A DNA stretch of 64,000 nt from Sinomicrobium oceani (GTDB lineage: Bacteria; Bacteroidota; Bacteroidia; Flavobacteriales; Flavobacteriaceae): assembly GCF_900119185.1 (NCBI RefSeq), contig NZ_FPJE01000004.1, positions 1-64,000 on the forward strand, written 5' to 3'. The number at the start of each line of letters is the position of its first letter. Positions within the stretch are counted from its first letter, which is position 1. The translations under genes were made by a program, and so were the position numbers. This document shows, piece after piece, positions 1-64,000 of this stretch. The notes under the pieces are model-generated. The model was not told where the DNA came from and made no database searches. It saw only the letters and a list, made by a program, of their open reading frames with translations.

Positions 1-4
1 TTTT

Positions 5-18
5 AGTACATGACAAAA
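5..18 (+). repeat. left terminal inverted repeat of the IS
   Basis: Reads AGTACATGACAAAA and is the exact reverse complement of 1198-1211. A looser match extends 2-3 bases outward. It marks the 5-prime end of the element. Confidence 0.85.
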
Positions 19-110
19 CACTCTAATTGATTAAAAACCAATAAAATAGCTCTTTGATAATTTGTCAAAAAGACTGATATTCAGTATATTAAAGGAAAAT
101 TCACCACAAA

Positions 111-1214
111 TTGCCTTTAAAAAAGAATACCAGTCTCCGCACGGAAGATACGCAATTGCTATCAATATTTAAAGCCCATTTTAAAGGGGAACTCCATTTG
201 TCCAGGATCCGCCTGATCTGTCATTTTATCACGGCTTTATGCAAGGTAAAGTCTGTCAATTATTCCAAACTTAGTGTTGGATTTGACAGTAAGGCCTCGA
301 CTTTAAGCTGTTTTAGGCGTATTCAACGCTTCATGGCTGAGTCCAGCCTTTCTATGGAAATGGTGGCTAAGTTCATCTTTGAGCTATTGCCTGAAAAAAG
401 TGCCCTTACATTGGTCATGGATAGGACCAATTGGAAGTTCGGCCAAAAAAACATCAATATACTAATGTTGGGAGTGAGTTACCGGAATGTGGCTTTCCCA
501 CTGATGTTCACTATGCTGGACAAAAGGGGAAATTCCAACGAGGAAGAACGCATTGCGCTTGTGAAGCGGTTTATCCAGTGGTTTGGCCGCGAGCGTATCG
601 ATTGCCTGTTAGCTGATAGGGAGTTTGTTGGCCAACATTGGATAGGGTTCCTCAATGAAAATGGCATTCGGTATCACATCCGTATCCGGAACAATTTTAA
701 GGTCTATTGCTTTAAAAAGAACAGGAAGGTAACGGCCTTTCATTGGTTCCACCATCTGAAGATAAACCAATGTTGCCATTCCCCGAAAATAGTCAGGATG
801 CATGGGGAATTGTGCTACCTTTCAGGGGTTAAGACCGTAAGGAACGGGAACATAGAATACCTGATCATTGTCTCTTATAACAAACCTGAAGAAGCTTTGG
901 AATATTATCGGGAAAGATGGCAAATTGAAACCTTGTTTAAAGCACTCAAATCAAGCGGGTTCAATATTGAGGACACCCATGTAACACAATTAGACAGGGT
1001 GGAAAAGCTTTTTATGCTTACTATGATTGCCTTTGTATGGTGTTACAAAATTGGGGACTTTATCGATAGGAACATTAAACCCATTACCATCAAAAAACAT
1101 GGGCGAAGGGCCGTGAGTGTCTTTAAAAATGGACTGGATTGCCTATCTAATTGGTTGCTGACAAATTTTAACAAATTGAAAATCAATTTCATAAATTTTT
1201 TGTCATGTACTTAG
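111..1214 (+). CDS. IS4-family DDE transposase
   Basis: This 367-residue transposase would cut and rejoin the ends of its own element. The DDE triad is readable: the first Asp in LVMDRTNW (near residue 104), the second in LLADREF (near 168), and the Glu in YYRERWQIETLFKALK (near 270-285). That last stretch fits the IS4 signature Y-x2-R-x3-E-x6-K exactly. The reading frame begins with TTG at 111; I see no in-frame ATG close by, so the start is the least certain part. The C-terminus is encoded by the right inverted repeat. The frame is intact and the length is normal, so the element could be active. Confidence 0.9.
   Translation: MPLKKNTSLRTEDTQLLSIFKAHFKGELHLSRIRLICHFITALCKVKSVNYSKLSVGFDSKASTLSCFRRIQRFMAESSLSMEMVAKFIFELLPEKSALTLVMDRTNWKFGQKNINILMLGVSYRNVAFPLMFTMLDKRGNSNEEERIALVKRFIQWFGRERIDCLLADREFVGQHWIGFLNENGIRYHIRIRNNFKVYCFKKNRKVTAFHWFHHLKINQCCHSPKIVRMHGELCYLSGVKTVRNGNIEYLIIVSYNKPEEALEYYRERWQIETLFKALKSSGFNIEDTHVTQLDRVEKLFMLTMIAFVWCYKIGDFIDRNIKPITIKKHGRRAVSVFKNGLDCLSNWLLTNFNKLKINFINFLSCT
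1198..1211 (-). repeat. right terminal inverted repeat of the IS
   Basis: Reads TTTTGTCATGTACT on the plus strand, the exact reverse complement of 5-18. It overlaps the last codons of the transposase, whose TAG stop (1212-1214) is just outside the 14-bp core. Confidence 0.85.
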
Positions 1215-1408
1215 GTATTTTTTACACTATCGTTGCGAATATCTGATTAATTAACAATTTGTGAGCAGCACACTACAGGATAGTTGTTTTGCTTATAACC
1301 AATATTTTCGTCCTTGCTTGAATAGAAAATCTTAATCCGTGAAACAGGATAATACGGGCTGCCGCTGATGAAAGCAGATGTTATCCTGGAAACTTAAAAT
1401 GTAAATCG

Positions 1409-3517
1409 ATGAAAATACTTGAAAAGAAGAATTTCAAATATGTGGACTATCTGTGGGATGATGACAAAGCAGCAGCCATGAAAGGCAACGAGGTAGACCT
1501 GTTGCTGTACAGGTCCAATCTTCTCGGATCGGACCTTCGCATCACCAATTACGGTGGTGGAAATACAAGTTGCCGGACTATAGAAAAAGATCCGCTCACG
1601 GGACATGACACTGAGGTTATGTGGATCAAAGGGTCTGGAGGGGATATAGGAAGCCTTACCAGAAGCGGATTGGCAGGGTTATATGTAGATAAGTTAAGGG
1701 CGCTGAAAAAAGTATATCGCGGATTGGAACACGAAGATGAAATGGTAGCCCTTTTCAATCATTGCATATACGACCTGAATAGTAAAGCACCTTCTATTGA
1801 TACGCCTTTACACGGACTTTTGCCTTTTAAACACATAGATCACCTGCATCCCGATGCGCTTATTGCTATTGCAGCGGCAAAAGACAGCAGGGAGATCACC
1901 CGGAAAATATGGGGAAACACCATGGGATGGGTTCCATGGCAGCGGCCCGGGTTTGATCTCGGGTTACAGATCGAGAAATGCCTTGCCGACAATCCGGGGA
2001 TCCGGGGTATAATACTGGGAAGTCACGGACTTTTTACCTGGGGAGATACGGCTTATGAATGTTATATCAACAGCCTTGAAGTGATCGAACAGGCTTCGGC
2101 CTATATCGAAGAACACGTGCAGTCGAACGGCATTGTTTTTGGCGGTGAAAAAACGAATAGCCTCGATCCGCAACGCCGGAAAGACCAGGCTTCTGCCATA
2201 GCTCCTTTACTCAGGGGACTCTGTTCTTCGGAAAGGCGAATGATCGGTCATTTTACCGATACCGACCGCGTACTGGAGTTTGTAAACAGTAATGATCTGG
2301 AGCGTCTTGCTCCGTTGGGCACCTCTTGCCCCGATCATTTTCTGCGTACGAAAATACAGCCTTTGCTGCTGCCGCTTGACGCCGGTGCGGACGTGACCAG
2401 ACCAGAAGATGTACTGAAGCAACTGGAGCCGGCATTCGGGCAGTACCGCAAGGAGTATAAGGAATATTACAACAATTGTAGGCATGATAACAGTCCTGCC
2501 ATACGCGATGCCAATCCGGTAGTTATCCTTTGGCCCGGAGTAGGAATGTTCTCGTTTGCCAAGAATAAACAAACCGCAAGGGTAGCTTCCGAGTTTTATA
2601 TCAACGCCATCAATGTGATGCGCGGAGCGGAGGCGATAAGCGAATATACTTCCCTGCCCCGCCAGGAGGCTTTTGATATCGAATACTGGTTGCTCGAAGA
2701 AGCAAAACTACAACGAATGCCTGCAGAGAAAACCCTTTCGAGGAAAGTGGCCCTGGTTACCGGGGCGACCGGAGGAATAGGGAAAGCCATAGCGGATAAG
2801 CTGGTCGCCGAAGGCGCTAATGTAGTGCTTACCGACCTCGATGAAAAACTTCTCGGGGAAGCGGAAGAAAGCTATAAAAAAGATGAGGTGTCTTCTGCGG
2901 TATGCGATGTAACCAAAGCGGCGTCAGTCGCAGAAGCATTTCAAAAAGCATGTCTCGAATTCGGAGGTGTCGATATGGTTGTACATTCTGCCGGACTGGC
3001 GATATCCAAATCACTTCCTGATACCACCGAAAAAGACTGGGAACTGTTACAGAATGTACTGGTTAAAGGGCAGTTTCTGCTGGCCAAGGCCGGTGTGGAT
3101 ATTATGAGAAAGCAGGGTCTTGGCGGAGATATCATCAGTATAGCCAGTAAGAATGGCCTCGTTGCCGGCCCGAACAATGTAGGATACGGTACGGCCAAAG
3201 CTGCCCAGCAGCACATGTCGCGCTTGCTTGCCGCGGAGCTCGGTACCGATAAAATCCGTGTCAATACGATAAATCCGGATGGCGTTATCGTTGGAAGTAA
3301 GATCTGGGAAGGCGCATGGGCCGAAGGCAGGGCAAAAGCTTATGGGATAAGCGTAGAGGAACTTCCCGCGCATTACGCAAAGAGAAATCTCCTCAACGAG
3401 ATCATCCGCCCGGAAGATATAGCCAACGGGGTTTACGCATTTCTGGGGATATTGGATAAGAGTACAGGTAATACCATTAATGTAGACGGAGGAATGCCGA
3501 ATGCCTTTGTGCGATAA
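1409..3517 (+). CDS. rhaEW: bifunctional rhamnulose-1-phosphate aldolase / lactaldehyde dehydrogenase
   Basis: This 702-residue fusion should split L-rhamnulose 1-phosphate into DHAP and L-lactaldehyde, then oxidise the lactaldehyde to lactate. Residues 1-420 form a class II aldolase/adducin domain, with GGGNTSCR (49-56), a His-rich stretch near 141-147 (HIDHLHP) that probably binds metal, and SHGLFTWG (205-212). Residues 445-702 are a short-chain dehydrogenase with TGATGGIG (451-458) for NAD(P), a Ser near 578-580 and Y593-x3-K597 as catalytic residues. Both domains look complete. It is the first gene of the rhamnose operon, 52 bp before the isomerase. The family is known from Bacteroidota, Bacillus and Rhizobium rhamnose clusters; the function is inferred from domains and neighbours. 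Confidence 0.92.
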   Translation: MKILEKKNFKYVDYLWDDDKAAAMKGNEVDLLLYRSNLLGSDLRITNYGGGNTSCRTIEKDPLTGHDTEVMWIKGSGGDIGSLTRSGLAGLYVDKLRALKKVYRGLEHEDEMVALFNHCIYDLNSKAPSIDTPLHGLLPFKHIDHLHPDALIAIAAAKDSREITRKIWGNTMGWVPWQRPGFDLGLQIEKCLADNPGIRGIILGSHGLFTWGDTAYECYINSLEVIEQASAYIEEHVQSNGIVFGGEKTNSLDPQRRKDQASAIAPLLRGLCSSERRMIGHFTDTDRVLEFVNSNDLERLAPLGTSCPDHFLRTKIQPLLLPLDAGADVTRPEDVLKQLEPAFGQYRKEYKEYYNNCRHDNSPAIRDANPVVILWPGVGMFSFAKNKQTARVASEFYINAINVMRGAEAISEYTSLPRQEAFDIEYWLLEEAKLQRMPAEKTLSRKVALVTGATGGIGKAIADKLVAEGANVVLTDLDEKLLGEAEESYKKDEVSSAVCDVTKAASVAEAFQKACLEFGGVDMVVHSAGLAISKSLPDTTEKDWELLQNVLVKGQFLLAKAGVDIMRKQGLGGDIISIASKNGLVAGPNNVGYGTAKAAQQHMSRLLAAELGTDKIRVNTINPDGVIVGSKIWEGAWAEGRAKAYGISVEELPAHYAKRNLLNEIIRPEDIANGVYAFLGILDKSTGNTINVDGGMPNAFVR

Positions 3518-3569
3518 AAAACAGGAAGGACAATCCGAAAAAGAGATCGTCACGTAGTTTTAAGATATT

Positions 3570-4844
3570 ATGAGAATTGACCAGCAACAAATAACGGAAG
3601 TAAATACCCGCAACAACGATATCCATAACCGGCAGATGGATATCCTGAAACAACTTCATTCCGGGTCGCGTATAGAAGGGATCATCGGGAAGCTTATTGA
3701 ATTTCAGGTGGCATTGCCAAGCTGGGCCCTCGGTGCAGGAGGAACCCGTTTCGGCCGTTTTTCCTACGGCGGAGAACCCGGATCCCTGGAGCAGAAGATC
3801 GAAGATATCGGGCTCATACATCAGCTAACCAGAACTGCCGGGGCGGTTTCTTTACATATACCGTGGGATATCCCGGATGATATTCCGGCGGTTAAGGAAC
3901 TTGCGGATTCCCTCGATATTACTTTCGATGCCATGAACTCCAATACGTTTCAGGACCATGAGGGGGCGGCTCAAAGCTACAGGAACGGTTCGCTGAGCAG
4001 TGTTCACGAGGCCGCCAGAGAACAGGCTGTGGAACATAATAGAGAGGTGATCCGTATCGGGGAAAATCTAGGTTCCAAAGGACTGACTGTATGGTTGGCA
4101 GACGGGGCCAGTTTTCCCGGGCAATACAATTTTCAAACGGCTTTGAAACATACCGGGGAAAGTCTTAAAACCATTTATGCGGCATTGCCGGACGACTGGA
4201 AAATGCTGATCGAATACAAGCCTTATGAACCTCATTTTTACAGTACTGTTATCCAGGACTGGGGGACTTCCTTAATGCTCGCAAATGCCTGCGGGGAAAA
4301 AGCATTCACCCTTGTAGATCTCGGGCATCACCTGCCGAACACCAATATAGAGCAAATTGTGGCTACGTTGATGGCACAGGGAAAACTGGGAGGCTTTCAT
4401 TTTAATGACAGCAAATACGGAGACGACGATCTTACCGTGGGTTCTGTAAAACCCTACAACCTGTTCCTCATCTTTAACGAACTGGTTTACGGTATGGAAA
4501 ACAATGCTGAGAATCCTCCGCTTTCCTGGATGATTGATGCCAGTCATAATATAAAAGACCCTCTGGAAGATCTTATTCAGTCTCTCGAAGCCATCCTGGT
4601 CGCTTACGCACAAGCCCTTCTTGTAGATCGGGAAGCACTTTCGGAAGCTCAGCAGTACAGTGATGTTGCTCAATGCCAGGAAATTTTGCAGGAGGCATAC
4701 CGTACAGATGTCCGTCCCTTGCTCCGGGAATCCCGGCTTCGCTCCGGTGGAGCCATGTATCCGTTACAGGTTTACAGGGACCTGGAAATACGAAAAAAAC
4801 TGATCCGGGAAAGAGGGCTGAAAGTACGGGCTACAGGATTGTAA
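3570..4844 (+). CDS. rhaI: L-rhamnose isomerase, P. stutzeri type
   Basis: This 424-residue TIM-barrel isomerase would convert L-rhamnose to L-rhamnulose using two divalent metals. The metal ligands known from the Pseudomonas stutzeri enzyme (E219, D254, H257, H281, D289, D327, from memory) all appear here shifted by exactly four: E215 in MLIEYKPYEP, D250 and H253 in LVDLGHHLP, H277 in FHFNDSKYGDDD, D285, and D323 in SWMIDASHN. This fixes the family and separates it from the E. coli RhaA type. The gene follows the aldolase fusion by 52 bp and precedes the kinase by 46 bp. The length is normal and the ATG start at 3570 is the only good one. Confidence 0.93.
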   Translation: MRIDQQQITEVNTRNNDIHNRQMDILKQLHSGSRIEGIIGKLIEFQVALPSWALGAGGTRFGRFSYGGEPGSLEQKIEDIGLIHQLTRTAGAVSLHIPWDIPDDIPAVKELADSLDITFDAMNSNTFQDHEGAAQSYRNGSLSSVHEAAREQAVEHNREVIRIGENLGSKGLTVWLADGASFPGQYNFQTALKHTGESLKTIYAALPDDWKMLIEYKPYEPHFYSTVIQDWGTSLMLANACGEKAFTLVDLGHHLPNTNIEQIVATLMAQGKLGGFHFNDSKYGDDDLTVGSVKPYNLFLIFNELVYGMENNAENPPLSWMIDASHNIKDPLEDLIQSLEAILVAYAQALLVDREALSEAQQYSDVAQCQEILQEAYRTDVRPLLRESRLRSGGAMYPLQVYRDLEIRKKLIRERGLKVRATGL

Positions 4845-4890
4845 GATAAAGTCAATATGTGCCCCCAACCAACTAAAACAACTTAAACCG

Positions 4891-6294
4891 ATGACGACCA
4901 AAACCGAGGTAACTGCTGTTTTTGATATCGGAAAGACCAATAAGAAATTTTTTCTATTCGACACCGGTTTCCGGGAAGTGTACCGGGAATATACTATGCT
5001 GGATGACACCACGGATGAAGATGGCTACCCTGCGGAAAATCTGGAGCAATTGCAACAATGGCTCAAAGGAATGCTCGATCGTATACTCCATGCCGAAGAA
5101 TACAAGGTTACCGCGATCAACTTTTCCAGCTACGGGGCCAGTTTCGTGCATGTGGACGAAAATGGTAATGTACTTACGCCGCTGTACAACTACACCAAGC
5201 CGCTGCCGGAACACATCAGTAAGGAATTTTACGACACCTATGGTGATCCCATTGATTTTGCAACCCGTACGGGGTCGCCCCGGGCGGAAATGCTCAATTC
5301 GGGAATGCAGTTGTACTGGATAAAGAAGACTAAGCCCGAAATATTCGAAAGAATAAAGTATTCCCTGCATTTTCCGCAATATCTCTCCTATCTCTTCACC
5401 GGAATACCGTTGAGCGATTACACGAGTATAGGATGTCATACCGGGTTATGGGATTATGAGGCCAACGATTATCACGCGTGGGTGTACAAAGAGGAAATAG
5501 ATCGAAAACTTCCGCCCATCGTGCCTTCGGAAACTGCTTTGAGCATGACCTATAAACGGAGGAAAATAAAAATAGGAGTAGGAATACACGATAGTTCGGC
5601 AGCGCTGTTGCCTTATATTCTCAGTGAAAAAAAACCGTTTTTATTGGTGTCTACCGGAACCTGGAGTATTTCTCTTAACCCTTATAACCAGGAGCCGCTG
5701 TCCGGAGAAGATGTAGAGCACAATTGCCTGAATTACATGCGTACCGATGGGAACCGGGTTAAGGCCACCCGTTTTTTTATGGGCAACGAATACCGCATAC
5801 AGGTAAAAAAACTGGGAGCGTATTATGCCAAGGCTTACGGATACCACCGCAAAGTAAAGTTCGACAGGCGGTTGTATATGAAACTGATCTCGAACCCGTC
5901 GATACATTTTAAATTCGAGGGGATAAAACTCAGGAGAAAAAAGCTCCACAAAACCGACCTGGCTCCTTTTTCGACTTTCGAAGAGGCTTTTCATCAGCTG
6001 ATGATAGAGCTTATGGAGCTTCAGGTAGAAACTTCCGGAAGAGCGATCGGGAATTCCCGGATCAACAAGATATTTATCGATGGCGGTTTTACGGACAATG
6101 ATGTCTTTGTGAAGCTGATGTCACATCATTTCAGGGATTTTAAAGTTCGGACTACCCGGAATTCGCTGGGTTCGGCATTAGGGGCTGCCATGGTGATCTC
6201 CGAAGAGAAGCCAGGACCCAAGTTTCTGAAAAAGACCTATAAAATGGAAAAACTGGCGCCTTTGCTGCTTTCGGTGCAAAGAGACAATGTGTAA
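4891..6294 (+). CDS. rhaB: FGGY-family carbohydrate kinase, probable rhamnulokinase
   Basis: This 467-residue kinase is expected to phosphorylate L-rhamnulose at C1. The N-terminal ATPase fold starts with VFDIGKTNKKFFLFD (10-24), the phosphate 1 loop of FGGY kinases. LLVSTGTWS (near 251-259) is the phosphate 2 region and KIFIDGGFTDN (near 393-403) the adenosine region. Sequence alone does not separate rhamnulokinase from fuculo- or xylulokinase; the assignment comes from its place between rhamnose isomerase and the transporter. Length is typical and the frame is intact. Spacing to the next gene is 34 bp, consistent with one transcript. Confidence 0.87.
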   Translation: MTTKTEVTAVFDIGKTNKKFFLFDTGFREVYREYTMLDDTTDEDGYPAENLEQLQQWLKGMLDRILHAEEYKVTAINFSSYGASFVHVDENGNVLTPLYNYTKPLPEHISKEFYDTYGDPIDFATRTGSPRAEMLNSGMQLYWIKKTKPEIFERIKYSLHFPQYLSYLFTGIPLSDYTSIGCHTGLWDYEANDYHAWVYKEEIDRKLPPIVPSETALSMTYKRRKIKIGVGIHDSSAALLPYILSEKKPFLLVSTGTWSISLNPYNQEPLSGEDVEHNCLNYMRTDGNRVKATRFFMGNEYRIQVKKLGAYYAKAYGYHRKVKFDRRLYMKLISNPSIHFKFEGIKLRRKKLHKTDLAPFSTFEEAFHQLMIELMELQVETSGRAIGNSRINKIFIDGGFTDNDVFVKLMSHHFRDFKVRTTRNSLGSALGAAMVISEEKPGPKFLKKTYKMEKLAPLLLSVQRDNV

Positions 6295-6328
6295 ACGAAA
6301 GCCTGTAGCCAAAACAAGATGATTATCC

Positions 6329-7750
6329 ATGGAACAAACATATACAGAAGAAGAAATAGCCGGGCACACAACATCGGAAAGCGGTGAATATGAGAGAGAA
6401 GCCGTGCCACGGTCCAAATGGAAAGGGTGGAAGAGCTTTCTCGGCATGTATGCAGGTGAACATGCGGCGGGGACGGAGTTTGTTATAGGGCCTCTTTTTC
6501 TGACTACCGGAGTCAGTGCATTTGACCTGATCGTGGGACTCTTACTGGGGAACTTCCTCGCAGTGCTGAGCTGGCGGTTTCTGACGGCAGAAATTGCGGT
6601 AAAGTACAGGCTGACCCTATATTATCAACTGGAAAAAATATGCGGAAAACGTCTGGTTACCCTATATAATGTAGCCAACGGGGTACTTTTCTGTTTCCTT
6701 GCGGGATCGATGATTACCATATCGGCTACGGCTGTGGGAATTCCTTTTAATATGGAAATGCCAAGGCTTACGGATACGATGCCTAACGGGGTTACATGGG
6801 TGGTTATCGTCATAGCAATAGGGCTCGTTATTTCACTCATCGCAGCCAGAGGTTATGATATGGTATCCAAAGCGGCCAACTGGATGTCGCCTTTTATAGT
6901 CCTGGCTTTTTTGTTGTGTGGTATAGTTGCTTTGCAACAGCTCGGTGTCTCTGACTTTTCCGGCTTTTGGGACGTATGGGGAGCAGGGAGTGATCCGTTT
7001 CCGGGACAGATAAAATTTACATTCTGGCACGTGGTTTTATGGTCCTGGTTTGCCAATGCGGCCATGCATATAGGGATGTCCGATCTCAGTGTTTTCCGGT
7101 TTGCCAGAAAGGCATCCGTGGGGTGGACCAGCGCGGCAGGGATGTACGTAGGACATTATATGGCCTGGATTGCAGCGGCATTGATCTATGCTGTTTACCT
7201 TCGGTCTCCGGAAGTGCAGACTATGCTGGCGCAGGGGGAAGCTCCTTCGGTAGCCCCCGGACCATTAGCGTATAATACGATAGGGATTTTCGGGATTATT
7301 GCGGTAATTCTCGCGGGCTGGACTACGGCCAATCCTACCATATACCGGGCAGGACTGGCTTTTCAGGCTGTTATGCCCAAAATGTCGACCTTCAAAGTAA
7401 CCCTGCTTGCCGGTGGAATAGCAACCGTCGCCGGACTTTTTCCTGCGATAGCGATGAAACTGCTCGACTTTGTAGCCCTATATGGGTTTATCCTGGCACC
7501 TTTCGGAGCAATTATTGTCTTTGACCATTTCTTTGCAACCCGTTGTGGGATTCGAAAATTTTATGCCGAAAAGACCGGAGTGTCATTTAATAATGCCGTA
7601 TTTCTGGCCTGGCTTGTCAGTTTTGGCGTGTTTTATTTTGTAGCCTGGAAGTTTGATATTTTCCTGTCGTTTGTCACGCTGCCCACATGGTTATGCTGCG
7701 GTGTGCTGTTTCTTGTTTTCAGCAGGTATTATCAGAAAAAAGGACAATAG
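6329..7750 (+). CDS. NCS1-like permease, probable rhamnose transporter
   Basis: A 473-residue inner-membrane protein with a soluble N-terminus of about 40 residues and roughly 12 hydrophobic segments. The region WKSFLGMYAGEHAAGTEFVIGPLFLTTG carries the glycine-rich first helix typical of the cytosine/purine/allantoin permease (NCS1) family, and the repeat of that fold continues through LAGWTTANPTIYRAG near residue 330. NCS1 proteins normally move nucleobases or hydantoins with Na+ or H+. Here it is the last gene of the rhamnose operon and the only transporter in it, with no RhaT, FucP-like or ABC genes, so rhamnose or a rhamnoside is the likely substrate. That substrate is inference. Confidence 0.8.
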   Translation: MEQTYTEEEIAGHTTSESGEYEREAVPRSKWKGWKSFLGMYAGEHAAGTEFVIGPLFLTTGVSAFDLIVGLLLGNFLAVLSWRFLTAEIAVKYRLTLYYQLEKICGKRLVTLYNVANGVLFCFLAGSMITISATAVGIPFNMEMPRLTDTMPNGVTWVVIVIAIGLVISLIAARGYDMVSKAANWMSPFIVLAFLLCGIVALQQLGVSDFSGFWDVWGAGSDPFPGQIKFTFWHVVLWSWFANAAMHIGMSDLSVFRFARKASVGWTSAAGMYVGHYMAWIAAALIYAVYLRSPEVQTMLAQGEAPSVAPGPLAYNTIGIFGIIAVILAGWTTANPTIYRAGLAFQAVMPKMSTFKVTLLAGGIATVAGLFPAIAMKLLDFVALYGFILAPFGAIIVFDHFFATRCGIRKFYAEKTGVSFNNAVFLAWLVSFGVFYFVAWKFDIFLSFVTLPTWLCCGVLFLVFSRYYQKKGQ

Positions 7751-7778
7751 ATATAAACCGATTAGTTAGTTGGTATGG

Positions 7779-7822
7779 AAAAACCCTGCCGGGTCCCTTT
7801 TAGAGGGATAACGACAGGGTTT
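7779..7822. terminator. hairpin between converging rhamnose transporter and TonB receptor
   Basis: AAACCCTG (7781-7788) pairs with CAGGGTTT (7815-7822) around a 26-base loop that holds a weaker internal hairpin (GGTCCC/AGGGAT). It lies between two converging genes, where a shared terminator is expected. The T-run is short, so strength is uncertain. Confidence 0.5.
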
Positions 7823-7846
7823 GCCTTGATATGAAAATGATATGAT

Positions 7847-10297
7847 TTAGAAGGAATAGGAGAAGTTTGCAGAAATGTTTCTCGTCCACTGTGGGTTTAT
7901 AGTAGACCATCCTGTATAATACTCTTCGTCCGTAATGTTGTTGAGTTTTAACGTAACCCGAAAATCTTTTGTGCCATAAAATACCGAGGCATTCAGCACC
8001 GTATATTCGGGTAGGGTAAATGCACCGGTATTGTTCCGGTTCATGATTTTATTCTCCCCGGCGTAATTTCCTCCGAAACCTAAACCGAAGCCTTGCAATT
8101 TTCCGGATGTAAACTGGTAATCGGCCCAAAGGTTTGCTGTATTCAAAGGTCCCGCAGATTCCGGCCTGCGTCCTTTAAAAGCAGCATCGCCTTCTTCAAG
8201 CCTGCTGTCTACATAGCTGTAACCGGCAATGATATTAAGACCTTCTACCGGATTGGCATTGACAGAAGCTTCTATACCTTTGTTGCGTTGCTCCCCGTCT
8301 TGGGTATATTCATAGTTGCCGTCTCCGCTATCTATGCGCAGTACCCTGTCTTTGACCTGAATGTCGTAATAGCTGACAACAGCTGTCAACTTATCTTTGA
8401 AAAGATTGAATTTGGTTCCGGCCTCAAATTGTGTAGCATGCTCGGGGTTAAACGACCGTACACTGGTAATTCCTCCTGTAACCTCTGTTTGTGGAGCGAC
8501 ATTGGTGAAACCGTCCATATAATTGGCAAATACGGAGACCTGGTCGAGAATGGGTTGGTAAACCAGTCCGAATTTCGGGGAAAATGCCGTCTGGTTGTAG
8601 GTGTCATTCCAGAACCGGTCTACCCGGATACTGGCCATTGCGGATAATTCCGGAAGCAGGTTAATGACGTCGGAAGCATACACACTGAGTATTTCCTGCA
8701 CGGTCCTGGACGGGTTTATCTTGGAACCTGCGAGTAGGGCATCGGTCCCTGCCTGGGTGAGTATACCGCTGTCATCGGTGTAACGGGCAGCGTCTGTGAT
8801 CTGTAAAATTCCCTGGTTGAATGTTTCAAGGTCAGAACCTATATAGACAAGGCCGTTCATTACATACGGACTGCTATTACTCGAAATATCGGTTTTCAGG
8901 TAATCGAGTCCTGCGACGATCCTGTTGCGCATGGAGCCTATTTTGAAATCCCCGATAAAGTTTTGTTGAATATCTGTTCCGACCGTTTCGGAATTTTGTT
9001 TGCTGAGATACCTGGAGAGTACAATACCGTCATTGAGACTCACGGAGGCAGCGGTTTCTGCCGAGGTGGTAGACTCATAAAGATAAGAATAGTATCCGTC
9101 CGACTTCGCAGAGGAGGTGGAGAAAGAGGTTTGTGAGGTCCAGTTGTCACTCAGTTTATAGTTCATCTGTGCCTGAAGGCTGTAGGTCGGGTTGTCTATG
9201 TACAGGTCGTTACCGGTGTAAGATCTTTTATGGTCATAAGCCAGTTCGTTCATGTTATGTACACGGAGCGGATGAGAACGATCCAGGAACAACATAGTCT
9301 GATTGGTGCTTCTCCCGTTGTATATTTCCGTATTTATAAAGAAGGAGAGCCTGTCGTTGACCTGGTAAGACAAGGACGGAGCAACATAAAAGGATCTTCG
9401 GAAACCGGCATCCTGAAAGCTATTTTGGGTGTGATAGGCGCTGTTCACCCGGAGGTAAATGTCTTTTTCCGTACTCAGCGGGGTATTCACATCGAGGGTA
9501 ACCCTGTTTTGTCCGTAACTTCCTGCGGTGTACGCTACATTACCCCGGAACATGCCCTGAGGTTTTTTGGTAACGATATTGATGAGTCCGCCATAAGAAA
9601 TGAGACTGCTTCCGTAAAGTGTGCCGGAAGGTCCCTTGATAACCTCGATGCGTTCGGTATTGGCAATCTCGGGACTACCGTTGGTCAGTGCAGGAAGACC
9701 GTTGAGCATGGTGGGCTGTACGGCAAATCCGCGGATAGCAAAATATCCGGCCCCGTCGGTCCCCCTTCCCGTCGGTTCCCAGAGCATGGTAACCCCCGGA
9801 GCATTGCGGAGCGCATCGTTGAAATTGGTAATCACCTGATCTTCGAGGAGCTGACTGCCGATGTTGTTGGAAACCTGTGGGTTTTCAATATCTTTCAGGG
9901 GCATTTTGGATACGTAGGCACTTTCTCTCTGTGCATACCTATTGGCTTTACTCCCTTCGACAACAACCTCATCAAGTTGCTCCTGTTGCTCGGTAAGTAT
10001 GATATTCGGAATTATAGTAACTTCGTTGGCCCTGACAACTATACGGGTTTCTCTGGTTTTGAACCCGACCGATGATGCTTTCAGGAGGTAGGCACCCGAT
10101 GCGATACCGGAAATCTCATAATTTCCTTTGCTATCAGTCAGTACGCCTTTTGCAGTTCCGTTTTTTCCGATAGTAATAGTTACGTATTCTATAGGGGTAT
10201 TGTTATTGGATATTACGGTGCCCCTGATGGTTCCGTTTTGCGCTGCGACCCCGGTAGCGAACAGAACAAGGGACAAAATGGGTAATAGCTTTTTCAT
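7847..10297 (-). CDS. TonB-dependent siderophore-type receptor
   Basis: An 816-residue outer-membrane receptor. Residues 1-19 are a Sec signal peptide ending in VAAQ. Residues 22-110 form a CarboxypepD_reg-like beta-sandwich, common in Bacteroidota receptors. DEVVVEGSKANRYAQRESAY follows as the region before the plug. The plug (about 140-250) contains NDALRNAPGVTML and IEVIKGPSGTLYGS, typical of FhuE/FpvA-like receptors, and the rest is a 22-strand barrel ending in NISANFSYSF with a terminal Phe. The likely role is uptake of a ferric siderophore, powered by TonB. No siderophore synthesis or ABC genes are nearby, which suggests use of foreign siderophores. The substrate is inferred. Confidence 0.9.
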   Translation of the reverse strand: MKKLLPILSLVLFATGVAAQNGTIRGTVISNNNTPIEYVTITIGKNGTAKGVLTDSKGNYEISGIASGAYLLKASSVGFKTRETRIVVRANEVTIIPNIILTEQQEQLDEVVVEGSKANRYAQRESAYVSKMPLKDIENPQVSNNIGSQLLEDQVITNFNDALRNAPGVTMLWEPTGRGTDGAGYFAIRGFAVQPTMLNGLPALTNGSPEIANTERIEVIKGPSGTLYGSSLISYGGLINIVTKKPQGMFRGNVAYTAGSYGQNRVTLDVNTPLSTEKDIYLRVNSAYHTQNSFQDAGFRRSFYVAPSLSYQVNDRLSFFINTEIYNGRSTNQTMLFLDRSHPLRVHNMNELAYDHKRSYTGNDLYIDNPTYSLQAQMNYKLSDNWTSQTSFSTSSAKSDGYYSYLYESTTSAETAASVSLNDGIVLSRYLSKQNSETVGTDIQQNFIGDFKIGSMRNRIVAGLDYLKTDISSNSSPYVMNGLVYIGSDLETFNQGILQITDAARYTDDSGILTQAGTDALLAGSKINPSRTVQEILSVYASDVINLLPELSAMASIRVDRFWNDTYNQTAFSPKFGLVYQPILDQVSVFANYMDGFTNVAPQTEVTGGITSVRSFNPEHATQFEAGTKFNLFKDKLTAVVSYYDIQVKDRVLRIDSGDGNYEYTQDGEQRNKGIEASVNANPVEGLNIIAGYSYVDSRLEEGDAAFKGRRPESAGPLNTANLWADYQFTSGKLQGFGLGFGGNYAGENKIMNRNNTGAFTLPEYTVLNASVFYGTKDFRVTLKLNNITDEEYYTGWSTINPQWTRNISANFSYSF

Positions 10298-10330
10298 AGT
10301 GGTTTTTATTTAGAATAAATTCAAACAGTG

Positions 10331-10361
10331 CAAAAGTATTCAACCTTTATTATATGACAAA
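10331..10361 (-). promoter_or_regulatory. Bacteroidota promoter of the TonB receptor
   Basis: On the minus strand TACTTTTG (10338-10331) fits the -7 consensus TAnnTTTG, and TTTG (10361-10358) fits the -33 box with 19 bases between. The start point would be near 10324, about 27 bases before the ATG. I did not find a clear Fur box. Confidence 0.6.
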
Positions 10362-10518
10362 GTATTTCTTCAGAATAATTTATGTGTATTTAATTTATTG
10401 ATTAGTAGTATTTTATGTTTTATTCTTCCTTTGGTGTATCGAAGTGGTAGAGGCTTTGGGGAAACTTGTATTTCTGAACACGAGCCCATATTAATAAACG
10501 TGAAAAAAGAATTATGAC

Positions 10519-11117
10519 ATGGAGTGCTTTAAGTATACTGGTCTCCGGCAGATATGCACAAAACATAATGAATGGAGTAAAAATTATGAGAAAGATATGC
10601 TGCCCGAGGTGAAATCATCTTTTCAGGCAGTCCATAAAGAAAATTTGTCTCGATTAAATTTTCTTTTGACCATTTAAGTTATGCAAGTAATAAATTTGAT
10701 TTTAAGTTAAAGGGGAAGAAATTCGTTCAGATTTTTGATGTCGAAGGCCGGTTTGTGGTGATGGCGGTCGAAAAGGATGGATCGACACTCAGGTTTTACT
10801 ACATTGACGATTCCGGTTTAGTGCCGGTCGCTTTTGCAGCACCTTTTCCTGTGACGATCCATTCTTTTGAAAGCCCGATGGCTTTTCACTTTTTTACGTA
10901 TAGCGGTTCTGTGCCTACGTATATAAACCGTATGTTCGACAATAATTTCGAGCATGTCCCGGGAGATATTGAGAAGCATATTTTCAGGATGAAGGATTTC
11001 AGAAAAGACAGGGATGATATTGTGTCGGAAATAATATTCCGCTATAAGGGAGCCTTTTTTATGGGAGGATATTCGGAAGACACTGAGAGTTATTCCCTCT
11101 GGAAATTTCAGGAATAA
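10519..11117 (+). pseudogene. hypothetical protein gene broken by one frameshift
   Basis: The ATG at 10519 opens a frame (MECFKYTGLRQICTKHNEW...) that stops at 10675. A second frame, closed upstream by TAA at 10635-10637, continues from about 10641 as KFVSIKFSFDHLSYASNKF and runs to the stop at 11117. Adding one base to the four-A run at 10640-10643 joins both parts into about 199 residues of smooth, charged, soluble protein. The only initiation codons in the second frame are internal (GTG 10755, ATG 10761), and coding-like sequence continues before them. I do not recognise the family. A real disruption and a sequencing error look the same here. The gene ends just before a strong terminator. 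Confidence 0.65.
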
Positions 11118-11159
11118 TTTTCAGAATAACATGGAGTACCGCCATTTCTATAGCAACAA

Positions 11160-11193
11160 AAAACCTCCATCCGGTTAAAGATGGAGGTTTTTT
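11160..11193. terminator. bidirectional terminator between the broken gene and rpmA
   Basis: AAACCTCCATC (11161-11171) pairs with GATGGAGGTTT (11180-11190), an 11-bp stem with an 8-base loop, flanked by A-run and T-run. It can end transcripts from both sides and serves the converging hypothetical gene and rplU-rpmA. Confidence 0.85.
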
Positions 11194-11217
11194 AATGTTG
11201 TAAAAGAAAAGTATTTC

Positions 11218-11478
11218 TTAAGCCTCAAAAGGCAAAATAGAAACATAAGATTTGTTGTTCTTTTTCTTTTCGAATTTCACTACACCGTCAACTTTTGCGT
11301 GCAGGGTATGATCTTTACCCATGTACACGTTTTCACCCGGGTTATGGGCTGTACCACGTTGACGTACGATAATATTTCCGGCAATGGCAGCTTGCCCTCC
11401 GAATATCTTTACACCAAGACGTTTAGATTCTGATTCCCTACCGTTCTTGGAACTACCTACACCTTTCTTGTGAGCCAT
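11218..11478 (-). CDS. rpmA: 50S ribosomal protein L27
   Basis: An 86-residue ribosomal protein of the large subunit whose N-terminus reaches toward the peptidyl transferase centre. [20 protein letters not shown] and the G-rich core [17 protein letters not shown] are family hallmarks. The N-terminus begins directly with MAHKKG, so there is no cleavable leader of the Firmicutes type. It lies 74 bp downstream of rplU on the same strand, the usual order, and probably shares its transcript. Length is normal. Confidence 0.97.
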
Positions 11479-11552
11479 TTTGTTCGGTTTTTAATCCCTG
11501 TTTTACCAAAAGTAATAAGGGAGGGTTATACTTTAGTTATTTGTTCACGGGG

Positions 11553-12206
11553 TTATTTTTCAATACCGCCGTCCAGTTTTTCCTGTAATTCATTCAGTTC
11601 GTCCCATTTGCCGTCTGCAGCAAGCTGAGCTTGTTGAGGCCATGTATCAGGAACTTTGTTTGCATAGTTCGGACCTGCTTCGGTAAGGATATCCTTAAGT
11701 TTATCTACGGAAGTAGCAGCGAGGTCTGCATATGTGATAATACCCGTATTGTTGAACAACTCGGCAATTTTAGGGCCGATTCCTTCAATTTTTTTCAGGT
11801 CATCTCCTTTTTTGGTCGCTTTTTTAGCAGGAGCCTTTTTTGCAGGTTTTTCTGCTTTCTCGGCGTTAGCTTTAGAAGCTGATTTCTTAGCTCCCGAACC
11901 TACGATGCTTTCAATAACGATTTCTGTGAGGGCTTGTCTGTGACCATTTTTCACTTTGTATCCCTTACGTCTTTTCTTTTTGAAAACAATTACTTTGTCA
12001 CCTTTCAGGTGCTTAACTACTTTGGCTTCTATAGAAGCACCGTCTATAGCCGGGGCGCCAACGGTGATATCTCCTCCGTTATCTACCAGAAGTACATTGT
12101 CGAAAGAAACTTTCGCTCCTTCATCTTCTGCCAGTCGGTGAACAAATACCTTTTGGTCTTTCGCAACTTTAAATTGCTGCCCTGCTATCTCTACAATTGC
12201 GTACAT
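11553..12206 (-). CDS. rplU: 50S ribosomal protein L21 with C-terminal helix-hairpin-helix extension
   Basis: The first 100 or so residues are L21 (MYAIVEIAGQQFKVAKDQKV, then KKRRKGYKVKNGHRQ, which contacts 23S rRNA). After residue 105 comes a lysine/alanine-rich linker (about 108-134), and then a helix-hairpin-helix-like domain with LKKIEGIGPKIAELFNNTGI. Total length is 217, about twice that of E. coli L21 (103). Such extensions occur in Bacteroidota L21. The extra domain may bind RNA or DNA, but its job is unknown to me. It is the first gene of rplU-rpmA and has a clear promoter. Confidence 0.95.
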   Translation of the reverse strand: MYAIVEIAGQQFKVAKDQKVFVHRLAEDEGAKVSFDNVLLVDNGGDITVGAPAIDGASIEAKVVKHLKGDKVIVFKKKRRKGYKVKNGHRQALTEIVIESIVGSGAKKSASKANAEKAEKPAKKAPAKKATKKGDDLKKIEGIGPKIAELFNNTGIITYADLAATSVDKLKDILTEAGPNYANKVPDTWPQQAQLAADGKWDELNELQEKLDGGIEK

Positions 12207-12264
12207 AGCGTTTAATTATATTAAATTATCTTCGTAAACCCCTACCCATAGGTAAAGGCGGGTG

Positions 12265-12294
12265 CAAATATACACCTAAATCCTTAAAGGGCAA
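12265..12294 (-). promoter_or_regulatory. promoter of rplU-rpmA
   Basis: Minus-strand TATATTTG (12272-12265) matches the -7 consensus TAnnTTTG, and TTG (12294-12292) gives the -33 box at a 19-base spacing. The start would be about 50 bases before the rplU ATG. This is one of the cleanest promoters in the window. Confidence 0.65.
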
Positions 12295-12311
12295 GTGGCT
12301 GAGGATAATTT

Positions 12312-12779
12312 TTATGCTTTTTCGGGTACCTTTTTGCTGAGGTTCCAGCTGGGCTTGAATTTTTGCATGAAAGCGAGGGTCAATACTACGGTAGAAGCAA
12401 AGCCCTCCACAGCGAGAATAAAGAGCAGAATGCCGGGACGCTGATTGTAACTCTTAATCCAGGTATTCATGATTTTTTCGGGAAAGGCAGGGTCGAGATG
12501 AAACATGTATACGCCCATAAAACCTACGAATATGAGTGTTGCGATAAACCCGGTAAAGATCCCGGTGGTCGCACCTGCATAATAATCAAATCTGTCCCGG
12601 AGTATAAGACGTTTAAAACGAATGGAAGCATAAATACCATAACCTACGATGACCCCATTCAGTAAACGGAGCCAAATATTTTCGTGCAGATTAAATAATC
12701 GTACGATCAAAAAGTAGGCAATAAGCACTATAGCTGTTACTACCCCGTATCTCCAATGAATATTTTTACCTCCTGTCAT
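12312..12779 (-). CDS. DUF4199-like membrane protein
   Basis: A 155-residue protein with four predicted membrane helices: about 11-28, 37-54, 70-93 and 115-136. It resembles the DUF4199 proteins of Bacteroidota, which are small four-helix membrane proteins of unknown function. The N-terminus is short and polar and the C-terminus is basic (KFKPSWNLSKKVPEKA), consistent with a cytoplasmic tail. It stands alone between rplU and the peptidase pair. I cannot suggest a function from context. Confidence 0.7.
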   Translation of the reverse strand: MTGGKNIHWRYGVVTAIVLIAYFLIVRLFNLHENIWLRLLNGVIVGYGIYASIRFKRLILRDRFDYYAGATTGIFTGFIATLIFVGFMGVYMFHLDPAFPEKIMNTWIKSYNQRPGILLFILAVEGFASTVVLTLAFMQKFKPSWNLSKKVPEKA

Positions 12780-13003
12780 AATATAAAATATTGAATGATA
12801 GGTATTAAGTTACAAAAAAATATATTACTATACCAAGACTTTGGTATTTTTAACCCGGATTTCAGAAAAAACAGTAAATCCTGTAACATTAGTTAAAAAT
12901 ACTATACTAATATTGCAACAGGGATGCATGTACTCTTCCCGGATATTTTTTCGGACCTTTACGGTTCATATGGAGAATTACACAACACAAAACACAAAAT
13001 TTT

Positions 13004-14326
13004 ATGAAGCAGAAATTTTTACCTCTTGCTTTGCTGGTAACGGCAATCTTGCCTGCTACGGCCCAGCAGGTTTCTTATGAAGAATACGACCTGGATAACG
13101 GGCTCCATGTTATTCTTCACAAAGACAATACGGCCCCGGTGATCACAACCGCTGTCATGTATCATGTAGGGTCTAAAGACGAGGATCCCGAGCGAACAGG
13201 GTTTGCCCACTTTTTCGAACACCTGCTCTTCGAAGGAACGAAGAATATAGAACGGGGACAATGGTTTAAGATCGTTACGGCCAATGGCGGGCAAAATAAT
13301 GCCAATACCACCCAGGACCGTACCTATTATTATGAAGTTTTTCCTTCCAACAATCTTGAACTGGGATTGTGGATGGAATCTGAACGTATGCTGCACCCGG
13401 TTATAAACCAGACAGGTGTGGAGACACAAAACGAAGTAGTTAAGGAAGAGAAAAGAATGCGGATGGATAATCAGCCTTACGGGCAGTTTGCGACAGCACT
13501 TTTTGAAAATCTGTTCGACAAACATCCTTACCGCTGGCCTATTATAGGTTCGATGCAACATCTCGATGCGGCCAAACTCGACGAGTTTCTTGCGTTTAAC
13601 GATAAATTCTATGTGCCTAACAACGCGGTGCTGGTCGTGGCAGGAGATCTCGATACGGAGAAAACCAAAAAGATGATCCGGGATTATTTTGGCCCTATTC
13701 CGCGCGGGAAGGATATTGTAAGGGAAACCTTTGAAGAAACGCCCATAACCCAGGTGAAAAAAGCCAGGTTTGAAGATCCCAATATACAGATACCTGCCAT
13801 TCTTACGGCATACCGTACGCCTTCTATGAAGGAACGCGATGCTTATGTTCTCGACATGATATCTTCCATACTCAGCGACGGAAAGTCTTCGCGACTGTAT
13901 AAAAAACTGGTTGATGAAGAGAAAAAGGCCATGGAGGTGGGCGCTTTCAATTATGCCCTGGAAGATTACGGGGCCTATATTATTTACGCACTCCCGCTCG
14001 GAGGGACATCTCTCGATGTCCTTGTGGCAGAAATTGATGAAGAAGTCGGGAAACTGCAAAACGAGCTTATTTCGGAGCGTGATTATGAAAAACTCCAGAA
14101 CAAGTTTGAGAGTCAGTTTGTCAATGCAAACTCCAGCATAGAAGGAATAGCCAACTCTCTGGCGAGGTATTATATGCTTTACGGTGATACCAAACTCATC
14201 AACGAGGAAATTGATATTTACCGATCCGTAACCCGCGAGGATATCCGGGAAGTAGCCAGGAAATACCTGAATCCGAACCAGCGGTTACTTCTGGAATATG
14301 TTCCGGAGGAAAGCGAAAACAACTAA
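13004..14326 (+). CDS. secreted M16 zinc peptidase, catalytic subunit
   Basis: A 440-residue periplasmic protein of the insulinase/M16B family. Residues 1-21 form a signal peptide (MKQKFLPLALLVTAILPATAQ). The inverted zinc motif HxxEH is present as HFFEHLLFEG near residue 68, with the third ligand Glu in the NEVVKEEKRM helix near 148. The second M16 half-domain follows from about 190. The R/Y motif that holds substrate in the partner subunit is not visible here (SRLYKKLVDEEKKAMEVGAF lacks it). The next gene has the complementary pattern, so the two probably form a heterodimer that degrades peptides or small proteins. Confidence 0.92.
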   Translation: MKQKFLPLALLVTAILPATAQQVSYEEYDLDNGLHVILHKDNTAPVITTAVMYHVGSKDEDPERTGFAHFFEHLLFEGTKNIERGQWFKIVTANGGQNNANTTQDRTYYYEVFPSNNLELGLWMESERMLHPVINQTGVETQNEVVKEEKRMRMDNQPYGQFATALFENLFDKHPYRWPIIGSMQHLDAAKLDEFLAFNDKFYVPNNAVLVVAGDLDTEKTKKMIRDYFGPIPRGKDIVRETFEETPITQVKKARFEDPNIQIPAILTAYRTPSMKERDAYVLDMISSILSDGKSSRLYKKLVDEEKKAMEVGAFNYALEDYGAYIIYALPLGGTSLDVLVAEIDEEVGKLQNELISERDYEKLQNKFESQFVNANSSIEGIANSLARYYMLYGDTKLINEEIDIYRSVTREDIREVARKYLNPNQRLLLEYVPEESENN

Positions 14327-14390
14327 TTGTAATCGCACAAAAGGAATTATTGTACAATAAACTTTGGTGTTTTATAAAAAGACAAACCTG

Positions 14391-16457
14391 ATGAAAAAAT
14401 TAATATTTACCTTATTATTTATCAGTGCCTTTGCCTTGCAGGCACAAATAGACAGGAGCAAGCAGCCCTCACCGGGGCCAGCCCCGGAAATCCACCTGGG
14501 TACACCCCAGACTTTTGATATGAACAACGGACTGAAAGTGATCGTTGTTGAAAATCATAAACTACCCCGGGTTTCTTATACGTTAACCATAGATAACCCG
14601 CTTTTTGCCGAAGGAGAAAAAGCCGGTGTTTCAAGTCTTACCGGGAGCATGCTCGGAAAAGGCTCTGTCCATATCGATAAGGATAGTTTTAATGACGAGG
14701 TAGACTACATGGGGGCCAGTATGAATTTTGGACATAGTGGTGCGTATGCCAGTGGATTGTCCAAATATGCGGAGAGAATACTGGAACTTATGGCAGACGC
14801 GGCTTTACATCCCGATTTTAAAGAAGACGAATTCGGGAAGGAAAAGGACCTTTTGCTCGAAGGATTGAAAAGTAACGAGAAAAGTGTTTCCGCAACGGCA
14901 AAGCGTGTAGAGTCTGCCCTGGCCTACGGGAAAAACAGCCCGCAGGGAGAGTTTGTTACGGAAGAGACCGTTAACCGGGTATCACTCGAAGATGTTAAGA
15001 ACTTCTATGGAAATTATTTTGTTCCGGAAAATGCCTACCTCGTTATCGTAGGCGATGTAAAATTCAAGGATATCCGTAAACAGGTAGAAAAACATTTTAA
15101 GGGATGGAGAAAAGCAGCACCTCCGGTAGCAAATTATGCCAAACCCTCTGATGCGCAGTACACACAGATCAACCTTGTTAACATGCCCAATGCGGTACAG
15201 TCCGAAATCGCCGTAGAAAACCTGATGGATCTCCGTATGTCCGATGCCGATTATTTTCCGGCCATGCTGGCCAATAAAATTCTCGGTGGTGGCGGAGAAG
15301 CCAGGTTATTTCTCAACCTCAGGGAGGATAAAGGATATACGTACGGGGCCTATTCCAGGATAGGAGCCGATCTTCGTACGACGTCCAGGTTTCGTGCATG
15401 GGCGAGTGTCAGGAATGAGGTTACGGATAGTGCCGTGGTCGCTTTTCTGGGTGAAATAGACCGGATAACCACTGACAAAGTTTCTGCTCAGGAACTCGAA
15501 GTGGCCAAAGCCGATTATGCAGGGAGTTTTGTAATGGCCCTTGAGAAGCCGGAAACCATAGCACGGTACGCACTCCTGACGAAAACACAAAAACTGCCTG
15601 AGAATTTTTACCAGACTTACCTGGAAAAGGTCGAAGCCGTTACGGCAGAACAAGTACTCGATGCTGCCAGAAAGTTCTTTAAAGGTAACCAGGCCAGGAT
15701 CGTTGTTACAGGAAAAGCCGCAGACATTGCGGAGAATCTGGAAAAGGTTACATTCCGCGGAAAAAAGGTGCCGGTACGTTACTATGACAAGTATGCAAAC
15801 CCTATAGAAAAACCTCAGGAAAAACGCATTGCCGAAGGTGTTACCGTACAAAGTGTATTGGACAGTTATATAGCAGCTGTAGGAGGAGTGGCAAAACTCG
15901 AAACCGTAAAGAACATGGTGAGTGAGACCAAAGGTACCATACAGGGAATGCAGCTCGATATCATCGCCAAAAATACTTCGGACGGAAAGGTCCTCACCGA
16001 AACAGCCATGATGGGTAATACGATGAGCAAACAGGTATTTAACGGAAAGACAGGGTATGTCGTACAACAGGGACAGCGTATGGAGCTCGAAGGAGAAAAG
16101 CTGGAGCAGATGAAAGATAATGCCTATCCTTTTCCGGAACTGGAACTGCGCAATAAGGAAACCGTTACGTTAAAGGGCATAGAAGAAATAGATGGGAAGG
16201 ATGCGTATGCCATACAAAACGGGGCTTATACCTCGTACTATGATGTAGAATCCGGGCTGAAAGTGTTCCAGGTATTTACCACCGAGGTTAACGGGCAATC
16301 TTTAAAACAAACATTCAAATTTGAGGATTACCAGGATGTCGAAGGTATAAAAATACCGTTCAAAACAATAATGGATACCGGGATGGGTATGGAGATGGAA
16401 CTCCATACGGCGACCGTGAAATTCAATGAAGAAATTCCCGAGGCCGATTTCGAGTAA
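14391..16457 (+). CDS. secreted M16 peptidase-like protein, non-catalytic partner subunit
   Basis: I start this at the ATG at 14391, because the next residues MKKLIFTLLFISAFALQAQ form a clean signal peptide; a longer frame from TTG 14364 is unlikely. The 688-residue product has two M16 half-domains (about 40-440), but the HxxEH motif is missing. It has the R/Y substrate-binding motif as LREDKGYTYGAYSRIG (near 310-325). Residues 480-688 form an extra domain, mostly beta strands, resembling the LolA/outer-membrane lipoprotein-sorting fold seen in other Bacteroidota M16 proteins. It follows the catalytic partner by 64 bp and probably forms the other half of the enzyme. Confidence 0.88.
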   Translation: MKKLIFTLLFISAFALQAQIDRSKQPSPGPAPEIHLGTPQTFDMNNGLKVIVVENHKLPRVSYTLTIDNPLFAEGEKAGVSSLTGSMLGKGSVHIDKDSFNDEVDYMGASMNFGHSGAYASGLSKYAERILELMADAALHPDFKEDEFGKEKDLLLEGLKSNEKSVSATAKRVESALAYGKNSPQGEFVTEETVNRVSLEDVKNFYGNYFVPENAYLVIVGDVKFKDIRKQVEKHFKGWRKAAPPVANYAKPSDAQYTQINLVNMPNAVQSEIAVENLMDLRMSDADYFPAMLANKILGGGGEARLFLNLREDKGYTYGAYSRIGADLRTTSRFRAWASVRNEVTDSAVVAFLGEIDRITTDKVSAQELEVAKADYAGSFVMALEKPETIARYALLTKTQKLPENFYQTYLEKVEAVTAEQVLDAARKFFKGNQARIVVTGKAADIAENLEKVTFRGKKVPVRYYDKYANPIEKPQEKRIAEGVTVQSVLDSYIAAVGGVAKLETVKNMVSETKGTIQGMQLDIIAKNTSDGKVLTETAMMGNTMSKQVFNGKTGYVVQQGQRMELEGEKLEQMKDNAYPFPELELRNKETVTLKGIEEIDGKDAYAIQNGAYTSYYDVESGLKVFQVFTTEVNGQSLKQTFKFEDYQDVEGIKIPFKTIMDTGMGMEMELHTATVKFNEEIPEADFE

Positions 16458-16480
16458 TTGATATTCCTTCGGAACCCCTC

Positions 16481-16551
16481 AAAACGGCTCTGCGACTCCT
16501 GTTTACCTACCTTTTAGGATAATATACGAACAGGAGTCACAGGGCCGTTTT
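16481..16551. terminator. long-stem bidirectional terminator
   Basis: A 23-bp stem with only two G-U pairs joins 16481-16503 to 16529-16551, starting AAAACGGC and ending GCCGTTTT, followed by T-rich sequence on both strands. It separates the M16 operon from the converging polysaccharide locus. The stop codon of the lyase gene abuts it. Confidence 0.85.
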
Positions 16552-18702
16552 CTATTTTAAAACATGAATTTCGGAAGTGTCGGGTGTTTTTTCTATAAGT
16601 ATTACATCACCTGTCACGACCTGCCCCTCTACAATAAGGAACGGGTGTAATCTTTTTCCTTGTCGGTGTGCTATGACCCATATATATTCTTTTTCCGGCA
16701 ACCTGATCTTTACAGCTTCGGCATCTTCGTCATCAAGGGCGTTATCGTTGCGGTCGTAAACCGGGATCTTTTCGTATTGCACCCGGGTGTGCTCCGGAAA
16801 ATATAACAGGGTTGTAAACGATTGAAATCCTTTTCCCCCGGCAGAAAACTCTGCACGTCTTACAGGTTTTTTCAGATTGTACTCCGGTGACCACCAGGCA
16901 TCGGAGAGTTGTATCTCAATATCTTCAAGAGGCTGAATACGAAGGTTGTCCGAAGTGTGGAGGGTAGACAAGCCGTTGTTTTGTATGGCGACCTTTTGGT
17001 CGGGAAAATTAAAGTACCGGGAGTATGTATGTTCTCCCTTTCCCCTAAAACTGTCTGCGAGAATCCATATTCCGGGTTTCAGGTACAGCATTTGTCTTTT
17101 TATTAGTACCGGATCTTCCAGTCTCATATAAGCTGTGTTGATGGCTTCTGCATAATCGTATTGCTCCGAAATAACCGTATATGCCCCTTCCGAGCGGGCT
17201 TCGTAGGCATTGCTCCACGATCCTGAATATATACTGTTGGGCAGGTGATCTACCCCAAGTGTATTGTGCGCGCTGTTCTCTTTGAAATATTTTCTCCATT
17301 TGGTATTGACATAGGTGTACCGCCCTCCGTCAATGAGATAGTCGCGATGATGAGCATAGAGTGTGAAATGCAACAGGTCGTCGTGAGAATGTCCCCCGCC
17401 GAGGCGTTTCATGTGAAAACTACTATAATAAGCGTCGTGTTCCCAGGATGAGCGGGAATAGAGGTCTCCCGTATTTTGTTGCCAGGCGGACAGAAAGCCG
17501 GGGTCTTCTGTGCGGAGACCGGTATAGGTTTGTTTATCTTTTTCCGAAAAAATAAAGAAATTTTCATAATCGGGAGTTTCAAATGCCCTCGATTTTATCG
17601 TGCCGTCCCCGAACAACAGGGCAGCTGTGGTGAGGAGCCCTCTCAGGTCATTATCATCGCTGTCTCCCAGAAGGGGTTCGTGATAATCGGGTTTTTGCCA
17701 CATGATATTGGCATAGGCCATATCCCTGGTTTTTTTATGAATAATTGCGGGCAACCGGATCTGCCGTCTTTGGGCAAGGAGAAGGGTGTTGAGGTAGCAG
17801 TGAAAAACCTCGTTGTGGTACATGGGCGATTGCTCCCATTGTGTACCATCTTCCAGTATCTGGTTACGGATACAGGTTTCGAGCCGGGAAATCGCATTTT
17901 TTTGCCAGGCTGCTGCCTGCCGGAAATCCGAAAGGAAAACGGATAGATTGAACAAGCCGTGAAATTCCAGGATACCCCAGTTGCTTATCTGGGAGTGACG
18001 ATTGTATGCGCTATTCAGAAAATCTGCATGAACATAAAGGGCGCCAAGAAATTTTTCAATAAAATCAGGGGTGATTGCCCTGGAATTTTTAAGGAGTTCG
18101 AAGGTTTTGATCCAGTTTTCTGCACGAATACCCGCTTCTATACGCCTCCAGGAGGTCTGTTTTTTGGCATCTTCAAGCGGGTTATTGTCGATCCAGTGTG
18201 TTACCTGTTGTACAAAAGTACGGGCGTATTTTTCTTTTCCGGTAAGGAAGTACGCTTTGCCGAGATCGATCCAGTACCGGTGACGATTCAGCATAAACGT
18301 CCATTCTTCATCACCGAAAGGTTCTGCATCCCAGTCTGTTTCACCGGGGAATTTATAAGGTATGTTTGTTTTTTCCATATCCCATTCGTAGCGGAACAGA
18401 AAGTATTTATTTTTTACTTCTCCGGCAGTTCGCAGGGAATTTTCTACCTCTTTTCCGAATTGTATGCGGATGTCAGGAATATCTTCTTCGGATACCCGGA
18501 TGTAAAGATTTTTTCGCTTCCGGAAAATATCCAGTAACATCTTTTTTGCTTTTTCGGAATCGCCCTGTTCGTAAAGCGCTTTCACAGGTTTCAGAATGGG
18601 AGTGTCCAAACTCCGTGTATCGAGCATGTTGTGCTGGAATGCAAAAGTTTCCAGGATGCCTGCAAAGACATAAAATATCAATATTCTAACGGAGCGGTAC
18701 AT
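16552..18702 (-). CDS. heparinase III-like polysaccharide lyase (heparinase II/III fold, PL12-like)
   Basis: A 716-residue lyase, probably periplasmic, with a hydrophobic N-terminus (MYRSVRILIFYVFAGILETF). Residues 90-370 form the alpha/alpha toroid and about 400-716 the beta-sandwich Hepar_II_III domain, seen in GGGHSHDDLLHF (435-446) and SAHNTLGVD (477-485). N241 in QISNWGILEFHG and Y295 in SPMYHNEVF are 54 residues apart, as are N240 and Y294 of Pedobacter heparinase III (from memory). Such lyases cut uronic-acid glycans by beta-elimination. Heparinase III prefers low-sulfate heparan chains, so heparan- or heparosan-like substrate is plausible but inferred. The next lyase gene upstream is only 4 bp away. 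Confidence 0.85.
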   Translation of the reverse strand: MYRSVRILIFYVFAGILETFAFQHNMLDTRSLDTPILKPVKALYEQGDSEKAKKMLLDIFRKRKNLYIRVSEEDIPDIRIQFGKEVENSLRTAGEVKNKYFLFRYEWDMEKTNIPYKFPGETDWDAEPFGDEEWTFMLNRHRYWIDLGKAYFLTGKEKYARTFVQQVTHWIDNNPLEDAKKQTSWRRIEAGIRAENWIKTFELLKNSRAITPDFIEKFLGALYVHADFLNSAYNRHSQISNWGILEFHGLFNLSVFLSDFRQAAAWQKNAISRLETCIRNQILEDGTQWEQSPMYHNEVFHCYLNTLLLAQRRQIRLPAIIHKKTRDMAYANIMWQKPDYHEPLLGDSDDNDLRGLLTTAALLFGDGTIKSRAFETPDYENFFIFSEKDKQTYTGLRTEDPGFLSAWQQNTGDLYSRSSWEHDAYYSSFHMKRLGGGHSHDDLLHFTLYAHHRDYLIDGGRYTYVNTKWRKYFKENSAHNTLGVDHLPNSIYSGSWSNAYEARSEGAYTVISEQYDYAEAINTAYMRLEDPVLIKRQMLYLKPGIWILADSFRGKGEHTYSRYFNFPDQKVAIQNNGLSTLHTSDNLRIQPLEDIEIQLSDAWWSPEYNLKKPVRRAEFSAGGKGFQSFTTLLYFPEHTRVQYEKIPVYDRNDNALDDEDAEAVKIRLPEKEYIWVIAHRQGKRLHPFLIVEGQVVTGDVILIEKTPDTSEIHVLK

Positions 18703-18706
18703 ACTT

Positions 18707-20680
18707 TTATAATTTTTCTTCTTTTATGATACACTTCCAGTTCCCCTGAAGTGTTTTTTCTTTTGCACGAAGTACGATTCTGTAGAGTTGTTTTTGTTGC
18801 CACGAACGGAGCAGACGGGGATCTTCAAGGGGGAGTTCTTCCACGGTTACATCAAACGTATCTTGTGGAAAGTAGAGAGATACCTCCCGGTTTTTCTCCG
18901 TTTTTAATATGATCTTTCCATCTTTTCCGGTTACGGGAGGAAGCGTGGTTATGAAGTGCAGCGTATTGTAATCCCGGAACGAGCGGAGTGAAAAACTATC
19001 TTTAATACGGAGCTCAGGAGCAGAAGACCGTTGCAGGTGGTAGGTTCTCTTCCAGGATGTACATTTGGCATCTATGGGATAGGCAGAAGCGATATCCAGT
19101 GTAAAACGGAGGCCTGACCTGGTGTTTTCGAAATCGACAGCTGCAGCTTTATATTGTTTTCCGAAAGACTGGGAAGTGCCGTTTACCCTGGGGAGGTTGT
19201 GATAATCGGATTGCATGGTCCAGATTGTATATCTTTCGGAGCTGAAAGTCTTGCGCGTATAGGTCTCTACACCTATATCAACAAGCAGCGGGGTACCGTT
19301 GTGGAAAAGCATAAAACTCCCTGCATCGTTATGATTATGGCTTTCGTCGTTATATCCTCCTTTGGCTGCAAAGAAAAAACCTTTTTGCGCATTTTTATCC
19401 GTACGCCCTCCGGCAATCTGGGTCTGGGGGTACCAGAGATAAAGCGTATTTTCTTTTTCGGTAGGGGTGTTTCTGATGTTATTGTAATTAAACAGGTTAT
19501 GTAATGCACGATCCAGACTGTGATCGAGAGGCTCGGAAAAAAAATTGTTCTGATCAGCTATAAAAGCCCCGAATTTTTTCAGATCGGTATCGCGGAGGTA
19601 ATTTCCATACCGATAAATGATTCCCGCATCGGCATTCAGGCGGGCCGGTGAGTCTGCAAAGTTTACAAACCAGTCTCCCGCAATATGGGCATTCATGATA
19701 TACTTTCCCATATTGGCAATAAGCGGCTGATTTCCGATATAGATTTTATCGGAAGATATCTTTTGAAGCAGTTCCAGGTATTCCATCATCTTTCCCCCGG
19801 CATGATCCCAGTATGCGGGCCCTTCTTCACAAGCTCCGTCGTCTTTGTAGTAATTTATGAATTTGTCTACGGAATGCATGCTTTTTGTGATCACTTCGTA
19901 TTTGGTGTCCTCATCCAGGGAAGGTCCCAGAAGGAGACTGCTGATCAGTACATTGTAATTGCACCAGGGGTTCCAGTTGTTGACAAAACCGTCTTTTTTA
20001 AAAGCCTGCCACCAGAAATCGTCTCTTTCGAGATAAGGTGTGATAATTCTGCTTTTGATCTCCTGTGGGATTCGTTTTTGCAGAAAAGGAGAGATCGTTG
20101 CAAAATCATCCCTGAAAAAGTAATAGGCCCACCCCAGGAGATTTGCGATCTCTCCTGCACCGAGGTCGATAACGGGTTCATTGACATTGGGAATTCCGGC
20201 ACCTCCTTTTTGTGCGGGCAGATGGGCCGATAAGACCCAGGTAGATTGTTCGCAAATAGCCCAGGAACCATTGACCAGGGCATCCATAAAACGCCCCTGA
20301 TCTTCGAGGAGTTCTGCCAGGATCAGTTTTTTCAGTGACGCACTTCTTTTGCGGCTGTATTGCTGCATGACTTCCCTGTCTCCGGTACGCTTGAAGTCGA
20401 GATAAGCGGTTGCGGGAATTGCCGGCCAGTCATAGCGCATGGCTTCTTCACCTTCGGTGATGATCTTTTTCCGGATTTCCGCAGGAAGGTTTTTAAGATA
20501 GATCGTTACCGAATCTTTACGGTAAGGCGTGTAATTTGTTTCGGTGATGTGCCGTATGGTGTTGTCTTTTAGAAAAGAACCGAGAAGATTGCGTTGTTGC
20601 TGTGCTGTAGAAGGTGTGAAAACCGTTAGAAGAATAACGGTGAAAACCAACGGATAACATATTCCTGAATAGTGTTTCAT
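18707..20680 (-). CDS. second heparinase II/III-family polysaccharide lyase
   Basis: A 657-residue lyase with a Sec signal peptide (residues 1-26, ending STAQ). The toroid domain carries NNWNPWCNYN (234-243) and EEGPAYWDHAGG (285-296), which would supply the neutralising Asn and catalytic Tyr (Y290). The C-terminal beta-sandwich carries SHNHNDAGSFMLF (447-459), with His as base, and the downstream LLVDIGVETYTRKTFS. These motifs differ clearly from those of the neighbouring PL12-like lyase, so the two enzymes are probably specialised for different bonds or chain lengths. I do not assign a PL family number. Translation of the two lyases is likely coupled, as only 4 bp separate them. Confidence 0.85.
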   Translation of the reverse strand: MKHYSGICYPLVFTVILLTVFTPSTAQQQRNLLGSFLKDNTIRHITETNYTPYRKDSVTIYLKNLPAEIRKKIITEGEEAMRYDWPAIPATAYLDFKRTGDREVMQQYSRKRSASLKKLILAELLEDQGRFMDALVNGSWAICEQSTWVLSAHLPAQKGGAGIPNVNEPVIDLGAGEIANLLGWAYYFFRDDFATISPFLQKRIPQEIKSRIITPYLERDDFWWQAFKKDGFVNNWNPWCNYNVLISSLLLGPSLDEDTKYEVITKSMHSVDKFINYYKDDGACEEGPAYWDHAGGKMMEYLELLQKISSDKIYIGNQPLIANMGKYIMNAHIAGDWFVNFADSPARLNADAGIIYRYGNYLRDTDLKKFGAFIADQNNFFSEPLDHSLDRALHNLFNYNNIRNTPTEKENTLYLWYPQTQIAGGRTDKNAQKGFFFAAKGGYNDESHNHNDAGSFMLFHNGTPLLVDIGVETYTRKTFSSERYTIWTMQSDYHNLPRVNGTSQSFGKQYKAAAVDFENTRSGLRFTLDIASAYPIDAKCTSWKRTYHLQRSSAPELRIKDSFSLRSFRDYNTLHFITTLPPVTGKDGKIILKTEKNREVSLYFPQDTFDVTVEELPLEDPRLLRSWQQKQLYRIVLRAKEKTLQGNWKCIIKEEKL

Positions 20681-20760
20681 TTTTTTTGTTTTAATATGTG
20701 CTGAGGGAATGACCGGTTATGCATGGTTGGTTAAGAAGCAAAACCGGCCCTCCCGTTGTA

Positions 20761-22341
20761 TTATTCTACATAGGCTCCGAGCTCTGCAAGGTGGGTGTAG
20801 TTGAAATTTCCATAGCTATTGGCTGTAACCAGTTTTATATAGCGGTAAGACTGTGTGGAAGACAGATCGATGTACTGCCAGTTCATAACTTGCTGTAATG
20901 TATAATTTCCGAGAGATTGCCAGGTGCTGTTATCATTACTGCCAAAAAGCTCGAAATCTTTTATGGCCCCGTTGAGGTTGGACCGGTTTGCAAAAGCGAA
21001 ACCTTTTACAGAAGTTACGGACCCCATATCCAGTACAAAATAATGCGGGTGTGCCGGAAGTGAATTTTTCCACTCCGTATGCCATACACTCGATTGGTCA
21101 CCATCGAGCATTTTACTTGCTGCCCCGGTGTCTTCTTCACTATCAGCGTCAATAACGGACCATCCGTCCCGGTTGATCAGTTCTTTCGTATTGATGATCC
21201 CGATATTGGGCGTACCGTTTTCAAATTCGTATTCATAGCTGTATGTTTTGGCGGTACCGTTTTCATGATAAAAGCGTATCCTGAGCTGGTATTCACCCTC
21301 CAGGGTATAAAAATCGGTCAGAGGGCATGCTATATGAAGGCTGTCGGTGCCGATGGGTTTAACGGTCCATGCCGGTGCATCATAATCCTTATTGCCCCCG
21401 GCCGGATAGGGATCGTGCCAGATATTAATATCATTAACATCGAGATCGCTTTCAAATTTTGCATCGATAATAATGTTTCCGTTTTCCGTTTTACCCCTTA
21501 GTTTGATGATTTTATGATTGACGGGCTGGTACCAGTCGGTTCGTGAAGTTGTGCTGAACGTTTGGGAATTTGCAAAAGTGGCAGCAGAAGCACCGGTGAT
21601 AAAAGTCGGTGTTTTGCCGTAGGTGTGGTTACCTCCTCCCATGAGTGCAGTACCTAAAGTAGCCTGCTCGCTTTTTCGCTCTTTGTTGTGACTGGCGTTA
21701 AGTCCGTGTCCGAGTTCATGAATAAGCCCGCCTATCCATTTTGTGGCCAGATTGCCGTGTACGTCGGATTGTCCGAGATACTGTATATCCATGGCAGGAT
21801 AATCGAGCGCAAAACAATATTTGCCCAGGCCGTAAAATGGTACTCCGCCCGGATTCAGGGAATCCCCCGATGTCGAAGGCAGGATGACCAGGGTATGTTC
21901 GCTTTTTTTACGGTTCTGATGAGTTGCAAAGTATTGTTCGAGTTCCGGAATAATATTGGAGCCCCCGCCGGAATACGGGTAGTGGTCTGCTTCATACTGT
22001 CCTTCCACGATATCGATGCTGATCATGTCCTGGGATATAAGTTCCATCCCAAACGATTTACGCCCGAATCCTTCCCTGTCGAGGTTTTCTGCGAAAAACT
22101 CCTGGGTTTGTAACAGGATGCCGCTCAGCCTTTCCTCGAAATCCGTAAAAGCAGTGGTGTTTTGAGGTAGAAAATAGACCACATTAAGTTTGTAAGGCTG
22201 GCTGCTCCATTCGTTGGCCGTCTGGTTTCCGGGGTCATTGTCATTCCCGGGGCCATTGTCTGCTCCTAAGTAATCGGGGTTACAACTGTACAGGGCAGTG
22301 GCAATTCCGCATGCCATAATCGATTTGAAAAAAGTGTTCAT
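20761..22341 (-). CDS. metzincin-like zinc lipoprotein with F5/8 type C domain
   Basis: A 526-residue lipoprotein: the signal peptide ends at the lipobox ALYSC, with C20 as the lipidated residue. The metallopeptidase core (about 50-300) has HELGHGLNASH at 208-218, giving zinc ligands H208, H212 and H218 and base E209. This is the metzincin pattern HExxHxxGxxH with Asn in place of Gly, and M234 in TALMGGG may be the Met-turn. Residues 385-526 form a discoidin (F5/8 type C) domain, a carbohydrate-binding module. It resembles zinc-dependent metalloproteinase lipoproteins of Bacteroidota. Its place between susD and the lyases suggests it trims a protein carrying the glycan, which is inference. 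Confidence 0.85.
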   Translation of the reverse strand: MNTFFKSIMACGIATALYSCNPDYLGADNGPGNDNDPGNQTANEWSSQPYKLNVVYFLPQNTTAFTDFEERLSGILLQTQEFFAENLDREGFGRKSFGMELISQDMISIDIVEGQYEADHYPYSGGGSNIIPELEQYFATHQNRKKSEHTLVILPSTSGDSLNPGGVPFYGLGKYCFALDYPAMDIQYLGQSDVHGNLATKWIGGLIHELGHGLNASHNKERKSEQATLGTALMGGGNHTYGKTPTFITGASAATFANSQTFSTTSRTDWYQPVNHKIIKLRGKTENGNIIIDAKFESDLDVNDINIWHDPYPAGGNKDYDAPAWTVKPIGTDSLHIACPLTDFYTLEGEYQLRIRFYHENGTAKTYSYEYEFENGTPNIGIINTKELINRDGWSVIDADSEEDTGAASKMLDGDQSSVWHTEWKNSLPAHPHYFVLDMGSVTSVKGFAFANRSNLNGAIKDFELFGSNDNSTWQSLGNYTLQQVMNWQYIDLSSTQSYRYIKLVTANSYGNFNYTHLAELGAYVE

Positions 22342-22372
22342 ACTATAAGTTTTGAGGTTAAAATTTTATGAA

Positions 22373-22412
22373 AAATCCCCTAAGACCCTCAGGAAACAAA
22401 AGTCTTAGGGGG
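22373..22412 (-). terminator. hairpin between susD and the metallopeptidase
   Basis: CCCCTAAGAC (22377-22386) pairs with GTCTTAGGGG (22402-22411), a stem of at least 10 bp. Read on the minus strand it is followed by ATTTTTC, so it resembles an intrinsic terminator inside the operon. It may reduce transcription of the enzyme genes relative to susCD, or stabilise the susCD message. Confidence 0.7.
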
Positions 22413-22419
22413 TATGTTT

Positions 22420-24066
22420 TTACCATTCCGGGTTTTGTTCGAGATTCGGGTTCAAGGCCCGTTGTTCGGTGGCAAAAGGCCATAAATAGTCTCTGGCGGG
22501 GTCGAAGTAGCGGTTTTCCTTTTTCTGGAGCAGTATGATATTGTCGTCGGTCAGCAAAGGGTCGTTACCTTCCTGTTCTTTGAATTCGTCGAAATAGTAG
22601 TTGCCCAGGATGTCTCTCTGCAGTACGTCTTCTGCTATTTTCCATCGGATGATATCCCAATAACGGAATCCTTCGAGAGCGAGTTCCACACGTCTTTCCC
22701 TGCGTATCTCCTGCCGCATATCAAGCCCGTTCGCTGCAACAAAAGCATTGGTGAGCGCAGGCATATTTACGCTTTCTCTACTCCTGAGCTTATTGACGGA
22801 AAGGTTGAGGTCTTCGTCGCTAATGGCGCCGTCGAGCTCATAAGTAGCCTCGGCATAGTTGAGCAGTACCTCGGCATATCTTATGATAGGGCGGTCTATG
22901 TAAGAACGCGATACCTGCCAGTCGTTGAGGTTTGCGTACCTTCGGTTTCCGAAACCTGTTTTCTGAAAGTTTAGCGGGGGAATGGTATAAACAGGCCTGG
23001 TCCCTATATATTCGTCACCTGCTTTAAAGAAGGTGTCTCCCATACGGGGATCGCGATTGTTGAACACTTCTACCGTATTGGCAGGTTGTTCGTAAAGCGG
23101 AGACATGTCTATGGGAAGGCCGTCGGTCATCAGATAGGAATCAGCGAGATATTTTGTGGGGTTTGCCACCCCGGTCTCCAGGTTTCGCTGAGTTACATGA
23201 TATGAAATGCTGTTTTCGGTATTTTGCCCGTACATTCTTACCAATATATTTTCTTTGTTATCAGGGCCGTTTCCTTCGTACTGAAAAAGATTGAAATAAT
23301 TGGGAAAAATATCGTGCTCTCCGGATTGTATAATTTCGGAAGCAGCAGCTTTTGCGATAGCGAGATGACTTTGCGGATCACCATAGCCGTGAAATTTAGA
23401 GCGTGTTCCTTCGAACAGGGCGGCCCTGGATTTCAGTGCAAGAGCAGCGGTACGGGTTATACGTCCGTATTCGGAAGCATCCTGATCGCTCGGATCGGGT
23501 AGCAGGGAAACGGCGATGTCGAGGTCGTCATATATGGTTTGTATAACTTCTTCGCGGGAAGCCTGGGGCTCCAGTAACTCCGGAGCATCCTCGGTAAGTG
23601 TTTTAAGAATCAGCGGAACGCCTCCGTAACGCTGAAAAAGCTGAAAATAGCCCCAGGCACGGAAAAAATAGGCTTCTCCTATGTAAACATCTACGAGTTC
23701 CTGCGCCGTTCCATTCTCCACAACGAGTTGGGATTTTTTCATGATGTTGTTTGCCCAGCGTATCAGGGCATACTGATTTTCGTAAAAGCCGTCGGTTCCG
23801 GGCACGATCCTGGTGCCATCGCTGATGGAGTTGTTATTGGTTCCGTACGCATCGTCCGACCATACATCGTCGGTGACCGGTAGTCCGGGAAGATAGGTAT
23901 AGAGCCTGTTGGTCCCCATTTTAAGATCGGCTTCATTTTGCCAGAAAGAGGGGTCGGTGATATCGGTTTCCGGGATCCTGTTTACTTCACAGGAGGTCAT
24001 TCCCATCGTGCAGATAAGAATTCCGGTAGCTATTTTATGTAGTGTGGATTTCATAATTTTTGTCAT
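22420..24066 (-). CDS. susD: RagB/SusD-family glycan-binding lipoprotein
   Basis: A 548-residue surface lipoprotein that caps the SusC barrel and captures glycan. The lipobox is MGMTSC; initiation may be at 24066 or at the in-frame ATG 24054, which gives the more usual start MKSTLHKIATG. TPR-like helices of the SusD fold are evident (YIGEAYFFRAWGYFQLFQRYGG near 125-146), and the C-terminal half carries RRVELALEGFRYWDIIRW (near 450-470), a family signature. The SusC stop codon is 35 bp upstream. The substrate cannot be read from the sequence; the linked lyases and GH88 enzyme point to a uronic-acid polymer. Confidence 0.93.
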   Translation of the reverse strand: MTKIMKSTLHKIATGILICTMGMTSCEVNRIPETDITDPSFWQNEADLKMGTNRLYTYLPGLPVTDDVWSDDAYGTNNNSISDGTRIVPGTDGFYENQYALIRWANNIMKKSQLVVENGTAQELVDVYIGEAYFFRAWGYFQLFQRYGGVPLILKTLTEDAPELLEPQASREEVIQTIYDDLDIAVSLLPDPSDQDASEYGRITRTAALALKSRAALFEGTRSKFHGYGDPQSHLAIAKAAASEIIQSGEHDIFPNYFNLFQYEGNGPDNKENILVRMYGQNTENSISYHVTQRNLETGVANPTKYLADSYLMTDGLPIDMSPLYEQPANTVEVFNNRDPRMGDTFFKAGDEYIGTRPVYTIPPLNFQKTGFGNRRYANLNDWQVSRSYIDRPIIRYAEVLLNYAEATYELDGAISDEDLNLSVNKLRSRESVNMPALTNAFVAANGLDMRQEIRRERRVELALEGFRYWDIIRWKIAEDVLQRDILGNYYFDEFKEQEGNDPLLTDDNIILLQKKENRYFDPARDYLWPFATEQRALNPNLEQNPEW

Positions 24067-24101
24067 TTTTAATGGATACTCCTTTAAACGTAGTGAAAGG
24101 G

Positions 24102-27100
24102 TTAAAATGCCAGGTTAATCCCCAAAGCAAGTTTCCCGGACAGCGGATAATCGGAATTAGAGAGATCTCTTTGTTCGGGGTCTATAACACCTTTAAAAGG
24201 TCCGAGATTGGTGAACGTAAGAATATCTTCTGCCGAGCAGTATATGCGGAAGCGTGAAAAGCCGATTTTCTCGAGCACACTTTCCGGTAAAGAATAACCG
24301 ATCTGCATATTTTTCAGTCGTACATAAGCGGCATTCAGGATCCATCTGTCGGAAGCTACGAAATTGTGTCCGCCTGCGAGGAATGGCCTCGGAAAAGCCG
24401 CATCGGGATTGTCCGGTGTGTAGTAATCCATATGGTATTTACGAGGCTGTATCCAGGAGGCCTGGAGCGGTTGCCGTACGTAAATACTCGGAATGATATT
24501 TCGTTTGCCTACTCCCTGGAAGAAGAAATTAAAATCTATATTTTTCCAGTTTCCTCCGAGAGTTACGCCAAATAGATAGCGGGGATCGGTGGTGCCCATC
24601 ATACGGAGATCTCCCGGGTTTTGCAGGTTTCCGTCACCCGGAGTAATTCTTCCGTCTCCGTCGAGGTCGACATATTCGATATCTCCGATACCTGTATTGT
24701 TATGATAAAAAGGAGCTGCAGCTAATTGCTGGTCGGTTTCTATATATCCCGGAACGGTTTCGTATCCCCAGAGCGTACGCAGGGGCATGCCTTCGATCCT
24801 GGTATTGTTTCCGTCACTTACTACACTTACACCTCCGTAATTAATGAGTTTGTTCTGGTTATCGGAAAGGTTGAGCCCTACATTATATTTGAAATTTTCC
24901 CCGATACGATTCCTGTAATTCAGGTTGAGTTCCCATCCCCAGCTCTTCAGTTCGCCTGTATTGACCATAGGAGGAGTTACACCAAGGGTAGCGGGACGTG
25001 GAATGCGCACCAGCATGTTTTTATTGAATTTTTCATAAAAATCGAAACTACCACTCAGTTTGTTTCCGAAAAATCCGAAGTCGATACCGTAGTTAAAAGT
25101 TTCGATCGTTTCCCAGGCCAGACTGGACGAAGGAATACTACCCTGTGATACATAGGTGTTACGTCCCTTATCCTGGCCCAGCACCAGGTTATTGGATACC
25201 GACAGGATAGGGAGGTATGAGTAGTTACCTATGATGTCTTCGGAATTGGCTCCTCCGAGTTGCCCCCAGGAAAATCTCGGTTTGAGTTGAGAGATAAAGG
25301 AGATATTGTCGGAGAACCAGCTTTCGCGGTGCATGTTCCATCCTCCCGAAGCAGAAGTAAACCACTTTACACGTTGACCGGGGGCCAGGCGGGAGCTTTC
25401 GTCGGAACGTAAGGTGAATTCCAGGAGATACTTGTCATCATAGGTATAATTAAATCTTCCCAAAAGGGATTGATTGGCAAATTCGCCTACACTTTCGCTG
25501 TTGTTGAGGTTTTCCTGATCGGCGAAGTTCAGGCTGGGCAGGTCGTTGGTAAACATATTGCTGGCTGATGCGACAACGGTTTTTCTGGTGAAATCTTCCC
25601 ATTGATACCCTGCAAGAACGTGAAAGTTATGCTTTTCGGCCAGGGTAAGGTCGTAATCCACGAGAAACTGGAAGTTCTGGGTAACTATATTCCTTCGGTT
25701 AACCTCGTAGAAATTCGGATTGTTGAGCAGGTATACAGGAGTATCGGCGCGATCCCAGAGTTCTACCGTACGCCGGAAAGTGTCCAGATCCCTGCGCTGG
25801 TCTTCCCTTCCGTAGATAGTCCGGAACTCGAGACCTTTTACAAAATCTTTGGCAGTAAGGGTAAAAACGCTGTTCAATCCACCGAAGTTATCGTGCACAT
25901 AACCGCCTGCTTTAAGGAGGGCATAGGTGTTATTCCCCGAAGATCCTGCACCACCAAATAGTTTTCCTTCGGGAGTAAATATGGGGAATCGTGTTCTGGC
26001 CTGGTACACTTGCTGAAAAAGACCGTAACCGTTGATGGTGGACGAGGACCTCTTTTTGTATTCGTCCGTGTAGTAAATACGGGAATCCAGGTTGAGGTGT
26101 TTGGTAAGGTCGGCGCTGACATTGATCCTCGCATTCCAGCGGGTGTATTGATCCGGTCCTATTTTAAATATACCGTCCTGGTCCTGGTAACCCAGGGAAA
26201 AATTGTATCTCATTTTTTCGGAACCTCCGCGGGCACTGAAATTGTGATTATGCATAAAATAAACTTTTCGCAAAACGTCTTCCGAAATATGACGCTGGTT
26301 ATACATAATGTATTTGTTCGGGTTTTCGGGATCTACCACGTAAGGTATGTTGTTCCGGATATTTTCGAGATCGAAATCGCTGTACTCCGGACCTATACCT
26401 GCGTTGGCCCTGGCGAGGTTGGAGTATTCCGCTTCTTCGAGAAGTGATAAACGGTCCGGGACATTCAGGGCCCATTGCGCGGTAAGCTGACCGGTATATT
26501 CGAAGACAGCCTTGCCCTTGGTTCCGGTCCTCGTGGTGATGAGGATAACCCCTCCTGCTGCTCTGGCTCCGTAAATGGCAGCGGCGGCACCGTCTTTGAG
26601 CACGGATACCGATTCGACATCGGAAGGATTCAGACCTTGAAGGGCTTCCGGTCTCGAGGTAACACCGTCTATAATAACCAATGGCGGAGTAGCGCCGTTA
26701 GCCGAACTTACCCCGCGTATTTCCATAGAGAGTCCTTCTTCTCCGGGTTGTCCGGTACTTCTTGTTATGGACAGACCTGGTACCGTTCCCTGTAAGGCGG
26801 TGGTCATACCTGTTGCAGGTCTGTTTTGTATGGTTTCGGAAGATACCGTACTTACGGCCCCTGTCATAGTGGCTTTTTTCTGTGTTCCGTAACCTACGAC
26901 AACAACCTCGTCGAGCTGAGAAATATCCTCTTTGAGGCTCACATCGATAGTTTTTCGGCCGTTAACCGGTATTTCCTGGGATATATAACCCATGTAGCTG
27001 AAAACGAGAACGGCATTATCGCCGGAAACGGAAATTTCGTAATTGCCGTCAAAATCGGTAGCAACACCCCTGGAACTGTTTTTAAGTACCACGGTTACCC

Positions 27101-27233
27101 CTGGCAGGGGCATGTTGTCGGTGGCGGACGTAACGACCCCGCTTACCGGGGTTTGTGCGTATGCAGAAGACAGGCTGCATAACAGAATGAACAGGCACAT
27201 CAGGCCGTGCCTTTTTGTTGGAAAGTCTTTCAT
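24102..27233 (-). CDS. susC: SusC/RagA TonB-linked outer-membrane transporter
   Basis: A 1043-residue outer-membrane importer with a signal peptide ending SSAYAQ near residue 27. Residues 28-115 form the CarboxypepD_reg-like domain (SGVVTSATDNMPLPGVTVVL). DEVVVVGYGTQKKATMTGAV (near 118-137) is the hallmark before the plug, and the barrel ends in LALGINLAF. It imports oligosaccharides cut at the surface, together with SusD. It is the first gene of the polysaccharide operon, which probably continues through susD, the metallopeptidase and both lyases. The 405-bp upstream region carries two putative LacI operators. The start ATG at 27233 is supported by the signal peptide. Confidence 0.95.
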   Translation of the reverse strand: MKDFPTKRHGLMCLFILLCSLSSAYAQTPVSGVVTSATDNMPLPGVTVVLKNSSRGVATDFDGNYEISVSGDNAVLVFSYMGYISQEIPVNGRKTIDVSLKEDISQLDEVVVVGYGTQKKATMTGAVSTVSSETIQNRPATGMTTALQGTVPGLSITRSTGQPGEEGLSMEIRGVSSANGATPPLVIIDGVTSRPEALQGLNPSDVESVSVLKDGAAAAIYGARAAGGVILITTRTGTKGKAVFEYTGQLTAQWALNVPDRLSLLEEAEYSNLARANAGIGPEYSDFDLENIRNNIPYVVDPENPNKYIMYNQRHISEDVLRKVYFMHNHNFSARGGSEKMRYNFSLGYQDQDGIFKIGPDQYTRWNARINVSADLTKHLNLDSRIYYTDEYKKRSSSTINGYGLFQQVYQARTRFPIFTPEGKLFGGAGSSGNNTYALLKAGGYVHDNFGGLNSVFTLTAKDFVKGLEFRTIYGREDQRRDLDTFRRTVELWDRADTPVYLLNNPNFYEVNRRNIVTQNFQFLVDYDLTLAEKHNFHVLAGYQWEDFTRKTVVASASNMFTNDLPSLNFADQENLNNSESVGEFANQSLLGRFNYTYDDKYLLEFTLRSDESSRLAPGQRVKWFTSASGGWNMHRESWFSDNISFISQLKPRFSWGQLGGANSEDIIGNYSYLPILSVSNNLVLGQDKGRNTYVSQGSIPSSSLAWETIETFNYGIDFGFFGNKLSGSFDFYEKFNKNMLVRIPRPATLGVTPPMVNTGELKSWGWELNLNYRNRIGENFKYNVGLNLSDNQNKLINYGGVSVVSDGNNTRIEGMPLRTLWGYETVPGYIETDQQLAAAPFYHNNTGIGDIEYVDLDGDGRITPGDGNLQNPGDLRMMGTTDPRYLFGVTLGGNWKNIDFNFFFQGVGKRNIIPSIYVRQPLQASWIQPRKYHMDYYTPDNPDAAFPRPFLAGGHNFVASDRWILNAAYVRLKNMQIGYSLPESVLEKIGFSRFRIYCSAEDILTFTNLGPFKGVIDPEQRDLSNSDYPLSGKLALGINLAF

Positions 27234-27354
27234 GTTTTGATCGGTTTTTGATTAATTAGTTTATGTTATCGAGCACAAATTGGTGTGTGCCATGGTCTTC
27301 ATTTTATACCCATTATGGATAAAAGTACCTGTGTAATGGTGTTTGTTTCATGAT

Positions 27355-27366
27355 ACAATCGTTTGT
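27355..27366. promoter_or_regulatory. putative LacI operator, proximal copy at susC
   Basis: ACAATCGTTTGT, one base away from the perfect palindrome ACAATCGATTGT found at two other places in the locus. It lies about 120 bp upstream of the susC start. LacI-family sites are typically palindromes with a central CG, as here. Confidence 0.65.
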
Positions 27367-27522
27367 TTTAGTATATTAAAAAATGGTTTCGAACACACTT
27401 TTTATTTTAAGGGAAAAGTGTTTTTTAGGTGAATTGAATTGTGAATATTTTGCATTAAATCTTAAAATATTGGCTAATGTATAATTTAGGATGCTAAAAA
27501 ACAAAGAAATAGGCTGTAAAAT

Positions 27523-27534
27523 ACAATCGATTGT
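27523..27534. promoter_or_regulatory. putative LacI operator, distal copy at susC
   Basis: Perfect 12-bp palindrome ACAATCGATTGT, 290 bp upstream of susC and about 105 bp past the lacI stop. It is identical to the site at 30072-30083. Two spaced sites allow looping repression, as in the classic lac system; that mode of action is inference. Confidence 0.75.
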
Positions 27535-27638
27535 TTTTTTGTAAATTCAACATCCCTTATTCTGTAAGTATCCTAATACAAACCATGTAGCTTTACTTTG
27601 TTTTTAGATGTCCGCTGAGACTGAAACAGGGCTTCAGT

Positions 27639-28673
27639 TTATCCATTAACTTTTCTATCCGATGAATCCCGCGCTACGAGTGTAGGGTTCAGTATGATGG
27701 TTTTATTGTGTACGGAATGATCCTGATCCTGAATATTACGGACGAGAAGGTCACAGGCAATTTTACCGATCTCAAATCCGGATTGGTCTATCGTGGTAAG
27801 CGACGGCTCTATGACCTCTGAGATAGGTTCGTTACTGAACCCTACGATGGCGATCTCATCCGGAATCTTTTTTCCCAGTTTTTTAAGATATTTTACGGCG
27901 CCTATAGCGGAGACATCATTAGCGGCAAATATGCCGTCTACTTCAGGATTGTTTTTCATCAATTTCTCCGCCGCATCGTAACCGTCTGCTTCCATAAGCC
28001 TTGAGGTGAGCACGAGTTTGGGGTTGTAGGGAATCTGATGATCCTTCAGTGCTTGTTTATACCCCTTGAGACGGTTTTTGTAGATTTCCAGTTTTTTCGG
28101 GCCTGCGAAGTGCGCTATTTTTTTGCACCCCTTTTCCAAAAGGTGAAGGACGGCTTCGTAAGCGGCCTGTGCATCATCTATAATCACCTTGCTTGTACCG
28201 GGGATACCTTCGCAATGGCGGTCAAAAAATACGAGAGGGATACCGTTATCCTGAAAATACTCAAGGTGTTTCCCGGTGTTGGTTTCCATCGATACGGAAA
28301 TGAGGATCCCATCTACGCGGTTGGCAATAAGATTTTTAACAATACGTTCTTCCCGATCCAGTTTTTCGAGAGACTGGCATATAATGACATTAAAGCCGGA
28401 AGCAAAAGCCGCTTCTTCGATACCGGCAATAGTGGAGGAAAAAAAATGTCTGGACACCCGGGGAACCACAACGCCTATGGTATTTGTACGATTACGCCGA
28501 AGATTTGAGGCCAGCAGGTTGCGTTCGTACCCGAGTTCTTTGGCTTTGGCCAGAACTTTTTCCTTGGTTTTCTGAGTTACCCTGCTACTGTTATTTAGAG
28601 CACGGGATACGGTAGAACTGTTAATGTTCAGGACCCTCGCTATTTCGTGTATGGTGGGTTTTCCCTTTTTCAT
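27639..28673 (-). CDS. LacI-family transcriptional regulator of the polysaccharide locus
   Basis: A 344-residue regulator. Residues 4-60 form the LacI helix-turn-helix and hinge (TIHEIARVLNINSSTVSRAL, then LASNLRRNRTNTIGVVVP). Residues 62-340 form the periplasmic-binding-protein-like sensor, with DGIFAANDVSAIGAVKYLKK and EIAIVGFSNEPISEVIEPSLTT-type motifs. It should bind a sugar, or an unsaturated oligosaccharide product, and release DNA. Genes of this kind commonly act on adjacent operons, and three copies of a matching palindrome lie upstream of susC and the GH88 gene. No such site lies upstream of lacI itself, so autoregulation is not apparent. Length and frame are normal. Confidence 0.92.
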   Translation of the reverse strand: MKKGKPTIHEIARVLNINSSTVSRALNNSSRVTQKTKEKVLAKAKELGYERNLLASNLRRNRTNTIGVVVPRVSRHFFSSTIAGIEEAAFASGFNVIICQSLEKLDREERIVKNLIANRVDGILISVSMETNTGKHLEYFQDNGIPLVFFDRHCEGIPGTSKVIIDDAQAAYEAVLHLLEKGCKKIAHFAGPKKLEIYKNRLKGYKQALKDHQIPYNPKLVLTSRLMEADGYDAAEKLMKNNPEVDGIFAANDVSAIGAVKYLKKLGKKIPDEIAIVGFSNEPISEVIEPSLTTIDQSGFEIGKIACDLLVRNIQDQDHSVHNKTIILNPTLVARDSSDRKVNG

Positions 28674-28800
28674 GGATATAAATTTTCCGGAGATGGTGGT
28701 GTAAATATACCATCGTCGTCTAATAATGATGCAGGCCGGATGGATTTTTCCGTTAAAGAAAGAACTGTTGTCTGTAGAAAGCGTACCTTTCTAAAGGTTC

Positions 28801-29982
28801 TTATTTCTGTTTATTGCTGCGAAGCATTGCTTCCAGGAAATAGTAATCCGCGTAGTTGAGCGGGACATCAACTTCTACATTATGAGGTTTGCTGCCCACG
28901 GAATGCATCAGGAGAAAATCACCGTTGGTTCCGGGCTTTGCAAAATATGCCGGGGAGCCAAGGCTCTGCATGATCTGGTCCGCAAATTTTACATGGCTTT
29001 CTGCTTTTTTGTTGCCTTCAAAAGTGCTGAGCTCATAGAGTGCGGATGCGGTTATGGCCGCTGCCGAAGCATCTCTCGGGGTAGAGTCGGCTGCCGGTGC
29101 ATTATAGTCCCAATACGGGATTTTATCTTCCGGAAGGTTGGGATGATACATGATGAAATCGGCAATTTTAAGTGCCTGTTCCAGGTATCGGGTATGTCCT
29201 GTTTCCCTGTAGCTCATGGTGTAACCATAGAGACCCCATGCCTGTCCCCTGGCCCATGCGGAGTCGTCGCTGAGTCCCTGGTGCGTGTTTTTTTGCAGAA
29301 TGTCTCCGGTTATGGTGTCGTAATCTACAACATGATATGAGCTGAAGTCTTTTCTGTAATGGTTTTTTATGGTTGTATCGGCATGGGAAACCGCAATATT
29401 ATAGTAAGTAGAGTCGCCCGATATTCTCGTTGCATGAAAAAGGAGTTCGAGATTCATCATGTTATCTATAATAACCGGGCATTCCCATTTTTTGGACCAG
29501 TCCCAGGATTGTAGAATTCCTGCTTTCGGATGAAACCGGGCAGACAGTGACTTTGCTGTCCTGACGATAACGGAATCATAAGTGGGTGAATCCATGTATT
29601 TCAGGGCATTGCCATAAGAGCACTCCATGATAAAACCGACATCGTGATTACCCTCCCAGTACTGAATGGTATCGAGCTTCAGGGTATATTCTTCGGCCCG
29701 GGTCTTCCACATATTGTCTTTGGTAAGTCCGTATAGATTCCAAAGCGTACCGGGATAGAAACCGCTGGTCCAGTCATAAGCCCCTACGCGAACAAGTTTT
29801 CCGTCTTTTGTGGTACGGGGGATGGGTTTTTTGTCCTCTTTAAAAGGGGCTATGGAGGTATAAAGCGAATCGTATTGAGCGGCAGCCCGGTCAATGAGTG
29901 ATAAGGATTTTTTAGCGACGGGCTTTTCTGTACATCCGGAGATCGCGACAGCAATAAGCAGTAAGAGAAGTGGTCGTTTCAT
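28801..29982 (-). CDS. GH88 unsaturated glucuronyl hydrolase, lipoprotein
   Basis: A 393-residue enzyme with a lipobox (AVAISGC, C17), so it is probably anchored in the periplasm. The alpha6/alpha6 barrel of GH88 shows YDWTSGFYPGTLWNLYG (69-85), NHDVGF with D114, IIDNMMNLEL with D173, and SDDSAWARGQAWGLYGYTM (238-256). D114 and D173 correspond to the catalytic pair D88/D149 of Bacillus UGL (from memory; the spacing is similar). GH88 hydrates the 4,5-double bond that lyases leave at the non-reducing end, releasing the unsaturated uronic acid. This completes the lyase pathway of the locus. It has its own promoter with a LacI operator. Confidence 0.93.
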   Translation of the reverse strand: MKRPLLLLLIAVAISGCTEKPVAKKSLSLIDRAAAQYDSLYTSIAPFKEDKKPIPRTTKDGKLVRVGAYDWTSGFYPGTLWNLYGLTKDNMWKTRAEEYTLKLDTIQYWEGNHDVGFIMECSYGNALKYMDSPTYDSVIVRTAKSLSARFHPKAGILQSWDWSKKWECPVIIDNMMNLELLFHATRISGDSTYYNIAVSHADTTIKNHYRKDFSSYHVVDYDTITGDILQKNTHQGLSDDSAWARGQAWGLYGYTMSYRETGHTRYLEQALKIADFIMYHPNLPEDKIPYWDYNAPAADSTPRDASAAAITASALYELSTFEGNKKAESHVKFADQIMQSLGSPAYFAKPGTNGDFLLMHSVGSKPHNVEVDVPLNYADYYFLEAMLRSNKQK

Positions 29983-30017
29983 ACATTTTGGTGTTTTGGT
30001 TAACGGAATTTTTGACA

Positions 30018-30026
30018 GAACACACT
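30018..30026. repeat. GAACACACT word shared by the susC and GH88 promoters
   Basis: GAACACACT occurs here and exactly again at 27391-27399 upstream of susC. Here it is followed by AAAAGTGT, giving an inverted arrangement with the next motif. It may belong to a second regulatory site, but nine bases can recur by chance. Confidence 0.35.
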
Positions 30027-30030
30027 AAAA

Positions 30031-30044
30031 GTGTCCGCGAACAC
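30031..30044. promoter_or_regulatory. imperfect palindrome at the predicted GH88 start point
   Basis: GTGTCCGCGAACAC is symmetric except for one pair (12 of 14 positions) and has a central CG. It sits where transcription from the adjacent -7 box should begin (about 30041). It could be a second operator for LacI or another regulator. Confidence 0.4.
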
Positions 30045-30046
30045 AA

Positions 30047-30075
30047 CAAATATATATAAAAATACCAAAAAACAA
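30047..30075 (-). promoter_or_regulatory. promoter of the GH88 gene
   Basis: Minus-strand TATATTTG (30054-30047) matches the -7 consensus TAnnTTTG. TTG (30075-30073) lies 18 bases upstream as the -33 box and is part of the operator palindrome at 30072-30083. This arrangement predicts direct competition between LacI and RNA polymerase. Confidence 0.65.
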
Positions 30076-30083
30076 TCGATTGT
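30072..30083. promoter_or_regulatory. putative LacI operator over the GH88 -33 box
   Basis: Perfect palindrome ACAATCGATTGT, identical to the distal susC site. It lies 90 bp upstream of the GH88 start codon, between that gene and the gldD stop. Confidence 0.75.
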
Positions 30084-30092
30084 ATTTGTTTT

Positions 30093-30656
30093 TTATTCCC
30101 ACCTGAGGGTTTCCATGAGTCGGCGAATGTCCTTATTGAGGTATGCCGCGGCGGGTAGAATGGAGTCGTAATTGGGTTTGGTGTAGAAGTAAAGCGACCC
30201 CGTGATAAAGTGCGAAGTACTGTCTGTGATATAGAATTGTGTTTGTGAAGCCGCATTTCCGGTTACTTCGTACAATCTACCGTATACGTGGTGTATGTTA
30301 TTTTCGAATTGCCCGCCTACGCCTATTTCATCTGCTTTAACCACGTGGTCATAAGTGAGTTTCTCCGCATCGCGGAGCAGGGATTTCAGATTGTCTCTTA
30401 CAGGCATATAGGTGAGATAAACCGTGGCTTTCATGTCGGGGTATTCGATGTTGAGACGACCATCTCCCTTTGGTTTTATCACTGCCCGGGTATTTTTTTC
30501 GAAACGAAACGGACCTCCGGTTTCCGTAGCTTGGTAAGACGCACTCGGATAGTCCAGACGGAGTACTGCTTTGGGTTTGGGAATGGTTTCTTCACCGCAT
30601 GCCGTAGTCAACAGTATGCTAAGTACACTACAATATAAGATAACGTTTTTCTTCAC
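30093..30656 (-). CDS. gldD: gliding motility lipoprotein GldD
   Basis: A 187-residue lipoprotein (lipobox LLTTAC, C20) of the gliding motility set of Bacteroidota, where it is needed for motility and function of the type 9 secretion system in Flavobacterium johnsoniae. The sequence from PKPKAVLRLDYPSASY to the C-terminal ILPAAAYLNKDIRRLMETL is typical of the family. It follows gldE by 43 bp, the conserved gene order. The stop codon is only 10 bp from the operator of the neighbouring polysaccharide gene, so the two units are tightly packed. No other gld genes are in the window. Confidence 0.93.
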   Translation of the reverse strand: MKKNVILYCSVLSILLTTACGEETIPKPKAVLRLDYPSASYQATETGGPFRFEKNTRAVIKPKGDGRLNIEYPDMKATVYLTYMPVRDNLKSLLRDAEKLTYDHVVKADEIGVGGQFENNIHHVYGRLYEVTGNAASQTQFYITDSTSHFITGSLYFYTKPNYDSILPAAAYLNKDIRRLMETLRWE

Positions 30657-30699
30657 CTGCTGCTTTTTGGCTATTTCCGGAGGCTTTCGCGGTATGGTT

Positions 30700-32028
30700 T
30701 CAGACTTCTTCGCCTATGGTGACCTTGATTTGCTTTATACGTTTTTCGTCAAGGGCTTCTATGACAAACGTAAAATGATGGAAGTTTATTTTTTCACGGA
30801 TACGGGGAAACTTTCCTGCAATTTCGAGCACAAACCCGGCGATCGTTTCCGATTCTCCTTTTCTCTCTTCGAAAATCTCTTCGTTGTTCAGGCGTAGCAC
30901 ACGATAAAAGTCTTTGAGGGTGGTCTTGCCTTCGAAAACGTAATTATTTTCATCGAGTTTGGAAAAAATCAGGTCTTCATCATCAAACTCATCACTGATG
31001 TCCCCTACAATTTCTTCTATAATATCTTCCAGTGTTACGAGTCCGGATGTACCGCCGTATTCATCTACTACGATAGCCAGGTGCATTTTCATTTCCTGGA
31101 ACTCTTTCAACAGGTCATCGAGTTTTTTATTTTCGGGTACGAAATAGGCTTCCCGTTTCAGCCTGGCCCAGTTGAAGACTTTCTTTTCGAGATGGGGCAA
31201 GAGGTCTTTTACATACAACACCCCGGTAACATTATCTACATTATCCTTAAAGACAGGTATCCTGGAATATCCGTTTTTTACGATTTCCCGGATGACGTCG
31301 GGGAATTTCATTTCTTCGTTAACGGCAAAAATGTCTATACGAGGGCACATCACCTGTTTGGTGTCGGTATTTCCGAAAGATACGATCCCCTGAAGGATCT
31401 TTTGTTCTTCTTTAGTGGTGTCTTCCTCGGAGGTAAGTTCCAGAGCGTGGGATAACTGATCGACGGAGAGGTTTGTTTTTTCTCTTCCGAGTTTATCCTG
31501 CAGGAAAGATGTCGAGGCTTTCATAGGGATGCTGAAAGGAACCAGCAATTTGTCCAGTACCATAAGCGGATATGCCATGAACCGGACGAATTTTACCCGG
31601 TTACGGCTGGCGTATATTTTGGGAAGGATCTCCCCGAAAAGCAGGATCAGTGCAGTCGCGACGACCACCTCAAGCAGGAACCTCAATTCCACAATCCCGA
31701 ATATTTTCTGGTCCAGCCCGGTAAACAGTGATTTACCAAGGGAACTGAAGAGCAGGACTATAGCAATATTAATGAAGTTGTTAGCTACAAGCACGGTGGC
31801 CAGTAGTCTTTTGGGTCTTTCAAGCAGTTTTACGATCACTTTGCCCCGTGCTGTTCTGGAAGCTTCTTCTTCGTTGAGATCGGTCTGCGTCATGGAAAAA
31901 AAAGCTACTTCCGCTCCCGATACCAATGCGGAGCAACAAAGCAATATCAAAAGGATGGCGAACTTAAAAATATTGACGCCTTCTGTATCGGAAAGAAAAA
32001 TTAAAAAACTCGAGGGTTCAGGGTCCAA
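30700..32028 (-). CDS. gldE: gliding motility protein GldE (DUF21/CBS/CorC family)
   Basis: A 442-residue inner-membrane protein. Residues 15-200 form the DUF21/CNNM membrane domain with about four helices; residues 215-345 hold a CBS pair (VNEEMKFPDVIREIVKNGYS and LKEFQEMKMHLAIVVDEYGG); residues 360-440 form the CorC_HlyC domain. The family is related to magnesium/cobalt efflux proteins; GldE is its motility-linked branch, shown by its place between ssb and gldD. It is 26 bp downstream of ssb. A paralogue of the same architecture lies at 45049-46125. The exact ion or signal is not known to me. Confidence 0.92.
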   Translation of the reverse strand: MDPEPSSFLIFLSDTEGVNIFKFAILLILLCCSALVSGAEVAFFSMTQTDLNEEEASRTARGKVIVKLLERPKRLLATVLVANNFINIAIVLLFSSLGKSLFTGLDQKIFGIVELRFLLEVVVATALILLFGEILPKIYASRNRVKFVRFMAYPLMVLDKLLVPFSIPMKASTSFLQDKLGREKTNLSVDQLSHALELTSEEDTTKEEQKILQGIVSFGNTDTKQVMCPRIDIFAVNEEMKFPDVIREIVKNGYSRIPVFKDNVDNVTGVLYVKDLLPHLEKKVFNWARLKREAYFVPENKKLDDLLKEFQEMKMHLAIVVDEYGGTSGLVTLEDIIEEIVGDISDEFDDEDLIFSKLDENNYVFEGKTTLKDFYRVLRLNNEEIFEERKGESETIAGFVLEIAGKFPRIREKINFHHFTFVIEALDEKRIKQIKVTIGEEV

Positions 32029-32053
32029 TCGCTGCGAATTTGGTTAAACTTCG

Positions 32054-32521
32054 TTAAAACGGTAAATCGTCATCCTCTTCCTGCTCCCGCGACGGTGCGG
32101 GGGCCGGGGTATTAGTAGCGGCAGACCTGTTGTCCGCCGCAGAGGACTGGTTTGCCGAAGAGAAATTATTATCACCGCTTTCCTTTTTGGTAGACAGGAA
32201 AGTGAAATCCGTAACCTGTATTTCTGTAGAGTACCTGGTGTTGCCGTCTTCACCCTGCCATTGTCTTGTTTTTATGCGTCCCTCCACATAAATTTTATCA
32301 CCTTTGCTAAGGTATTTTTCGCAAACTTCCGCGGCTTTGTTGCGCACTACGATATTGTGCCATTCGGTGTTGGTAACACGTTCGCCGGTCTGTCTGTTCA
32401 CATACGTCTCATTCGTGGCCAGAGGGAAACGCCCGATGGAATTTCCGCCTTCAAAATAATGCATTTTCACATCATCTCCCAAATGCCCTATCAGCATCAC
32501 TTTGTTTAGTGTTCCACTCAT
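32054..32521 (-). CDS. ssb: single-stranded DNA-binding protein
   Basis: I start at the ATG at 32521, giving MSGTLNKVMLIGHLGDDVKM, the usual N-terminus; the frame could be read 8 codons longer to 32545. The 155-residue product has an OB fold (1-110), including NTEWHNIVVRNKAAEVCEKY and KGDKIYVEGRIKTRQW, then a low-complexity Ser/Asn/Pro/Ala-rich linker, and the acidic tip EEDDDLPF that recruits partner proteins. It binds single-stranded DNA in replication and repair. It sits between mutY and gldE, the standard Flavobacteriia order. Confidence 0.95.
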   Translation of the reverse strand: MSGTLNKVMLIGHLGDDVKMHYFEGGNSIGRFPLATNETYVNRQTGERVTNTEWHNIVVRNKAAEVCEKYLSKGDKIYVEGRIKTRQWQGEDGNTRYSTEIQVTDFTFLSTKKESGDNNFSSANQSSAADNRSAATNTPAPAPSREQEEDDDLPF

Positions 32522-32582
32522 AATTACTAACTTCTGTTTACTCAAAAATACTAAAAATTCATCGTTTTCTCCTCAAAGGAGA

Positions 32583-33620
32583 TCAAAATTCATATTCCTG
32601 TACAAAGTTAGCAATTAAAACGGGGACAGGGTATGCTTTTATTTCCGATTTAAGGATACCGTCACTGATCCCGTCTCTTGGGGAGACGACCCAGAAACTT
32701 GCAAAAATGTGCTGGTGCGAAAGTTTGTGAACAATGTGATCTTTGTTATAGAGTGAAATCTGAAACCGGCTGTCGCCTATGAGTTTTCGGAATTTAGGGT
32801 GGGTCGTCACCATGTCTTCGGTCATCGGTGCTTCCGTTTCGATCAGGGGAAACTCGTAGAGATGCTGCCAGATGTCTTTCTCTTTTCGCTGAAAGAGCAC
32901 AGTGTGGTCTTTATCCTCTATAATGAGATAGTTGAAATAGCGATGTCTTATCTTTGTGTTTCTGATCTTTACCGGAAGCTTGTCCACCAGCTGGTCTTTG
33001 AGTGCAACGCAACTGGTATTCAGCGGGCACTCACCGCATACGGGAGATTTGGGTTTGCATTGTATAGCGCCAAATTCCATGATGCCCTGGTTATAGGTAG
33101 CCGGATCGGTTTTGTCTATGAGTTCCTGGGCAAGTTCTTTGAAATACCTGATCCCCCGGGCCGAATTTATAGGAGTATCTATACCAAAATAGCGGGCAAG
33201 TACCCGATAGACATTGCCATCTACTACGGGCGAAGCTTCCTTGAAAGCGATAGAGGCTATGGCACTTGCGGTATAATCACCTACTCCTTTCAGTTTGAGA
33301 AGGCTTTTATAGGAGTCCGGAAATTTCCCGTTGTTTTCGAAAGCAATGTGTTTTGCGGTGTAATGCAGGTTCCTGGCACGGGAATAGTATCCCAGCCCCT
33401 GCCACATTTTCAGTACTTTTTCTTCTGTAGCTTCGGCCAGGTCGTGTACCGTCGGGAAGGCCCGGACAAACTCCTTATAATAAGGAAGTCCCTGCTCTAC
33501 CCGGGTTTGCTGCAACATAATCTCCGAAAGCCATATTTTGTAAGGGTCTGTGGTTTTACGCCATGGCAGGTCGCGTTTATTTTGCCGGTACCAGTCTGTG
33601 ATTGTCTCTGAAAAAGTCAT
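32583..33620 (-). CDS. mutY: A/G-specific adenine glycosylase
   Basis: A 345-residue DNA repair enzyme that removes adenine opposite 8-oxoguanine. The helix-hairpin-helix/GPD domain is at about 30-190: LKLKGVGDYTASAIASIAF is the hairpin, followed by VVDGNVYRVLARYF with the catalytic Asp. The iron-sulfur cluster is complete as C-x6-C-x2-C-x5-C (CKPKSPVCGECPLNTSC). The C-terminal NUDIX-like domain that reads 8-oxoG spans about 230-345. It begins the mutY-ssb-gldE-gldD run. A TACTTTTG box at 33644-33637 on the minus strand is a possible promoter. Confidence 0.95.
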   Translation of the reverse strand: MTFSETITDWYRQNKRDLPWRKTTDPYKIWLSEIMLQQTRVEQGLPYYKEFVRAFPTVHDLAEATEEKVLKMWQGLGYYSRARNLHYTAKHIAFENNGKFPDSYKSLLKLKGVGDYTASAIASIAFKEASPVVDGNVYRVLARYFGIDTPINSARGIRYFKELAQELIDKTDPATYNQGIMEFGAIQCKPKSPVCGECPLNTSCVALKDQLVDKLPVKIRNTKIRHRYFNYLIIEDKDHTVLFQRKEKDIWQHLYEFPLIETEAPMTEDMVTTHPKFRKLIGDSRFQISLYNKDHIVHKLSHQHIFASFWVVSPRDGISDGILKSEIKAYPVPVLIANFVQEYEF

Positions 33621-33703
33621 GTTTTTGAATATGGATCAAAAGTATAAAGTTTATATGGTTAAATTTTAATCAATTAGGGTTTAAATTTTGAGTAATTAAT
33701 TTA

Positions 33704-33711
33704 TATATTTG
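33704..33711 (+). promoter_or_regulatory. -7 box of the HU-type gene
   Basis: TATATTTG fits TAnnTTTG and lies 40 bp before the ATG. The nearest TTTG (33687-33690) is only 13 bases upstream, shorter than usual, so only the -7 box is called. Confidence 0.5.
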
Positions 33712-33751
33712 CAACCCCTAAAATTAATATAGTTAATAAAACATAATAAAA

Positions 33752-34042
33752 ATGACGAAAGCAGACATCGTAGCCAAGATTTCGGAAAAACTTGGTATGG
33801 AAAAAGGAGATGTGCAGGCCACAGTAGAATCTTTCATGGATGAGGTGAAAAATTCTTTGGAAAGCGGAGACAATGTTTATTTGCGAGGATTTGGAAGCTT
33901 TATTATCAAGACCAGAGCAGAGAAGACAGGAAGAAATATCTCCAAGAATACTACGATCAAGATACCTGCCCACAATATTCCAGCATTTAAGCCTGCAAAA
34001 GTTTTTGTAGAGGGAGTAAAGACCAACGTAGAAGTTAAGTAA
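33752..34042 (+). CDS. hup: HU/IHF-family DNA-binding protein
   Basis: A 96-residue nucleoid protein that binds and bends DNA as a dimer. MTKADIVAKISEKLGMEKGD is the helical N-terminus; LRGFGSFIIKTRAEKTGRNI and IPAHNIPAFKPAKVF are the beta arm and the intercalating proline region. It cannot be assigned to HU or IHF-alpha/beta from sequence alone. A 30-residue basic protein gene follows at 26 bp, and both probably share a transcript ended by a hairpin at 34165-34188. The upstream AT-rich region has a good -7 box, consistent with strong expression. Confidence 0.94.
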   Translation: MTKADIVAKISEKLGMEKGDVQATVESFMDEVKNSLESGDNVYLRGFGSFIIKTRAEKTGRNISKNTTIKIPAHNIPAFKPAKVFVEGVKTNVEVK

Positions 34043-34068
34043 GCAATATTAATTTAATCATACAGACT

Positions 34069-34161
34069 ATGCCGAGTGGTAAAAAAAGAAAAAGACATAA
34101 GGTAGCTACGCATAAACGTAAAAAAAGAGCAAGAGCTAACCGACATAAAAAGAAAAAATAA
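34069..34161 (+). CDS. 30-residue basic ribosomal-type protein (AURKAIP1/COX24, mS38/bS22-like)
   Basis: A tiny frame, ATG 34069 to TAA 34159-34161, encoding MPSGKKRKRHKVATHKRKKR and ten further residues ending NRHKKKK. Over 60 percent of residues are Lys, Arg or His, with no acidic residue. The KKRKRHK...THKRKKR pattern is that of the AURKAIP1/COX24 domain found in mitochondrial mS38 and in bacterial bS22-type small ribosomal proteins. It probably binds rRNA of the small subunit. It sits 26 bp after the HU gene and before a terminator. Annotation tools often miss genes of this length. Confidence 0.8.
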   Translation: MPSGKKRKRHKVATHKRKKRARANRHKKKK

Positions 34162-34164
34162 AGT

Positions 34165-34195
34165 AGAGACACACATAGGTGTGTCTCTGCCGTTT
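34165..34195 (+). terminator. terminator after the HU and 30-residue protein genes
   Basis: AGAGACAC (34165-34172) pairs with GTGTCTCT (34181-34188), followed by GCCGTTTT. The stem starts 3 bases after the small gene stop codon. Confidence 0.75.
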
Positions 34196-34230
34196 TCAGT
34201 TTTAAGAATTACAAAAGTTCATTGAAATAG

Positions 34231-34289
34231 AAACTTTTCCCTAAAGGGAGGGAGTTTCGCCGGGTTTATAACCTGCCTCCTGTGGCAGG
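34231..34289 (+). promoter_or_regulatory. structured leader before RNase G
   Basis: Two hairpins precede rng. The first has core TCCCTAAAGGGA (34238-34249), extended by AAACT and AGTTT; the second is CCTGCC (34272-34277) with GGCAGG (34284-34289). RNase E of E. coli controls its own message through a structured leader, so a similar role is possible here; this is inference. Confidence 0.4.
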
Positions 34290-34348
34290 AAACCTGTGAA
34301 AATTATTGTTTAATCCTTTCGTTCGCCTTAACTTTTCAGATTTGGCGA

Positions 34349-35914
34349 ATGAACATAAAATCATTCAGAGTGAATAAGGAATTGATAGTACGATCTGGTT
34401 CCTCTGACGTTGATTTTGCCTTGTTAAAGGATGGAAAACTAATAGAATTACATAAGGAAGAGGATAGTAGTGATTTTGCCGTAGGCGATATCATGCTGGC
34501 CAAGATCAGAAAACCTGTTTCGGGGCTCAATGCAGCCTTCGTGAATGTAGGGTATGAGAAAGATGCTTTTTTGCATTATCACGATCTCGGTCCCAAATTA
34601 CCTTCTTTATTGAAATTCATTAAACGTGTAAGCACAGGTAAATTAAAAGACTTTTCATTAAAAGACTTCCCATTTGAAGAAGATATAGACAAGAACGGAA
34701 GCATTATAAATGTGCTGAAATCCAACCAGTCTATATTGGTACAAATTGTAAAAGAACCTATTTCAACCAAGGGACCCCGAATAAGTTCCGAGCTATCCAT
34801 AGCCGGACGTTATCTGGTTCTTGTTCCTTTTTCGGACCGCATTTCGGTTTCTCAGAAAATCGAAAGTAAAGAAGAGAAAGACAGGTTGAAAAGGCTCGTG
34901 CAAAGCATCAGACCTAAAGGGTTCGGTGTTATAGTTCGTACCGTTGCAGAAGGCAAAAAAGTCGCAGAACTGGATAAAGATTTACACAACCTGTACAACA
35001 GGTGGATAGCCATGTGTAAAAAAATCCACAAAGCGGGACATCCGTCAAAAGTGCTCAGTGAGCTAAACCGGGCAGCATCCATATTAAGGGATGTGTTTAA
35101 TGATTCGTTTACAGGTATTTATGTAGATGATGAAACGCTTTATTATCAAATTAAAGACTATGTACATGAAATTGCACCGGAAAAAGAATCGATCGTGAAA
35201 TTACACGACGCCCGTAATCCCATATTTGAGAAATATGGAATAGAAAGACAAATCAAGACGTCTTTCGGGAAAACAGTATCCATGAGCAAAGGAGCTTATT
35301 TGGTAATAGAACATACCGAAGCTCTTCATGTCATAGATGTAAACAGCGGAAACCGATCCAACAAAGCCAAATCGCAGGAAGAAACAGCGCTGGAGGTCAA
35401 TTTGATTGCAGCAAGTGAAATAGCCAGGCAACTACGGTTGCGCGATATGGGCGGAATTATTGTCGTAGATTTTATCGATATGACAAGACAGGAAAACCGC
35501 AAAAAACTTTATGATCATTTCAGAGAGGAAATGAAAGAAGACAGGGCCAAGCACAAGATCTTACCTCCAAGTAAATTTGGCCTGATACAAATTACAAGGC
35601 AGAGAGTAAGACCGGAGATGAACATCAAAACCAGGGAAGACAATCCCAATGGTGGCGGCGAAATAGAAGCTCCGATATTAATTATAGATAAGATCTCTGC
35701 CGATCTTGAAAAAATTATACAGAGTAAAAGCTTCAAAAACGGTGTAGTGCTCAATGTGCACCCGTTTATTGCAGCATATTTAACCAAAGGATTTCCATCC
35801 ATCCGTTCTAAGTGGTTCTTAGAACATAAAAAATGGGTAAAAATTTTACCAAGAGACGCTTACACGTATTTGGAATACCGATTTATAGATAAAAAAGGAA
35901 CAATTTTATCTTAA
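34349..35914 (+). CDS. rng: ribonuclease E/G family endoribonuclease
   Basis: A 521-residue RNase G-type enzyme that cleaves single-stranded RNA in rRNA maturation and mRNA decay. An S1-like RNA-binding domain spans about 35-130 (VGDIMLAKIRKPVSGLNAAF). The catalytic DNase I-like region includes HVIDVNSGNRSN (near 328-339) and GGIIVVDFIDM (near 369-379), whose Asp residues bind magnesium. The Zn-link cysteine pair of E. coli RNase E (CPxC) is not seen. There is no long C-terminal scaffold, so it is closer to RNase G in build. It has its own leader and a terminator right after the stop. Confidence 0.94.
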   Translation: MNIKSFRVNKELIVRSGSSDVDFALLKDGKLIELHKEEDSSDFAVGDIMLAKIRKPVSGLNAAFVNVGYEKDAFLHYHDLGPKLPSLLKFIKRVSTGKLKDFSLKDFPFEEDIDKNGSIINVLKSNQSILVQIVKEPISTKGPRISSELSIAGRYLVLVPFSDRISVSQKIESKEEKDRLKRLVQSIRPKGFGVIVRTVAEGKKVAELDKDLHNLYNRWIAMCKKIHKAGHPSKVLSELNRAASILRDVFNDSFTGIYVDDETLYYQIKDYVHEIAPEKESIVKLHDARNPIFEKYGIERQIKTSFGKTVSMSKGAYLVIEHTEALHVIDVNSGNRSNKAKSQEETALEVNLIAASEIARQLRLRDMGGIIVVDFIDMTRQENRKKLYDHFREEMKEDRAKHKILPPSKFGLIQITRQRVRPEMNIKTREDNPNGGGEIEAPILIIDKISADLEKIIQSKSFKNGVVLNVHPFIAAYLTKGFPSIRSKWFLEHKKWVKILPRDAYTYLEYRFIDKKGTILS

Positions 35915-35921
35915 CCAAAAT

Positions 35922-35955
35922 ACCACGCTATATTTATTACGGCGTGGTTTTTTTG
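35922..35955 (+). terminator. terminator of rng
   Basis: ACCACGC (35922-35928) pairs with GCGTGGT (35942-35948), followed by seven T residues. The hairpin overlaps the beginning of a longer open frame of the next gene and argues against its GTG start at 35944. Confidence 0.8.
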
Positions 35956-36030
35956 TTTGGCATAGCGAATGTCTTCACGATAAACCCGGATACAACCTGT
36001 TTCTTATCTCTTTTATTTACCTTTATTTCC

Positions 36031-36531
36031 GTGACAAACAAACAGAGCTATACCGTAGAAGAAGCCCGCCATAAACTGGAGCATTTCTGTGCATATCGCG
36101 AACGATGTCATAAAGAAGTAGTGGCCAAACTTATGGAAATGAACATGATTCCTTTGGCTATAGACACTATCGTTGTACATCTTATATCCCATGGTTTTCT
36201 CCATGAAGAACGTTTCGCCAGAAGCTTTGCAAGGGGGAAGTTCCGGGTGAAAAAATGGGGAAAGCAGCGTATTGTCAGAGCATTGCAGCTAAGAGATATA
36301 TCGGCACCCAATATTCGTGAAGCCCTCAAAGAGATCCCTGAGGAAGAGTATCTGGACACGCTGCATGAAATAGCGGAAAAGAGATGGCAGCAACTTGCCG
36401 GTACGCAGGACGCCTCTAAAAATAAGCGTGAAATATGGTTCAGAAATAAGAAGAAACTGGCCGATTATCTGCTATACAGGGGGTGGGAAAGTCACCTGGT
36501 TTACGAAAAGGTCAACGAACTTGCCGGGTAG
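36031..36531 (+). CDS. recX: RecX-family regulatory protein
   Basis: I place the start at GTG 36031 (VTNKQSYTVEEARHKLEHFC), giving 166 residues. The longer frame from 35944 would begin inside the rng terminator and adds an unlikely hydrophobic stretch. The product has the three-repeat helical build of RecX, with HKEVVAKLMEMNM, GFLHEERFARSFARGKFR and KWGKQRIVRALQLRDIS as typical motifs. RecX binds the RecA filament and limits its growth. recA is not in the window. The gene is followed by a convergent cupin gene 37 bp away. Confidence 0.88.
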   Translation: MTNKQSYTVEEARHKLEHFCAYRERCHKEVVAKLMEMNMIPLAIDTIVVHLISHGFLHEERFARSFARGKFRVKKWGKQRIVRALQLRDISAPNIREALKEIPEEEYLDTLHEIAEKRWQQLAGTQDASKNKREIWFRNKKKLADYLLYRGWESHLVYEKVNELAG

Positions 36532-36568
36532 CCCGATCCGTAAATAACCCCACAATGCTTTAAATATA

Positions 36569-37435
36569 TTACAGTTGAAGCCCCAGCTCGCGGTGTGTTC
36601 TCAGAATGGCCTGCTCGTTCTTATAGTCAATCCACGCCTGCCCTTTGCGCTTGCGCATGAAATTGTCGTAATGCCGCATGATCAGGACATTGTAAGCCGC
36701 TTTTGCAAGGTTCAGAGGTTTTCTTGGGAAAGCCCGTAAGCTCATGGAAAAACCAGGGGTAAGATACTTCATATAATGCCAGTAGCCCTCGGGCATATAC
36801 AGCATCTCTCCGTGTTCCAGGTTAGCGATATATCCCTTTGCCTGTCTCAATGCGGGCCATTTGTCGTAATCGGGATGATCAAAATCTATATCTTCTCTCG
36901 AAATCAGGGAATGCGGAATTTTATACATGTACGGAGTCTGGTCGGGCGGAAGTATAATACACTGTTTTTTACCGTGAAAATGAAAGTGTAGTATATTGGA
37001 ATAATCGATATCAAAATGCATGAACACCTTACTGTTCTCCCCTCCGAAAAAAAGCATGGGCAACTGTTTTACCAGTCGAATACCTATATCCGGCCATTTG
37101 AAATCCTCCTGAAGTGTAGGCACTTCTTTCATCAGGTTATACAGAAATATTCTGTAATTAGTGGGTTCTTTCTCGAGAAGCTCGATGTACTCACTCATTT
37201 TCATAGTGGCATGAGGCTCGTTAAAACCATCTTCATGGCTCACCGGGCGATCGTCATACAAGGGGACGGTTCGGTCTCCTGCAATACGGTTTATGTAATC
37301 GAGATGCCATTTTCCGTATGCTCCCCAGTCTTTTGTGAGTTCCTGGATCACCACAGGTTTCTGAGGCTTTACATACCGGGCTACAAAGTCCTCTTTAGTG
37401 ATGTTTTTTACACGAGGGATTTCCTGTAGTTGCAT
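36569..37435 (-). CDS. cupin-like (JmjC-related) oxygenase
   Basis: A Cupin_8-type protein, probably an Fe(II)/2-oxoglutarate dioxygenase. I choose the start at 37435 (MQLQEIPRVKNITKEDFVAR), 288 residues, because a -7 promoter box overlaps the longer reading to 37483. FMHFDIDYSNILHFHFHG contains the HxD metal motif, and GEMLYMPEGYWHYM supplies the distal His. CIILPPDQTPYMYKIP is the usual strand of this fold. Members include protein and tRNA hydroxylases; the substrate here is not known. It stands alone on the minus strand. Confidence 0.82.
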   Translation of the reverse strand: MQLQEIPRVKNITKEDFVARYVKPQKPVVIQELTKDWGAYGKWHLDYINRIAGDRTVPLYDDRPVSHEDGFNEPHATMKMSEYIELLEKEPTNYRIFLYNLMKEVPTLQEDFKWPDIGIRLVKQLPMLFFGGENSKVFMHFDIDYSNILHFHFHGKKQCIILPPDQTPYMYKIPHSLISREDIDFDHPDYDKWPALRQAKGYIANLEHGEMLYMPEGYWHYMKYLTPGFSMSLRAFPRKPLNLAKAAYNVLIMRHYDNFMRKRKGQAWIDYKNEQAILRTHRELGLQL

Positions 37436-37461
37436 ACGAAGTACATTGAATTTGAACCGGG

Positions 37462-37469
37462 CAAAGTTA
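37462..37469 (-). promoter_or_regulatory. possible -7 box of the cupin gene
   Basis: Minus-strand TAACTTTG fits TAnnTTTG and lies 27 bp upstream of ATG 37435. No -33 box at normal spacing was found. Its position inside the longer open frame favours the shorter start. Confidence 0.35.
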
Positions 37470-37719
37470 AAGAATTGTTTCAAAATTGTTTATAAAAAAT
37501 TCATTTTATGTTGGCGTGACGTATGGGTTTGTGTCAGAATGCATGGTGTTTTTTCTTCGGAATCTTCCATCTGTGAGATCGTGTTTTTCCCGTTGTGATC
37601 CCTTTATTTTTCAATAAAACTCCATATTGGACAGCGCCTGTTGTGCCGGTCCTCATCAGGTGTATCGCCCGGGATTACCGGGCTATTGACGAAAACTATA
37701 GCAGCATTGGCAGAAACTG

Positions 37720-37750
37720 TTGAAAAGCAACGATACTTATCGTACTTTTG
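37720..37750 (+). promoter_or_regulatory. promoter of the sufE-like gene
   Basis: TTG (37720-37722) and TACTTTTG (37743-37750) are separated by 20 bases, a good match to the Bacteroidota consensus. The start point would be near 37757, only a few bases before ATG 37765, which rules out the longer frame beginning at 37720. Confidence 0.6.
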
Positions 37751-37764
37751 TAAAAAAGTACACT

Positions 37765-38187
37765 ATGCGTATTAAGGATATTCAGGAAGAAATAGTTGAG
37801 GAGTTTTCCATGTTCGACGATTGGATGCAACGTTACGAATACATGATTGAAATGGGTAAATCCCTTCCGCTTATCGATGACAAATACAAGACCGACGATA
37901 ATCTGATCAAGGGCTGTCAGAGCAAGGTATGGGTACATGCCGAACTGCAGGGAGAAAAGCTGTGCTTTACGGCAGACAGCGATGCTATCATTACCAAGGG
38001 GATCATTGCCATACTTATCAGGGCGTTCTCCGGGCAGGCCCCGAAAGATATTATCGATGCCGACACGAAGTTTATAGACGAAATAGGACTTAAAGAACAC
38101 TTGTCGCCTACCCGGGCCAACGGATTGGTGAATATGATAAAACAATTGAAAATGTATGCTATAGCATACCAGACTCAACTGAATTAA
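37765..38187 (+). CDS. sufE: SufE-family sulfur acceptor
   Basis: A 140-residue protein starting MRIKDIQEEIVEEFSMFDDW. SufE accepts persulfide sulfur from the cysteine desulfurase SufS for Fe-S cluster assembly. The catalytic Cys is in NLIKGCQSKVWVHAEL (near residue 51). DDWMQRYEYMIEMGKSLPLI is the conserved N-terminal helix. It is followed after 42 bp by a DUF59/SufT-type gene and then a DUF2480 gene, so this is an Fe-S maturation group. sufBCDS are not in the window. Confidence 0.93.
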   Translation: MRIKDIQEEIVEEFSMFDDWMQRYEYMIEMGKSLPLIDDKYKTDDNLIKGCQSKVWVHAELQGEKLCFTADSDAIITKGIIAILIRAFSGQAPKDIIDADTKFIDEIGLKEHLSPTRANGLVNMIKQLKMYAIAYQTQLN

Positions 38188-38229
38188 TACGGTTTACAGA
38201 CCGGAAGACCCGGCTTAAATAAGAAAATT

Positions 38230-38556
38230 ATGAGTACAGATACCATAGATACGGCAGAACTCGGAGAAAAGATCGTAAAAGTTCTTAAAACCATATACGA
38301 CCCGGAGATTCCCGTAGACATATACGAATTGGGACTTATATACGACGTTTTTGTCAATGAGGATTATGACGTAAAAATACTGATGACCCTCACCACTCCC
38401 AATTGTCCGGTAGCAGAGACGCTTCCGGTAGAAGTAGAGGAGAAAGTAAAGTCGATCGACAGTCTTAAAGACGTTGAAGTTGAGATCACTTTCGATCCGC
38501 CCTGGAGCCAGGAACTGATGAGTGAAGAAGCAAAACTGGAATTAGGGCTGTTATAA
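38230..38556 (+). CDS. sufT: SufT/MIP18-family Fe-S assembly protein (DUF59)
   Basis: A 108-residue single-domain protein of the DUF59/MIP18 family, which takes part in Fe-S cluster transfer to client proteins. YDPEIPVDIYELGLIYDVFV and MTLTTPNCPVAETLP are the conserved motifs; the Cys in the second is the likely cluster or metal ligand. ITFDPPWSQELMSEEAKLEL is the typical C-terminus. It follows sufE by 42 bp and precedes the DUF2480 gene by 37 bp. Confidence 0.9.
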   Translation: MSTDTIDTAELGEKIVKVLKTIYDPEIPVDIYELGLIYDVFVNEDYDVKILMTLTTPNCPVAETLPVEVEEKVKSIDSLKDVEVEITFDPPWSQELMSEEAKLELGLL

Positions 38557-38593
38557 ACCCTGAAGGCCCTGCCTGAAATTTAAAAAGCGTAGT

Positions 38594-39097
38594 ATGGCTG
38601 AAGATATTATAAACCGTGTGGCCCAGAGCAAACTGGTAACTATAGATCCGGGAGATTACTACACGCCCGGCAAAAGGATACAGCTCGATATTAAGGACTG
38701 GCTCTACGAAGGTGTTGTACTTCGCGAAAAGGATTTCCGGCAGGCCCTGAAAAAGCATGACTGGAATGCTTATAAAGACGCCTACGTAGCAGTAAACTGT
38801 TCTGTGGATGCCATTATTCCGGGATGGGCCTTTATGCTGGTGGCTTCTTATCTGCATTCCGTGTGCCGGAAAGTCGTTGTGGGTGATATGGAGCTCCTGG
38901 AAACCGTCATTTACCAGGAGGCATTGCAAACCGCAGATTTCGAACAATATAAAGATCTGCCTGTTATCGTCCGCGGATGTACCGAAAAAAACATCCCGAA
39001 AAATGCCTATATTATGCTTTTGGCAACACTCCAGAAGTTCGCGAAAAGCGTGATGTATGGCGAAGCCTGTTCTTCTGTTCCGTTATTTAAACGATAA
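38594..39097 (+). CDS. DUF2480 family protein
   Basis: A 167-residue soluble protein restricted, as far as I know, to Bacteroidota and annotated as DUF2480. It contains IDIKDWLYEGVVLREKDFR-type and IIPGWAFMLVASYL motifs of the family. Two conserved-looking Cys (YVAVNCSVDA and VIVRGCTEKN) could bind metal or a cluster, which would fit its place after sufE and sufT. No enzymatic motif is recognisable. The three genes are closely spaced and probably co-transcribed. Confidence 0.85.
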   Translation: MAEDIINRVAQSKLVTIDPGDYYTPGKRIQLDIKDWLYEGVVLREKDFRQALKKHDWNAYKDAYVAVNCSVDAIIPGWAFMLVASYLHSVCRKVVVGDMELLETVIYQEALQTADFEQYKDLPVIVRGCTEKNIPKNAYIMLLATLQKFAKSVMYGEACSSVPLFKR

Positions 39098-39118
39098 AAT
39101 CGTACACTTTATCGTCAT

Positions 39119-39145
39119 TTTGTCTAAAAAAACTCCCTATTTTTG
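39119..39145 (+). promoter_or_regulatory. promoter of the DUF3078 gene
   Basis: TTTG (39119-39122) and TATTTTTG (39138-39145), the latter a full match to TAnnTTTG. Spacing of 15 bases is a little short. It lies 55 bp before the ATG. Confidence 0.5.
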
Positions 39146-39200
39146 TCAGAACTAATTGTCCGGATTACGTTTGCGGGCTTAAAAATAAAAAAGTAAGGAG

Positions 39201-40121
39201 ATGAGAAAAATTGTATTGGCGTTAGCCCTTGTTTTGGGGGTAGCCACTGTAAACGCACAGGTGTTAAAAGAAGATTCGTTCAATCAGGGACAGGATACCG
39301 TAAGGCCTGACGGATGGATCCGGGCAGGTAATGTCACCTTTTTATTGAACCAGTCTGCATTTTCCAACTGGCTTGCGGGAGGAGAAAACAACCTGGCAGG
39401 AAATTTAGCTATCAACTACGATTTTAATTACAAAAAAGGAGACTGGACGTGGGACAACAAAGTCCTTGCAAGCTACGGTCTTACCAAACTGAAAGGACAG
39501 GATACCCGAAAAACAGACGACCGTCTTGAATTCAACTCACTTGTAGGCAAAAAAGCATCAGGCTATTGGAGCTATTCGTTCTTTGCAAACCTGAGGACGC
39601 AGTTTACTAATGGTTATGATTACGGCAATGATGCCGATAGGGATTTTCAGACTTCCGGATTCTTTAAACCTGCTTATGTGACATTCGGTCCGGGAATGCT
39701 CTGGAAAAGAAGCGAAAACCTGAAAGTGAACCTGGCTCCGGCAACTTCAAAAATGACCCTGCTGACGGGCGAAGTTTTTACCTATGACAAGGCCAGTGCT
39801 ACCTTTGTTTCCAGTGATGACGTAGAGACTTTCGGAGTAGATCCGGGTAAAAGCCTTCGTTACGAACTCGGTTTTTACGTAGAAGGATATTACAAGTTCA
39901 ACCTGATGCAGAACGTAACTGCAGAAAATATCCTGAACCTGTATTCCAACTATCTCGAAGATCCTCAGAATGTAGATATCAACTATACGCTGAACCTGGT
40001 GATGAAGATTAACGATTACCTCTCTACCAACCTGATCTTCCAGACGATCTATGACGACAATGCTTTCAGAGGATTCCAGATCCGGGAAATCTTCGGACTC
40101 GGGGTGAACTTCGGTTTTTAA
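39201..40121 (+). CDS. DUF3078 outer-membrane protein
   Basis: A 306-residue protein with a signal peptide (MRKIVLALALVLGVATVNAQ) and a beta-barrel-like body: alternating strands such as FNYKKGDWTWDNKVLASYGL and a C-terminus ending FGLGVNFGF with a terminal Phe, as in outer-membrane barrels. DUF3078 proteins are common in Bacteroidota; the motif FLLNQSAFSNWLAGGENNLA near residue 50 is characteristic. Function is unknown. It has its own promoter and ends at a strong terminator shared with the convergent hflX gene. Confidence 0.87.
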   Translation: MRKIVLALALVLGVATVNAQVLKEDSFNQGQDTVRPDGWIRAGNVTFLLNQSAFSNWLAGGENNLAGNLAINYDFNYKKGDWTWDNKVLASYGLTKLKGQDTRKTDDRLEFNSLVGKKASGYWSYSFFANLRTQFTNGYDYGNDADRDFQTSGFFKPAYVTFGPGMLWKRSENLKVNLAPATSKMTLLTGEVFTYDKASATFVSSDDVETFGVDPGKSLRYELGFYVEGYYKFNLMQNVTAENILNLYSNYLEDPQNVDINYTLNLVMKINDYLSTNLIFQTIYDDNAFRGFQIREIFGLGVNFGF

Positions 40122-40143
40122 GGAAAAGAAATATTAAGATATG

Positions 40144-40175
40144 AAAACTGCCGGGTTTGCCCGGCAGTTTTTTTT
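40144..40175. terminator. terminator between the DUF3078 gene and hflX
   Basis: AAAACTGCCGGG (40144-40155) pairs with CCCGGCAGTTTT (40160-40171), a 12-bp stem with a four-base loop followed by a run of eight T. The same stem with its A-run can serve the minus strand. Confidence 0.92.
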
Positions 40176-41385
40176 AGTCCTCATCTATATATTCTGGATA
40201 GAGGAAATTGTTGTAAGGAAAGCGTGTAACATGTATCTTACGGACTTCTTCATAAACCTTTTTCCGGAATTCCTGGAGGTTTTCTTTGTTCAGGGCAGAT
40301 ATAAACAAAGCCTGTCCGTTTACCCGGTTCATCCAGGTTTCTTTCCAATCCTCAATAGTAAAGTGCCTTTCCGATTTTTCCGTAGCAAGGTCATCTTCCT
40401 CGATAGTTTCCGGGATATACTGGTCGATTTTGTTGAAGACCATGAGCGTGGGCTTTTCCGAAGTATCGATTTCAGACAGGATCTGGTTCACCGATGCAAT
40501 ATGTTCTTCAAAATTAGGGTGCGAAATATCAACTACATGGAGCAGAAGATCCGCTTCTCGTACTTCGTCAAGGGTACTCTTAAACGATTCTACCAGCTGG
40601 GTAGGAAGTTTCCGGATAAAACCTACGGTATCACTCAACAGGAAGGGTAGGTTGCCGATAACTACTTTACGTACGGTGGTGTCGAGTGTTGCAAAGAGTT
40701 TGTTTTCTGCAAAAACTTCACTTTTACTGATCACATTCATCAATGTCGATTTTCCGACATTGGTGTATCCTACCAGGGCAACCCTGACCAAAGCACCCCG
40801 GTTTCCACGCTGCGTAGCCATTTGCTTATCTATGGTCTCCAGCTTTTTCTTCAGGAGGGCGATCCTGTCACGAACAATCCGCCGGTCGGTCTCGATCTCC
40901 GTTTCACCTGGCCCGCGCATACCAATACCCCCGCGCTGTCTCTCCAGGTGAGTCCACAACCCGGTAAGCCTGGGAAGGAGATATTCATATTGCGCAAGTT
41001 CGACCTGCGTCCGCGCATAGGAAGTCTGTGCCCGTTGGGCAAAAATATCGAGAATCAGACTGGTACGATCCAGAATTTTAGCCTTCAGTATTTTCTCTAT
41101 ATTTTTTTGCTGCGCCGGAGATAGCTCGTCGTCAAAAATTACCGTACCGATCTCATACTCGTCTACAAAAGCCGACACTTCTTCCATTTTACCGGTTCCT
41201 ATAAAGGTTTTCGGATTGGGGATATCGACCTTTTGTGTAAAGCGTTTCACGACCTCTCCGCCCGCGGTGTAGGTGAGAAATTCCAGCTCATCCAGGTATT
41301 CGTTCGACTTTTCTTCATCCTGCTCACGGTTTATCACACCGATGAGCACTACTTTTTCATAATCTAAGGTCTTTTTTTCTAACAT
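40174..41385 (-). CDS. hflX: GTPase HflX
   Basis: A 403-residue ribosome-associated GTPase that splits stalled or heat-damaged ribosomes. The N-terminal HflX domain (1-190) includes FDDELSPAQQKNIEKILKAK and RGGIGMRGPGETEIETDRR, the family signature. The G domain follows: VALVGYTNVGKSTLMN (G1), DTVGFI (G3) and NKID (G4). It is unusual only in its conserved extension toward the C-terminus with an Asp/Glu-rich end. The 255-bp upstream region has a -7 box and a leader hairpin. Confidence 0.95.
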   Translation of the reverse strand: MLEKKTLDYEKVVLIGVINREQDEEKSNEYLDELEFLTYTAGGEVVKRFTQKVDIPNPKTFIGTGKMEEVSAFVDEYEIGTVIFDDELSPAQQKNIEKILKAKILDRTSLILDIFAQRAQTSYARTQVELAQYEYLLPRLTGLWTHLERQRGGIGMRGPGETEIETDRRIVRDRIALLKKKLETIDKQMATQRGNRGALVRVALVGYTNVGKSTLMNVISKSEVFAENKLFATLDTTVRKVVIGNLPFLLSDTVGFIRKLPTQLVESFKSTLDEVREADLLLHVVDISHPNFEEHIASVNQILSEIDTSEKPTLMVFNKIDQYIPETIEEDDLATEKSERHFTIEDWKETWMNRVNGQALFISALNKENLQEFRKKVYEEVRKIHVTRFPYNNFLYPEYIDED

Positions 41386-41453
41386 ATAGTACTACAAGAT
41401 CAACAATAATATGCCGGTTTTTCTTCTTGGGTGAAACCAGCCCGTAATGCCCT

Positions 41454-41513
41454 GTTACCCCCCAAGGGGTTAACAAAATGTATATGTGCTTTTTAAAGGC
41501 TGTAACAAAGGTA
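41454..41513 (-). promoter_or_regulatory. hflX -7 box and leader hairpin
   Basis: Minus-strand TACCTTTG (41513-41506) fits TAnnTTTG. The predicted leader of about 115 bases then carries a hairpin, GTTACCCC with GGGGTTAAC (41454-41474). No clear -33 box is visible. A role for the hairpin in hflX control is speculative. Confidence 0.35.
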
Positions 41514-41641
41514 CACAATTCCGCACTTTCACACTATTTTTGGCAATAAGAAGGAGATAATATACGGAATCTCTTCGTTTATTTTCGTGCGTGTGCTGTT
41601 ATTCGTATTTTTAGTTCAGCAAGACAACAGATATCAAGCGT

Positions 41642-42607
41642 ATGTTTTTCAGAAAAAAAAGTGAGGAAAAATTATTTACCATAGCATTCTACAACGTGGA
41701 GAATCTCTTTGACACCCATAACGATCCGGATACCCTGGACAACGATTATACGCCCGAAGGAGTTTTGCACTGGACGCAGAAGAGATACGGAAAGAAACTC
41801 TATAAATTGGGGAAGTCTATATCGCGTATAGGGTATGGAACCAGTAAAATGCCACCTGTACTGGTGGGACTTGCCGAAGTGGAGAACAGACAGGTTGTGG
41901 AAGAATTGTTGCGGTCGCGCTCGTTACGGGACCAGGGATATAACCTGGTGCACTATGATTCGCCGGACGAAAGGGGAATAGACACAGCGTTGGTTTACAG
42001 GGAAAAATTTTTTCGGGTGCTGAAATCGGAAGCTGTTCCGCTCCTCATAGATAATGTCAACGGAGAACGCGATTATACCAGAGACATCCTGCATGTTACC
42101 GGACTGCTCAACGGTGAGCAGGTTCATGTATTTGTAAATCACTGGCCATCGCGCCGGGAGGGAAGCGAAGATACCGTGTATAAACGTGTGGCTGCCGCGT
42201 CTCTCATACATGAGATGATGGAGCGGGTACGAACAGAAGAAAAGTCACCGGTGTTTATTGTCATGGGAGATTTTAACGATGACCCTTTTTCAGAGAGTAT
42301 AAAAAAACACCTGCTGTCTCCCGATCTTTATAACCCCATGGAAAAACTGATCTCTCATGACCGCGGAAGTGCCAACTACAATTTTAAATGGAACCTTTTC
42401 GACCAGATCCTGTTTTCCCGCGATTTTCTTACCGACAGGCAAGGGAAGCACAGTTTCACAGGGGCAGGTATTTTTAATGAATCCTTTCTGGCAGAATGGG
42501 GCGGGAGATTTAAGGACAGCCCTTTTCGCACGTATGCCGGCCGCCGGTATCTTGGTGGTTATAGCGACCACTTTCCGGTATACATCCAGTTAAAACTAAA
42601 CGTGTAA
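41642..42607 (+). CDS. endonuclease/exonuclease/phosphatase family protein
   Basis: A 321-residue enzyme of the DNase I-like fold. Motifs in order: FYNVENLFD (15-23), GLAEVENR (metal-binding Glu, near 79-86), VNHWPSRREG (catalytic His, near 166-175), MGDFNDDP (near 207-214) and YSDHFPVYI (near 309-317). There is no signal peptide (MFFRKKSEEKLFTI), so it should be cytoplasmic. It may act on nucleic acids or on phosphate esters of small molecules; the family does not tell. Its last 12 bases overlap the convergent exonuclease gene. Confidence 0.88.
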   Translation: MFFRKKSEEKLFTIAFYNVENLFDTHNDPDTLDNDYTPEGVLHWTQKRYGKKLYKLGKSISRIGYGTSKMPPVLVGLAEVENRQVVEELLRSRSLRDQGYNLVHYDSPDERGIDTALVYREKFFRVLKSEAVPLLIDNVNGERDYTRDILHVTGLLNGEQVHVFVNHWPSRREGSEDTVYKRVAAASLIHEMMERVRTEEKSPVFIVMGDFNDDPFSESIKKHLLSPDLYNPMEKLISHDRGSANYNFKWNLFDQILFSRDFLTDRQGKHSFTGAGIFNESFLAEWGGRFKDSPFRTYAGRRYLGGYSDHFPVYIQLKLNV

Positions 42608-43309
42608 TATAGCGGCTTCCGGAAGCAGGTCTTCTCCGCGGAAGCGAAGCAGTACCTGTGCGGTGGCAATCACGTCTTTCTCACAGTACGTAATGATACG
42701 ATCAAGGTCTTTCTCTATGTAAAACACATCCCTGACCTGGCTGCCATCGATGTCGTCTTTCGGCGATGGGATACCGAGGATACTGGTCAGGAGTTTCAGT
42801 GAAGTATAGTGTTTGAAATCTCCGAATTTCCAGAGTTCCATGGTGTCCAGGTGGGGCACCTCCCAGGGCTTCTTTCCGAAAAGATTGATCTTGAACGGAA
42901 TAGAGATTCCATGGATGATCATTCTCCTTGCAATATAAGGGAAATCGAACTCCTTCCCGTTGTGTGCACACAACAGGTGATAGGACTGGCTGAAATGACT
43001 TTCGAGCAGGTTTTTGAAATCGGTAAGTAGGCTTTTTTCTTCTCCGTAGAAAGAAGTCGTCCGGAATTGTCTTTCGCTTCCTTTCAGGGAAAAGTATCCT
43101 ACCGAGATACAGATGATCTTTCCGAATTCGGCCCATATTCCTGCCCGGTCATAAAATTCTTCGGCAGTGTACTCGTCTTTACGCTGGTATTCGGTTTTCT
43201 GGCTCCAAAGTTCCTGTTGTGCCTCAGAAAGTTCTTCGAAATGTTCTTTTTCGGGAACAGTTTCGATATCGAGAAACAGAATATTTTCCAGGGGGATTTT
43301 GTGTAGCAT
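42596..43309 (-). CDS. predicted 3'-5' exonuclease (PolB exonuclease-like)
   Basis: A 237-residue RNase H-fold exonuclease of the type related to the exonuclease domain of DNA polymerase B. ExoI-like FLDIETVPEKEHF (12-24) supplies the D-x-E pair, LLCAHNGKEFDFPYIARRM the second Asp, and ITYCEKDVIATAQVL the third. It probably trims 3-prime ends in DNA repair. Start ATG 43309 is one base after the TAA of the serine hydrolase gene, so translation is likely coupled. The 3-prime end overlaps the opposite gene by 12 bp. Confidence 0.87.
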   Translation of the reverse strand: MLHKIPLENILFLDIETVPEKEHFEELSEAQQELWSQKTEYQRKDEYTAEEFYDRAGIWAEFGKIICISVGYFSLKGSERQFRTTSFYGEEKSLLTDFKNLLESHFSQSYHLLCAHNGKEFDFPYIARRMIIHGISIPFKINLFGKKPWEVPHLDTMELWKFGDFKHYTSLKLLTSILGIPSPKDDIDGSQVRDVFYIEKDLDRIITYCEKDVIATAQVLLRFRGEDLLPEAAILHV

Positions 43310-43310
43310 A

Positions 43311-44465
43311 TTATCGGAGATTTAGCATGTGATACGATTCCCGTATATAGGCATAAAAATCTTCACTGTGGGGATCTTTATCCGCGTGTTTTTCCTTGCG
43401 GTGCCCCAGGCGCACGATAATGATATTATCTTCGGGGATCGTAATAACGTACTGGCCGAGATGGCCGTTCATATAAAATACTTTTTTATGGTTGTAGTCG
43501 CTGAGCCAGAAGCCATATCCGTAATGCGGAGCATCGGCAAAACGGGGAGTAATGGATTTGGAGATAAAGGCAGAGTCGAGCAGTTGCTCTCCGTTCCAGA
43601 CACCGTAGTCTTTGTATAATTTTCCGAAACGTGCAAAATCGCGGGCATTGCTCGCTATACAGCAATAGGCTTTTTCCAGCCCGTCTTTTTCACTGTCCAA
43701 TTGCCAGAAGGCATCACTCTCGGCACCCAGGGGTTTCCAGAATTTTTCCGAGAGGTAACCCGACAGGGTCCGGCCTGTAGCTTTTTCGAGGACCATGGCA
43801 AGAAGTTCCGTATTTCCACTGAGGTATTTATAAGACTCGCCCGGTTGTTCCGTAACGCGGAGTCCGAGGATAATCTCCCGTAAATTATGGTCGAAATACG
43901 CTCTTGTGGTGACGGAAAAAGGACTGTAATACGATTCGTCCCAGTTGAGACCGCTGGACATAGATGAAAGGTCACCGACCGTTAGCCGGGCAGCGGTACC
44001 CTCTGAGAATTCCGGAAAAAAATCGCTTACCGGCTGGTCCAGACTTTTTATCTTTCCTTCCATAATGGCTTTTCCCAACATTGCCGATACGATGCTTTTG
44101 GCCATGGAAAAGGAATTGCTTCTGGATTTTATATCGTAATCTTCATAATATTTCTCGAACCAAAGGCTGTCGTTTTTGATGATGAGAAATGCGACGGTAC
44201 CGAGTTTTTTATGAATGGCCTCCAGGTTTTCGGTTGCGTGCGTTTTATTGTAATTCTTGTGTATGGGCCACGGCTGTCCTTTTCCTGCCGCTATGGTCCG
44301 GTTATCAAATGCCGTATAATCTTCCAGGTAGGCCGTGGTATGACCGGTGCCGTAAATGGTGACCACCGCCTTGATCAGATAGCCATACCCGAAGAGGTAA
44401 AGACCTGCAATGACCGTGATAAGGACGATAAGCAGCCATTTGAAAAAAGCTTTGACGACTTTCAT
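43311..44465 (-). CDS. serine hydrolase of the beta-lactamase class C family
   Basis: A 384-residue hydrolase with one N-terminal membrane helix (VVKAFFKWLLIVLITVIAGL), so it is probably anchored facing the periplasm. SMAKS (in NSFSMAKSIVSAML, near 139-143) is the SxxK nucleophile motif, and YLSGN near 219 takes the place of the YxN motif, with YGYGFWLSDY further on. Class C-like proteins of this kind include esterases and D-amino peptidases as well as beta-lactamases; resistance is not implied. It is followed with one base spacing by an exonuclease gene. Confidence 0.86.
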   Translation of the reverse strand: MKVVKAFFKWLLIVLITVIAGLYLFGYGYLIKAVVTIYGTGHTTAYLEDYTAFDNRTIAAGKGQPWPIHKNYNKTHATENLEAIHKKLGTVAFLIIKNDSLWFEKYYEDYDIKSRSNSFSMAKSIVSAMLGKAIMEGKIKSLDQPVSDFFPEFSEGTAARLTVGDLSSMSSGLNWDESYYSPFSVTTRAYFDHNLREIILGLRVTEQPGESYKYLSGNTELLAMVLEKATGRTLSGYLSEKFWKPLGAESDAFWQLDSEKDGLEKAYCCIASNARDFARFGKLYKDYGVWNGEQLLDSAFISKSITPRFADAPHYGYGFWLSDYNHKKVFYMNGHLGQYVITIPEDNIIIVRLGHRKEKHADKDPHSEDFYAYIRESYHMLNLR

Positions 44466-44569
44466 TCGGAATATGTTTGATGTAGTTAAAGATAAGAAAT
44501 TAACCGTTTGGGGACCGTGGTCTTATTCTCCGAACGAAACCGGGTTACGGTAAAATTGTCCGGTAGCGA

Positions 44570-45052
44570 TTAAAACAAGGATTGCTGTTTATAAGGACTT
44601 TCATGTTCAAGCAACCATTTTTTTCGCCATAAACCTCCGGCATACCCGGTCAGCGAGCCGTCATTACCTATTACCCGATGGCAGGGGACAACAATCCACA
44701 GCGGATTCCGGGCATTGGCTCCTGCCACGGCGCGTATGGCTTTGACGTCTCCGAGTTTTTTAGACAGTTCCAGGTAGGACATGGTTTTCCCGTATGATAT
44801 TTCCTGAAGGGCATCCCAGACCTTTTTCTGGAAGTCGGAACCGGAAGGATTGAGTTTCAGATCAAATTCGTGTCGTTCGCCCGAAAAATACTCGCGGAGT
44901 TGGTAGACACAATCTTCGAGTTCCTCCGGAATGACTTCATCATATATGACCTCATCTGCTGCAATATCCCTTACAGATATGGAAGATACCCCGTTTTTAT
45001 CTCCTGTAAGGGCTGCTGGGCCAAGAGGGGTTTTTACAAAAATTGTTTTCAT
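44570..45052 (-). CDS. ogt: methylated-DNA-[protein]-cysteine S-methyltransferase
   Basis: A 160-residue suicide repair protein that removes the alkyl group from O6-methylguanine. The acceptor Cys is in WIVVPCHRVIGNDGSLTGYA (near 119-138), with the usual PCHRV. FQKKVWDALQEISYGKTMSY is the winged-helix part. The N-terminal Ada-like activator domains are missing, so this is the single-domain Ogt type. Its ATG overlaps the stop of the preceding DUF21/CBS gene by four bases (45049-45052), suggesting coupled translation. Confidence 0.93.
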   Translation of the reverse strand: MKTIFVKTPLGPAALTGDKNGVSSISVRDIAADEVIYDEVIPEELEDCVYQLREYFSGERHEFDLKLNPSGSDFQKKVWDALQEISYGKTMSYLELSKKLGDVKAIRAVAGANARNPLWIVVPCHRVIGNDGSLTGYAGGLWRKKWLLEHESPYKQQSLF

Positions 45053-46125
45053 GTTTCTTCTTCGGTATCATCGATTATACCCAGTCTTTTGGCCCGGAGT
45101 TGCCAGTTTCTTCTGGCCAGTACCTGGAGATCTTCCACATTATCGCTTTCGTCTACAATTTCCAGCCCCAGAAGTGTTTCAATAACATCTTCCATAGTAA
45201 CCAGCCCGCTTACGGAGCCGTATTCGTCGACGATCAGTGCAATATGTTCTCTTTGCAGGATAAAACTCTCGAACAGATCGGGGATCGGAAGGTTGCGCTG
45301 GATAATCAGAATATTTCGTCGGATATCGGCAAGTTTCAGGTCTCCGTTTCCGTTGATGATCTCTTCCATAACCTCGTCTTTGAGTATAAACCCGGTAATA
45401 TTGTCGGGGTTGTCTTTATAAACAGGTATTCTGGAAAAGCGCAGTTTCGGATTGTTTTTGAAAAAAGTCTCTATAGACAAATCCTCCGAAGCGGTTTTTA
45501 TCACAGTTCTCGGGGTCATGATGTCCCTGGCATAGACTTCGTTGAATTGAAGCAGGTTTTTTATGATCTTGCTCTCGCCCTGCTCAAACACACCTTCCTG
45601 TTCGGCAATATCTGCCATGGCCGTAAAGTCTTCCCTGCTGAAAACCGATTCGTGGGCAGCCTTACCACCTATCAAACGGGTCGCCAGACGTAGTACCCAC
45701 AACAGGCCGGTATATTGCAGGGGAAATATCAGGAGGTTCAATGTTTTCGAAGTGAAGTTGGCCAGTTGTTTCCAGAAGGTTGCTCCAATAGTTTTAGGAA
45801 TGATCTCGGAGACGATAAGTATCAGTGCGGTCATTATTGCCGATACGATCCCTACGGCATTGTTACCGCTGCCAAATGTTTTCTCGGCCTGTACCCCGAC
45901 CAGAATAGCCCCGACAGTGTGAGCTATGGTGTTGAAAGTAAGAATAGCTACCAGGGGCCTGTCTACGTCATTTTTCAAAGCTTCCAGGTTGGCGGCGTAA
46001 CTTTTCCCTTCTTGTTTTTTAAGGTTGATAAAAGTAGGGGTAATGCTGAGCAATACGGCTTCCAATACGGAACATAAAAAGGAAAAGAGTATGGAAACCA
46101 ATGCATAGAGGACCAATAGCGTCAT
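45049..46125 (-). CDS. DUF21/CBS membrane protein (CNNM/CorC-like), GldE paralogue
   Basis: A 358-residue inner-membrane protein. Residues 1-170 form the DUF21 domain with about four helices (VSILFSFLCSVLEAVLLSIT and IVSAIMTALILIVSEIIPKT), residues 205-320 hold two CBS motifs ending IALIVDEYGSVSGLVTMEDV. The CorC_HlyC domain present in GldE is missing or very short, as the protein ends soon after the CBS pair. The family is thought to move Mg2+ or Co2+. It is a separate paralogue of GldE (30700-32028) and is co-transcribed with ogt. Confidence 0.88.
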   Translation of the reverse strand: MTLLVLYALVSILFSFLCSVLEAVLLSITPTFINLKKQEGKSYAANLEALKNDVDRPLVAILTFNTIAHTVGAILVGVQAEKTFGSGNNAVGIVSAIMTALILIVSEIIPKTIGATFWKQLANFTSKTLNLLIFPLQYTGLLWVLRLATRLIGGKAAHESVFSREDFTAMADIAEQEGVFEQGESKIIKNLLQFNEVYARDIMTPRTVIKTASEDLSIETFFKNNPKLRFSRIPVYKDNPDNITGFILKDEVMEEIINGNGDLKLADIRRNILIIQRNLPIPDLFESFILQREHIALIVDEYGSVSGLVTMEDVIETLLGLEIVDESDNVEDLQVLARRNWQLRAKRLGIIDDTEEET

Positions 46126-46210
46126 TGTAGTTTTAATTTTGTCCTCGCTAATTTAACAAATGAACTCGGGTAAACCTAAACCTGCATGCGAAGGAATGGA
46201 TATTATCTGT

Positions 46211-46244
46211 AAAAAAAGGCCGTACACCTCGTTAATGTACGGCC
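46211..46244 (-). terminator. terminator after the small membrane protein gene
   Basis: GGCCGTACA (46218-46226) pairs with TGTACGGCC (46236-46244); on the minus strand the stem is followed by seven T residues. It lies 9 bp after the stop of the 46253-46726 gene. Confidence 0.85.
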
Positions 46245-46252
46245 CTGTAGTC

Positions 46253-46726
46253 TTATTTCAAGGCTGCAGTATTGAGGTGTCGTACAAAACGATCGGTTTC
46301 GTATAAAATGGCTTCGGCTTCGAGCGGATTCTCATAAGAGTCGTCAAATATTCTGATAGTAAGTGGTTTACCTTGCTCTTTTCTATTGAAGATCATTGAG
46401 ATATTCTGTATGATCTTCCTGGAGCCTTCTCCGTTATTCCAGGACTTATGCACGTTGCAGCTGTCGAAATCGCTTAGGTTTACAATACTGTAATCGCCCT
46501 GTTTTTTGTGATAGCTCAACAGTTTTTTATCTGTCGTATCCGAAACAAGGATATGGCCCGCGAGGCTTACCGTTAGATTTTGCTGTATGTGATTGTCTGC
46601 ACATAGCTTTGCGATATGACGTTCCAGTTTTTTCTTTTTTGATTTTTCTTTAATCAGAATATATATGATGGGACCCATGAATATAATCAGGAAACCTATT
46701 CCCATTTCCAGAGATATAAAATCCAT
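46253..46726 (-). CDS. hypothetical protein with one N-terminal membrane helix
   Basis: A 157-residue protein I do not recognise. Residues 8-25 form one membrane helix (MGIGFLIIFMGPIIYILI), followed by a strongly basic stretch (KEKSKKKKLERH), so the bulk should be cytoplasmic. The rest looks like a small mixed alpha/beta domain that includes IRIFDDSYENPLEAEAILYE. The gene has its own terminator and stands alone. No function is proposed. Confidence 0.7.
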   Translation of the reverse strand: MDFISLEMGIGFLIIFMGPIIYILIKEKSKKKKLERHIAKLCADNHIQQNLTVSLAGHILVSDTTDKKLLSYHKKQGDYSIVNLSDFDSCNVHKSWNNGEGSRKIIQNISMIFNRKEQGKPLTIRIFDDSYENPLEAEAILYETDRFVRHLNTAALK

Positions 46727-46825
46727 TTTTTTAGTTTTTATTGATCAACAAAAAGTGTGACGATATGTTCCGGGACATCGAGGGTGTGCCGGAAACAGTG
46801 TATCTTCAATACAAAGAGATGTTTA

Positions 46826-47191
46826 TCAATAAAAGAAATGGAAGGGGAACAGCAGCTGTTCGATATGGTGTTTAAGGTTTGTGGGGGGCAGAAAATCTAC
46901 TGCCCTGTTATTCAGAACTGTCCGATGTGGAACATTGTTTTGCCAGCATTCCTGAAGGGGAAGTCCCGAGGGAAGTGTTTTTATCTTTCCTGAGAAAAAA
47001 GCACGGGAAGACTCTTCTTCGTTCAACACTCCTGCATAGGTCGAGGCCTTTGCGATGCTAAGCGAAGTCTGGTCTTTGTTTTTTTGAGTTATGGTTTCGG
47101 CTTTTGCCTGAGGAATCGGCATCAGAACAGTGGCCAGCCATAAAAACATAAAAGACAAAGCCGTATATACTTTGTGTCTCTGCTTTTTCAC
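46826..47191 (-). CDS. small secreted hypothetical protein
   Basis: A 121-residue frame whose N-terminus looks like a Sec signal peptide (positively charged MKKQRHK, a hydrophobic core FMFLWLATVLMPIP, then QAKAE). The mature part has no recognised domain. A TAATTTTG box (47203-47196, minus strand) with TTG at 47229-47227 fits a promoter, but the start point would fall at the ATG itself; initiation may be leaderless or at M15 (47149). The overlapping plus-strand frame at 46757 has no such support. I am not sure this gene is real. Confidence 0.45.
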   Translation of the reverse strand: MKKQRHKVYTALSFMFLWLATVLMPIPQAKAETITQKNKDQTSLSIAKASTYAGVLNEEESSRAFFSGKIKTLPSGLPLQECWQNNVPHRTVLNNRAVDFLPPTNLKHHIEQLLFPFHFFY

Positions 47192-47356
47192 AATACAAAA
47201 TTACGTGAATAGAACAGTATGTCAGCCAATTTGGAGTTAAAATTTTTATCGCCGTCAAAAGAAGTGAAAGTAAAACGGGGACCTTAATTTTTATTTTTTA
47301 AGGTGTTACTGTTTGCAGATAATACCTTTTTAGTATTTTTATCGCCCTCCGATGTT

Positions 47357-48427
47357 ATGGATATTATGAAAAATAAAGAAAAACTGCCCTATTGCCTCAA
47401 TTGCGGAGCGGATCTCGGAGAGGCCCAGAATTATTGCCCGGTCTGCGGACAGGAGAATTGGGACCAGAAAGTGCCGCTGAAAACCTTTATATCCGATTTT
47501 TTTTCCACGTATTTCAATTTCGATTCTACTTTTTTTAAGACGGTTCCGGCATTTTTTTTCAGACCGGGAAAGCTGACCAACTTATACAACCAAGGTAAGC
47601 GACGCGTATATCTGAACCCGATACGTCTATATCTGGTGATGTCTATATTTTATTTTTTTGCAGTGAGTCTTATTATACCCCGGAATTTTTTCGATCGGGT
47701 AATGACTACCGATTATCTTGGAATGCTGGATGAGAACATAGCGCTACAGGATACCCTGGTGGCTCAAGATCATCCGGAAAATAACAAAAGAGCTGAGATT
47801 GACAGTGTTCTCCGGGTAGCAGGAAACAAAAATCCTTCCGTTTTAAGCGGGTTGGATACATTGGTGACAAAACTTCGAAAAGATCCTGAGAACAAAACGG
47901 GTTGGCGGGAGCTTAAGATACTTGCCCAGGACCCTGCCGTTTCGGATACTACCTTTGCCCGGGCCTGGGGAGAAAGCAACTTAAAAGGTCTGGACTTTGC
48001 AAATATTGAGACAAGACGCAATTTTGTGGCCAATTCCAATCTCTTTCTGTTGGGGTTTGCAAGAAATCTTCCGGTAATGATGCTTTTCCTTTTACCTTTT
48101 TTCGCCCTGATGCTAAAGCTTCTTTACATACGGGGAGACCGGTATTATGTGGAGCATCTCATCCACGGGCTGCACTTGCACAGTTTTGCCTATCTGATAT
48201 ACGGCCTGGGAATTACATTGATTTACTTTGGGGTAGGCGATGCTACCTGGGTTTCGATCATTCTTTTTATGCTGGTTTCCACCTATGCCTATATTTCCCT
48301 GCTCAATGTCTACGGACAGGGATGGTTTAAGACCCTTCTGAAGTTTAATGTACTGGGCTTTGTGTATTTTGTCCTCTTCTGGGTTGCGCTGTGCTACGAG
48401 ATATATCTGTCGCTGCGTTTTATATAA
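47357..48427 (+). CDS. DUF3667 domain membrane protein
   Basis: A 356-residue protein starting at ATG 47357 (MDIMKNKEKLPYC); the frame from 47303 adds unlikely residues. The N-terminus is a zinc-ribbon with CLNCG and CPVCG, about 15 residues apart, then FFSTYFNFDSTFFKTVPAFF and the loop PGKLTNLYNQGKRRVYLNPI characteristic of DUF3667. Five or so membrane helices follow, the last near the C-terminus (VYFVLFWVALCYEIYLSL). Function is unknown. No operon partner is obvious; hemB converges from the other side. Confidence 0.85.
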   Translation: MDIMKNKEKLPYCLNCGADLGEAQNYCPVCGQENWDQKVPLKTFISDFFSTYFNFDSTFFKTVPAFFFRPGKLTNLYNQGKRRVYLNPIRLYLVMSIFYFFAVSLIIPRNFFDRVMTTDYLGMLDENIALQDTLVAQDHPENNKRAEIDSVLRVAGNKNPSVLSGLDTLVTKLRKDPENKTGWRELKILAQDPAVSDTTFARAWGESNLKGLDFANIETRRNFVANSNLFLLGFARNLPVMMLFLLPFFALMLKLLYIRGDRYYVEHLIHGLHLHSFAYLIYGLGITLIYFGVGDATWVSIILFMLVSTYAYISLLNVYGQGWFKTLLKFNVLGFVYFVLFWVALCYEIYLSLRFI

Positions 48428-48471
48428 GAAACGGGGAACACTACATATCGAGCATCCCCCGGTATATATGA

Positions 48472-49461
48472 TTATTTCATCAGTCTTATGGCATCTTTGG
48501 CAAAGTAAGAAGCGATGATATCCGCTCCTGCTCTTTTAATGGCAGTGAGTTGCTCCATGATCACAGTATCATGATCGAGCCATCCTTTTTCGGATGCAGC
48601 CTTTATCATCGCATATTCTCCGCTCACCTGGTATACTGCCAGCGGAACATCGAATTCGTTTTTGATGTCTCTCACGATATCAAGGTAACACAAACCGGGT
48701 TTAACCATGACAATATCCGCGCCTTCATCGATATCCATTTCGGTTTCGCGAAGGGCTTCGATACGGTTGGCATAATCCATCTGGTAGGTCTTTTTGTCTT
48801 TCGGGATTCCCTGTTTATCTACCGGAGCAGAGTCGAGAGCATCGCGGAAAGGGCCGTAAAATGCCGAGGCGTATTTAGCGCTGTAACTCATTATTCCGGT
48901 TTGGGTCAAACCTTCCTCTTCCAGTGCTTCTCGCATAGACAATATACGGCCGTCCATCATATCGCTGGGAGCTACAAAATCGGCTCCTGCAAGGGCATGA
49001 GACAGGGCCATCTCGGTAAGAATATCTACGGATTCGTCATTCTGGATAATGCCGTTTTCCACGACGCCGTCATGTCCGTAACCAGAATAAGGGTCGAGAG
49101 CAACATCGGTCATGACCAGCATGTCGGGAACCGCATTTTTAACGGTTTTTACAGCACGCTGCATAAGACCGTCCGGGTTAAGGGCTTCGGTACCCCGGTT
49201 GTCCTTGAGGTTATCCGGGACCTTGACAAAAAGAAGTACGGATCTTAACCCCATACGGAATAATTCTTTCACTTCTTTCTCCAGCAAATCCGGGCTGTAC
49301 CGGTAGTAACCAGGCATAGAGGCGATTTCCTCTTTTACATTGCTGCCTTCGGTGACAAATAACGGAACGAGAAAATCATCAGGACTCAGGATAGTTTCTC
49401 TTACAAGTCCTCTGATAACTTCGTTGCTGCGTAATCTTCGATTTCTTCTGAGCGGATACAT
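48472..49461 (-). CDS. hemB: porphobilinogen synthase (5-aminolevulinate dehydratase)
   Basis: A 329-residue TIM-barrel enzyme that joins two 5-aminolevulinate molecules into porphobilinogen. The Schiff-base Lys is in ADIVMVKPGLCYLDIV (near 252), and the other active-site Lys lies in the QGIPKDKKTYQMDYANR region. DVALDPYSGYGHDGVVENG (121-139) lacks the CxCxxxxxxxxC zinc ligands of zinc-type HemB, with Asp, Tyr and Asp in those places, so it is probably a magnesium-type enzyme. It is the last gene of the minus-strand haem run, 42 bp after hemF. Confidence 0.95.
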   Translation of the reverse strand: MYPLRRNRRLRSNEVIRGLVRETILSPDDFLVPLFVTEGSNVKEEIASMPGYYRYSPDLLEKEVKELFRMGLRSVLLFVKVPDNLKDNRGTEALNPDGLMQRAVKTVKNAVPDMLVMTDVALDPYSGYGHDGVVENGIIQNDESVDILTEMALSHALAGADFVAPSDMMDGRILSMREALEEEGLTQTGIMSYSAKYASAFYGPFRDALDSAPVDKQGIPKDKKTYQMDYANRIEALRETEMDIDEGADIVMVKPGLCYLDIVRDIKNEFDVPLAVYQVSGEYAMIKAASEKGWLDHDTVIMEQLTAIKRAGADIIASYFAKDAIRLMK

Positions 49462-49503
49462 AATATTGTTTTTATCTGTAAATGAATACTTATTTTTCAG
49501 GAG

Positions 49504-50406
49504 CTACAACCAGTCTTTCGGTGTTTGCAGCACTTGGAGAAGTTTCTCCTCTTCGCTGCCTTCCTCCGGACGATGATCGTATACCCACTGTACATGAGGA
49601 GGCAGGCTCATGAGAATACTTTCTATTCGGCCGTTGGTCTTCAGGCCAAACAATGTGCCTTTATCGTGTACCAGGTTGAATTCCACATACCGTCCCCTGC
49701 GTATTTCCTGCCAGGTACGGTGGGCTTCGGAGTATGTAAGTCCTTTTCTTTTGCTTACGATGGGTAGGTAAGCCTGTAGAAAACTGTCACCTACTCCGGT
49801 AACAAAATCATACCAGCGTTCCACGGACATCCCGGCCGTAGGTTTGCAGTAGTCAAAAAAAAGTCCTCCTATGCCGCGGGCCTCTCCCCGGTGCGGATTC
49901 CGGAAATAGTCATCGCATTTTTTCTTAAAATCGGCATAGAAAGAAGGATGGTGAAGGTCGCATGCCGTTTTGCAGGTCTGGTGAAAATGCACTGCATCTT
50001 CCTCAAAAAGATAATAAGGAGTGAGGTCCTGTCCGCCTCCGAACCATTGGTCTACGATGTTCCCTTCTTTATCGTACATTTCAAAATAACGCCAATTGGC
50101 ATGTACGGTGGGGACGAACGGGTTTTTGGGATGAAGTACAAGGCTGAGTCCACAGGCAAAGAAATCGGCATCCTGAACTTTGAAATAATTTTGCATGGAC
50201 TCCGGAAGTTTTCCGAATACCCTGGAGATATTGACTCCTCCTTTTTCAAAAACCTCACCATTCTCTATAACCCTGGTACGCCCGCCTCCGCCTCCGGGGC
50301 GCTCCCAGAGATCTTCGCGGAAAACAGTACTTCCGTCCTCTTTTTCCAGGGCATTGGTTATGGTGTTTTGCAGGTCTTGAATATATGAATAGAATTTGTT
50401 TTTCAT
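49504..50406 (-). CDS. hemF: oxygen-dependent coproporphyrinogen III oxidase
   Basis: Starting at ATG 50406 (MKNKFYSYIQDLQNTITNAL), 300 residues; the frame extends nine codons upstream into the preceding gap. The enzyme oxidises coproporphyrinogen III to protoporphyrinogen IX with O2. WFGGGQDLTPYYLFEEDAVH (near 145-165) and KKKCDDYFRNPHRGEARGIG are family signatures, as is EFNLVHDKGTLFGLKTNGR. It needs oxygen, so the organism makes haem aerobically; an anaerobic HemN is not in the window. It follows a DUF6973-like gene by 13 bp. Confidence 0.95.
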   Translation of the reverse strand: MKNKFYSYIQDLQNTITNALEKEDGSTVFREDLWERPGGGGGRTRVIENGEVFEKGGVNISRVFGKLPESMQNYFKVQDADFFACGLSLVLHPKNPFVPTVHANWRYFEMYDKEGNIVDQWFGGGQDLTPYYLFEEDAVHFHQTCKTACDLHHPSFYADFKKKCDDYFRNPHRGEARGIGGLFFDYCKPTAGMSVERWYDFVTGVGDSFLQAYLPIVSKRKGLTYSEAHRTWQEIRRGRYVEFNLVHDKGTLFGLKTNGRIESILMSLPPHVQWVYDHRPEEGSEEEKLLQVLQTPKDWL

Positions 50407-50419
50407 AAATCTTCTGGTT

Positions 50420-50917
50420 TTACGGCTCTTCAATATATACTAATCCGGGATAATCCGTTTCCGTGATCCCGGTTATTTTTTTACTGCCGGCCATAGCTTC
50501 TTTGAGCTGTTTTACGATATACCGGTCTGTAAGCACATCTCGTTTTTCCGTCCATCGTTCAAACAATTCTCTTCCTTTGGCATTGTTGTGCAGGTCCATA
50601 AATCTGGCCGGCTCTTTATTGGGTGCGAACTTTTCGTGCCAATCGGTTATGATTTTGGCCCAGTCAAGCGATTTTTGCTTGTTTCTGTTCCATTTCATGG
50701 CCTCCCGGGTAATGAGGATATTCCACAAGGCGTGTCTAAAAGCGTTGCCACGACCATTTCCCTGGTGTTTTTCGGGGTAAAGGTCGTGGCATATCCGCAT
50801 GGTCTTTAGTGTCGCTTTTGCCGTGGGGTAAAGCATCAGGGGCCATTTTGCAAATAAAACAACCAGGCTTAAAATCTGCCTGAATTTCAGATGCCGGATT
50901 AACTTCCACAACGACAT
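50420..50917 (-). CDS. conserved protein in the haem cluster (DUF6973-like)
   Basis: A 165-residue protein between hemE and hemF, 30 and 13 bp away, so it is co-transcribed with them. NGRGNAFRHALWNILITREA (near 55-74) and ARFMDLHNNAKGRELFERW (near 103-121) resemble DUF6973 proteins, which have conserved His, Asp and Asn residues in helices and may be enzymes. Residues 15-30 are hydrophobic (LSLVVLFAKWPLMLYP), perhaps a membrane or amphipathic segment. Its function is unknown; a link to haem synthesis rests only on position. Confidence 0.75.
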   Translation of the reverse strand: MSLWKLIRHLKFRQILSLVVLFAKWPLMLYPTAKATLKTMRICHDLYPEKHQGNGRGNAFRHALWNILITREAMKWNRNKQKSLDWAKIITDWHEKFAPNKEPARFMDLHNNAKGRELFERWTEKRDVLTDRYIVKQLKEAMAGSKKITGITETDYPGLVYIEEP

Positions 50918-50947
50918 GTTTACGTTTTCTGGGGGAGGTGTAAAATA

Positions 50948-51973
50948 CTAAGAATTATACGATTTTACCGCATCTATAAACGCCTTGGCATGGTCCACGG
51001 GAATATGGGGTAAAATACCGTGCCCGAGATTGACAATATAACGGTCTTTTCCGAATTCGTCTATCATCTGGTGCACCATTTTCCTGATGGTGGCAGGTGG
51101 AGACAGTAATCGGGACGGATCAAAATTTCCCTGTAAGGTTACCTGTCCTCCACTGAGGTAACGGGCGTTCCTCGGAGAGCATGTCCAGTCTACACCCAAA
51201 GCACTTGCTTTGCTTTTGCCCATCTCGTGAAGAGCAAACCAGCACCCTTTCCCGAATACGATGACCTTGGTATGCGGAGCTAAGGCTTCCACGATCTGGT
51301 TGATATAGGGCCAGGAAAATTCCTGGTAATCTACCGGCGACAACATACCGCCCCAGCTGTCGAATATCTGTATGGCATTACATCCTGCTTTGACCTTTTC
51401 AAGCAGATAGGCAATAGTGGTGTCTGTAATTTTCTGGAGAAGTTTATGAGCCGCTTCGGGTTGTGAAAAACAAAAACCCTTGGCCGTGTCAAAACTCTTG
51501 GACCCTTTTCCTTCGACTGCATAACAGAAGATGGTCCATGGAGATCCGGCGAATCCGATAAGTGGTACTTCGTTGTTTAGTTCTTCTTTGGTGAGCTTTA
51601 TCGCATCCATGACATATCCGAGTGTTTCGTGGATCTCAGGAACGATAACGTTGTTCACATCTTCGGCGGAGCGGATAGGATTGGGGAGCCAGGGTCCCAC
51701 GTTTTCTTTCATTTCCACGTCAATCCCCATAGCCTGTGGTATAACGAGGATATCCGAAAATAAAATGGCGGCATCGGGTTTAACAATACGGATAGGTTGT
51801 ACGGTAATCTCGGCGGCGAGTTCCGGGGTACGGCAACGGGTGAAAAAATCGTATTTGTCGCGTAGCGCCCGGAATTCGGGTAAATACCTTCCGGCCTGGC
51901 GCATCATCCACACCGGGGGACGTTCTACGGTTTCTCCGTTAAGTGCTTTCAGGAACAGGTCGTTTTTTATCAT
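50948..51973 (-). CDS. hemE: uroporphyrinogen decarboxylase
   Basis: I use ATG 51973 ([20 protein letters not shown]); an in-frame ATG at 51982 adds three residues. The 341-residue enzyme removes four acetate carboxyls from uroporphyrinogen [18 protein letters not shown] (near 22-36) is the N-terminal signature and [17 protein letters not shown] the second. The catalytic Asp is in [14 protein letters not shown]. It stands 48-57 bp downstream of hemD and 30 bp before the small conserved gene. Length is normal. Confidence 0.95.
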
Positions 51974-52030
51974 GTTTACCATTGTTGTAGGTGTTGACCG
52001 GAGCAGTGAGCTCCCGGTTACTTTCCTGGG

Positions 52031-52702
52031 TTATATTTTTTTAAAATGTTTTGCCACAGCCGCGATCACACTTTCTATCTCCGTGTTATAGGCTATGACA
52101 ATATTCCGGGTAAGCCCTTCGAGGGGTTTTGCCGTGGTGGTACCGATGCAGAAACAAACAGCATCGGAAATTGTATTGCTTTTCAAAAAACTGCGAACTC
52201 CGGAAGGACTGAAAAACAGGATGCCCTGTAACGGCGTATCGATCTTACAAGGGGTGAGTTCCGTAGTGTACACTTCGACTTCATTAAAATCTATACCACT
52301 TTCTGTGAGGGCTTCCGGAAGGTCATTTTTTCGAAGGTTTCCACAAAAAAATGTAAAACTCCGGTGGCGGTGTACGGTGGTGAGTTCTTCGGCCAGTTGC
52401 GTAGCATAATCTTTTTGCAGGACCACTTCAAAGCCATAGCGCTCGAGTAGCAGTCTGGTTTTTTTCCCCACGCAAAAACAGGGCTTGCCCGTGAATTTTT
52501 TGCCTTCTCCGCTTTGCATTACGCTTTTTACGGCATTACTGCTGGTAAAGATCAACGCTTCTTTCACCGAAGAGAGGTCCGTGCTTTTGGGGCTTACGGT
52601 AATAAAGTCTGCTTCGATCAGTCGGAACCCTGCATGGAGCAGGAGGTCTCTTTGATTGATCTGTAGCTTTTTCGTAGATAATATGCGCAGATTGTTTTGC
52701 AT
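52031..52702 (-). CDS. hemD: uroporphyrinogen-III synthase
   Basis: A 223-residue enzyme that cyclises hydroxymethylbilane with inversion of ring D. The family is divergent; the call rests on the two-domain alternation (ALIFTSSNAVKSVMQ near 49, GILFFSPSGVRSFLKS near 156, VCFCIGTTTAKPLEG near 178), on the length and on its place. Its ATG shares one base with the TAA of the potassium-channel gene trkA (TAATG at 52704-52700), so it depends on trkA translation. hemE follows. Confidence 0.9.
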   Translation of the reverse strand: MQNNLRILSTKKLQINQRDLLLHAGFRLIEADFITVSPKSTDLSSVKEALIFTSSNAVKSVMQSGEGKKFTGKPCFCVGKKTRLLLERYGFEVVLQKDYATQLAEELTTVHRHRSFTFFCGNLRKNDLPEALTESGIDFNEVEVYTTELTPCKIDTPLQGILFFSPSGVRSFLKSNTISDAVCFCIGTTTAKPLEGLTRNIVIAYNTEIESVIAAVAKHFKKI

Positions 52703-53388
52703 TATTCCATCGAACAGAATTTGGCAATATCTTTATTGGCTCCGAATACGACGAGAACATCATTGGCTATAACTACCGTGTCTTTATTGACGGCGCCCAT
52801 AACTTTTCCAAGAGATTGTCTGGTTCCGAAAAGTGTGGTTTTGACCTCTTTGCGGATAATAGTAATGATGTTGAGGTTGTATTCGTTCCGGAAATCTATT
52901 TCCTGAAGGGTTTTACCTTCAAACTCCGGAAGCGCTTTGATTTCCGAAATGGAGTGGTAGGGGTCCAGTTCGAAATTGTTGATCATACTCTTGAGGTTGA
53001 TCTTTTTGGCCAGTGCTTCTGCAAATTCCTGTTCCGGGTGCACGATGATCTCGATGCCCATGGCGTGCAATACCGTATCGTGAATAGCCGACAGGGAGCG
53101 GCTTATGATCTTGGCTTTCGAGAGTTTTTTTATAATAGCCGTGGCAATAATGGTAGCCCCTTCATTTTCTCCGATGGCAATCACTGCGATATCTGCATTC
53201 TTGAGCGGGACGGCCTCATAGGCCATTTCATTAGTGGCATCCATACACACGGTATGGGCTATGGTGTCCTTTAAACGGTCTACCTTTTCCATTTTGTTGT
53301 CCACACCAATTACTTCGTTTCCCGTTTCCGTGAGATATACGGCAAGTGAAGATCCGAAGTTACCCAGTCCGATGATGATAATTTTCAT
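52702..53388 (-). CDS. trkA: TrkA/KtrA-type potassium channel regulatory subunit
   Basis: A 228-residue cytoplasmic RCK protein. MKIIIIGLGNFGSSLAVYL begins the NAD(H)- or nucleotide-binding Rossmann fold (1-140), with GVDNKMEKVDRLKD as the acidic end of strand 2. Residues 145-228 form the TrkA_C ligand domain. Having one RCK unit, it is of the KtrA/small TrkA type, as opposed to the doubled E. coli TrkA. It gates the TrkH/KtrB pore encoded 67 bp upstream. Its stop codon overlaps the hemD start. Confidence 0.92.
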   Translation of the reverse strand: MKIIIIGLGNFGSSLAVYLTETGNEVIGVDNKMEKVDRLKDTIAHTVCMDATNEMAYEAVPLKNADIAVIAIGENEGATIIATAIIKKLSKAKIISRSLSAIHDTVLHAMGIEIIVHPEQEFAEALAKKINLKSMINNFELDPYHSISEIKALPEFEGKTLQEIDFRNEYNLNIITIIRKEVKTTLFGTRQSLGKVMGAVNKDTVVIANDVLVVFGANKDIAKFCSME

Positions 53389-53455
53389 GTGTACGTGTTT
53401 TCGAGAAGAAGGTCTGACAATGGTATGACCTTCCCTACTCGGTATTGATTAACAA

Positions 53456-55210
53456 TCAGTTTATTAAAATATTCTCCTCCGGATACCTGTACGAATTGTG
53501 CTGTATACGGCGGAGCATGCCGATCAGTAAATTGAGCAGGCCTATTCTTCCGAAGAACATGACAAAGATAAGGACGTATTTGCTCGGATTGCTTAGTTCG
53601 CTTGTAATTCCCAAAGAAAGTCCTACGGTACTGTAAGCCGAGAACACCTCGAATGCAATCTGGATCAGCGTAAATTTCTTTTCGAATATCAGAAGTAGTA
53701 ATATGGCATTTCCGATAACGATAAGAGAAATACAAATAATGGCAAATGCTCGTTTTACCGACTGGCTGTTTACCTTACGGGTGCCTATTTCTATATGTTC
53801 TTTTCCCCTGGCCGTTGCAATAATATTAAGGGTTGCAAGCGCAAAAGTACTGGTCTTTATCCCTCCGCCAGTCGAAGCCGGTGATGCCCCGATCCACATC
53901 AGGAGGATCGTGAACAGAATGACGGGCATGGTGAGTTCGGAAAAATTCACGGTGTTGAAACCGGCAGTTCTTGTTGTTACCGAAACAAAACTTGCCGTGG
54001 TGAGCTTTCCCCAGAAGCCTTCGTGCGACTGTAGTGTATTTCCCCATTCTCCGAGCACTACAAAGAGGGTGCCGAGAAACAGCAGAAAAGAGGTCGTTAC
54101 AATTACGATCTTAGAATTGAGCGTCAGTACTCTTACCGGTTGTTTGAACTTTCTGAAGGTGATAATGTTCAGCAACAACTGCTTGGCATATCGTATAAAA
54201 TTGAAGGCAATATTATATCCCAGACCTCCAAGTATAATGAGATACATGATGATCCACTGAAAACCGTAGGCGTGACTGATATATTGCTCATGCAGGCCAT
54301 TGGACAAGGTGGAAAATCCGGCATTACAAAATGCGGAAATAGAGTGAAATATAGAGAAAAATACCTTGTTGTCTATTTCGGAGATATCGTGTACGGAATA
54401 GAAAATAAGAACAGCTCCGGCCAGTTCCAGCCCAAAAGTAAAGATCACCACCTGCATGGCCATTTTCAGAACGTCATTCAATTGTTCGGTGCCCATGAGG
54501 TCGCGAATGTTGAGGCCTTCCTGGAACGAAGTACCACCTTTAAAGAAGAAGGCAAAGAAAGATGTAAAGGTCAGCATTCCTATTCCGCCAAGCTGAATAA
54601 TGATCAGGATAATTGTTTGCCCCAGCGAAGTAAACTGGGTGGCGGTATCCATCACGATAAGCCCTGTAACACATACGGCACTGGTCGAAGTAAACAGAGC
54701 GTCCGTATAGTCGATACCATTCGTGGTAGCGTTGGGAAGCATAAGCAGGAAAGAGCCGATGAGGGCAATGACCATAAAACTTCCGATAAACAGGATCAGC
54801 GGGTTGTGATATACCGTATAAAGTTTGCGGAGCAGGTGTGTAAGCCGTAACAGGAAATACAGGATCAGCCCGATGTCTATGAGATATGAAATATCCCTTA
54901 TTTTGTGAAAACTGTCAAAATCGCCCAGGAAAAAAACGGTCAGTGTAATGACGATCGTACTTATCAATACGATAAGATTAGCTTTGTACATCCGGTTGAC
55001 CGTGGGATCTTTGGAGATATACAGTCTGACGAAGTTTAGTGCTATAAGGGTTATGGCAATGAGCAGAAGACTCAGTGATTTATTGTAAATCAGGTGATAG
55101 TCTGCCTTGTATCCGAAATCGACAACCAGGAACACGATGAGGATAATATCCGTAAAGCCGTAAATCTTGGAGAGTGGGCTTTTATAATTTTTTAAGTTCT
55201 TTTTAGGCAT
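53456..55210 (-). CDS. trkH: TrkH/KtrB-type potassium uptake channel
   Basis: A 584-residue inner-membrane protein with about ten helices. Four pore loops of the SKT superfamily are expected; visible selectivity-filter-like pieces are TSTSAVCVTGL (near 170-180), SAFCNAGFS (near 288-296), VTTRTAGFN (near 400-408) and SAYSTVGLSLG (near 525-535). The extended N-terminus adds extra helices compared with KtrB. It forms the ion path, controlled by the TrkA protein downstream. It lies 166 bp after hemC, a gap in which I see no good promoter. Confidence 0.92.
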   Translation of the reverse strand: MPKKNLKNYKSPLSKIYGFTDIILIVFLVVDFGYKADYHLIYNKSLSLLLIAITLIALNFVRLYISKDPTVNRMYKANLIVLISTIVITLTVFFLGDFDSFHKIRDISYLIDIGLILYFLLRLTHLLRKLYTVYHNPLILFIGSFMVIALIGSFLLMLPNATTNGIDYTDALFTSTSAVCVTGLIVMDTATQFTSLGQTIILIIIQLGGIGMLTFTSFFAFFFKGGTSFQEGLNIRDLMGTEQLNDVLKMAMQVVIFTFGLELAGAVLIFYSVHDISEIDNKVFFSIFHSISAFCNAGFSTLSNGLHEQYISHAYGFQWIIMYLIILGGLGYNIAFNFIRYAKQLLLNIITFRKFKQPVRVLTLNSKIVIVTTSFLLFLGTLFVVLGEWGNTLQSHEGFWGKLTTASFVSVTTRTAGFNTVNFSELTMPVILFTILLMWIGASPASTGGGIKTSTFALATLNIIATARGKEHIEIGTRKVNSQSVKRAFAIICISLIVIGNAILLLLIFEKKFTLIQIAFEVFSAYSTVGLSLGITSELSNPSKYVLIFVMFFGRIGLLNLLIGMLRRIQHNSYRYPEENILIN

Positions 55211-55376
55211 TTTCCATCCGAAATATTTTCCTCTCTTTAATCTCTAATTGCCGGATTTTGAGTGGCAAACCAATGAGATGCAAATTTCAGAATAAATTAC
55301 ATAAACAAAAAAGATAAAGAGGGTTTATTGAAAAATAAAGTGAGGACCGGTTCTTTTCCTTGTTACGTGTAGGTTC

Positions 55377-56336
55377 TTACGAAGAAACCTGTTGGTCGGA
55401 ACCCAGAGGGCCGGACAATTTCATCAGGGCCATAGTTTCTTTCCCTCCGTCTTCAAGAATTTCCTTGGCACATGTTTCGCCAAGAAAAGTGTAGTGTTCC
55501 AGCAAAACAGTACGTTTTATATCATGCCTTCGTTTTCCATCCGGAGAAAGCAGTACGCCTGTAAGCGTTATTTCGTTATCTGTTATTGTCGCCCGGGCTC
55601 CTATCGGAGCCGTACAACCGCCTTCCAGCACACGAAGAAACTGTCTTTCTGTATGTGTGCATATCTCGGTTTCCCGATGATTCAGTTTGGCCAGGCATTC
55701 CCTGCTGTACGTGTCGTTTTCAAGTGCCACGGCAAGCATGGCGCCCTGTGCGGGAGCCGGGATCATCCAGTCCAGGGCAAGTCTGTGTTCCGGATGTATG
55801 TTCGTGCCTTCGAACGGAGAGATGCGCTCCAGTCCGGCTGCGGCAAAAATAGCACCCTGCCAGTCGCTGTCCTGTAATTTACGCATTCTCGTATTGATAT
55901 TTCCTCTCAGGTTTTCCACTTTATGAGCGGGATACCTGTGTAGCCATTGTGCTCTTCGACGAAGGCTTCCCGTGGCAATAGTGCCGGATTTTTCGAAGAA
56001 AGAAAGATCTCCTTTATGAATAAGAAGGTCGGCGGCATCAGCCCTTGGTAATACAGCAGCCTGGACGATACTATGAGGAAGGGCCGTTGGTACATCCTTC
56101 ATGCTGTGTACGGCAACGTCTATCTGCCCGCTGATCATGGCTACATCGAGCGTTTTTGTAAAAATACCCGTAATTCCGAGTTCGTACAGCGGTTTGTCCA
56201 GTATAATGTCTCCAACCGATTTAACCGGAACTATTTCCGTACTGCACCCTAATTGTTCCAGGCCTTCTTTAACTTTATTTGCCTGCCATAAGGCCAGTTC
56301 GCTGTCTCGGGTTCCTATTCGAATGGTTTTTTTCAT
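55377..56336 (-). CDS. hemC: hydroxymethylbilane synthase (porphobilinogen deaminase)
   Basis: Starting at ATG 56336 (MKKTIRIGTRDSELALWQAN), 319 residues; the frame extends 15 codons further but without family similarity. It polymerises four porphobilinogen units on a dipyrromethane cofactor. The cofactor Cys is in VLEGGCTAPIGA (near 245). Catalytic Asp is in VAVHSMKDVPTALP (near 82), and SLRRRAQWLHRYP is the Arg-rich substrate-binding loop. It follows hemA by 88 bp and is separated from trkH by 166 bp. Confidence 0.95.
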   Translation of the reverse strand: MKKTIRIGTRDSELALWQANKVKEGLEQLGCSTEIVPVKSVGDIILDKPLYELGITGIFTKTLDVAMISGQIDVAVHSMKDVPTALPHSIVQAAVLPRADAADLLIHKGDLSFFEKSGTIATGSLRRRAQWLHRYPAHKVENLRGNINTRMRKLQDSDWQGAIFAAAGLERISPFEGTNIHPEHRLALDWMIPAPAQGAMLAVALENDTYSRECLAKLNHRETEICTHTERQFLRVLEGGCTAPIGARATITDNEITLTGVLLSPDGKRRHDIKRTVLLEHYTFLGETCAKEILEDGGKETMALMKLSGPLGSDQQVSS

Positions 56337-56424
56337 GTTGTCGGTTTTACCGCATCTCCTGGATGAGGTGTGCCATGGCAATCATTGCCTTAGCGGACTT
56401 TGAATTAAAGGTTAGCGGAAGTTT

Positions 56425-57726
56425 TCAACGGGTAACGGCTTTGGATACTTTTTCCGTGGAAAGAGGTCCGGTACTGCCATGGAGATTTTCCAGCTGAAAT
56501 ACCTTCTTGATGAGCTCAAGGCTCTCGTCTGCCGAAGCGTTGTTTTCTTTGAGGTGATTGGCAAAATGTGTAGTGATCTTCTGGATAATACGGTTGCCTA
56601 TAATCTCCGCCTGCTCATCGTTAAAACCGTTGATTTTCTTGCGTTGAAAATCCAGTTCGGCATCTTTCAGCAATTTCAGCTTTTTCTTCAGAGCTTTTAT
56701 GGTAGGTGCAAATTTTCGGGTACCAAGCCATTCTGTAAACTCTCCTTTCACTTCGTCGATGATGGCTTCGGCTTTGGGTATATAGGTTTTTCTTCGTTCC
56801 AGGGTCTGGTCCGTCATCTGCGAAAGATGATCCATGTGGATCAGGGACACCCCGGTTTCGGTAATATTTCCGGCCACGTTTTTCGGAACAGAAAGATCGA
56901 GAATAAGCATTTCTTTCCCGTGTGGGATGAGATCGGAGGTGACGGTCGGGTATTGTGCTCCCGTGGCAACGATAAGAATATCGCACTTCTCAACTTCGGA
57001 CGGAAGTTCGCTGAAGTCTTTAACCGTAAGATTGAATTTCCCGGCTATCTTTTCCGCTTTGTCCTTGGTGCGGTTAATAAGAGTGATATGGTCGTTCCGG
57101 GTATGTTTTATAAGGTTTTCGCAGGTATTACGTCCTATTTTTCCGGTTCCGAAAAGCAGGATGTTCTTTTCTGAAATATTTTTTACGTTCTGAAGGATGT
57201 ATTGCACCGAGGCAAAAGAAACAGAAGTAGCTCCCGAAGAAAGGTCTGTTTCGTTCTTGATGCGTTTACTGGCCTGAATAACCGAATTACAGAGACGCTC
57301 CAGGAAAGCATTGGCCGTATCCTGCTCGCGGGAGCGTGCGAAACTTTTTTTAATTTGCGCTATAATTTCAAAATCCCCCAGTATCTGGCTGTCCAGGCCG
57401 GTACCTACGCGAAACATGTGCGTAATGGCTTCATTGCTCTTGAATACATAGGCGACTTTCTGGAACTCTTCCACGCTCCCGTTAGAATTGTCGCAAAGTA
57501 ATTTGATAAGTTGAAAAGGATGTTGTGCAAAGCCGTATATCTCTGTGCGGTTGCAGGTGGAGATCACCAGCACTTCATCGAGACCTTCGGTTTTGGCCTG
57601 TTGCAATAAAATAGTCTTTCTTTCTTCGTCCAGACTGAATTTACCCCTTATCTCCGCATCAGCCTTTTTATAGCTGAGTCCTACGACATAAAAATATTTT
57701 CCCCGGCTAAGGTTGTAATTTTCCAT
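56425..57726 (-). CDS. hemA: glutamyl-tRNA reductase
   Basis: A 433-residue enzyme reducing glutamyl-tRNA to glutamate-1-semialdehyde, the first committed step of haem synthesis by the C5 route. The catalytic Cys is in VISTCNRTEIYGF (near 58), SILGDFEIIAQIKKSFARS-type helix follows, and LLFGTGKIGRNTCENLI (near 190-206) is the NADPH site. Residues 320-433 form the dimerisation helices. GSA aminotransferase (hemL) is not in the window. hemA is the first gene of the minus-strand haem cluster and is divergent from an AraC regulator. Confidence 0.95.
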   Translation of the reverse strand: MENYNLSRGKYFYVVGLSYKKADAEIRGKFSLDEERKTILLQQAKTEGLDEVLVISTCNRTEIYGFAQHPFQLIKLLCDNSNGSVEEFQKVAYVFKSNEAITHMFRVGTGLDSQILGDFEIIAQIKKSFARSREQDTANAFLERLCNSVIQASKRIKNETDLSSGATSVSFASVQYILQNVKNISEKNILLFGTGKIGRNTCENLIKHTRNDHITLINRTKDKAEKIAGKFNLTVKDFSELPSEVEKCDILIVATGAQYPTVTSDLIPHGKEMLILDLSVPKNVAGNITETGVSLIHMDHLSQMTDQTLERRKTYIPKAEAIIDEVKGEFTEWLGTRKFAPTIKALKKKLKLLKDAELDFQRKKINGFNDEQAEIIGNRIIQKITTHFANHLKENNASADESLELIKKVFQLENLHGSTGPLSTEKVSKAVTR

Positions 57727-57748
57727 TAGGTAACTTCTAAAATCGCAA

Positions 57749-57756
57749 CAAAAGTA
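57749..57756 (-). promoter_or_regulatory. -7 box of hemA
   Basis: Minus-strand TACTTTTG fits TAnnTTTG and lies 23 bp before the hemA ATG. A TTTG at 57788-57785 is 28 bases upstream, a little too far for a standard -33 box. Confidence 0.45.
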
Positions 57757-57823
57757 AAATACCTCATTATAAAAAAATAACGCTCAAAGGACTTTTTATG
57801 CCGCTTTAGGAAATTTTTACCTT

Positions 57824-57859
57824 TTTGAAGGGCTGTGTGCCCTAAATACCATAAATTTG
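57824..57859 (+). promoter_or_regulatory. promoter of the AraC-family gene
   Basis: TTTG (57824-57827) and TAAATTTG (57852-57859), the latter a full match to TAnnTTTG, with 24 bases between. It lies 68 bp before the ATG in the 200-bp region shared with hemA. Confidence 0.5.
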
Positions 57860-57926
57860 TAGTAATATCAACGGTTTAAAAAATATCAGTTTAGAATAAT
57901 TCTAAATAAAAAGCAAGGATTGAAGC

Positions 57927-58823
57927 ATGATTATGGAGAACAAAAATATCGCTGTAAGTTCTGCTGACGAAATTGGTCTTGAAGAAGGCTTTTCCATGTT
58001 AAAGATTCAAAATGAGGAGAATTCGGACCGGCATATAATCAGGGAAATAGACTGTAGTTTTATTCAGTTTCACTTTTGTCTTCGCGGGAGTTCCAGGTTT
58101 AATTTCAACGAAGGGAGGTATCACCTGCAGGTCGAAGAGGAGCAGTCACTGTTGCTTTACAACCCGCAACGTGATTTACCTATAGACCTGAAAATAGGGC
58201 CTCGTGCCCAACTGATCTCCCTGTTGATCTCCATTAAGAAATTTCATGCCCTGTTTTCGCATGAAGCCGATTATATTCACTTTCTGAGTGAGGACAACCG
58301 GGACAAAAAATACTACAATAACGAAGATATTTCTCCGGCCATGATGGTGGTCCTCAACCAGATGACACACTATAATATGCACGATTCGGTTAAAAAACTG
58401 TATCTGAAAGGGAAGGCTTACGAACTTATAAGTTTGTTTTTCAATAAACCCGAAGACGCGGATATAGAGCAGTGTCCCTTTCTGGTAGATGAAGAGAACG
58501 TGGCGAGAATACGACGGGCTAAGGATATAATCATCGCCAATATGGCAGAGCCACCGGGACTGGAAACACTGGCCAATGAAGTAGGGCTCAACCTCAAAAA
58601 ACTCAAAACGGGATTCAAACAGATCTACGGAGATTCTGTTTATAGTTTTCTTTTTGATTATAAAATGGAATACGCGCGGAAAATGCTCGAAGGGGGCGCG
58701 CACAATGTCAACGAAGTAGGGTTTAAGATAGGTTACAGTACGGCGAGTCATTTTATTGCTGCCTTCAAGAAAAAATACGGGACAACGCCCAAGAAATATC
58801 TGATGTCACTCAATAACGGATAA
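57927..58823 (+). CDS. AraC-family transcriptional regulator
   Basis: A 298-residue regulator. Residues 15-135 resemble the cupin-like ligand domain of AraC proteins (IIREIDCSFIQFHFCLRG and EEQSLLLYNPQRDLPIDLKI). Residues 195-295 form the double helix-turn-helix: PPGLETLANEVGLNLKKLKT and GFKIGYSTASHFIAAFKKKY, ending GTTPKKYLMSL. It is transcribed away from hemA, and the two start codons are 200 bp apart, so control of the haem genes is plausible. The ligand is not known; ATG 57933 is an alternative start. Confidence 0.92.
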   Translation: MIMENKNIAVSSADEIGLEEGFSMLKIQNEENSDRHIIREIDCSFIQFHFCLRGSSRFNFNEGRYHLQVEEEQSLLLYNPQRDLPIDLKIGPRAQLISLLISIKKFHALFSHEADYIHFLSEDNRDKKYYNNEDISPAMMVVLNQMTHYNMHDSVKKLYLKGKAYELISLFFNKPEDADIEQCPFLVDEENVARIRRAKDIIIANMAEPPGLETLANEVGLNLKKLKTGFKQIYGDSVYSFLFDYKMEYARKMLEGGAHNVNEVGFKIGYSTASHFIAAFKKKYGTTPKKYLMSLNNG

Positions 58824-58870
58824 AGCGATAAAAAAAGCTTTCACGAGTGTAATAATCCGTAACTAATCCT

Positions 58871-58878
58871 TAAATTTG
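58871..58878 (+). promoter_or_regulatory. -7 box of the ThuA-domain gene
   Basis: TAAATTTG is a full match to TAnnTTTG, about 90 bp before the ATG. No clear TTG at -33. Confidence 0.4.
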
Positions 58879-58967
58879 GAACTCTTATAAAAAAACAAAA
58901 TGTTGTTACTGTGCTTGAAGGAGTTCCGGATCAACACTGAAAATCAAAGAATCACAATATATTTGGA

Positions 58968-59687
58968 ATGAAATTAACCTCTGCCCTGCTGGGTGTATTG
59001 TTCTCTGTAATGTCTTTCGGACTTTACGCGCAAAAACAACAAAATGTACTGGTGTTTACCAAGACAGCCGGTTTTCGACATGAATCTATTGAGACCGGTG
59101 TGGAGCTGATAGAAAAACTCGGACAGGAAAACCACTTTGGCGTCACCCATTCCGAGGATGCCTCTCTTTTTAACAAGGATACACTGGCTCACTACAATGC
59201 TGTGGTGTTTTTGAATACGACAGGAGATATTCTCAACGATGAACAGCAACGGGCATTCGAATTTTTTATGGAAAAGGGAGGAGGTTTCGTAGGAGTACAT
59301 GCCGCAACCGACACGGAATATGACTGGCCCTGGTACGGAATGCTGGTAGGGGCTTATTTTGAAAATCATCCGAAGATACAGGAAGCCCGTATACAGGTAA
59401 AAATGCCGAGCCACTCCACCTGTTCACACCTCGGGGAAACCTGGACGCGAACCGATGAATGGTACAACTTTAAAAATATAAGTCCGAATATAAAAGTGTT
59501 GCTCAACCTCGATGAATCCTCTTATGAAGGGGGGACAAACGGGCCGTCACATCCCATTGCCTGGTATCAGGAATTTGCCGGAGGACGCTCTTTTTACACC
59601 GGTGGAGGGCATACGAAAGAGTCGTATAGTGAAGAAGCTTTTGTAAAACATCTTTTAGAGGGGATCAAGTATTGTCTCTTCCGTTAA
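58968..59687 (+). CDS. secreted ThuA-domain protein
   Basis: A 239-residue protein with a signal peptide (MKLTSALLGVLFSVMSFGLYAQ). The rest is one ThuA domain of the class I glutamine amidotransferase-like fold: VLVFTKTAGFRHESIETGVE, AVVFLNTTGDIL, GFVGVHAATDTEYDWPWYG and GRSFYTGGGHTKESY. ThuA was named for trehalose utilisation; secreted forms in Bacteroidota are linked to sugar metabolism, but the reaction is not settled. It stands alone with its own promoter box and a strong terminator. Confidence 0.9.
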   Translation: MKLTSALLGVLFSVMSFGLYAQKQQNVLVFTKTAGFRHESIETGVELIEKLGQENHFGVTHSEDASLFNKDTLAHYNAVVFLNTTGDILNDEQQRAFEFFMEKGGGFVGVHAATDTEYDWPWYGMLVGAYFENHPKIQEARIQVKMPSHSTCSHLGETWTRTDEWYNFKNISPNIKVLLNLDESSYEGGTNGPSHPIAWYQEFAGGRSFYTGGGHTKESYSEEAFVKHLLEGIKYCLFR

Positions 59688-59718
59688 GAAAACCACGGAT
59701 ATCTTAAAACACATAAGA

Positions 59719-59758
59719 AGAGAAAGGCTGCGTTTACCAACGCAGCCTTTCTCTTTTA
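59719..59758 (+). terminator. terminator of the ThuA gene
   Basis: A 16-bp perfect stem: 59719-59734 (AGAGAAAGGCTGCGTT) with 59739-59754, loop TACC, followed by TTTT. It is one of the strongest hairpins in the window. Confidence 0.92.
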
Positions 59759-59903
59759 TGGCCCTGTCAGACCGAGTAATGCTGCGGCGTATAATAAGAC
59801 GCGCAATTGATTTTGCCCATAACAGGATAGGTAAAAAAAAGGCAATCCTGGACTGTAAACCTTAAATAATCCCTATTTTTATCCGAAAATTTAGAGCAAG
59901 AGG

Positions 59904-60941
59904 ATGAAAGGTGTTTTATTGGTTAATCTCGGTTCGCCGGACAGTACTAAAGTTGAAGATGTAAAGAAGTATCTCGATGAGTTTCTGATGGATGAACGGG
60001 TTATAGATGTTCCCTGGATATTGCGGGCTTTTATCGTAAAAGGGATTATTCTCCGGACCCGCCCGAAGAAATCTGCGGAAGCATACCGGAAGATCTGGTG
60101 GGATGAGGGATCCCCGCTTATCGTGTTGTCCAGGAGATTGCGGGAGAAAGTAGAAGAACTGGTATCTGTCCCGGTGGCACTCGCCATGCGTTATGGCAAT
60201 CCTTCTCTGGAGGCCGGTTTGAAGGAGTTATACGACAAAGGGGTCACGGAAGTTCTGCTGATACCCTTATACCCGCAGTTTGCCATGGCTACAACCGAAA
60301 CTATTCTTGTCCTTGCCGAAAAGCTCAGAAAGAAGCTCTTTCCCGACATGCGTTTTACGACGCTGCCGGCTTTTTATAACCACCCCGATTACATTCGTGT
60401 ATTGTCGGTATCCATACAGGAAACATTGCAGAATAAGGACTGGGAGCACTTGTTGTTCTCCTATCACGGGGTCCCGGAACGTCACATACGAAAATCAGAT
60501 ATTACGAAGTCGCACTGTAAGATTGACGGACAATGTTGTAATACGCCTTCTCCGGCACACCAGTTCTGCTACCGTCACCAATGTTATGAAACCACCAAAC
60601 AGGTGGCTGCATATCTCGGCCTTAAGGAAGGAATGTATTCTACATCTTTTCAGTCCCGTTTGGGAAAAGATCCCTGGTTGCAGCCGTTTACCGATAAGAC
60701 CGTAGCCGGTCTTGCCGAAAACGGAACTAAAAAAATGGCTATCGTAACTCCTGCCTTTGTTTCGGATTGTCTCGAAACCCTGGAAGAGATCGGGATGGAG
60801 GCACGTGAGGACTTTCTTGAGAAAGGAGGAGATGAGTTTCACGTCGTTCCGTGTATCAACGACAGGGACGACTGGGTAAAAGTGCTTGCCCGCTGGATGG
60901 ACGAATGGGCCAAAGAAGAGGAGCTTTTGGCGACAAATTAA
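59904..60941 (+). CDS. hemH: ferrochelatase
   Basis: A 345-residue enzyme that inserts Fe2+ into protoporphyrin IX, the last step of the protohaem route. MKGVLLVNLGSPDSTKVEDV is the conserved N-terminus, LLFSYHGVPERHIRKSD carries the catalytic His (near 195), and the C-terminal part has VVTPAFVSDCLETLEEIGME-like IVTPAFVSDCLETLEEIG with the second conserved acidic residues. Four Cys between 210 and 230 (CKIDGQCC...C) could hold a metal cluster, as in some bacterial ferrochelatases. Transcription is opposite to the main haem cluster. Confidence 0.95.
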   Translation: MKGVLLVNLGSPDSTKVEDVKKYLDEFLMDERVIDVPWILRAFIVKGIILRTRPKKSAEAYRKIWWDEGSPLIVLSRRLREKVEELVSVPVALAMRYGNPSLEAGLKELYDKGVTEVLLIPLYPQFAMATTETILVLAEKLRKKLFPDMRFTTLPAFYNHPDYIRVLSVSIQETLQNKDWEHLLFSYHGVPERHIRKSDITKSHCKIDGQCCNTPSPAHQFCYRHQCYETTKQVAAYLGLKEGMYSTSFQSRLGKDPWLQPFTDKTVAGLAENGTKKMAIVTPAFVSDCLETLEEIGMEAREDFLEKGGDEFHVVPCINDRDDWVKVLARWMDEWAKEEELLATN

Positions 60942-61042
60942 ACTTTGCCTACATGTCCGGAAGCAGTACAAAAACAACAGGGGGATTCCTTGCCCTGTTA
61001 TCATCCTTTGCAGCGGTCTCCGGAAGTCTGATATAAAAGATT

Positions 61043-62407
61043 ATGACGAAAATTTCATCGAAAGACCTGGGGCAGGACCCCATCGGCAAATTACTTATAA
61101 AACAGGCAGTACCGGCGTCCATCGGGATACTGGTCATGTCGCTTAATGTTCTTATAGATACGATATTTGTAGGTAACTGGATAGGTTCTATAGCTATCGC
61201 TGCCATCAATGTGGTTTTGCCGGTATCTTTTTTCATTGCTGCTCTCGGAATGGCGATAGGTATAGGAGGGGCATCGATTATATCCAGGTCGCTCGGGGCT
61301 GATAATCCGAAAAAGGCACTCTATACTTTTGGTAACCAGATAACACTGACGCTGATCGTTACCCTTGCTTTTGTGGCGGCAGGTCTTACTTTTGTAGATT
61401 CCATCGTACCCAGTTTCGGGGGAAAAGGTGATATTTTTGACCCTGCTAAAGTATATTATATCATCGTTTTATATGGAGTTCCCGTCCTGGCTCTGTGCAT
61501 GATGGGGAACAATGTGATCCGGGCAGAAGGTAAACCCAAGTTCGGGATGGTAGCCATGATGATCCCTTCCGTGGGTAACCTGGTACTCGATTATATATTT
61601 ATCAATCTGCTCGATTACGGAATGTACGGTGCAGCCTGGGCGACCACGGGGTCTTATTTTCTATGCTTTATTTATATCGTATGGTTCTTCCGTTCCGGAA
61701 ATTCCGAATTAAAGATTGGCTGGAAACATCTCGGGCTACGATTGGATATCGTCCGGGAAATAGGAGCACTCGGGTTTGTGACGCTGGCCAGGCAGGCCGT
61801 AGTGAGCATTACCTATCTTTTTGTAAATAACATTCTCTATCACCTTGGCGGAGAGGCCTCCGTAACCGTTTATGCTATTATCGGGAGGATGCTCATGTTT
61901 GCCCTGTTTCCCGTGCTTGGAGTAACACAGGGATTCCTTCCTATTGCAGGGTTTAATTACGGTGCCGGAATGTACAAGCGGGTGGTGGAAAGTATAAATA
62001 TTGCTATCAAATACGCAGCTCTGCTGGCTTTACTCGTTTTTACCTTTATCATGATATTTCCCGAGGCCATCGCAAGGGTGTTTACGACAGACGCTGACGT
62101 GGTCAACAATACACCCCATGCCATGCGCTGGGTGTTTGCCGCTACCCCTGTTATTGCTATACAGCTTATCGGGGCGGCATATTTTCAGGCCGTAGGCAAG
62201 GCTGTTCCGGCCCTGCTGCTCACACTGACCAGGCAAGGTTTTTTCTTTATCCCCCTTATCCTGGTGCTTCCGCGTTTTTACGGAGAGATCGGGGTGTGGA
62301 TATCCTTTCCCATAGCCGATCTGCTTTCTACAATGGTTACGGGCTATTACCTGAACAGGGAGGTCAGGCAAAAGCTCAAGCCGGCCATCTCTGCTGAAAA
62401 GGAATAA
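61043..62407 (+). CDS. MATE-family multidrug/toxin efflux transporter
   Basis: A 454-residue inner-membrane antiporter with about 12 helices in two six-helix halves. The N-terminal KLLIKQAVPASIGILVMSLN and the first-half motif GMAIGIGGASIISRSLGADN are typical, and the second half begins IGALGFVTLARQAVVSITYL. It would export cationic drugs or metabolites in exchange for Na+ or H+. The substrate is unknown. It is 101 bp after hemH and 77 bp before hemJ on the same strand, so it may share their transcript. Confidence 0.92.
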   Translation: MTKISSKDLGQDPIGKLLIKQAVPASIGILVMSLNVLIDTIFVGNWIGSIAIAAINVVLPVSFFIAALGMAIGIGGASIISRSLGADNPKKALYTFGNQITLTLIVTLAFVAAGLTFVDSIVPSFGGKGDIFDPAKVYYIIVLYGVPVLALCMMGNNVIRAEGKPKFGMVAMMIPSVGNLVLDYIFINLLDYGMYGAAWATTGSYFLCFIYIVWFFRSGNSELKIGWKHLGLRLDIVREIGALGFVTLARQAVVSITYLFVNNILYHLGGEASVTVYAIIGRMLMFALFPVLGVTQGFLPIAGFNYGAGMYKRVVESINIAIKYAALLALLVFTFIMIFPEAIARVFTTDADVVNNTPHAMRWVFAATPVIAIQLIGAAYFQAVGKAVPALLLTLTRQGFFFIPLILVLPRFYGEIGVWISFPIADLLSTMVTGYYLNREVRQKLKPAISAEKE

Positions 62408-62484
62408 AAGGAAAATCTATATCGTTCGGGTCATCCTCTTTATGAATATTATTCCTAAATTTATCGGAACAAATCAGTCGCTTC

Positions 62485-63039
62485 ATGACAGACTACTATA
62501 ATTATATCAAATCCCTGCACTTGATATTTGTAATAACCTGGTTTGCAGGTTTGTTTTATATTCCCCGTTTATTTGTGTACCAGGTCGAAGCTGCCGGAAA
62601 GCCTTCGCCGGAAAGAGAGATCCTCGGAAAACAGTTGGGGCTTATGGCCCGGAGGTTATGGTATATTATTACCTGGCCTTCTGCAGTGCTCGCCGTCATC
62701 TTTGCCGTGTGGTTGTTGTTCCTCTACCCTTTCTGGCTGAAAATGGGATGGATGCACGTAAAACTTTTCTTTGTGCTTCTCCTGTTTCTCTACCATGGGG
62801 AGACACACCGGATATTCAGGAAACTGCAAAACGGTGAAGCGTTGAAGTATACTTCCGGGTTTATGCGTATCTGGAATGAAGGGGCTACTATCCTGCTTTT
62901 TGCCATAGTATTCCTGGTTATCCTGAAAAACAGTATCAACTGGATTTTCGGAGTGCTGGGAATTATTGTCCTCGGTATCCTACTTATGCTGGGTATCCGG
63001 TTGTACAAACGCATAAGGGAAAAGAACCCGGAAGCCTGA
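62485..63039 (+). CDS. hemJ: protoporphyrinogen IX oxidase HemJ
   Basis: A 184-residue membrane protein with four or five helices. YIKSLHLIFVITWFAGLFYI (8-27) has the conserved His (H12), and GWMHVKLFFVLLLFLYHGE (near 90-108) the conserved Lys, the two residues known to matter in HemJ. The enzyme oxidises protoporphyrinogen IX to protoporphyrin IX, likely using haem b. The older name CopD-family protein fits the same fold. With hemF and hemH it completes the late steps of haem synthesis. Confidence 0.9.
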   Translation: MTDYYNYIKSLHLIFVITWFAGLFYIPRLFVYQVEAAGKPSPEREILGKQLGLMARRLWYIITWPSAVLAVIFAVWLLFLYPFWLKMGWMHVKLFFVLLLFLYHGETHRIFRKLQNGEALKYTSGFMRIWNEGATILLFAIVFLVILKNSINWIFGVLGIIVLGILLMLGIRLYKRIREKNPEA

Positions 63040-63107
63040 TAAAGTTATGCCCCGGAATTTGCGACATTCCCTCATGTTGCCAAATGTTTTTAAATGTAAC
63101 GCTATAA

Positions 63108-64000
63108 TTGGACAAGAGAATATCATTAAGGCTCCGCATTTTTATCACCATGATCCTTCTGGTGCTGGTGGCTTTTGTGCTTATCGCAGGCGTTACCATT
63201 CTGCAGTACAAGCAGCAGTCCGAAGAGTACCACCGCGAGCGCATGGAACGAAAGGAAGATCAGGTGATCGCGAGTATCAATTACACACTCGAAACGACCA
63301 CATGGCCGCCCACCACGGAAAACCTGAAATATATCTTTCGCAATGAGATCTACAAGATCTCGGACGTGCAGAATGTATCCTTTAATATTTACGACCTGGA
63401 GGGGAACCTCATTGTGAGTTCCAAACCCTACTCGGAAGAAGACTCTGCCATGTTCCGGCTGGATACACTTACGCTTAGTAAAATTGCGATGAGCCCGTTT
63501 AAGCGGTATGTGGAAAAGCATCTTGCAGCCGGTGACCGCTACAGGTCCTCGTATTCATATATTACCGATATGCGGTTTAAGCCCATAGGGATACTCAATA
63601 TTCCGTATTTCGAAGATGATACATTCAATAACAGGGAGCTTCGCTCGTTCCTGTTTCGTCTCGGAGGAGTCTATGTGTTTATCCTTATCATAGCCATTTT
63701 CCTTGCCTATTTCATTTCAAAATACATTACGAGATCCTTAAAGACGATCAGCGATAAACTCCAGGACACCCGATTCAGTTCCGGGGTGCAGAACAAGAGG
63801 ATCATACTCGACCATGCCAGTGAGGAGATATACAATCTGGTCAATGCCTACAACAGTATGGTAGATGCGCTCGAAGACAGTGCGGTAAAACTGGCAAGGA
63901 GTGAGAGGGAGCAGGCCTGGCGGGAAATGGCAAGGCAGGTGGCACACGAAATTAAAAATCCGCTGACACCCATGAGGCTCAGTGTACAGAGTTTTCAGCG
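63108..64000 (+). CDS. sensor histidine kinase, cut by the window end
   Basis: The frame opens with TTG at 63108 (MDKRISLRLRIFITMILLVL), preceded by an in-frame TAA at 63105; an ATG at 63150 would cut the first membrane helix. At least 297 residues are present. Helix 1 is about 12-33, an extracytoplasmic sensing region runs to about 180, helix 2 is near 187-205, then a HAMP-like segment and the H-box VAHEIKNPLTPMRLSVQSF near the window end. The H-box style HEIKNPLTP is that of NtrY-like kinases. The ATPase domain lies outside. Confidence 0.88.
   Translation, partial: MDKRISLRLRIFITMILLVLVAFVLIAGVTILQYKQQSEEYHRERMERKEDQVIASINYTLETTTWPPTTENLKYIFRNEIYKISDVQNVSFNIYDLEGNLIVSSKPYSEEDSAMFRLDTLTLSKIAMSPFKRYVEKHLAAGDRYRSSYSYITDMRFKPIGILNIPYFEDDTFNNRELRSFLFRLGGVYVFILIIAIFLAYFISKYITRSLKTISDKLQDTRFSSGVQNKRIILDHASEEIYNLVNAYNSMVDALEDSAVKLARSEREQAWREMARQVAHEIKNPLTPMRLSVQSFQ

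Follow-up and report, generated by a model that had tools for sequence, protein, structure and literature searches.

Seven open reading frames, all on the minus strand, occupy positions 16552-29982 of the window, the 64,000-nucleotide stretch of Sinomicrobium oceani DNA that was analysed as a whole. They encode, in their order along this strand, a GH88 unsaturated glucuronyl hydrolase that is a probable lipoprotein (P0001; 28801..29982; best phmmer match 3wiw, E 1e-110), a LacI-family regulator (27639..28673; Pfam LacI 9e-12, Peripla_BP_1 1e-34), a SusC-type TonB-dependent transporter (24102..27233; TIGR04056, 850.6 bits against a cut-off of 368), a SusD-type lipoprotein (22420..24066; SusD_RagB 1e-42), a putative OgpA-type metzincin O-glycopeptidase with a C-terminal F5/8 (CBM32-like) domain (P0002; 20761..22341; phmmer 6z2d, OgpA, E 2.5e-72), a lyase of the PL33 subfamily-1 type (P0004; 18707..20680; phmmer 8r73 and 8r6z, E 5e-155 and 3e-151), and a divergent PL12/heparinase-III-like lyase (P0003; 16552..18702; Hepar_II_III_N 2.5e-63; 4mmh, E 7.7e-35). 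The open reading frames and domains thus lay where the original prediction had placed a GH88, SusC, SusD, a metzincin with an F5/8 domain and two Hepar_II_III_C proteins. From SusC to the last lyase the intergenic gaps measured 35, 78, 80 and 4 bp. A possible attenuator, a 15-pair hairpin with a T-run on the minus strand (22377..22411), was situated between the SusD and O-glycopeptidase genes and was seen only in a pattern scan, which counted 27 sites resembling terminators in the region, where shuffled sequence gave 17.6 on average (sd 4.5); the promoter scan was uninformative (25 sites versus 21.6 in shuffles).

Regarding the hydrolase, P0001 carries the motifs HDVGF at 113 and IIDN at 171, within which we take the catalytic Asp pair of GH88 to lie. 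Besides 3wiw, labelled 'Glycosyl hydrolase family 88', it matched seven further chains (phmmer, E 2e-45 to 2e-43) named unsaturated glucuronyl hydrolase, unsaturated chondroitin disaccharide hydrolase or gbs1889; the protein belongs to GH88 and is related in sequence to unsaturated glucuronyl hydrolases. The lipoprotein model LPAM_1 scored 18.2 bits, below its cut-off of 20.

Both lyases carry the Hepar_II_III_C domain with differing active-site stretches, ESHNHND in the protein at 18707-20680 and GGHSHDD in that at 16552-18702, as expected for the two heparinase II/III-fold lyases with different active-site motifs that had been proposed. P0004 retains all 11 mapped PL33_1 residues (N238, Y291, H444, R103, H154, L174, W224, W239, W242, Y470, F475), the subfamily Trp among what is conserved; a twelfth residue, His301 in the paper's numbering, was unmapped and lies outside this count; the chain has Asp there. 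On these grounds P0004 is assigned by sequence to PL33 subfamily 1. It resembles Bacteroides thetaiotaomicron BT4410, also a PL33_1 lyase and part of a hyaluronan system, in all 11 functional residues and in the shared GH88 and SusCD logic. Unlike P0004, which is embedded in a SusCD operon with the PL12-like lyase and the O-glycopeptidase, BT4410 sits away from the main CS/DS/HA PUL of its species, beside BT4411 (DUF4627), according to PMC11848413 and PMC12877422.

P0003 has the Pfam Hepar_II_III N and C domains, the same two-domain make-up as heparinase III (PL12; 4mmh, 5jmd). In an alignment with 4mmh its residues N241, Y295 and H438 fall on an Asn, a Tyr and a His, the Asn and His presumably catalytic and the Tyr named in the literature. 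The relationship is distant, with scores far below the cut-offs of the NCBIfam HepC models (175.7 bits versus 700 and 128.1 versus 600). With the window genome set aside, a search of 295 sampled Bacteroidota genomes gave no close relative at E 1e-80, and a three-sequence profile found a match in one of 344 genomes at E 1e-45 (E 7.3e-47). The best 10 of 27 plasmid-borne relatives showed 22.8-26.3% identity, and proteins annotated 'alginate lyase family' from non-host bacteria reached about 26%. The predicted model, built from two sequences, had a pLDDT of 41.5 and was too poor for a fold search. Judged from its sequence, P0003 is PL12-like but divergent, and the Bacteroidota genomes sampled outside the genus held no close relative of it.

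The predicted structure of P0002 was considerably better (AlphaFold pLDDT 85). The protein is 41% identical to OgpA, and its model superposed on the catalytic and beta-sandwich fold of 6z2d (Foldseek E 1.2e-36, TMt 0.86, rmsd 2.3). The HEXXHXXXXXH zinc site, the catalytic Glu and the Met-turn are complete, H208, E209, H212, H218 and M234 corresponding to OgpA H205, E206, H209, H215 and M231. Of the six residues lining the Gal-GalNAc pocket of OgpA (Y116, F166, K198, W199, N235, Y236), five are kept and Y236 is replaced by His; Tyr occupies this position in 5 of the 15 aligned rows, that of P0002 being one of the 15. A lipobox was read by eye, making P0002 a probable surface lipoprotein. By homology it is an OgpA-type O-glycopeptidase, a kind acting on O-glycoproteins, which agrees with the earlier proposal of a surface metallopeptidase with a sugar-binding F5/8 domain aimed at a glycoprotein or proteoglycan. 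When compared to OgpA of Akkermansia muciniphila, as described in PMC7518263, the metzincin domain, beta-sandwich, zinc triad, Glu, Met-turn and five pocket residues are common to both, whereas the His in place of Y236, the added F5/8 domain, the probable lipid anchor and the SusCD-lyase operon setting distinguish P0002.

Of six Sinomicrobium genomes, at least four carried the locus, the sister loci being those of G300, G299 and G297 (S. weinanense), and this recurrence of the core in three other genomes indicates that the grouping is not due to chance. GH88, LacI, SusCD and the PL12-like lyase were found in all four loci, with identities across the sisters of 77-79% for P0001 and 66-73% for P0003. 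The place of the endo-lyase varied: G299 had a PL8 alone and G297 a PL8 together with a PL33. The G297 PL8 was nearest to chondroitinase AC of P. heparinus (1hm2, E 2.9e-180) and far weaker against xanthan lyase (6e-51). The O-glycopeptidase directly followed SusD in three of the four loci, divergent as these are, and was missing from that of G300, whose SusC is 91% identical to that of the window; no protease remnant was seen in the G300 gap, and that genome carries 37% identical O-glycopeptidase relatives outside the locus.

With moderate confidence, and arguing from homology, we interpret the locus as a Flavobacteriaceae PUL directed at a glucuronic-acid glycosaminoglycan of little or no sulfation. 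Hyaluronan or chondroitin is the likeliest chain, and O-glycosylated protein would accompany it as, for example, in animal extracellular matrix. In the route suggested by the homologies, the CBM32-like domain of P0002 would bind galactose- or GalNAc-type glycans while its catalytic domain would cut the peptide bond before an O-glycosylated Ser/Thr, loosening the protein; SusCD would import chain fragments, which PL33 (PL8 in a sister species) and the PL12-like lyase would cut to unsaturated disaccharides, and GH88 would remove the unsaturated uronate, leaving the N-acetylhexosamine, with the whole set under the LacI regulator. The anticipated uronic-acid lyase and GH88 route is thereby supported, again by homology. 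The lyase-GH88 core also led us to reject a mucin-only target as the main reading.

The choice of polymer rests on the exchange of lyases. Since PL8 and PL33 swap between loci, they should share a polymer, and hyaluronan and chondroitin sulfate are the main recorded overlap of PL8 and PL33 substrates in PMC11848413. The low- or non-sulfated chain of the original prediction is therefore sharpened to hyaluronan or unsulfated chondroitin, and heparosan, which it had also named, is demoted from main target to rival. We consider unlikely the alternative in which PL33 and a heparinase-III-like lyase degrade heparosan or a heparan sulfate of low sulfation, with a GH88 of heparin type: the PL8 alone in G299 and beside PL33 in G297, nearest to chondroitinase AC, argues against it, as does the distance of P0003 from the HepC models. 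In its favour, heparinase III enzymes are the closest solved relatives of P0003, and 3wiw, the nearest solved GH88, is heparin-preferring. The literature adds that PL33_1 includes heparosanases (PMC11848413), that one PL8 is on record with heparin/HS, and that PL12 enzymes are recorded on heparin/HS only, the last two, like the preference of 3wiw, counting against hyaluronan or chondroitin. Within that pair, three Glucosamine_iso (NagB-family) matches and no AgaS-family match in the window genome lean weakly to GlcNAc and hence hyaluronan, weakly because the control Bacteroides ihuae also had no AgaS match.

The lack of sulfatases had been put forward as an argument against a highly sulfated chain. 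None was found by Pfam among the seven genes, but the absence is only local, because 12 strong sulfatase-family matches, of 14 in all, occur elsewhere in the genome. Across the 11 stretches around the strong matches, the only relative of the reference lyases was a PL8 on C53, with a sulfatase-family protein of 659 aa lying some 1.8 kb away. Of the two weak matches (C24, C45), the surroundings of the C24 one (L046) were viewed, and it lies about 15 kb from a third heparinase-fold protein.

The partnership of lyase and O-glycopeptidase has a precedent. PMC12269599 describes Bacteroides caccae PUL25 (2025) as a chondroitin PUL with PL35, GH88, GH109, a glucuronate dehydratase and M60-like putative O-glycopeptidases, reports it as lacking a CS sulfatase, and suggests a proteoglycan with mucin-like O-glycans as target. 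The earlier statement that no system of exactly this make-up had been described therefore holds only to the letter: a locus of the same kind was already published, and the idea itself cannot count as novel. GAG lyase, GH88 and putative O-glycopeptidase in a locus without sulfatase (or CS sulfatase) are common to both; Sinomicrobium has instead PL33 or PL8, the PL12-like lyase and the OgpA-type metzincin, and its seven genes gave no Pfam match to PL35, GH109, glucuronate dehydratase or M60-like proteins. Likewise, Pedobacter nutrimenti (L127) has an OgpA relative (37%), a GH88 (51%), a heparinase-like lyase and SusCD, differing in that the lyase is a PL35 and a GH2 and a glucuronate dehydratase relative are added; here an OgpA relative has independently joined PL35, GH88 and the dehydratase relative.

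Such pairings are rare, however. A recognised GAG lyase accompanied OgpA relatives in only 2 of 80 loci (L067, L127), and none of 13 PL33 loci outside Sinomicrobium held an OgpA relative, so that a search for a phylum-wide PL33-OgpA link was negative; both counts weigh against our preferred reading, as does the lack of any known O-glycan hydrolase among the seven genes (Pfam). The O-glycopeptidase might instead be an independent passenger feeding on mucin-type glycoproteins and merely sharing an operon with hyaluronan/chondroitin genes. Its absence from the G300 locus, which implies that the lyase route can do without it and so also counts against our reading, fits this explanation, as do the strong hairpin that precedes it and the company of its relatives, 43 of 80 having no SusC relative in the examined flank and others adjoining GH2, GH20, or a sulfatase with GH95. 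We consider it quite unlikely nonetheless, given the retention of the gene right behind SusD in three divergent loci and the similar pairings in P. nutrimenti and B. caccae.

An animal host is hypothetical, and the one listed abstract to name a source gives a coastal strain. This leaves some room for a non-animal glucuronic-acid polymer, such as a bacterial exopolysaccharide or an algal or fungal glycoprotein, in which case the animal-matrix reading would be wrong. The resemblance of P0003 to alginate lyase family proteins and the activity of PL33 as a family on gellan point that way, but gellan is a PL33_2 substrate (PMC11848413) and P0004 keeps the PL33_1 Trp, the PL8 is much closer to chondroitinase AC than to xanthan lyase, and the O-glycan pocket is near the core-1 type, which together make this improbable.

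If the hyaluronan/chondroitin reading is extended, Bacteroidota may, as a tentative and rather doubtful generalisation, have repeatedly linked unrelated O-glycopeptidases (M60-like ones in B. caccae, but an OgpA-type metzincin in both Sinomicrobium and Pedobacter) with sulfatase-free hyaluronan/chondroitin lyase-GH88 loci, giving a class, not confined to the gut, that attacks the core protein along with its sugar chain. With the same reserve, the constant lyase P0003 might found a new lyase family, acting where the polymer is unchanged whether the endo-lyase is PL33 or PL8, such as the end of the chain or its junction with protein. The idea of an attack on proteoglycans, so far tied to a single gut Bacteroides locus, would then also cover Flavobacteriaceae and Sphingobacteria, where the proteases belong to an unrelated family, and G300, as a natural locus without the protease, makes the idea testable. 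P0002, with its built-in galactose-binding domain, and P0003, as an unassigned lyase, could then become tools for the analysis of glycoproteins and glycosaminoglycans. The LacI regulator, which the original prediction did not mention, is 79-85% identical across the three sister loci.

The seven genes of the locus were confirmed at the coordinates of the original prediction, all on the minus strand of the window, whose source genome comprises 5.02 Mb in 57 contigs. In order of transcription, the gene encoding the GH88 protein P0001 (28801-29982) is followed by a LacI regulator (27639-28673), SusC (24102-27233), SusD (22420-24066), the OgpA-type peptidase P0002 directly behind SusD (20761-22341), the PL33 lyase P0004 (18707-20680), and the PL12-like lyase P0003 (16552-18702). 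The short gaps from SusC to P0003 (35, 78, 80, and 4 bp) suggest that this stretch forms a single operon downstream of GH88 and LacI. Housekeeping genes lie on both sides, with GldD, CNNM/CBS, and SSB at one end and a pair of M16 peptidases plus ribosomal L21 at the other. The GH88 protein matched a solved GH88 at E 1e-110 and, with the cut-off relaxed to E 10, still hit no Pfam glycoside-hydrolase model; the gene would therefore be missed by Pfam alone. The interval between SusD and the O-glycopeptidase contains a strong 15-pair hairpin (window:22377-22411), which may cause the enzymes to be transcribed less than SusCD. Elsewhere, a DDE transposase adjoins an aldolase/SDR fusion, a xylose-isomerase-like protein, and an FGGY kinase (window:111-6294), a group that we take to resemble a rhamnose catabolic set.

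The lipoprotein described as metzincin-like is indeed a metzincin, and one of a known kind, since P0002 matched Akkermansia muciniphila OgpA at E 2.5e-72 and its AlphaFold model (25 sequences, pLDDT 85) best matched the same protein (TM 0.86 on target, rmsd 2.3), followed by the glycopeptidase Amuc_1438 (TM 0.61-0.71). OgpA is an O-glycopeptidase that cleaves before O-glycosylated Ser/Thr (PMC7518263). The mapped stretch has 123 identities over 297 aligned residues, and the zinc ligands, catalytic Glu, and Met-turn are retained, as are five of the six Gal-GalNAc pocket residues named in PMC7518263, the exception being Y236, replaced by His. The C-terminal domain of the model matches the CBM32 structures 2v72 (in complex with galactose) and 4a44 (in complex with Tn antigen).

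P0004 was assigned to PL33 by its matches to four PL33 chains (E 5e-155 to 5e-150). All 11 mapped functional residues, taken from PMC11848413, are kept, among them the subfamily 1 marker W242; the characterized members of this subfamily described there use hyaluronan or heparosan, and some also CS. Judged by its sequence, P0003 is PL12-like rather than PL12: both heparinase domains are present, but the protein scores only 175.7 bits against the HepC cut-off of 700, and identity to the ten best listed of 27 plasmid records was 22.8-26.3%. The window genome apart, no relative at E 1e-80 was found in 295 sampled Bacteroidota genomes, and a three-sequence profile gave one weak match among 344 genomes.

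Among six Sinomicrobium genomes, the window's included, at least four carry the locus. The G300 locus follows the window order (GH88-LacI-SusC-SusD-OgpA-PL33-P0003) without OgpA, that of G299 has OgpA and PL8 and lacks PL33, and that of G297 (S. weinanense) has OgpA, PL8, and PL33, with extra genes between LacI and SusC that include a histidine kinase with a response-regulator domain. The remaining two, G094 and G301, compared for PL33 and OgpA only, lacked a PL33 match at 1e-60 and any close OgpA (26% at best, in G301; the F5/8 part only in G094). The nearest relative of the G297 PL8 is P. heparinus chondroitinase AC (E 2.9e-180), xanthan lyase being far weaker (6e-51). PL8 and PL33 substitute for each other against a constant set of GH88, LacI, SusCD, and P0003, so both should act on one common polymer, to judge from gene content. 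Their main recorded substrate overlap is hyaluronan and chondroitin, although one PL8 is recorded on heparin/HS (PMC11848413).

By inference at every biochemical step, the locus would serve an unsulfated or low-sulfated glucuronic-acid glycosaminoglycan, most likely hyaluronan or chondroitin, presented with O-glycosylated protein. The identity of the polymer is among the weakest steps of this sequence-based reading, because the PL12-like P0003 and the 3wiw-like GH88 lean toward heparin-type chains, the 3wiw enzyme being presumably heparin-preferring. The other is the cooperation of the peptidase with the lyases, which the peptidase-free G300 locus puts in doubt. Between hyaluronan and chondroitin, three Glucosamine_iso (NagB-family) hits and no AgaS match in the window genome lean weakly toward GlcNAc, and so hyaluronan; the lean is weak because the control, Bacteroides ihuae, likewise lacks an AgaS match. 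The reported absence of sulfatases holds for the locus, which has none, but not for the genome, which has 14 sulfatase-family hits, 12 of them strong. On contig C53, a PL8 with a 47% match to the G297 PL8 has a 659-aa sulfatase-family protein about 1.8 kb away. A third protein of the heparinase fold, bearing an Alginate_lyase domain, adjoins SusCD at G000:C24:46908-47693 in the window genome (loci L046 and L047); its neighbours resemble, by eye only, a uronate catabolic set.

The pairing of an OgpA relative with a glycosaminoglycan lyase is rare and probably has more than one origin, given its presence in two of 80 OgpA-relative loci and none of 13 PL33 loci. The 80 are the best of 220 P0002 relatives in a named-genome scan, read up to 10 kb per side, with certain genomes represented twice and certain flanks cut short. 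BLAST comparison with reference proteins showed that they held relatives of SusC (37), sulfatase (6), GH20 (5), GH95 (2), and GH2 (4 or 7, by two references). The 13 PL33 loci outside the window, from 395 Bacteroidota genomes, had an adjacent GH88 in four, a distant sulfatase relative in two, and no relative of OgpA or P0003. The two lyase-bearing loci were those of S. weinanense (L067) and Pedobacter nutrimenti (L127), the latter arranged as SusC, SusD, SusC, SusD, a 475-aa protein, the OgpA relative, GH2, PL35 (8khv, E 1.4e-246; 9o3q 'PL35 chondroitinase', E 2e-81), GH88, and a relative of beta-D-glucuronate dehydratase (9o4u, E 2e-94, narrowly outscored by a chain labelled beta-galactosidase). 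The claim that no such system had been described was too strong, because B. caccae PUL25 (Alvarez et al. 2025, PMC12269599) embodies the same idea with other families: PL35, GH88, GH109, a glucuronate dehydratase, and M60-like putative O-glycopeptidases. PUL25 has no CS sulfatase, and its authors propose an aggrecan-like proteoglycan target. An OgpA-type enzyme placed in a glycosaminoglycan locus was not found among the titles and abstract openings listed from the open-licence literature.

Two further OgpA relatives (36-38%) are located in SusCD loci of the window genome, with GH2 and GH20 nearby (L042, G000:C22:67001-87000); both have counterparts in G299 and G300 and one in G297, and these loci look like a separate mucin-type O-glycan system. 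A shorter, 460-aa OgpA subfamily (L042:1394-2773, L045:8817-10196) lacks the F5/8 tail, has a different short end domain, by eye close to beta-gamma crystallin, and carries N/L at the K198/W199 positions. A set of SusC-SusD, an OgpA relative, a sulfatase, and GH95 recurs in three genomes (L035, L048, and L049, with the sulfatase ahead of the OgpA relative in L048), perhaps targeting sulfated fucosylated O-glycans. Finally, in Flavihumibacter sp. ZG627 (L124), an OgpA relative is contained in a 1999-aa ORF.
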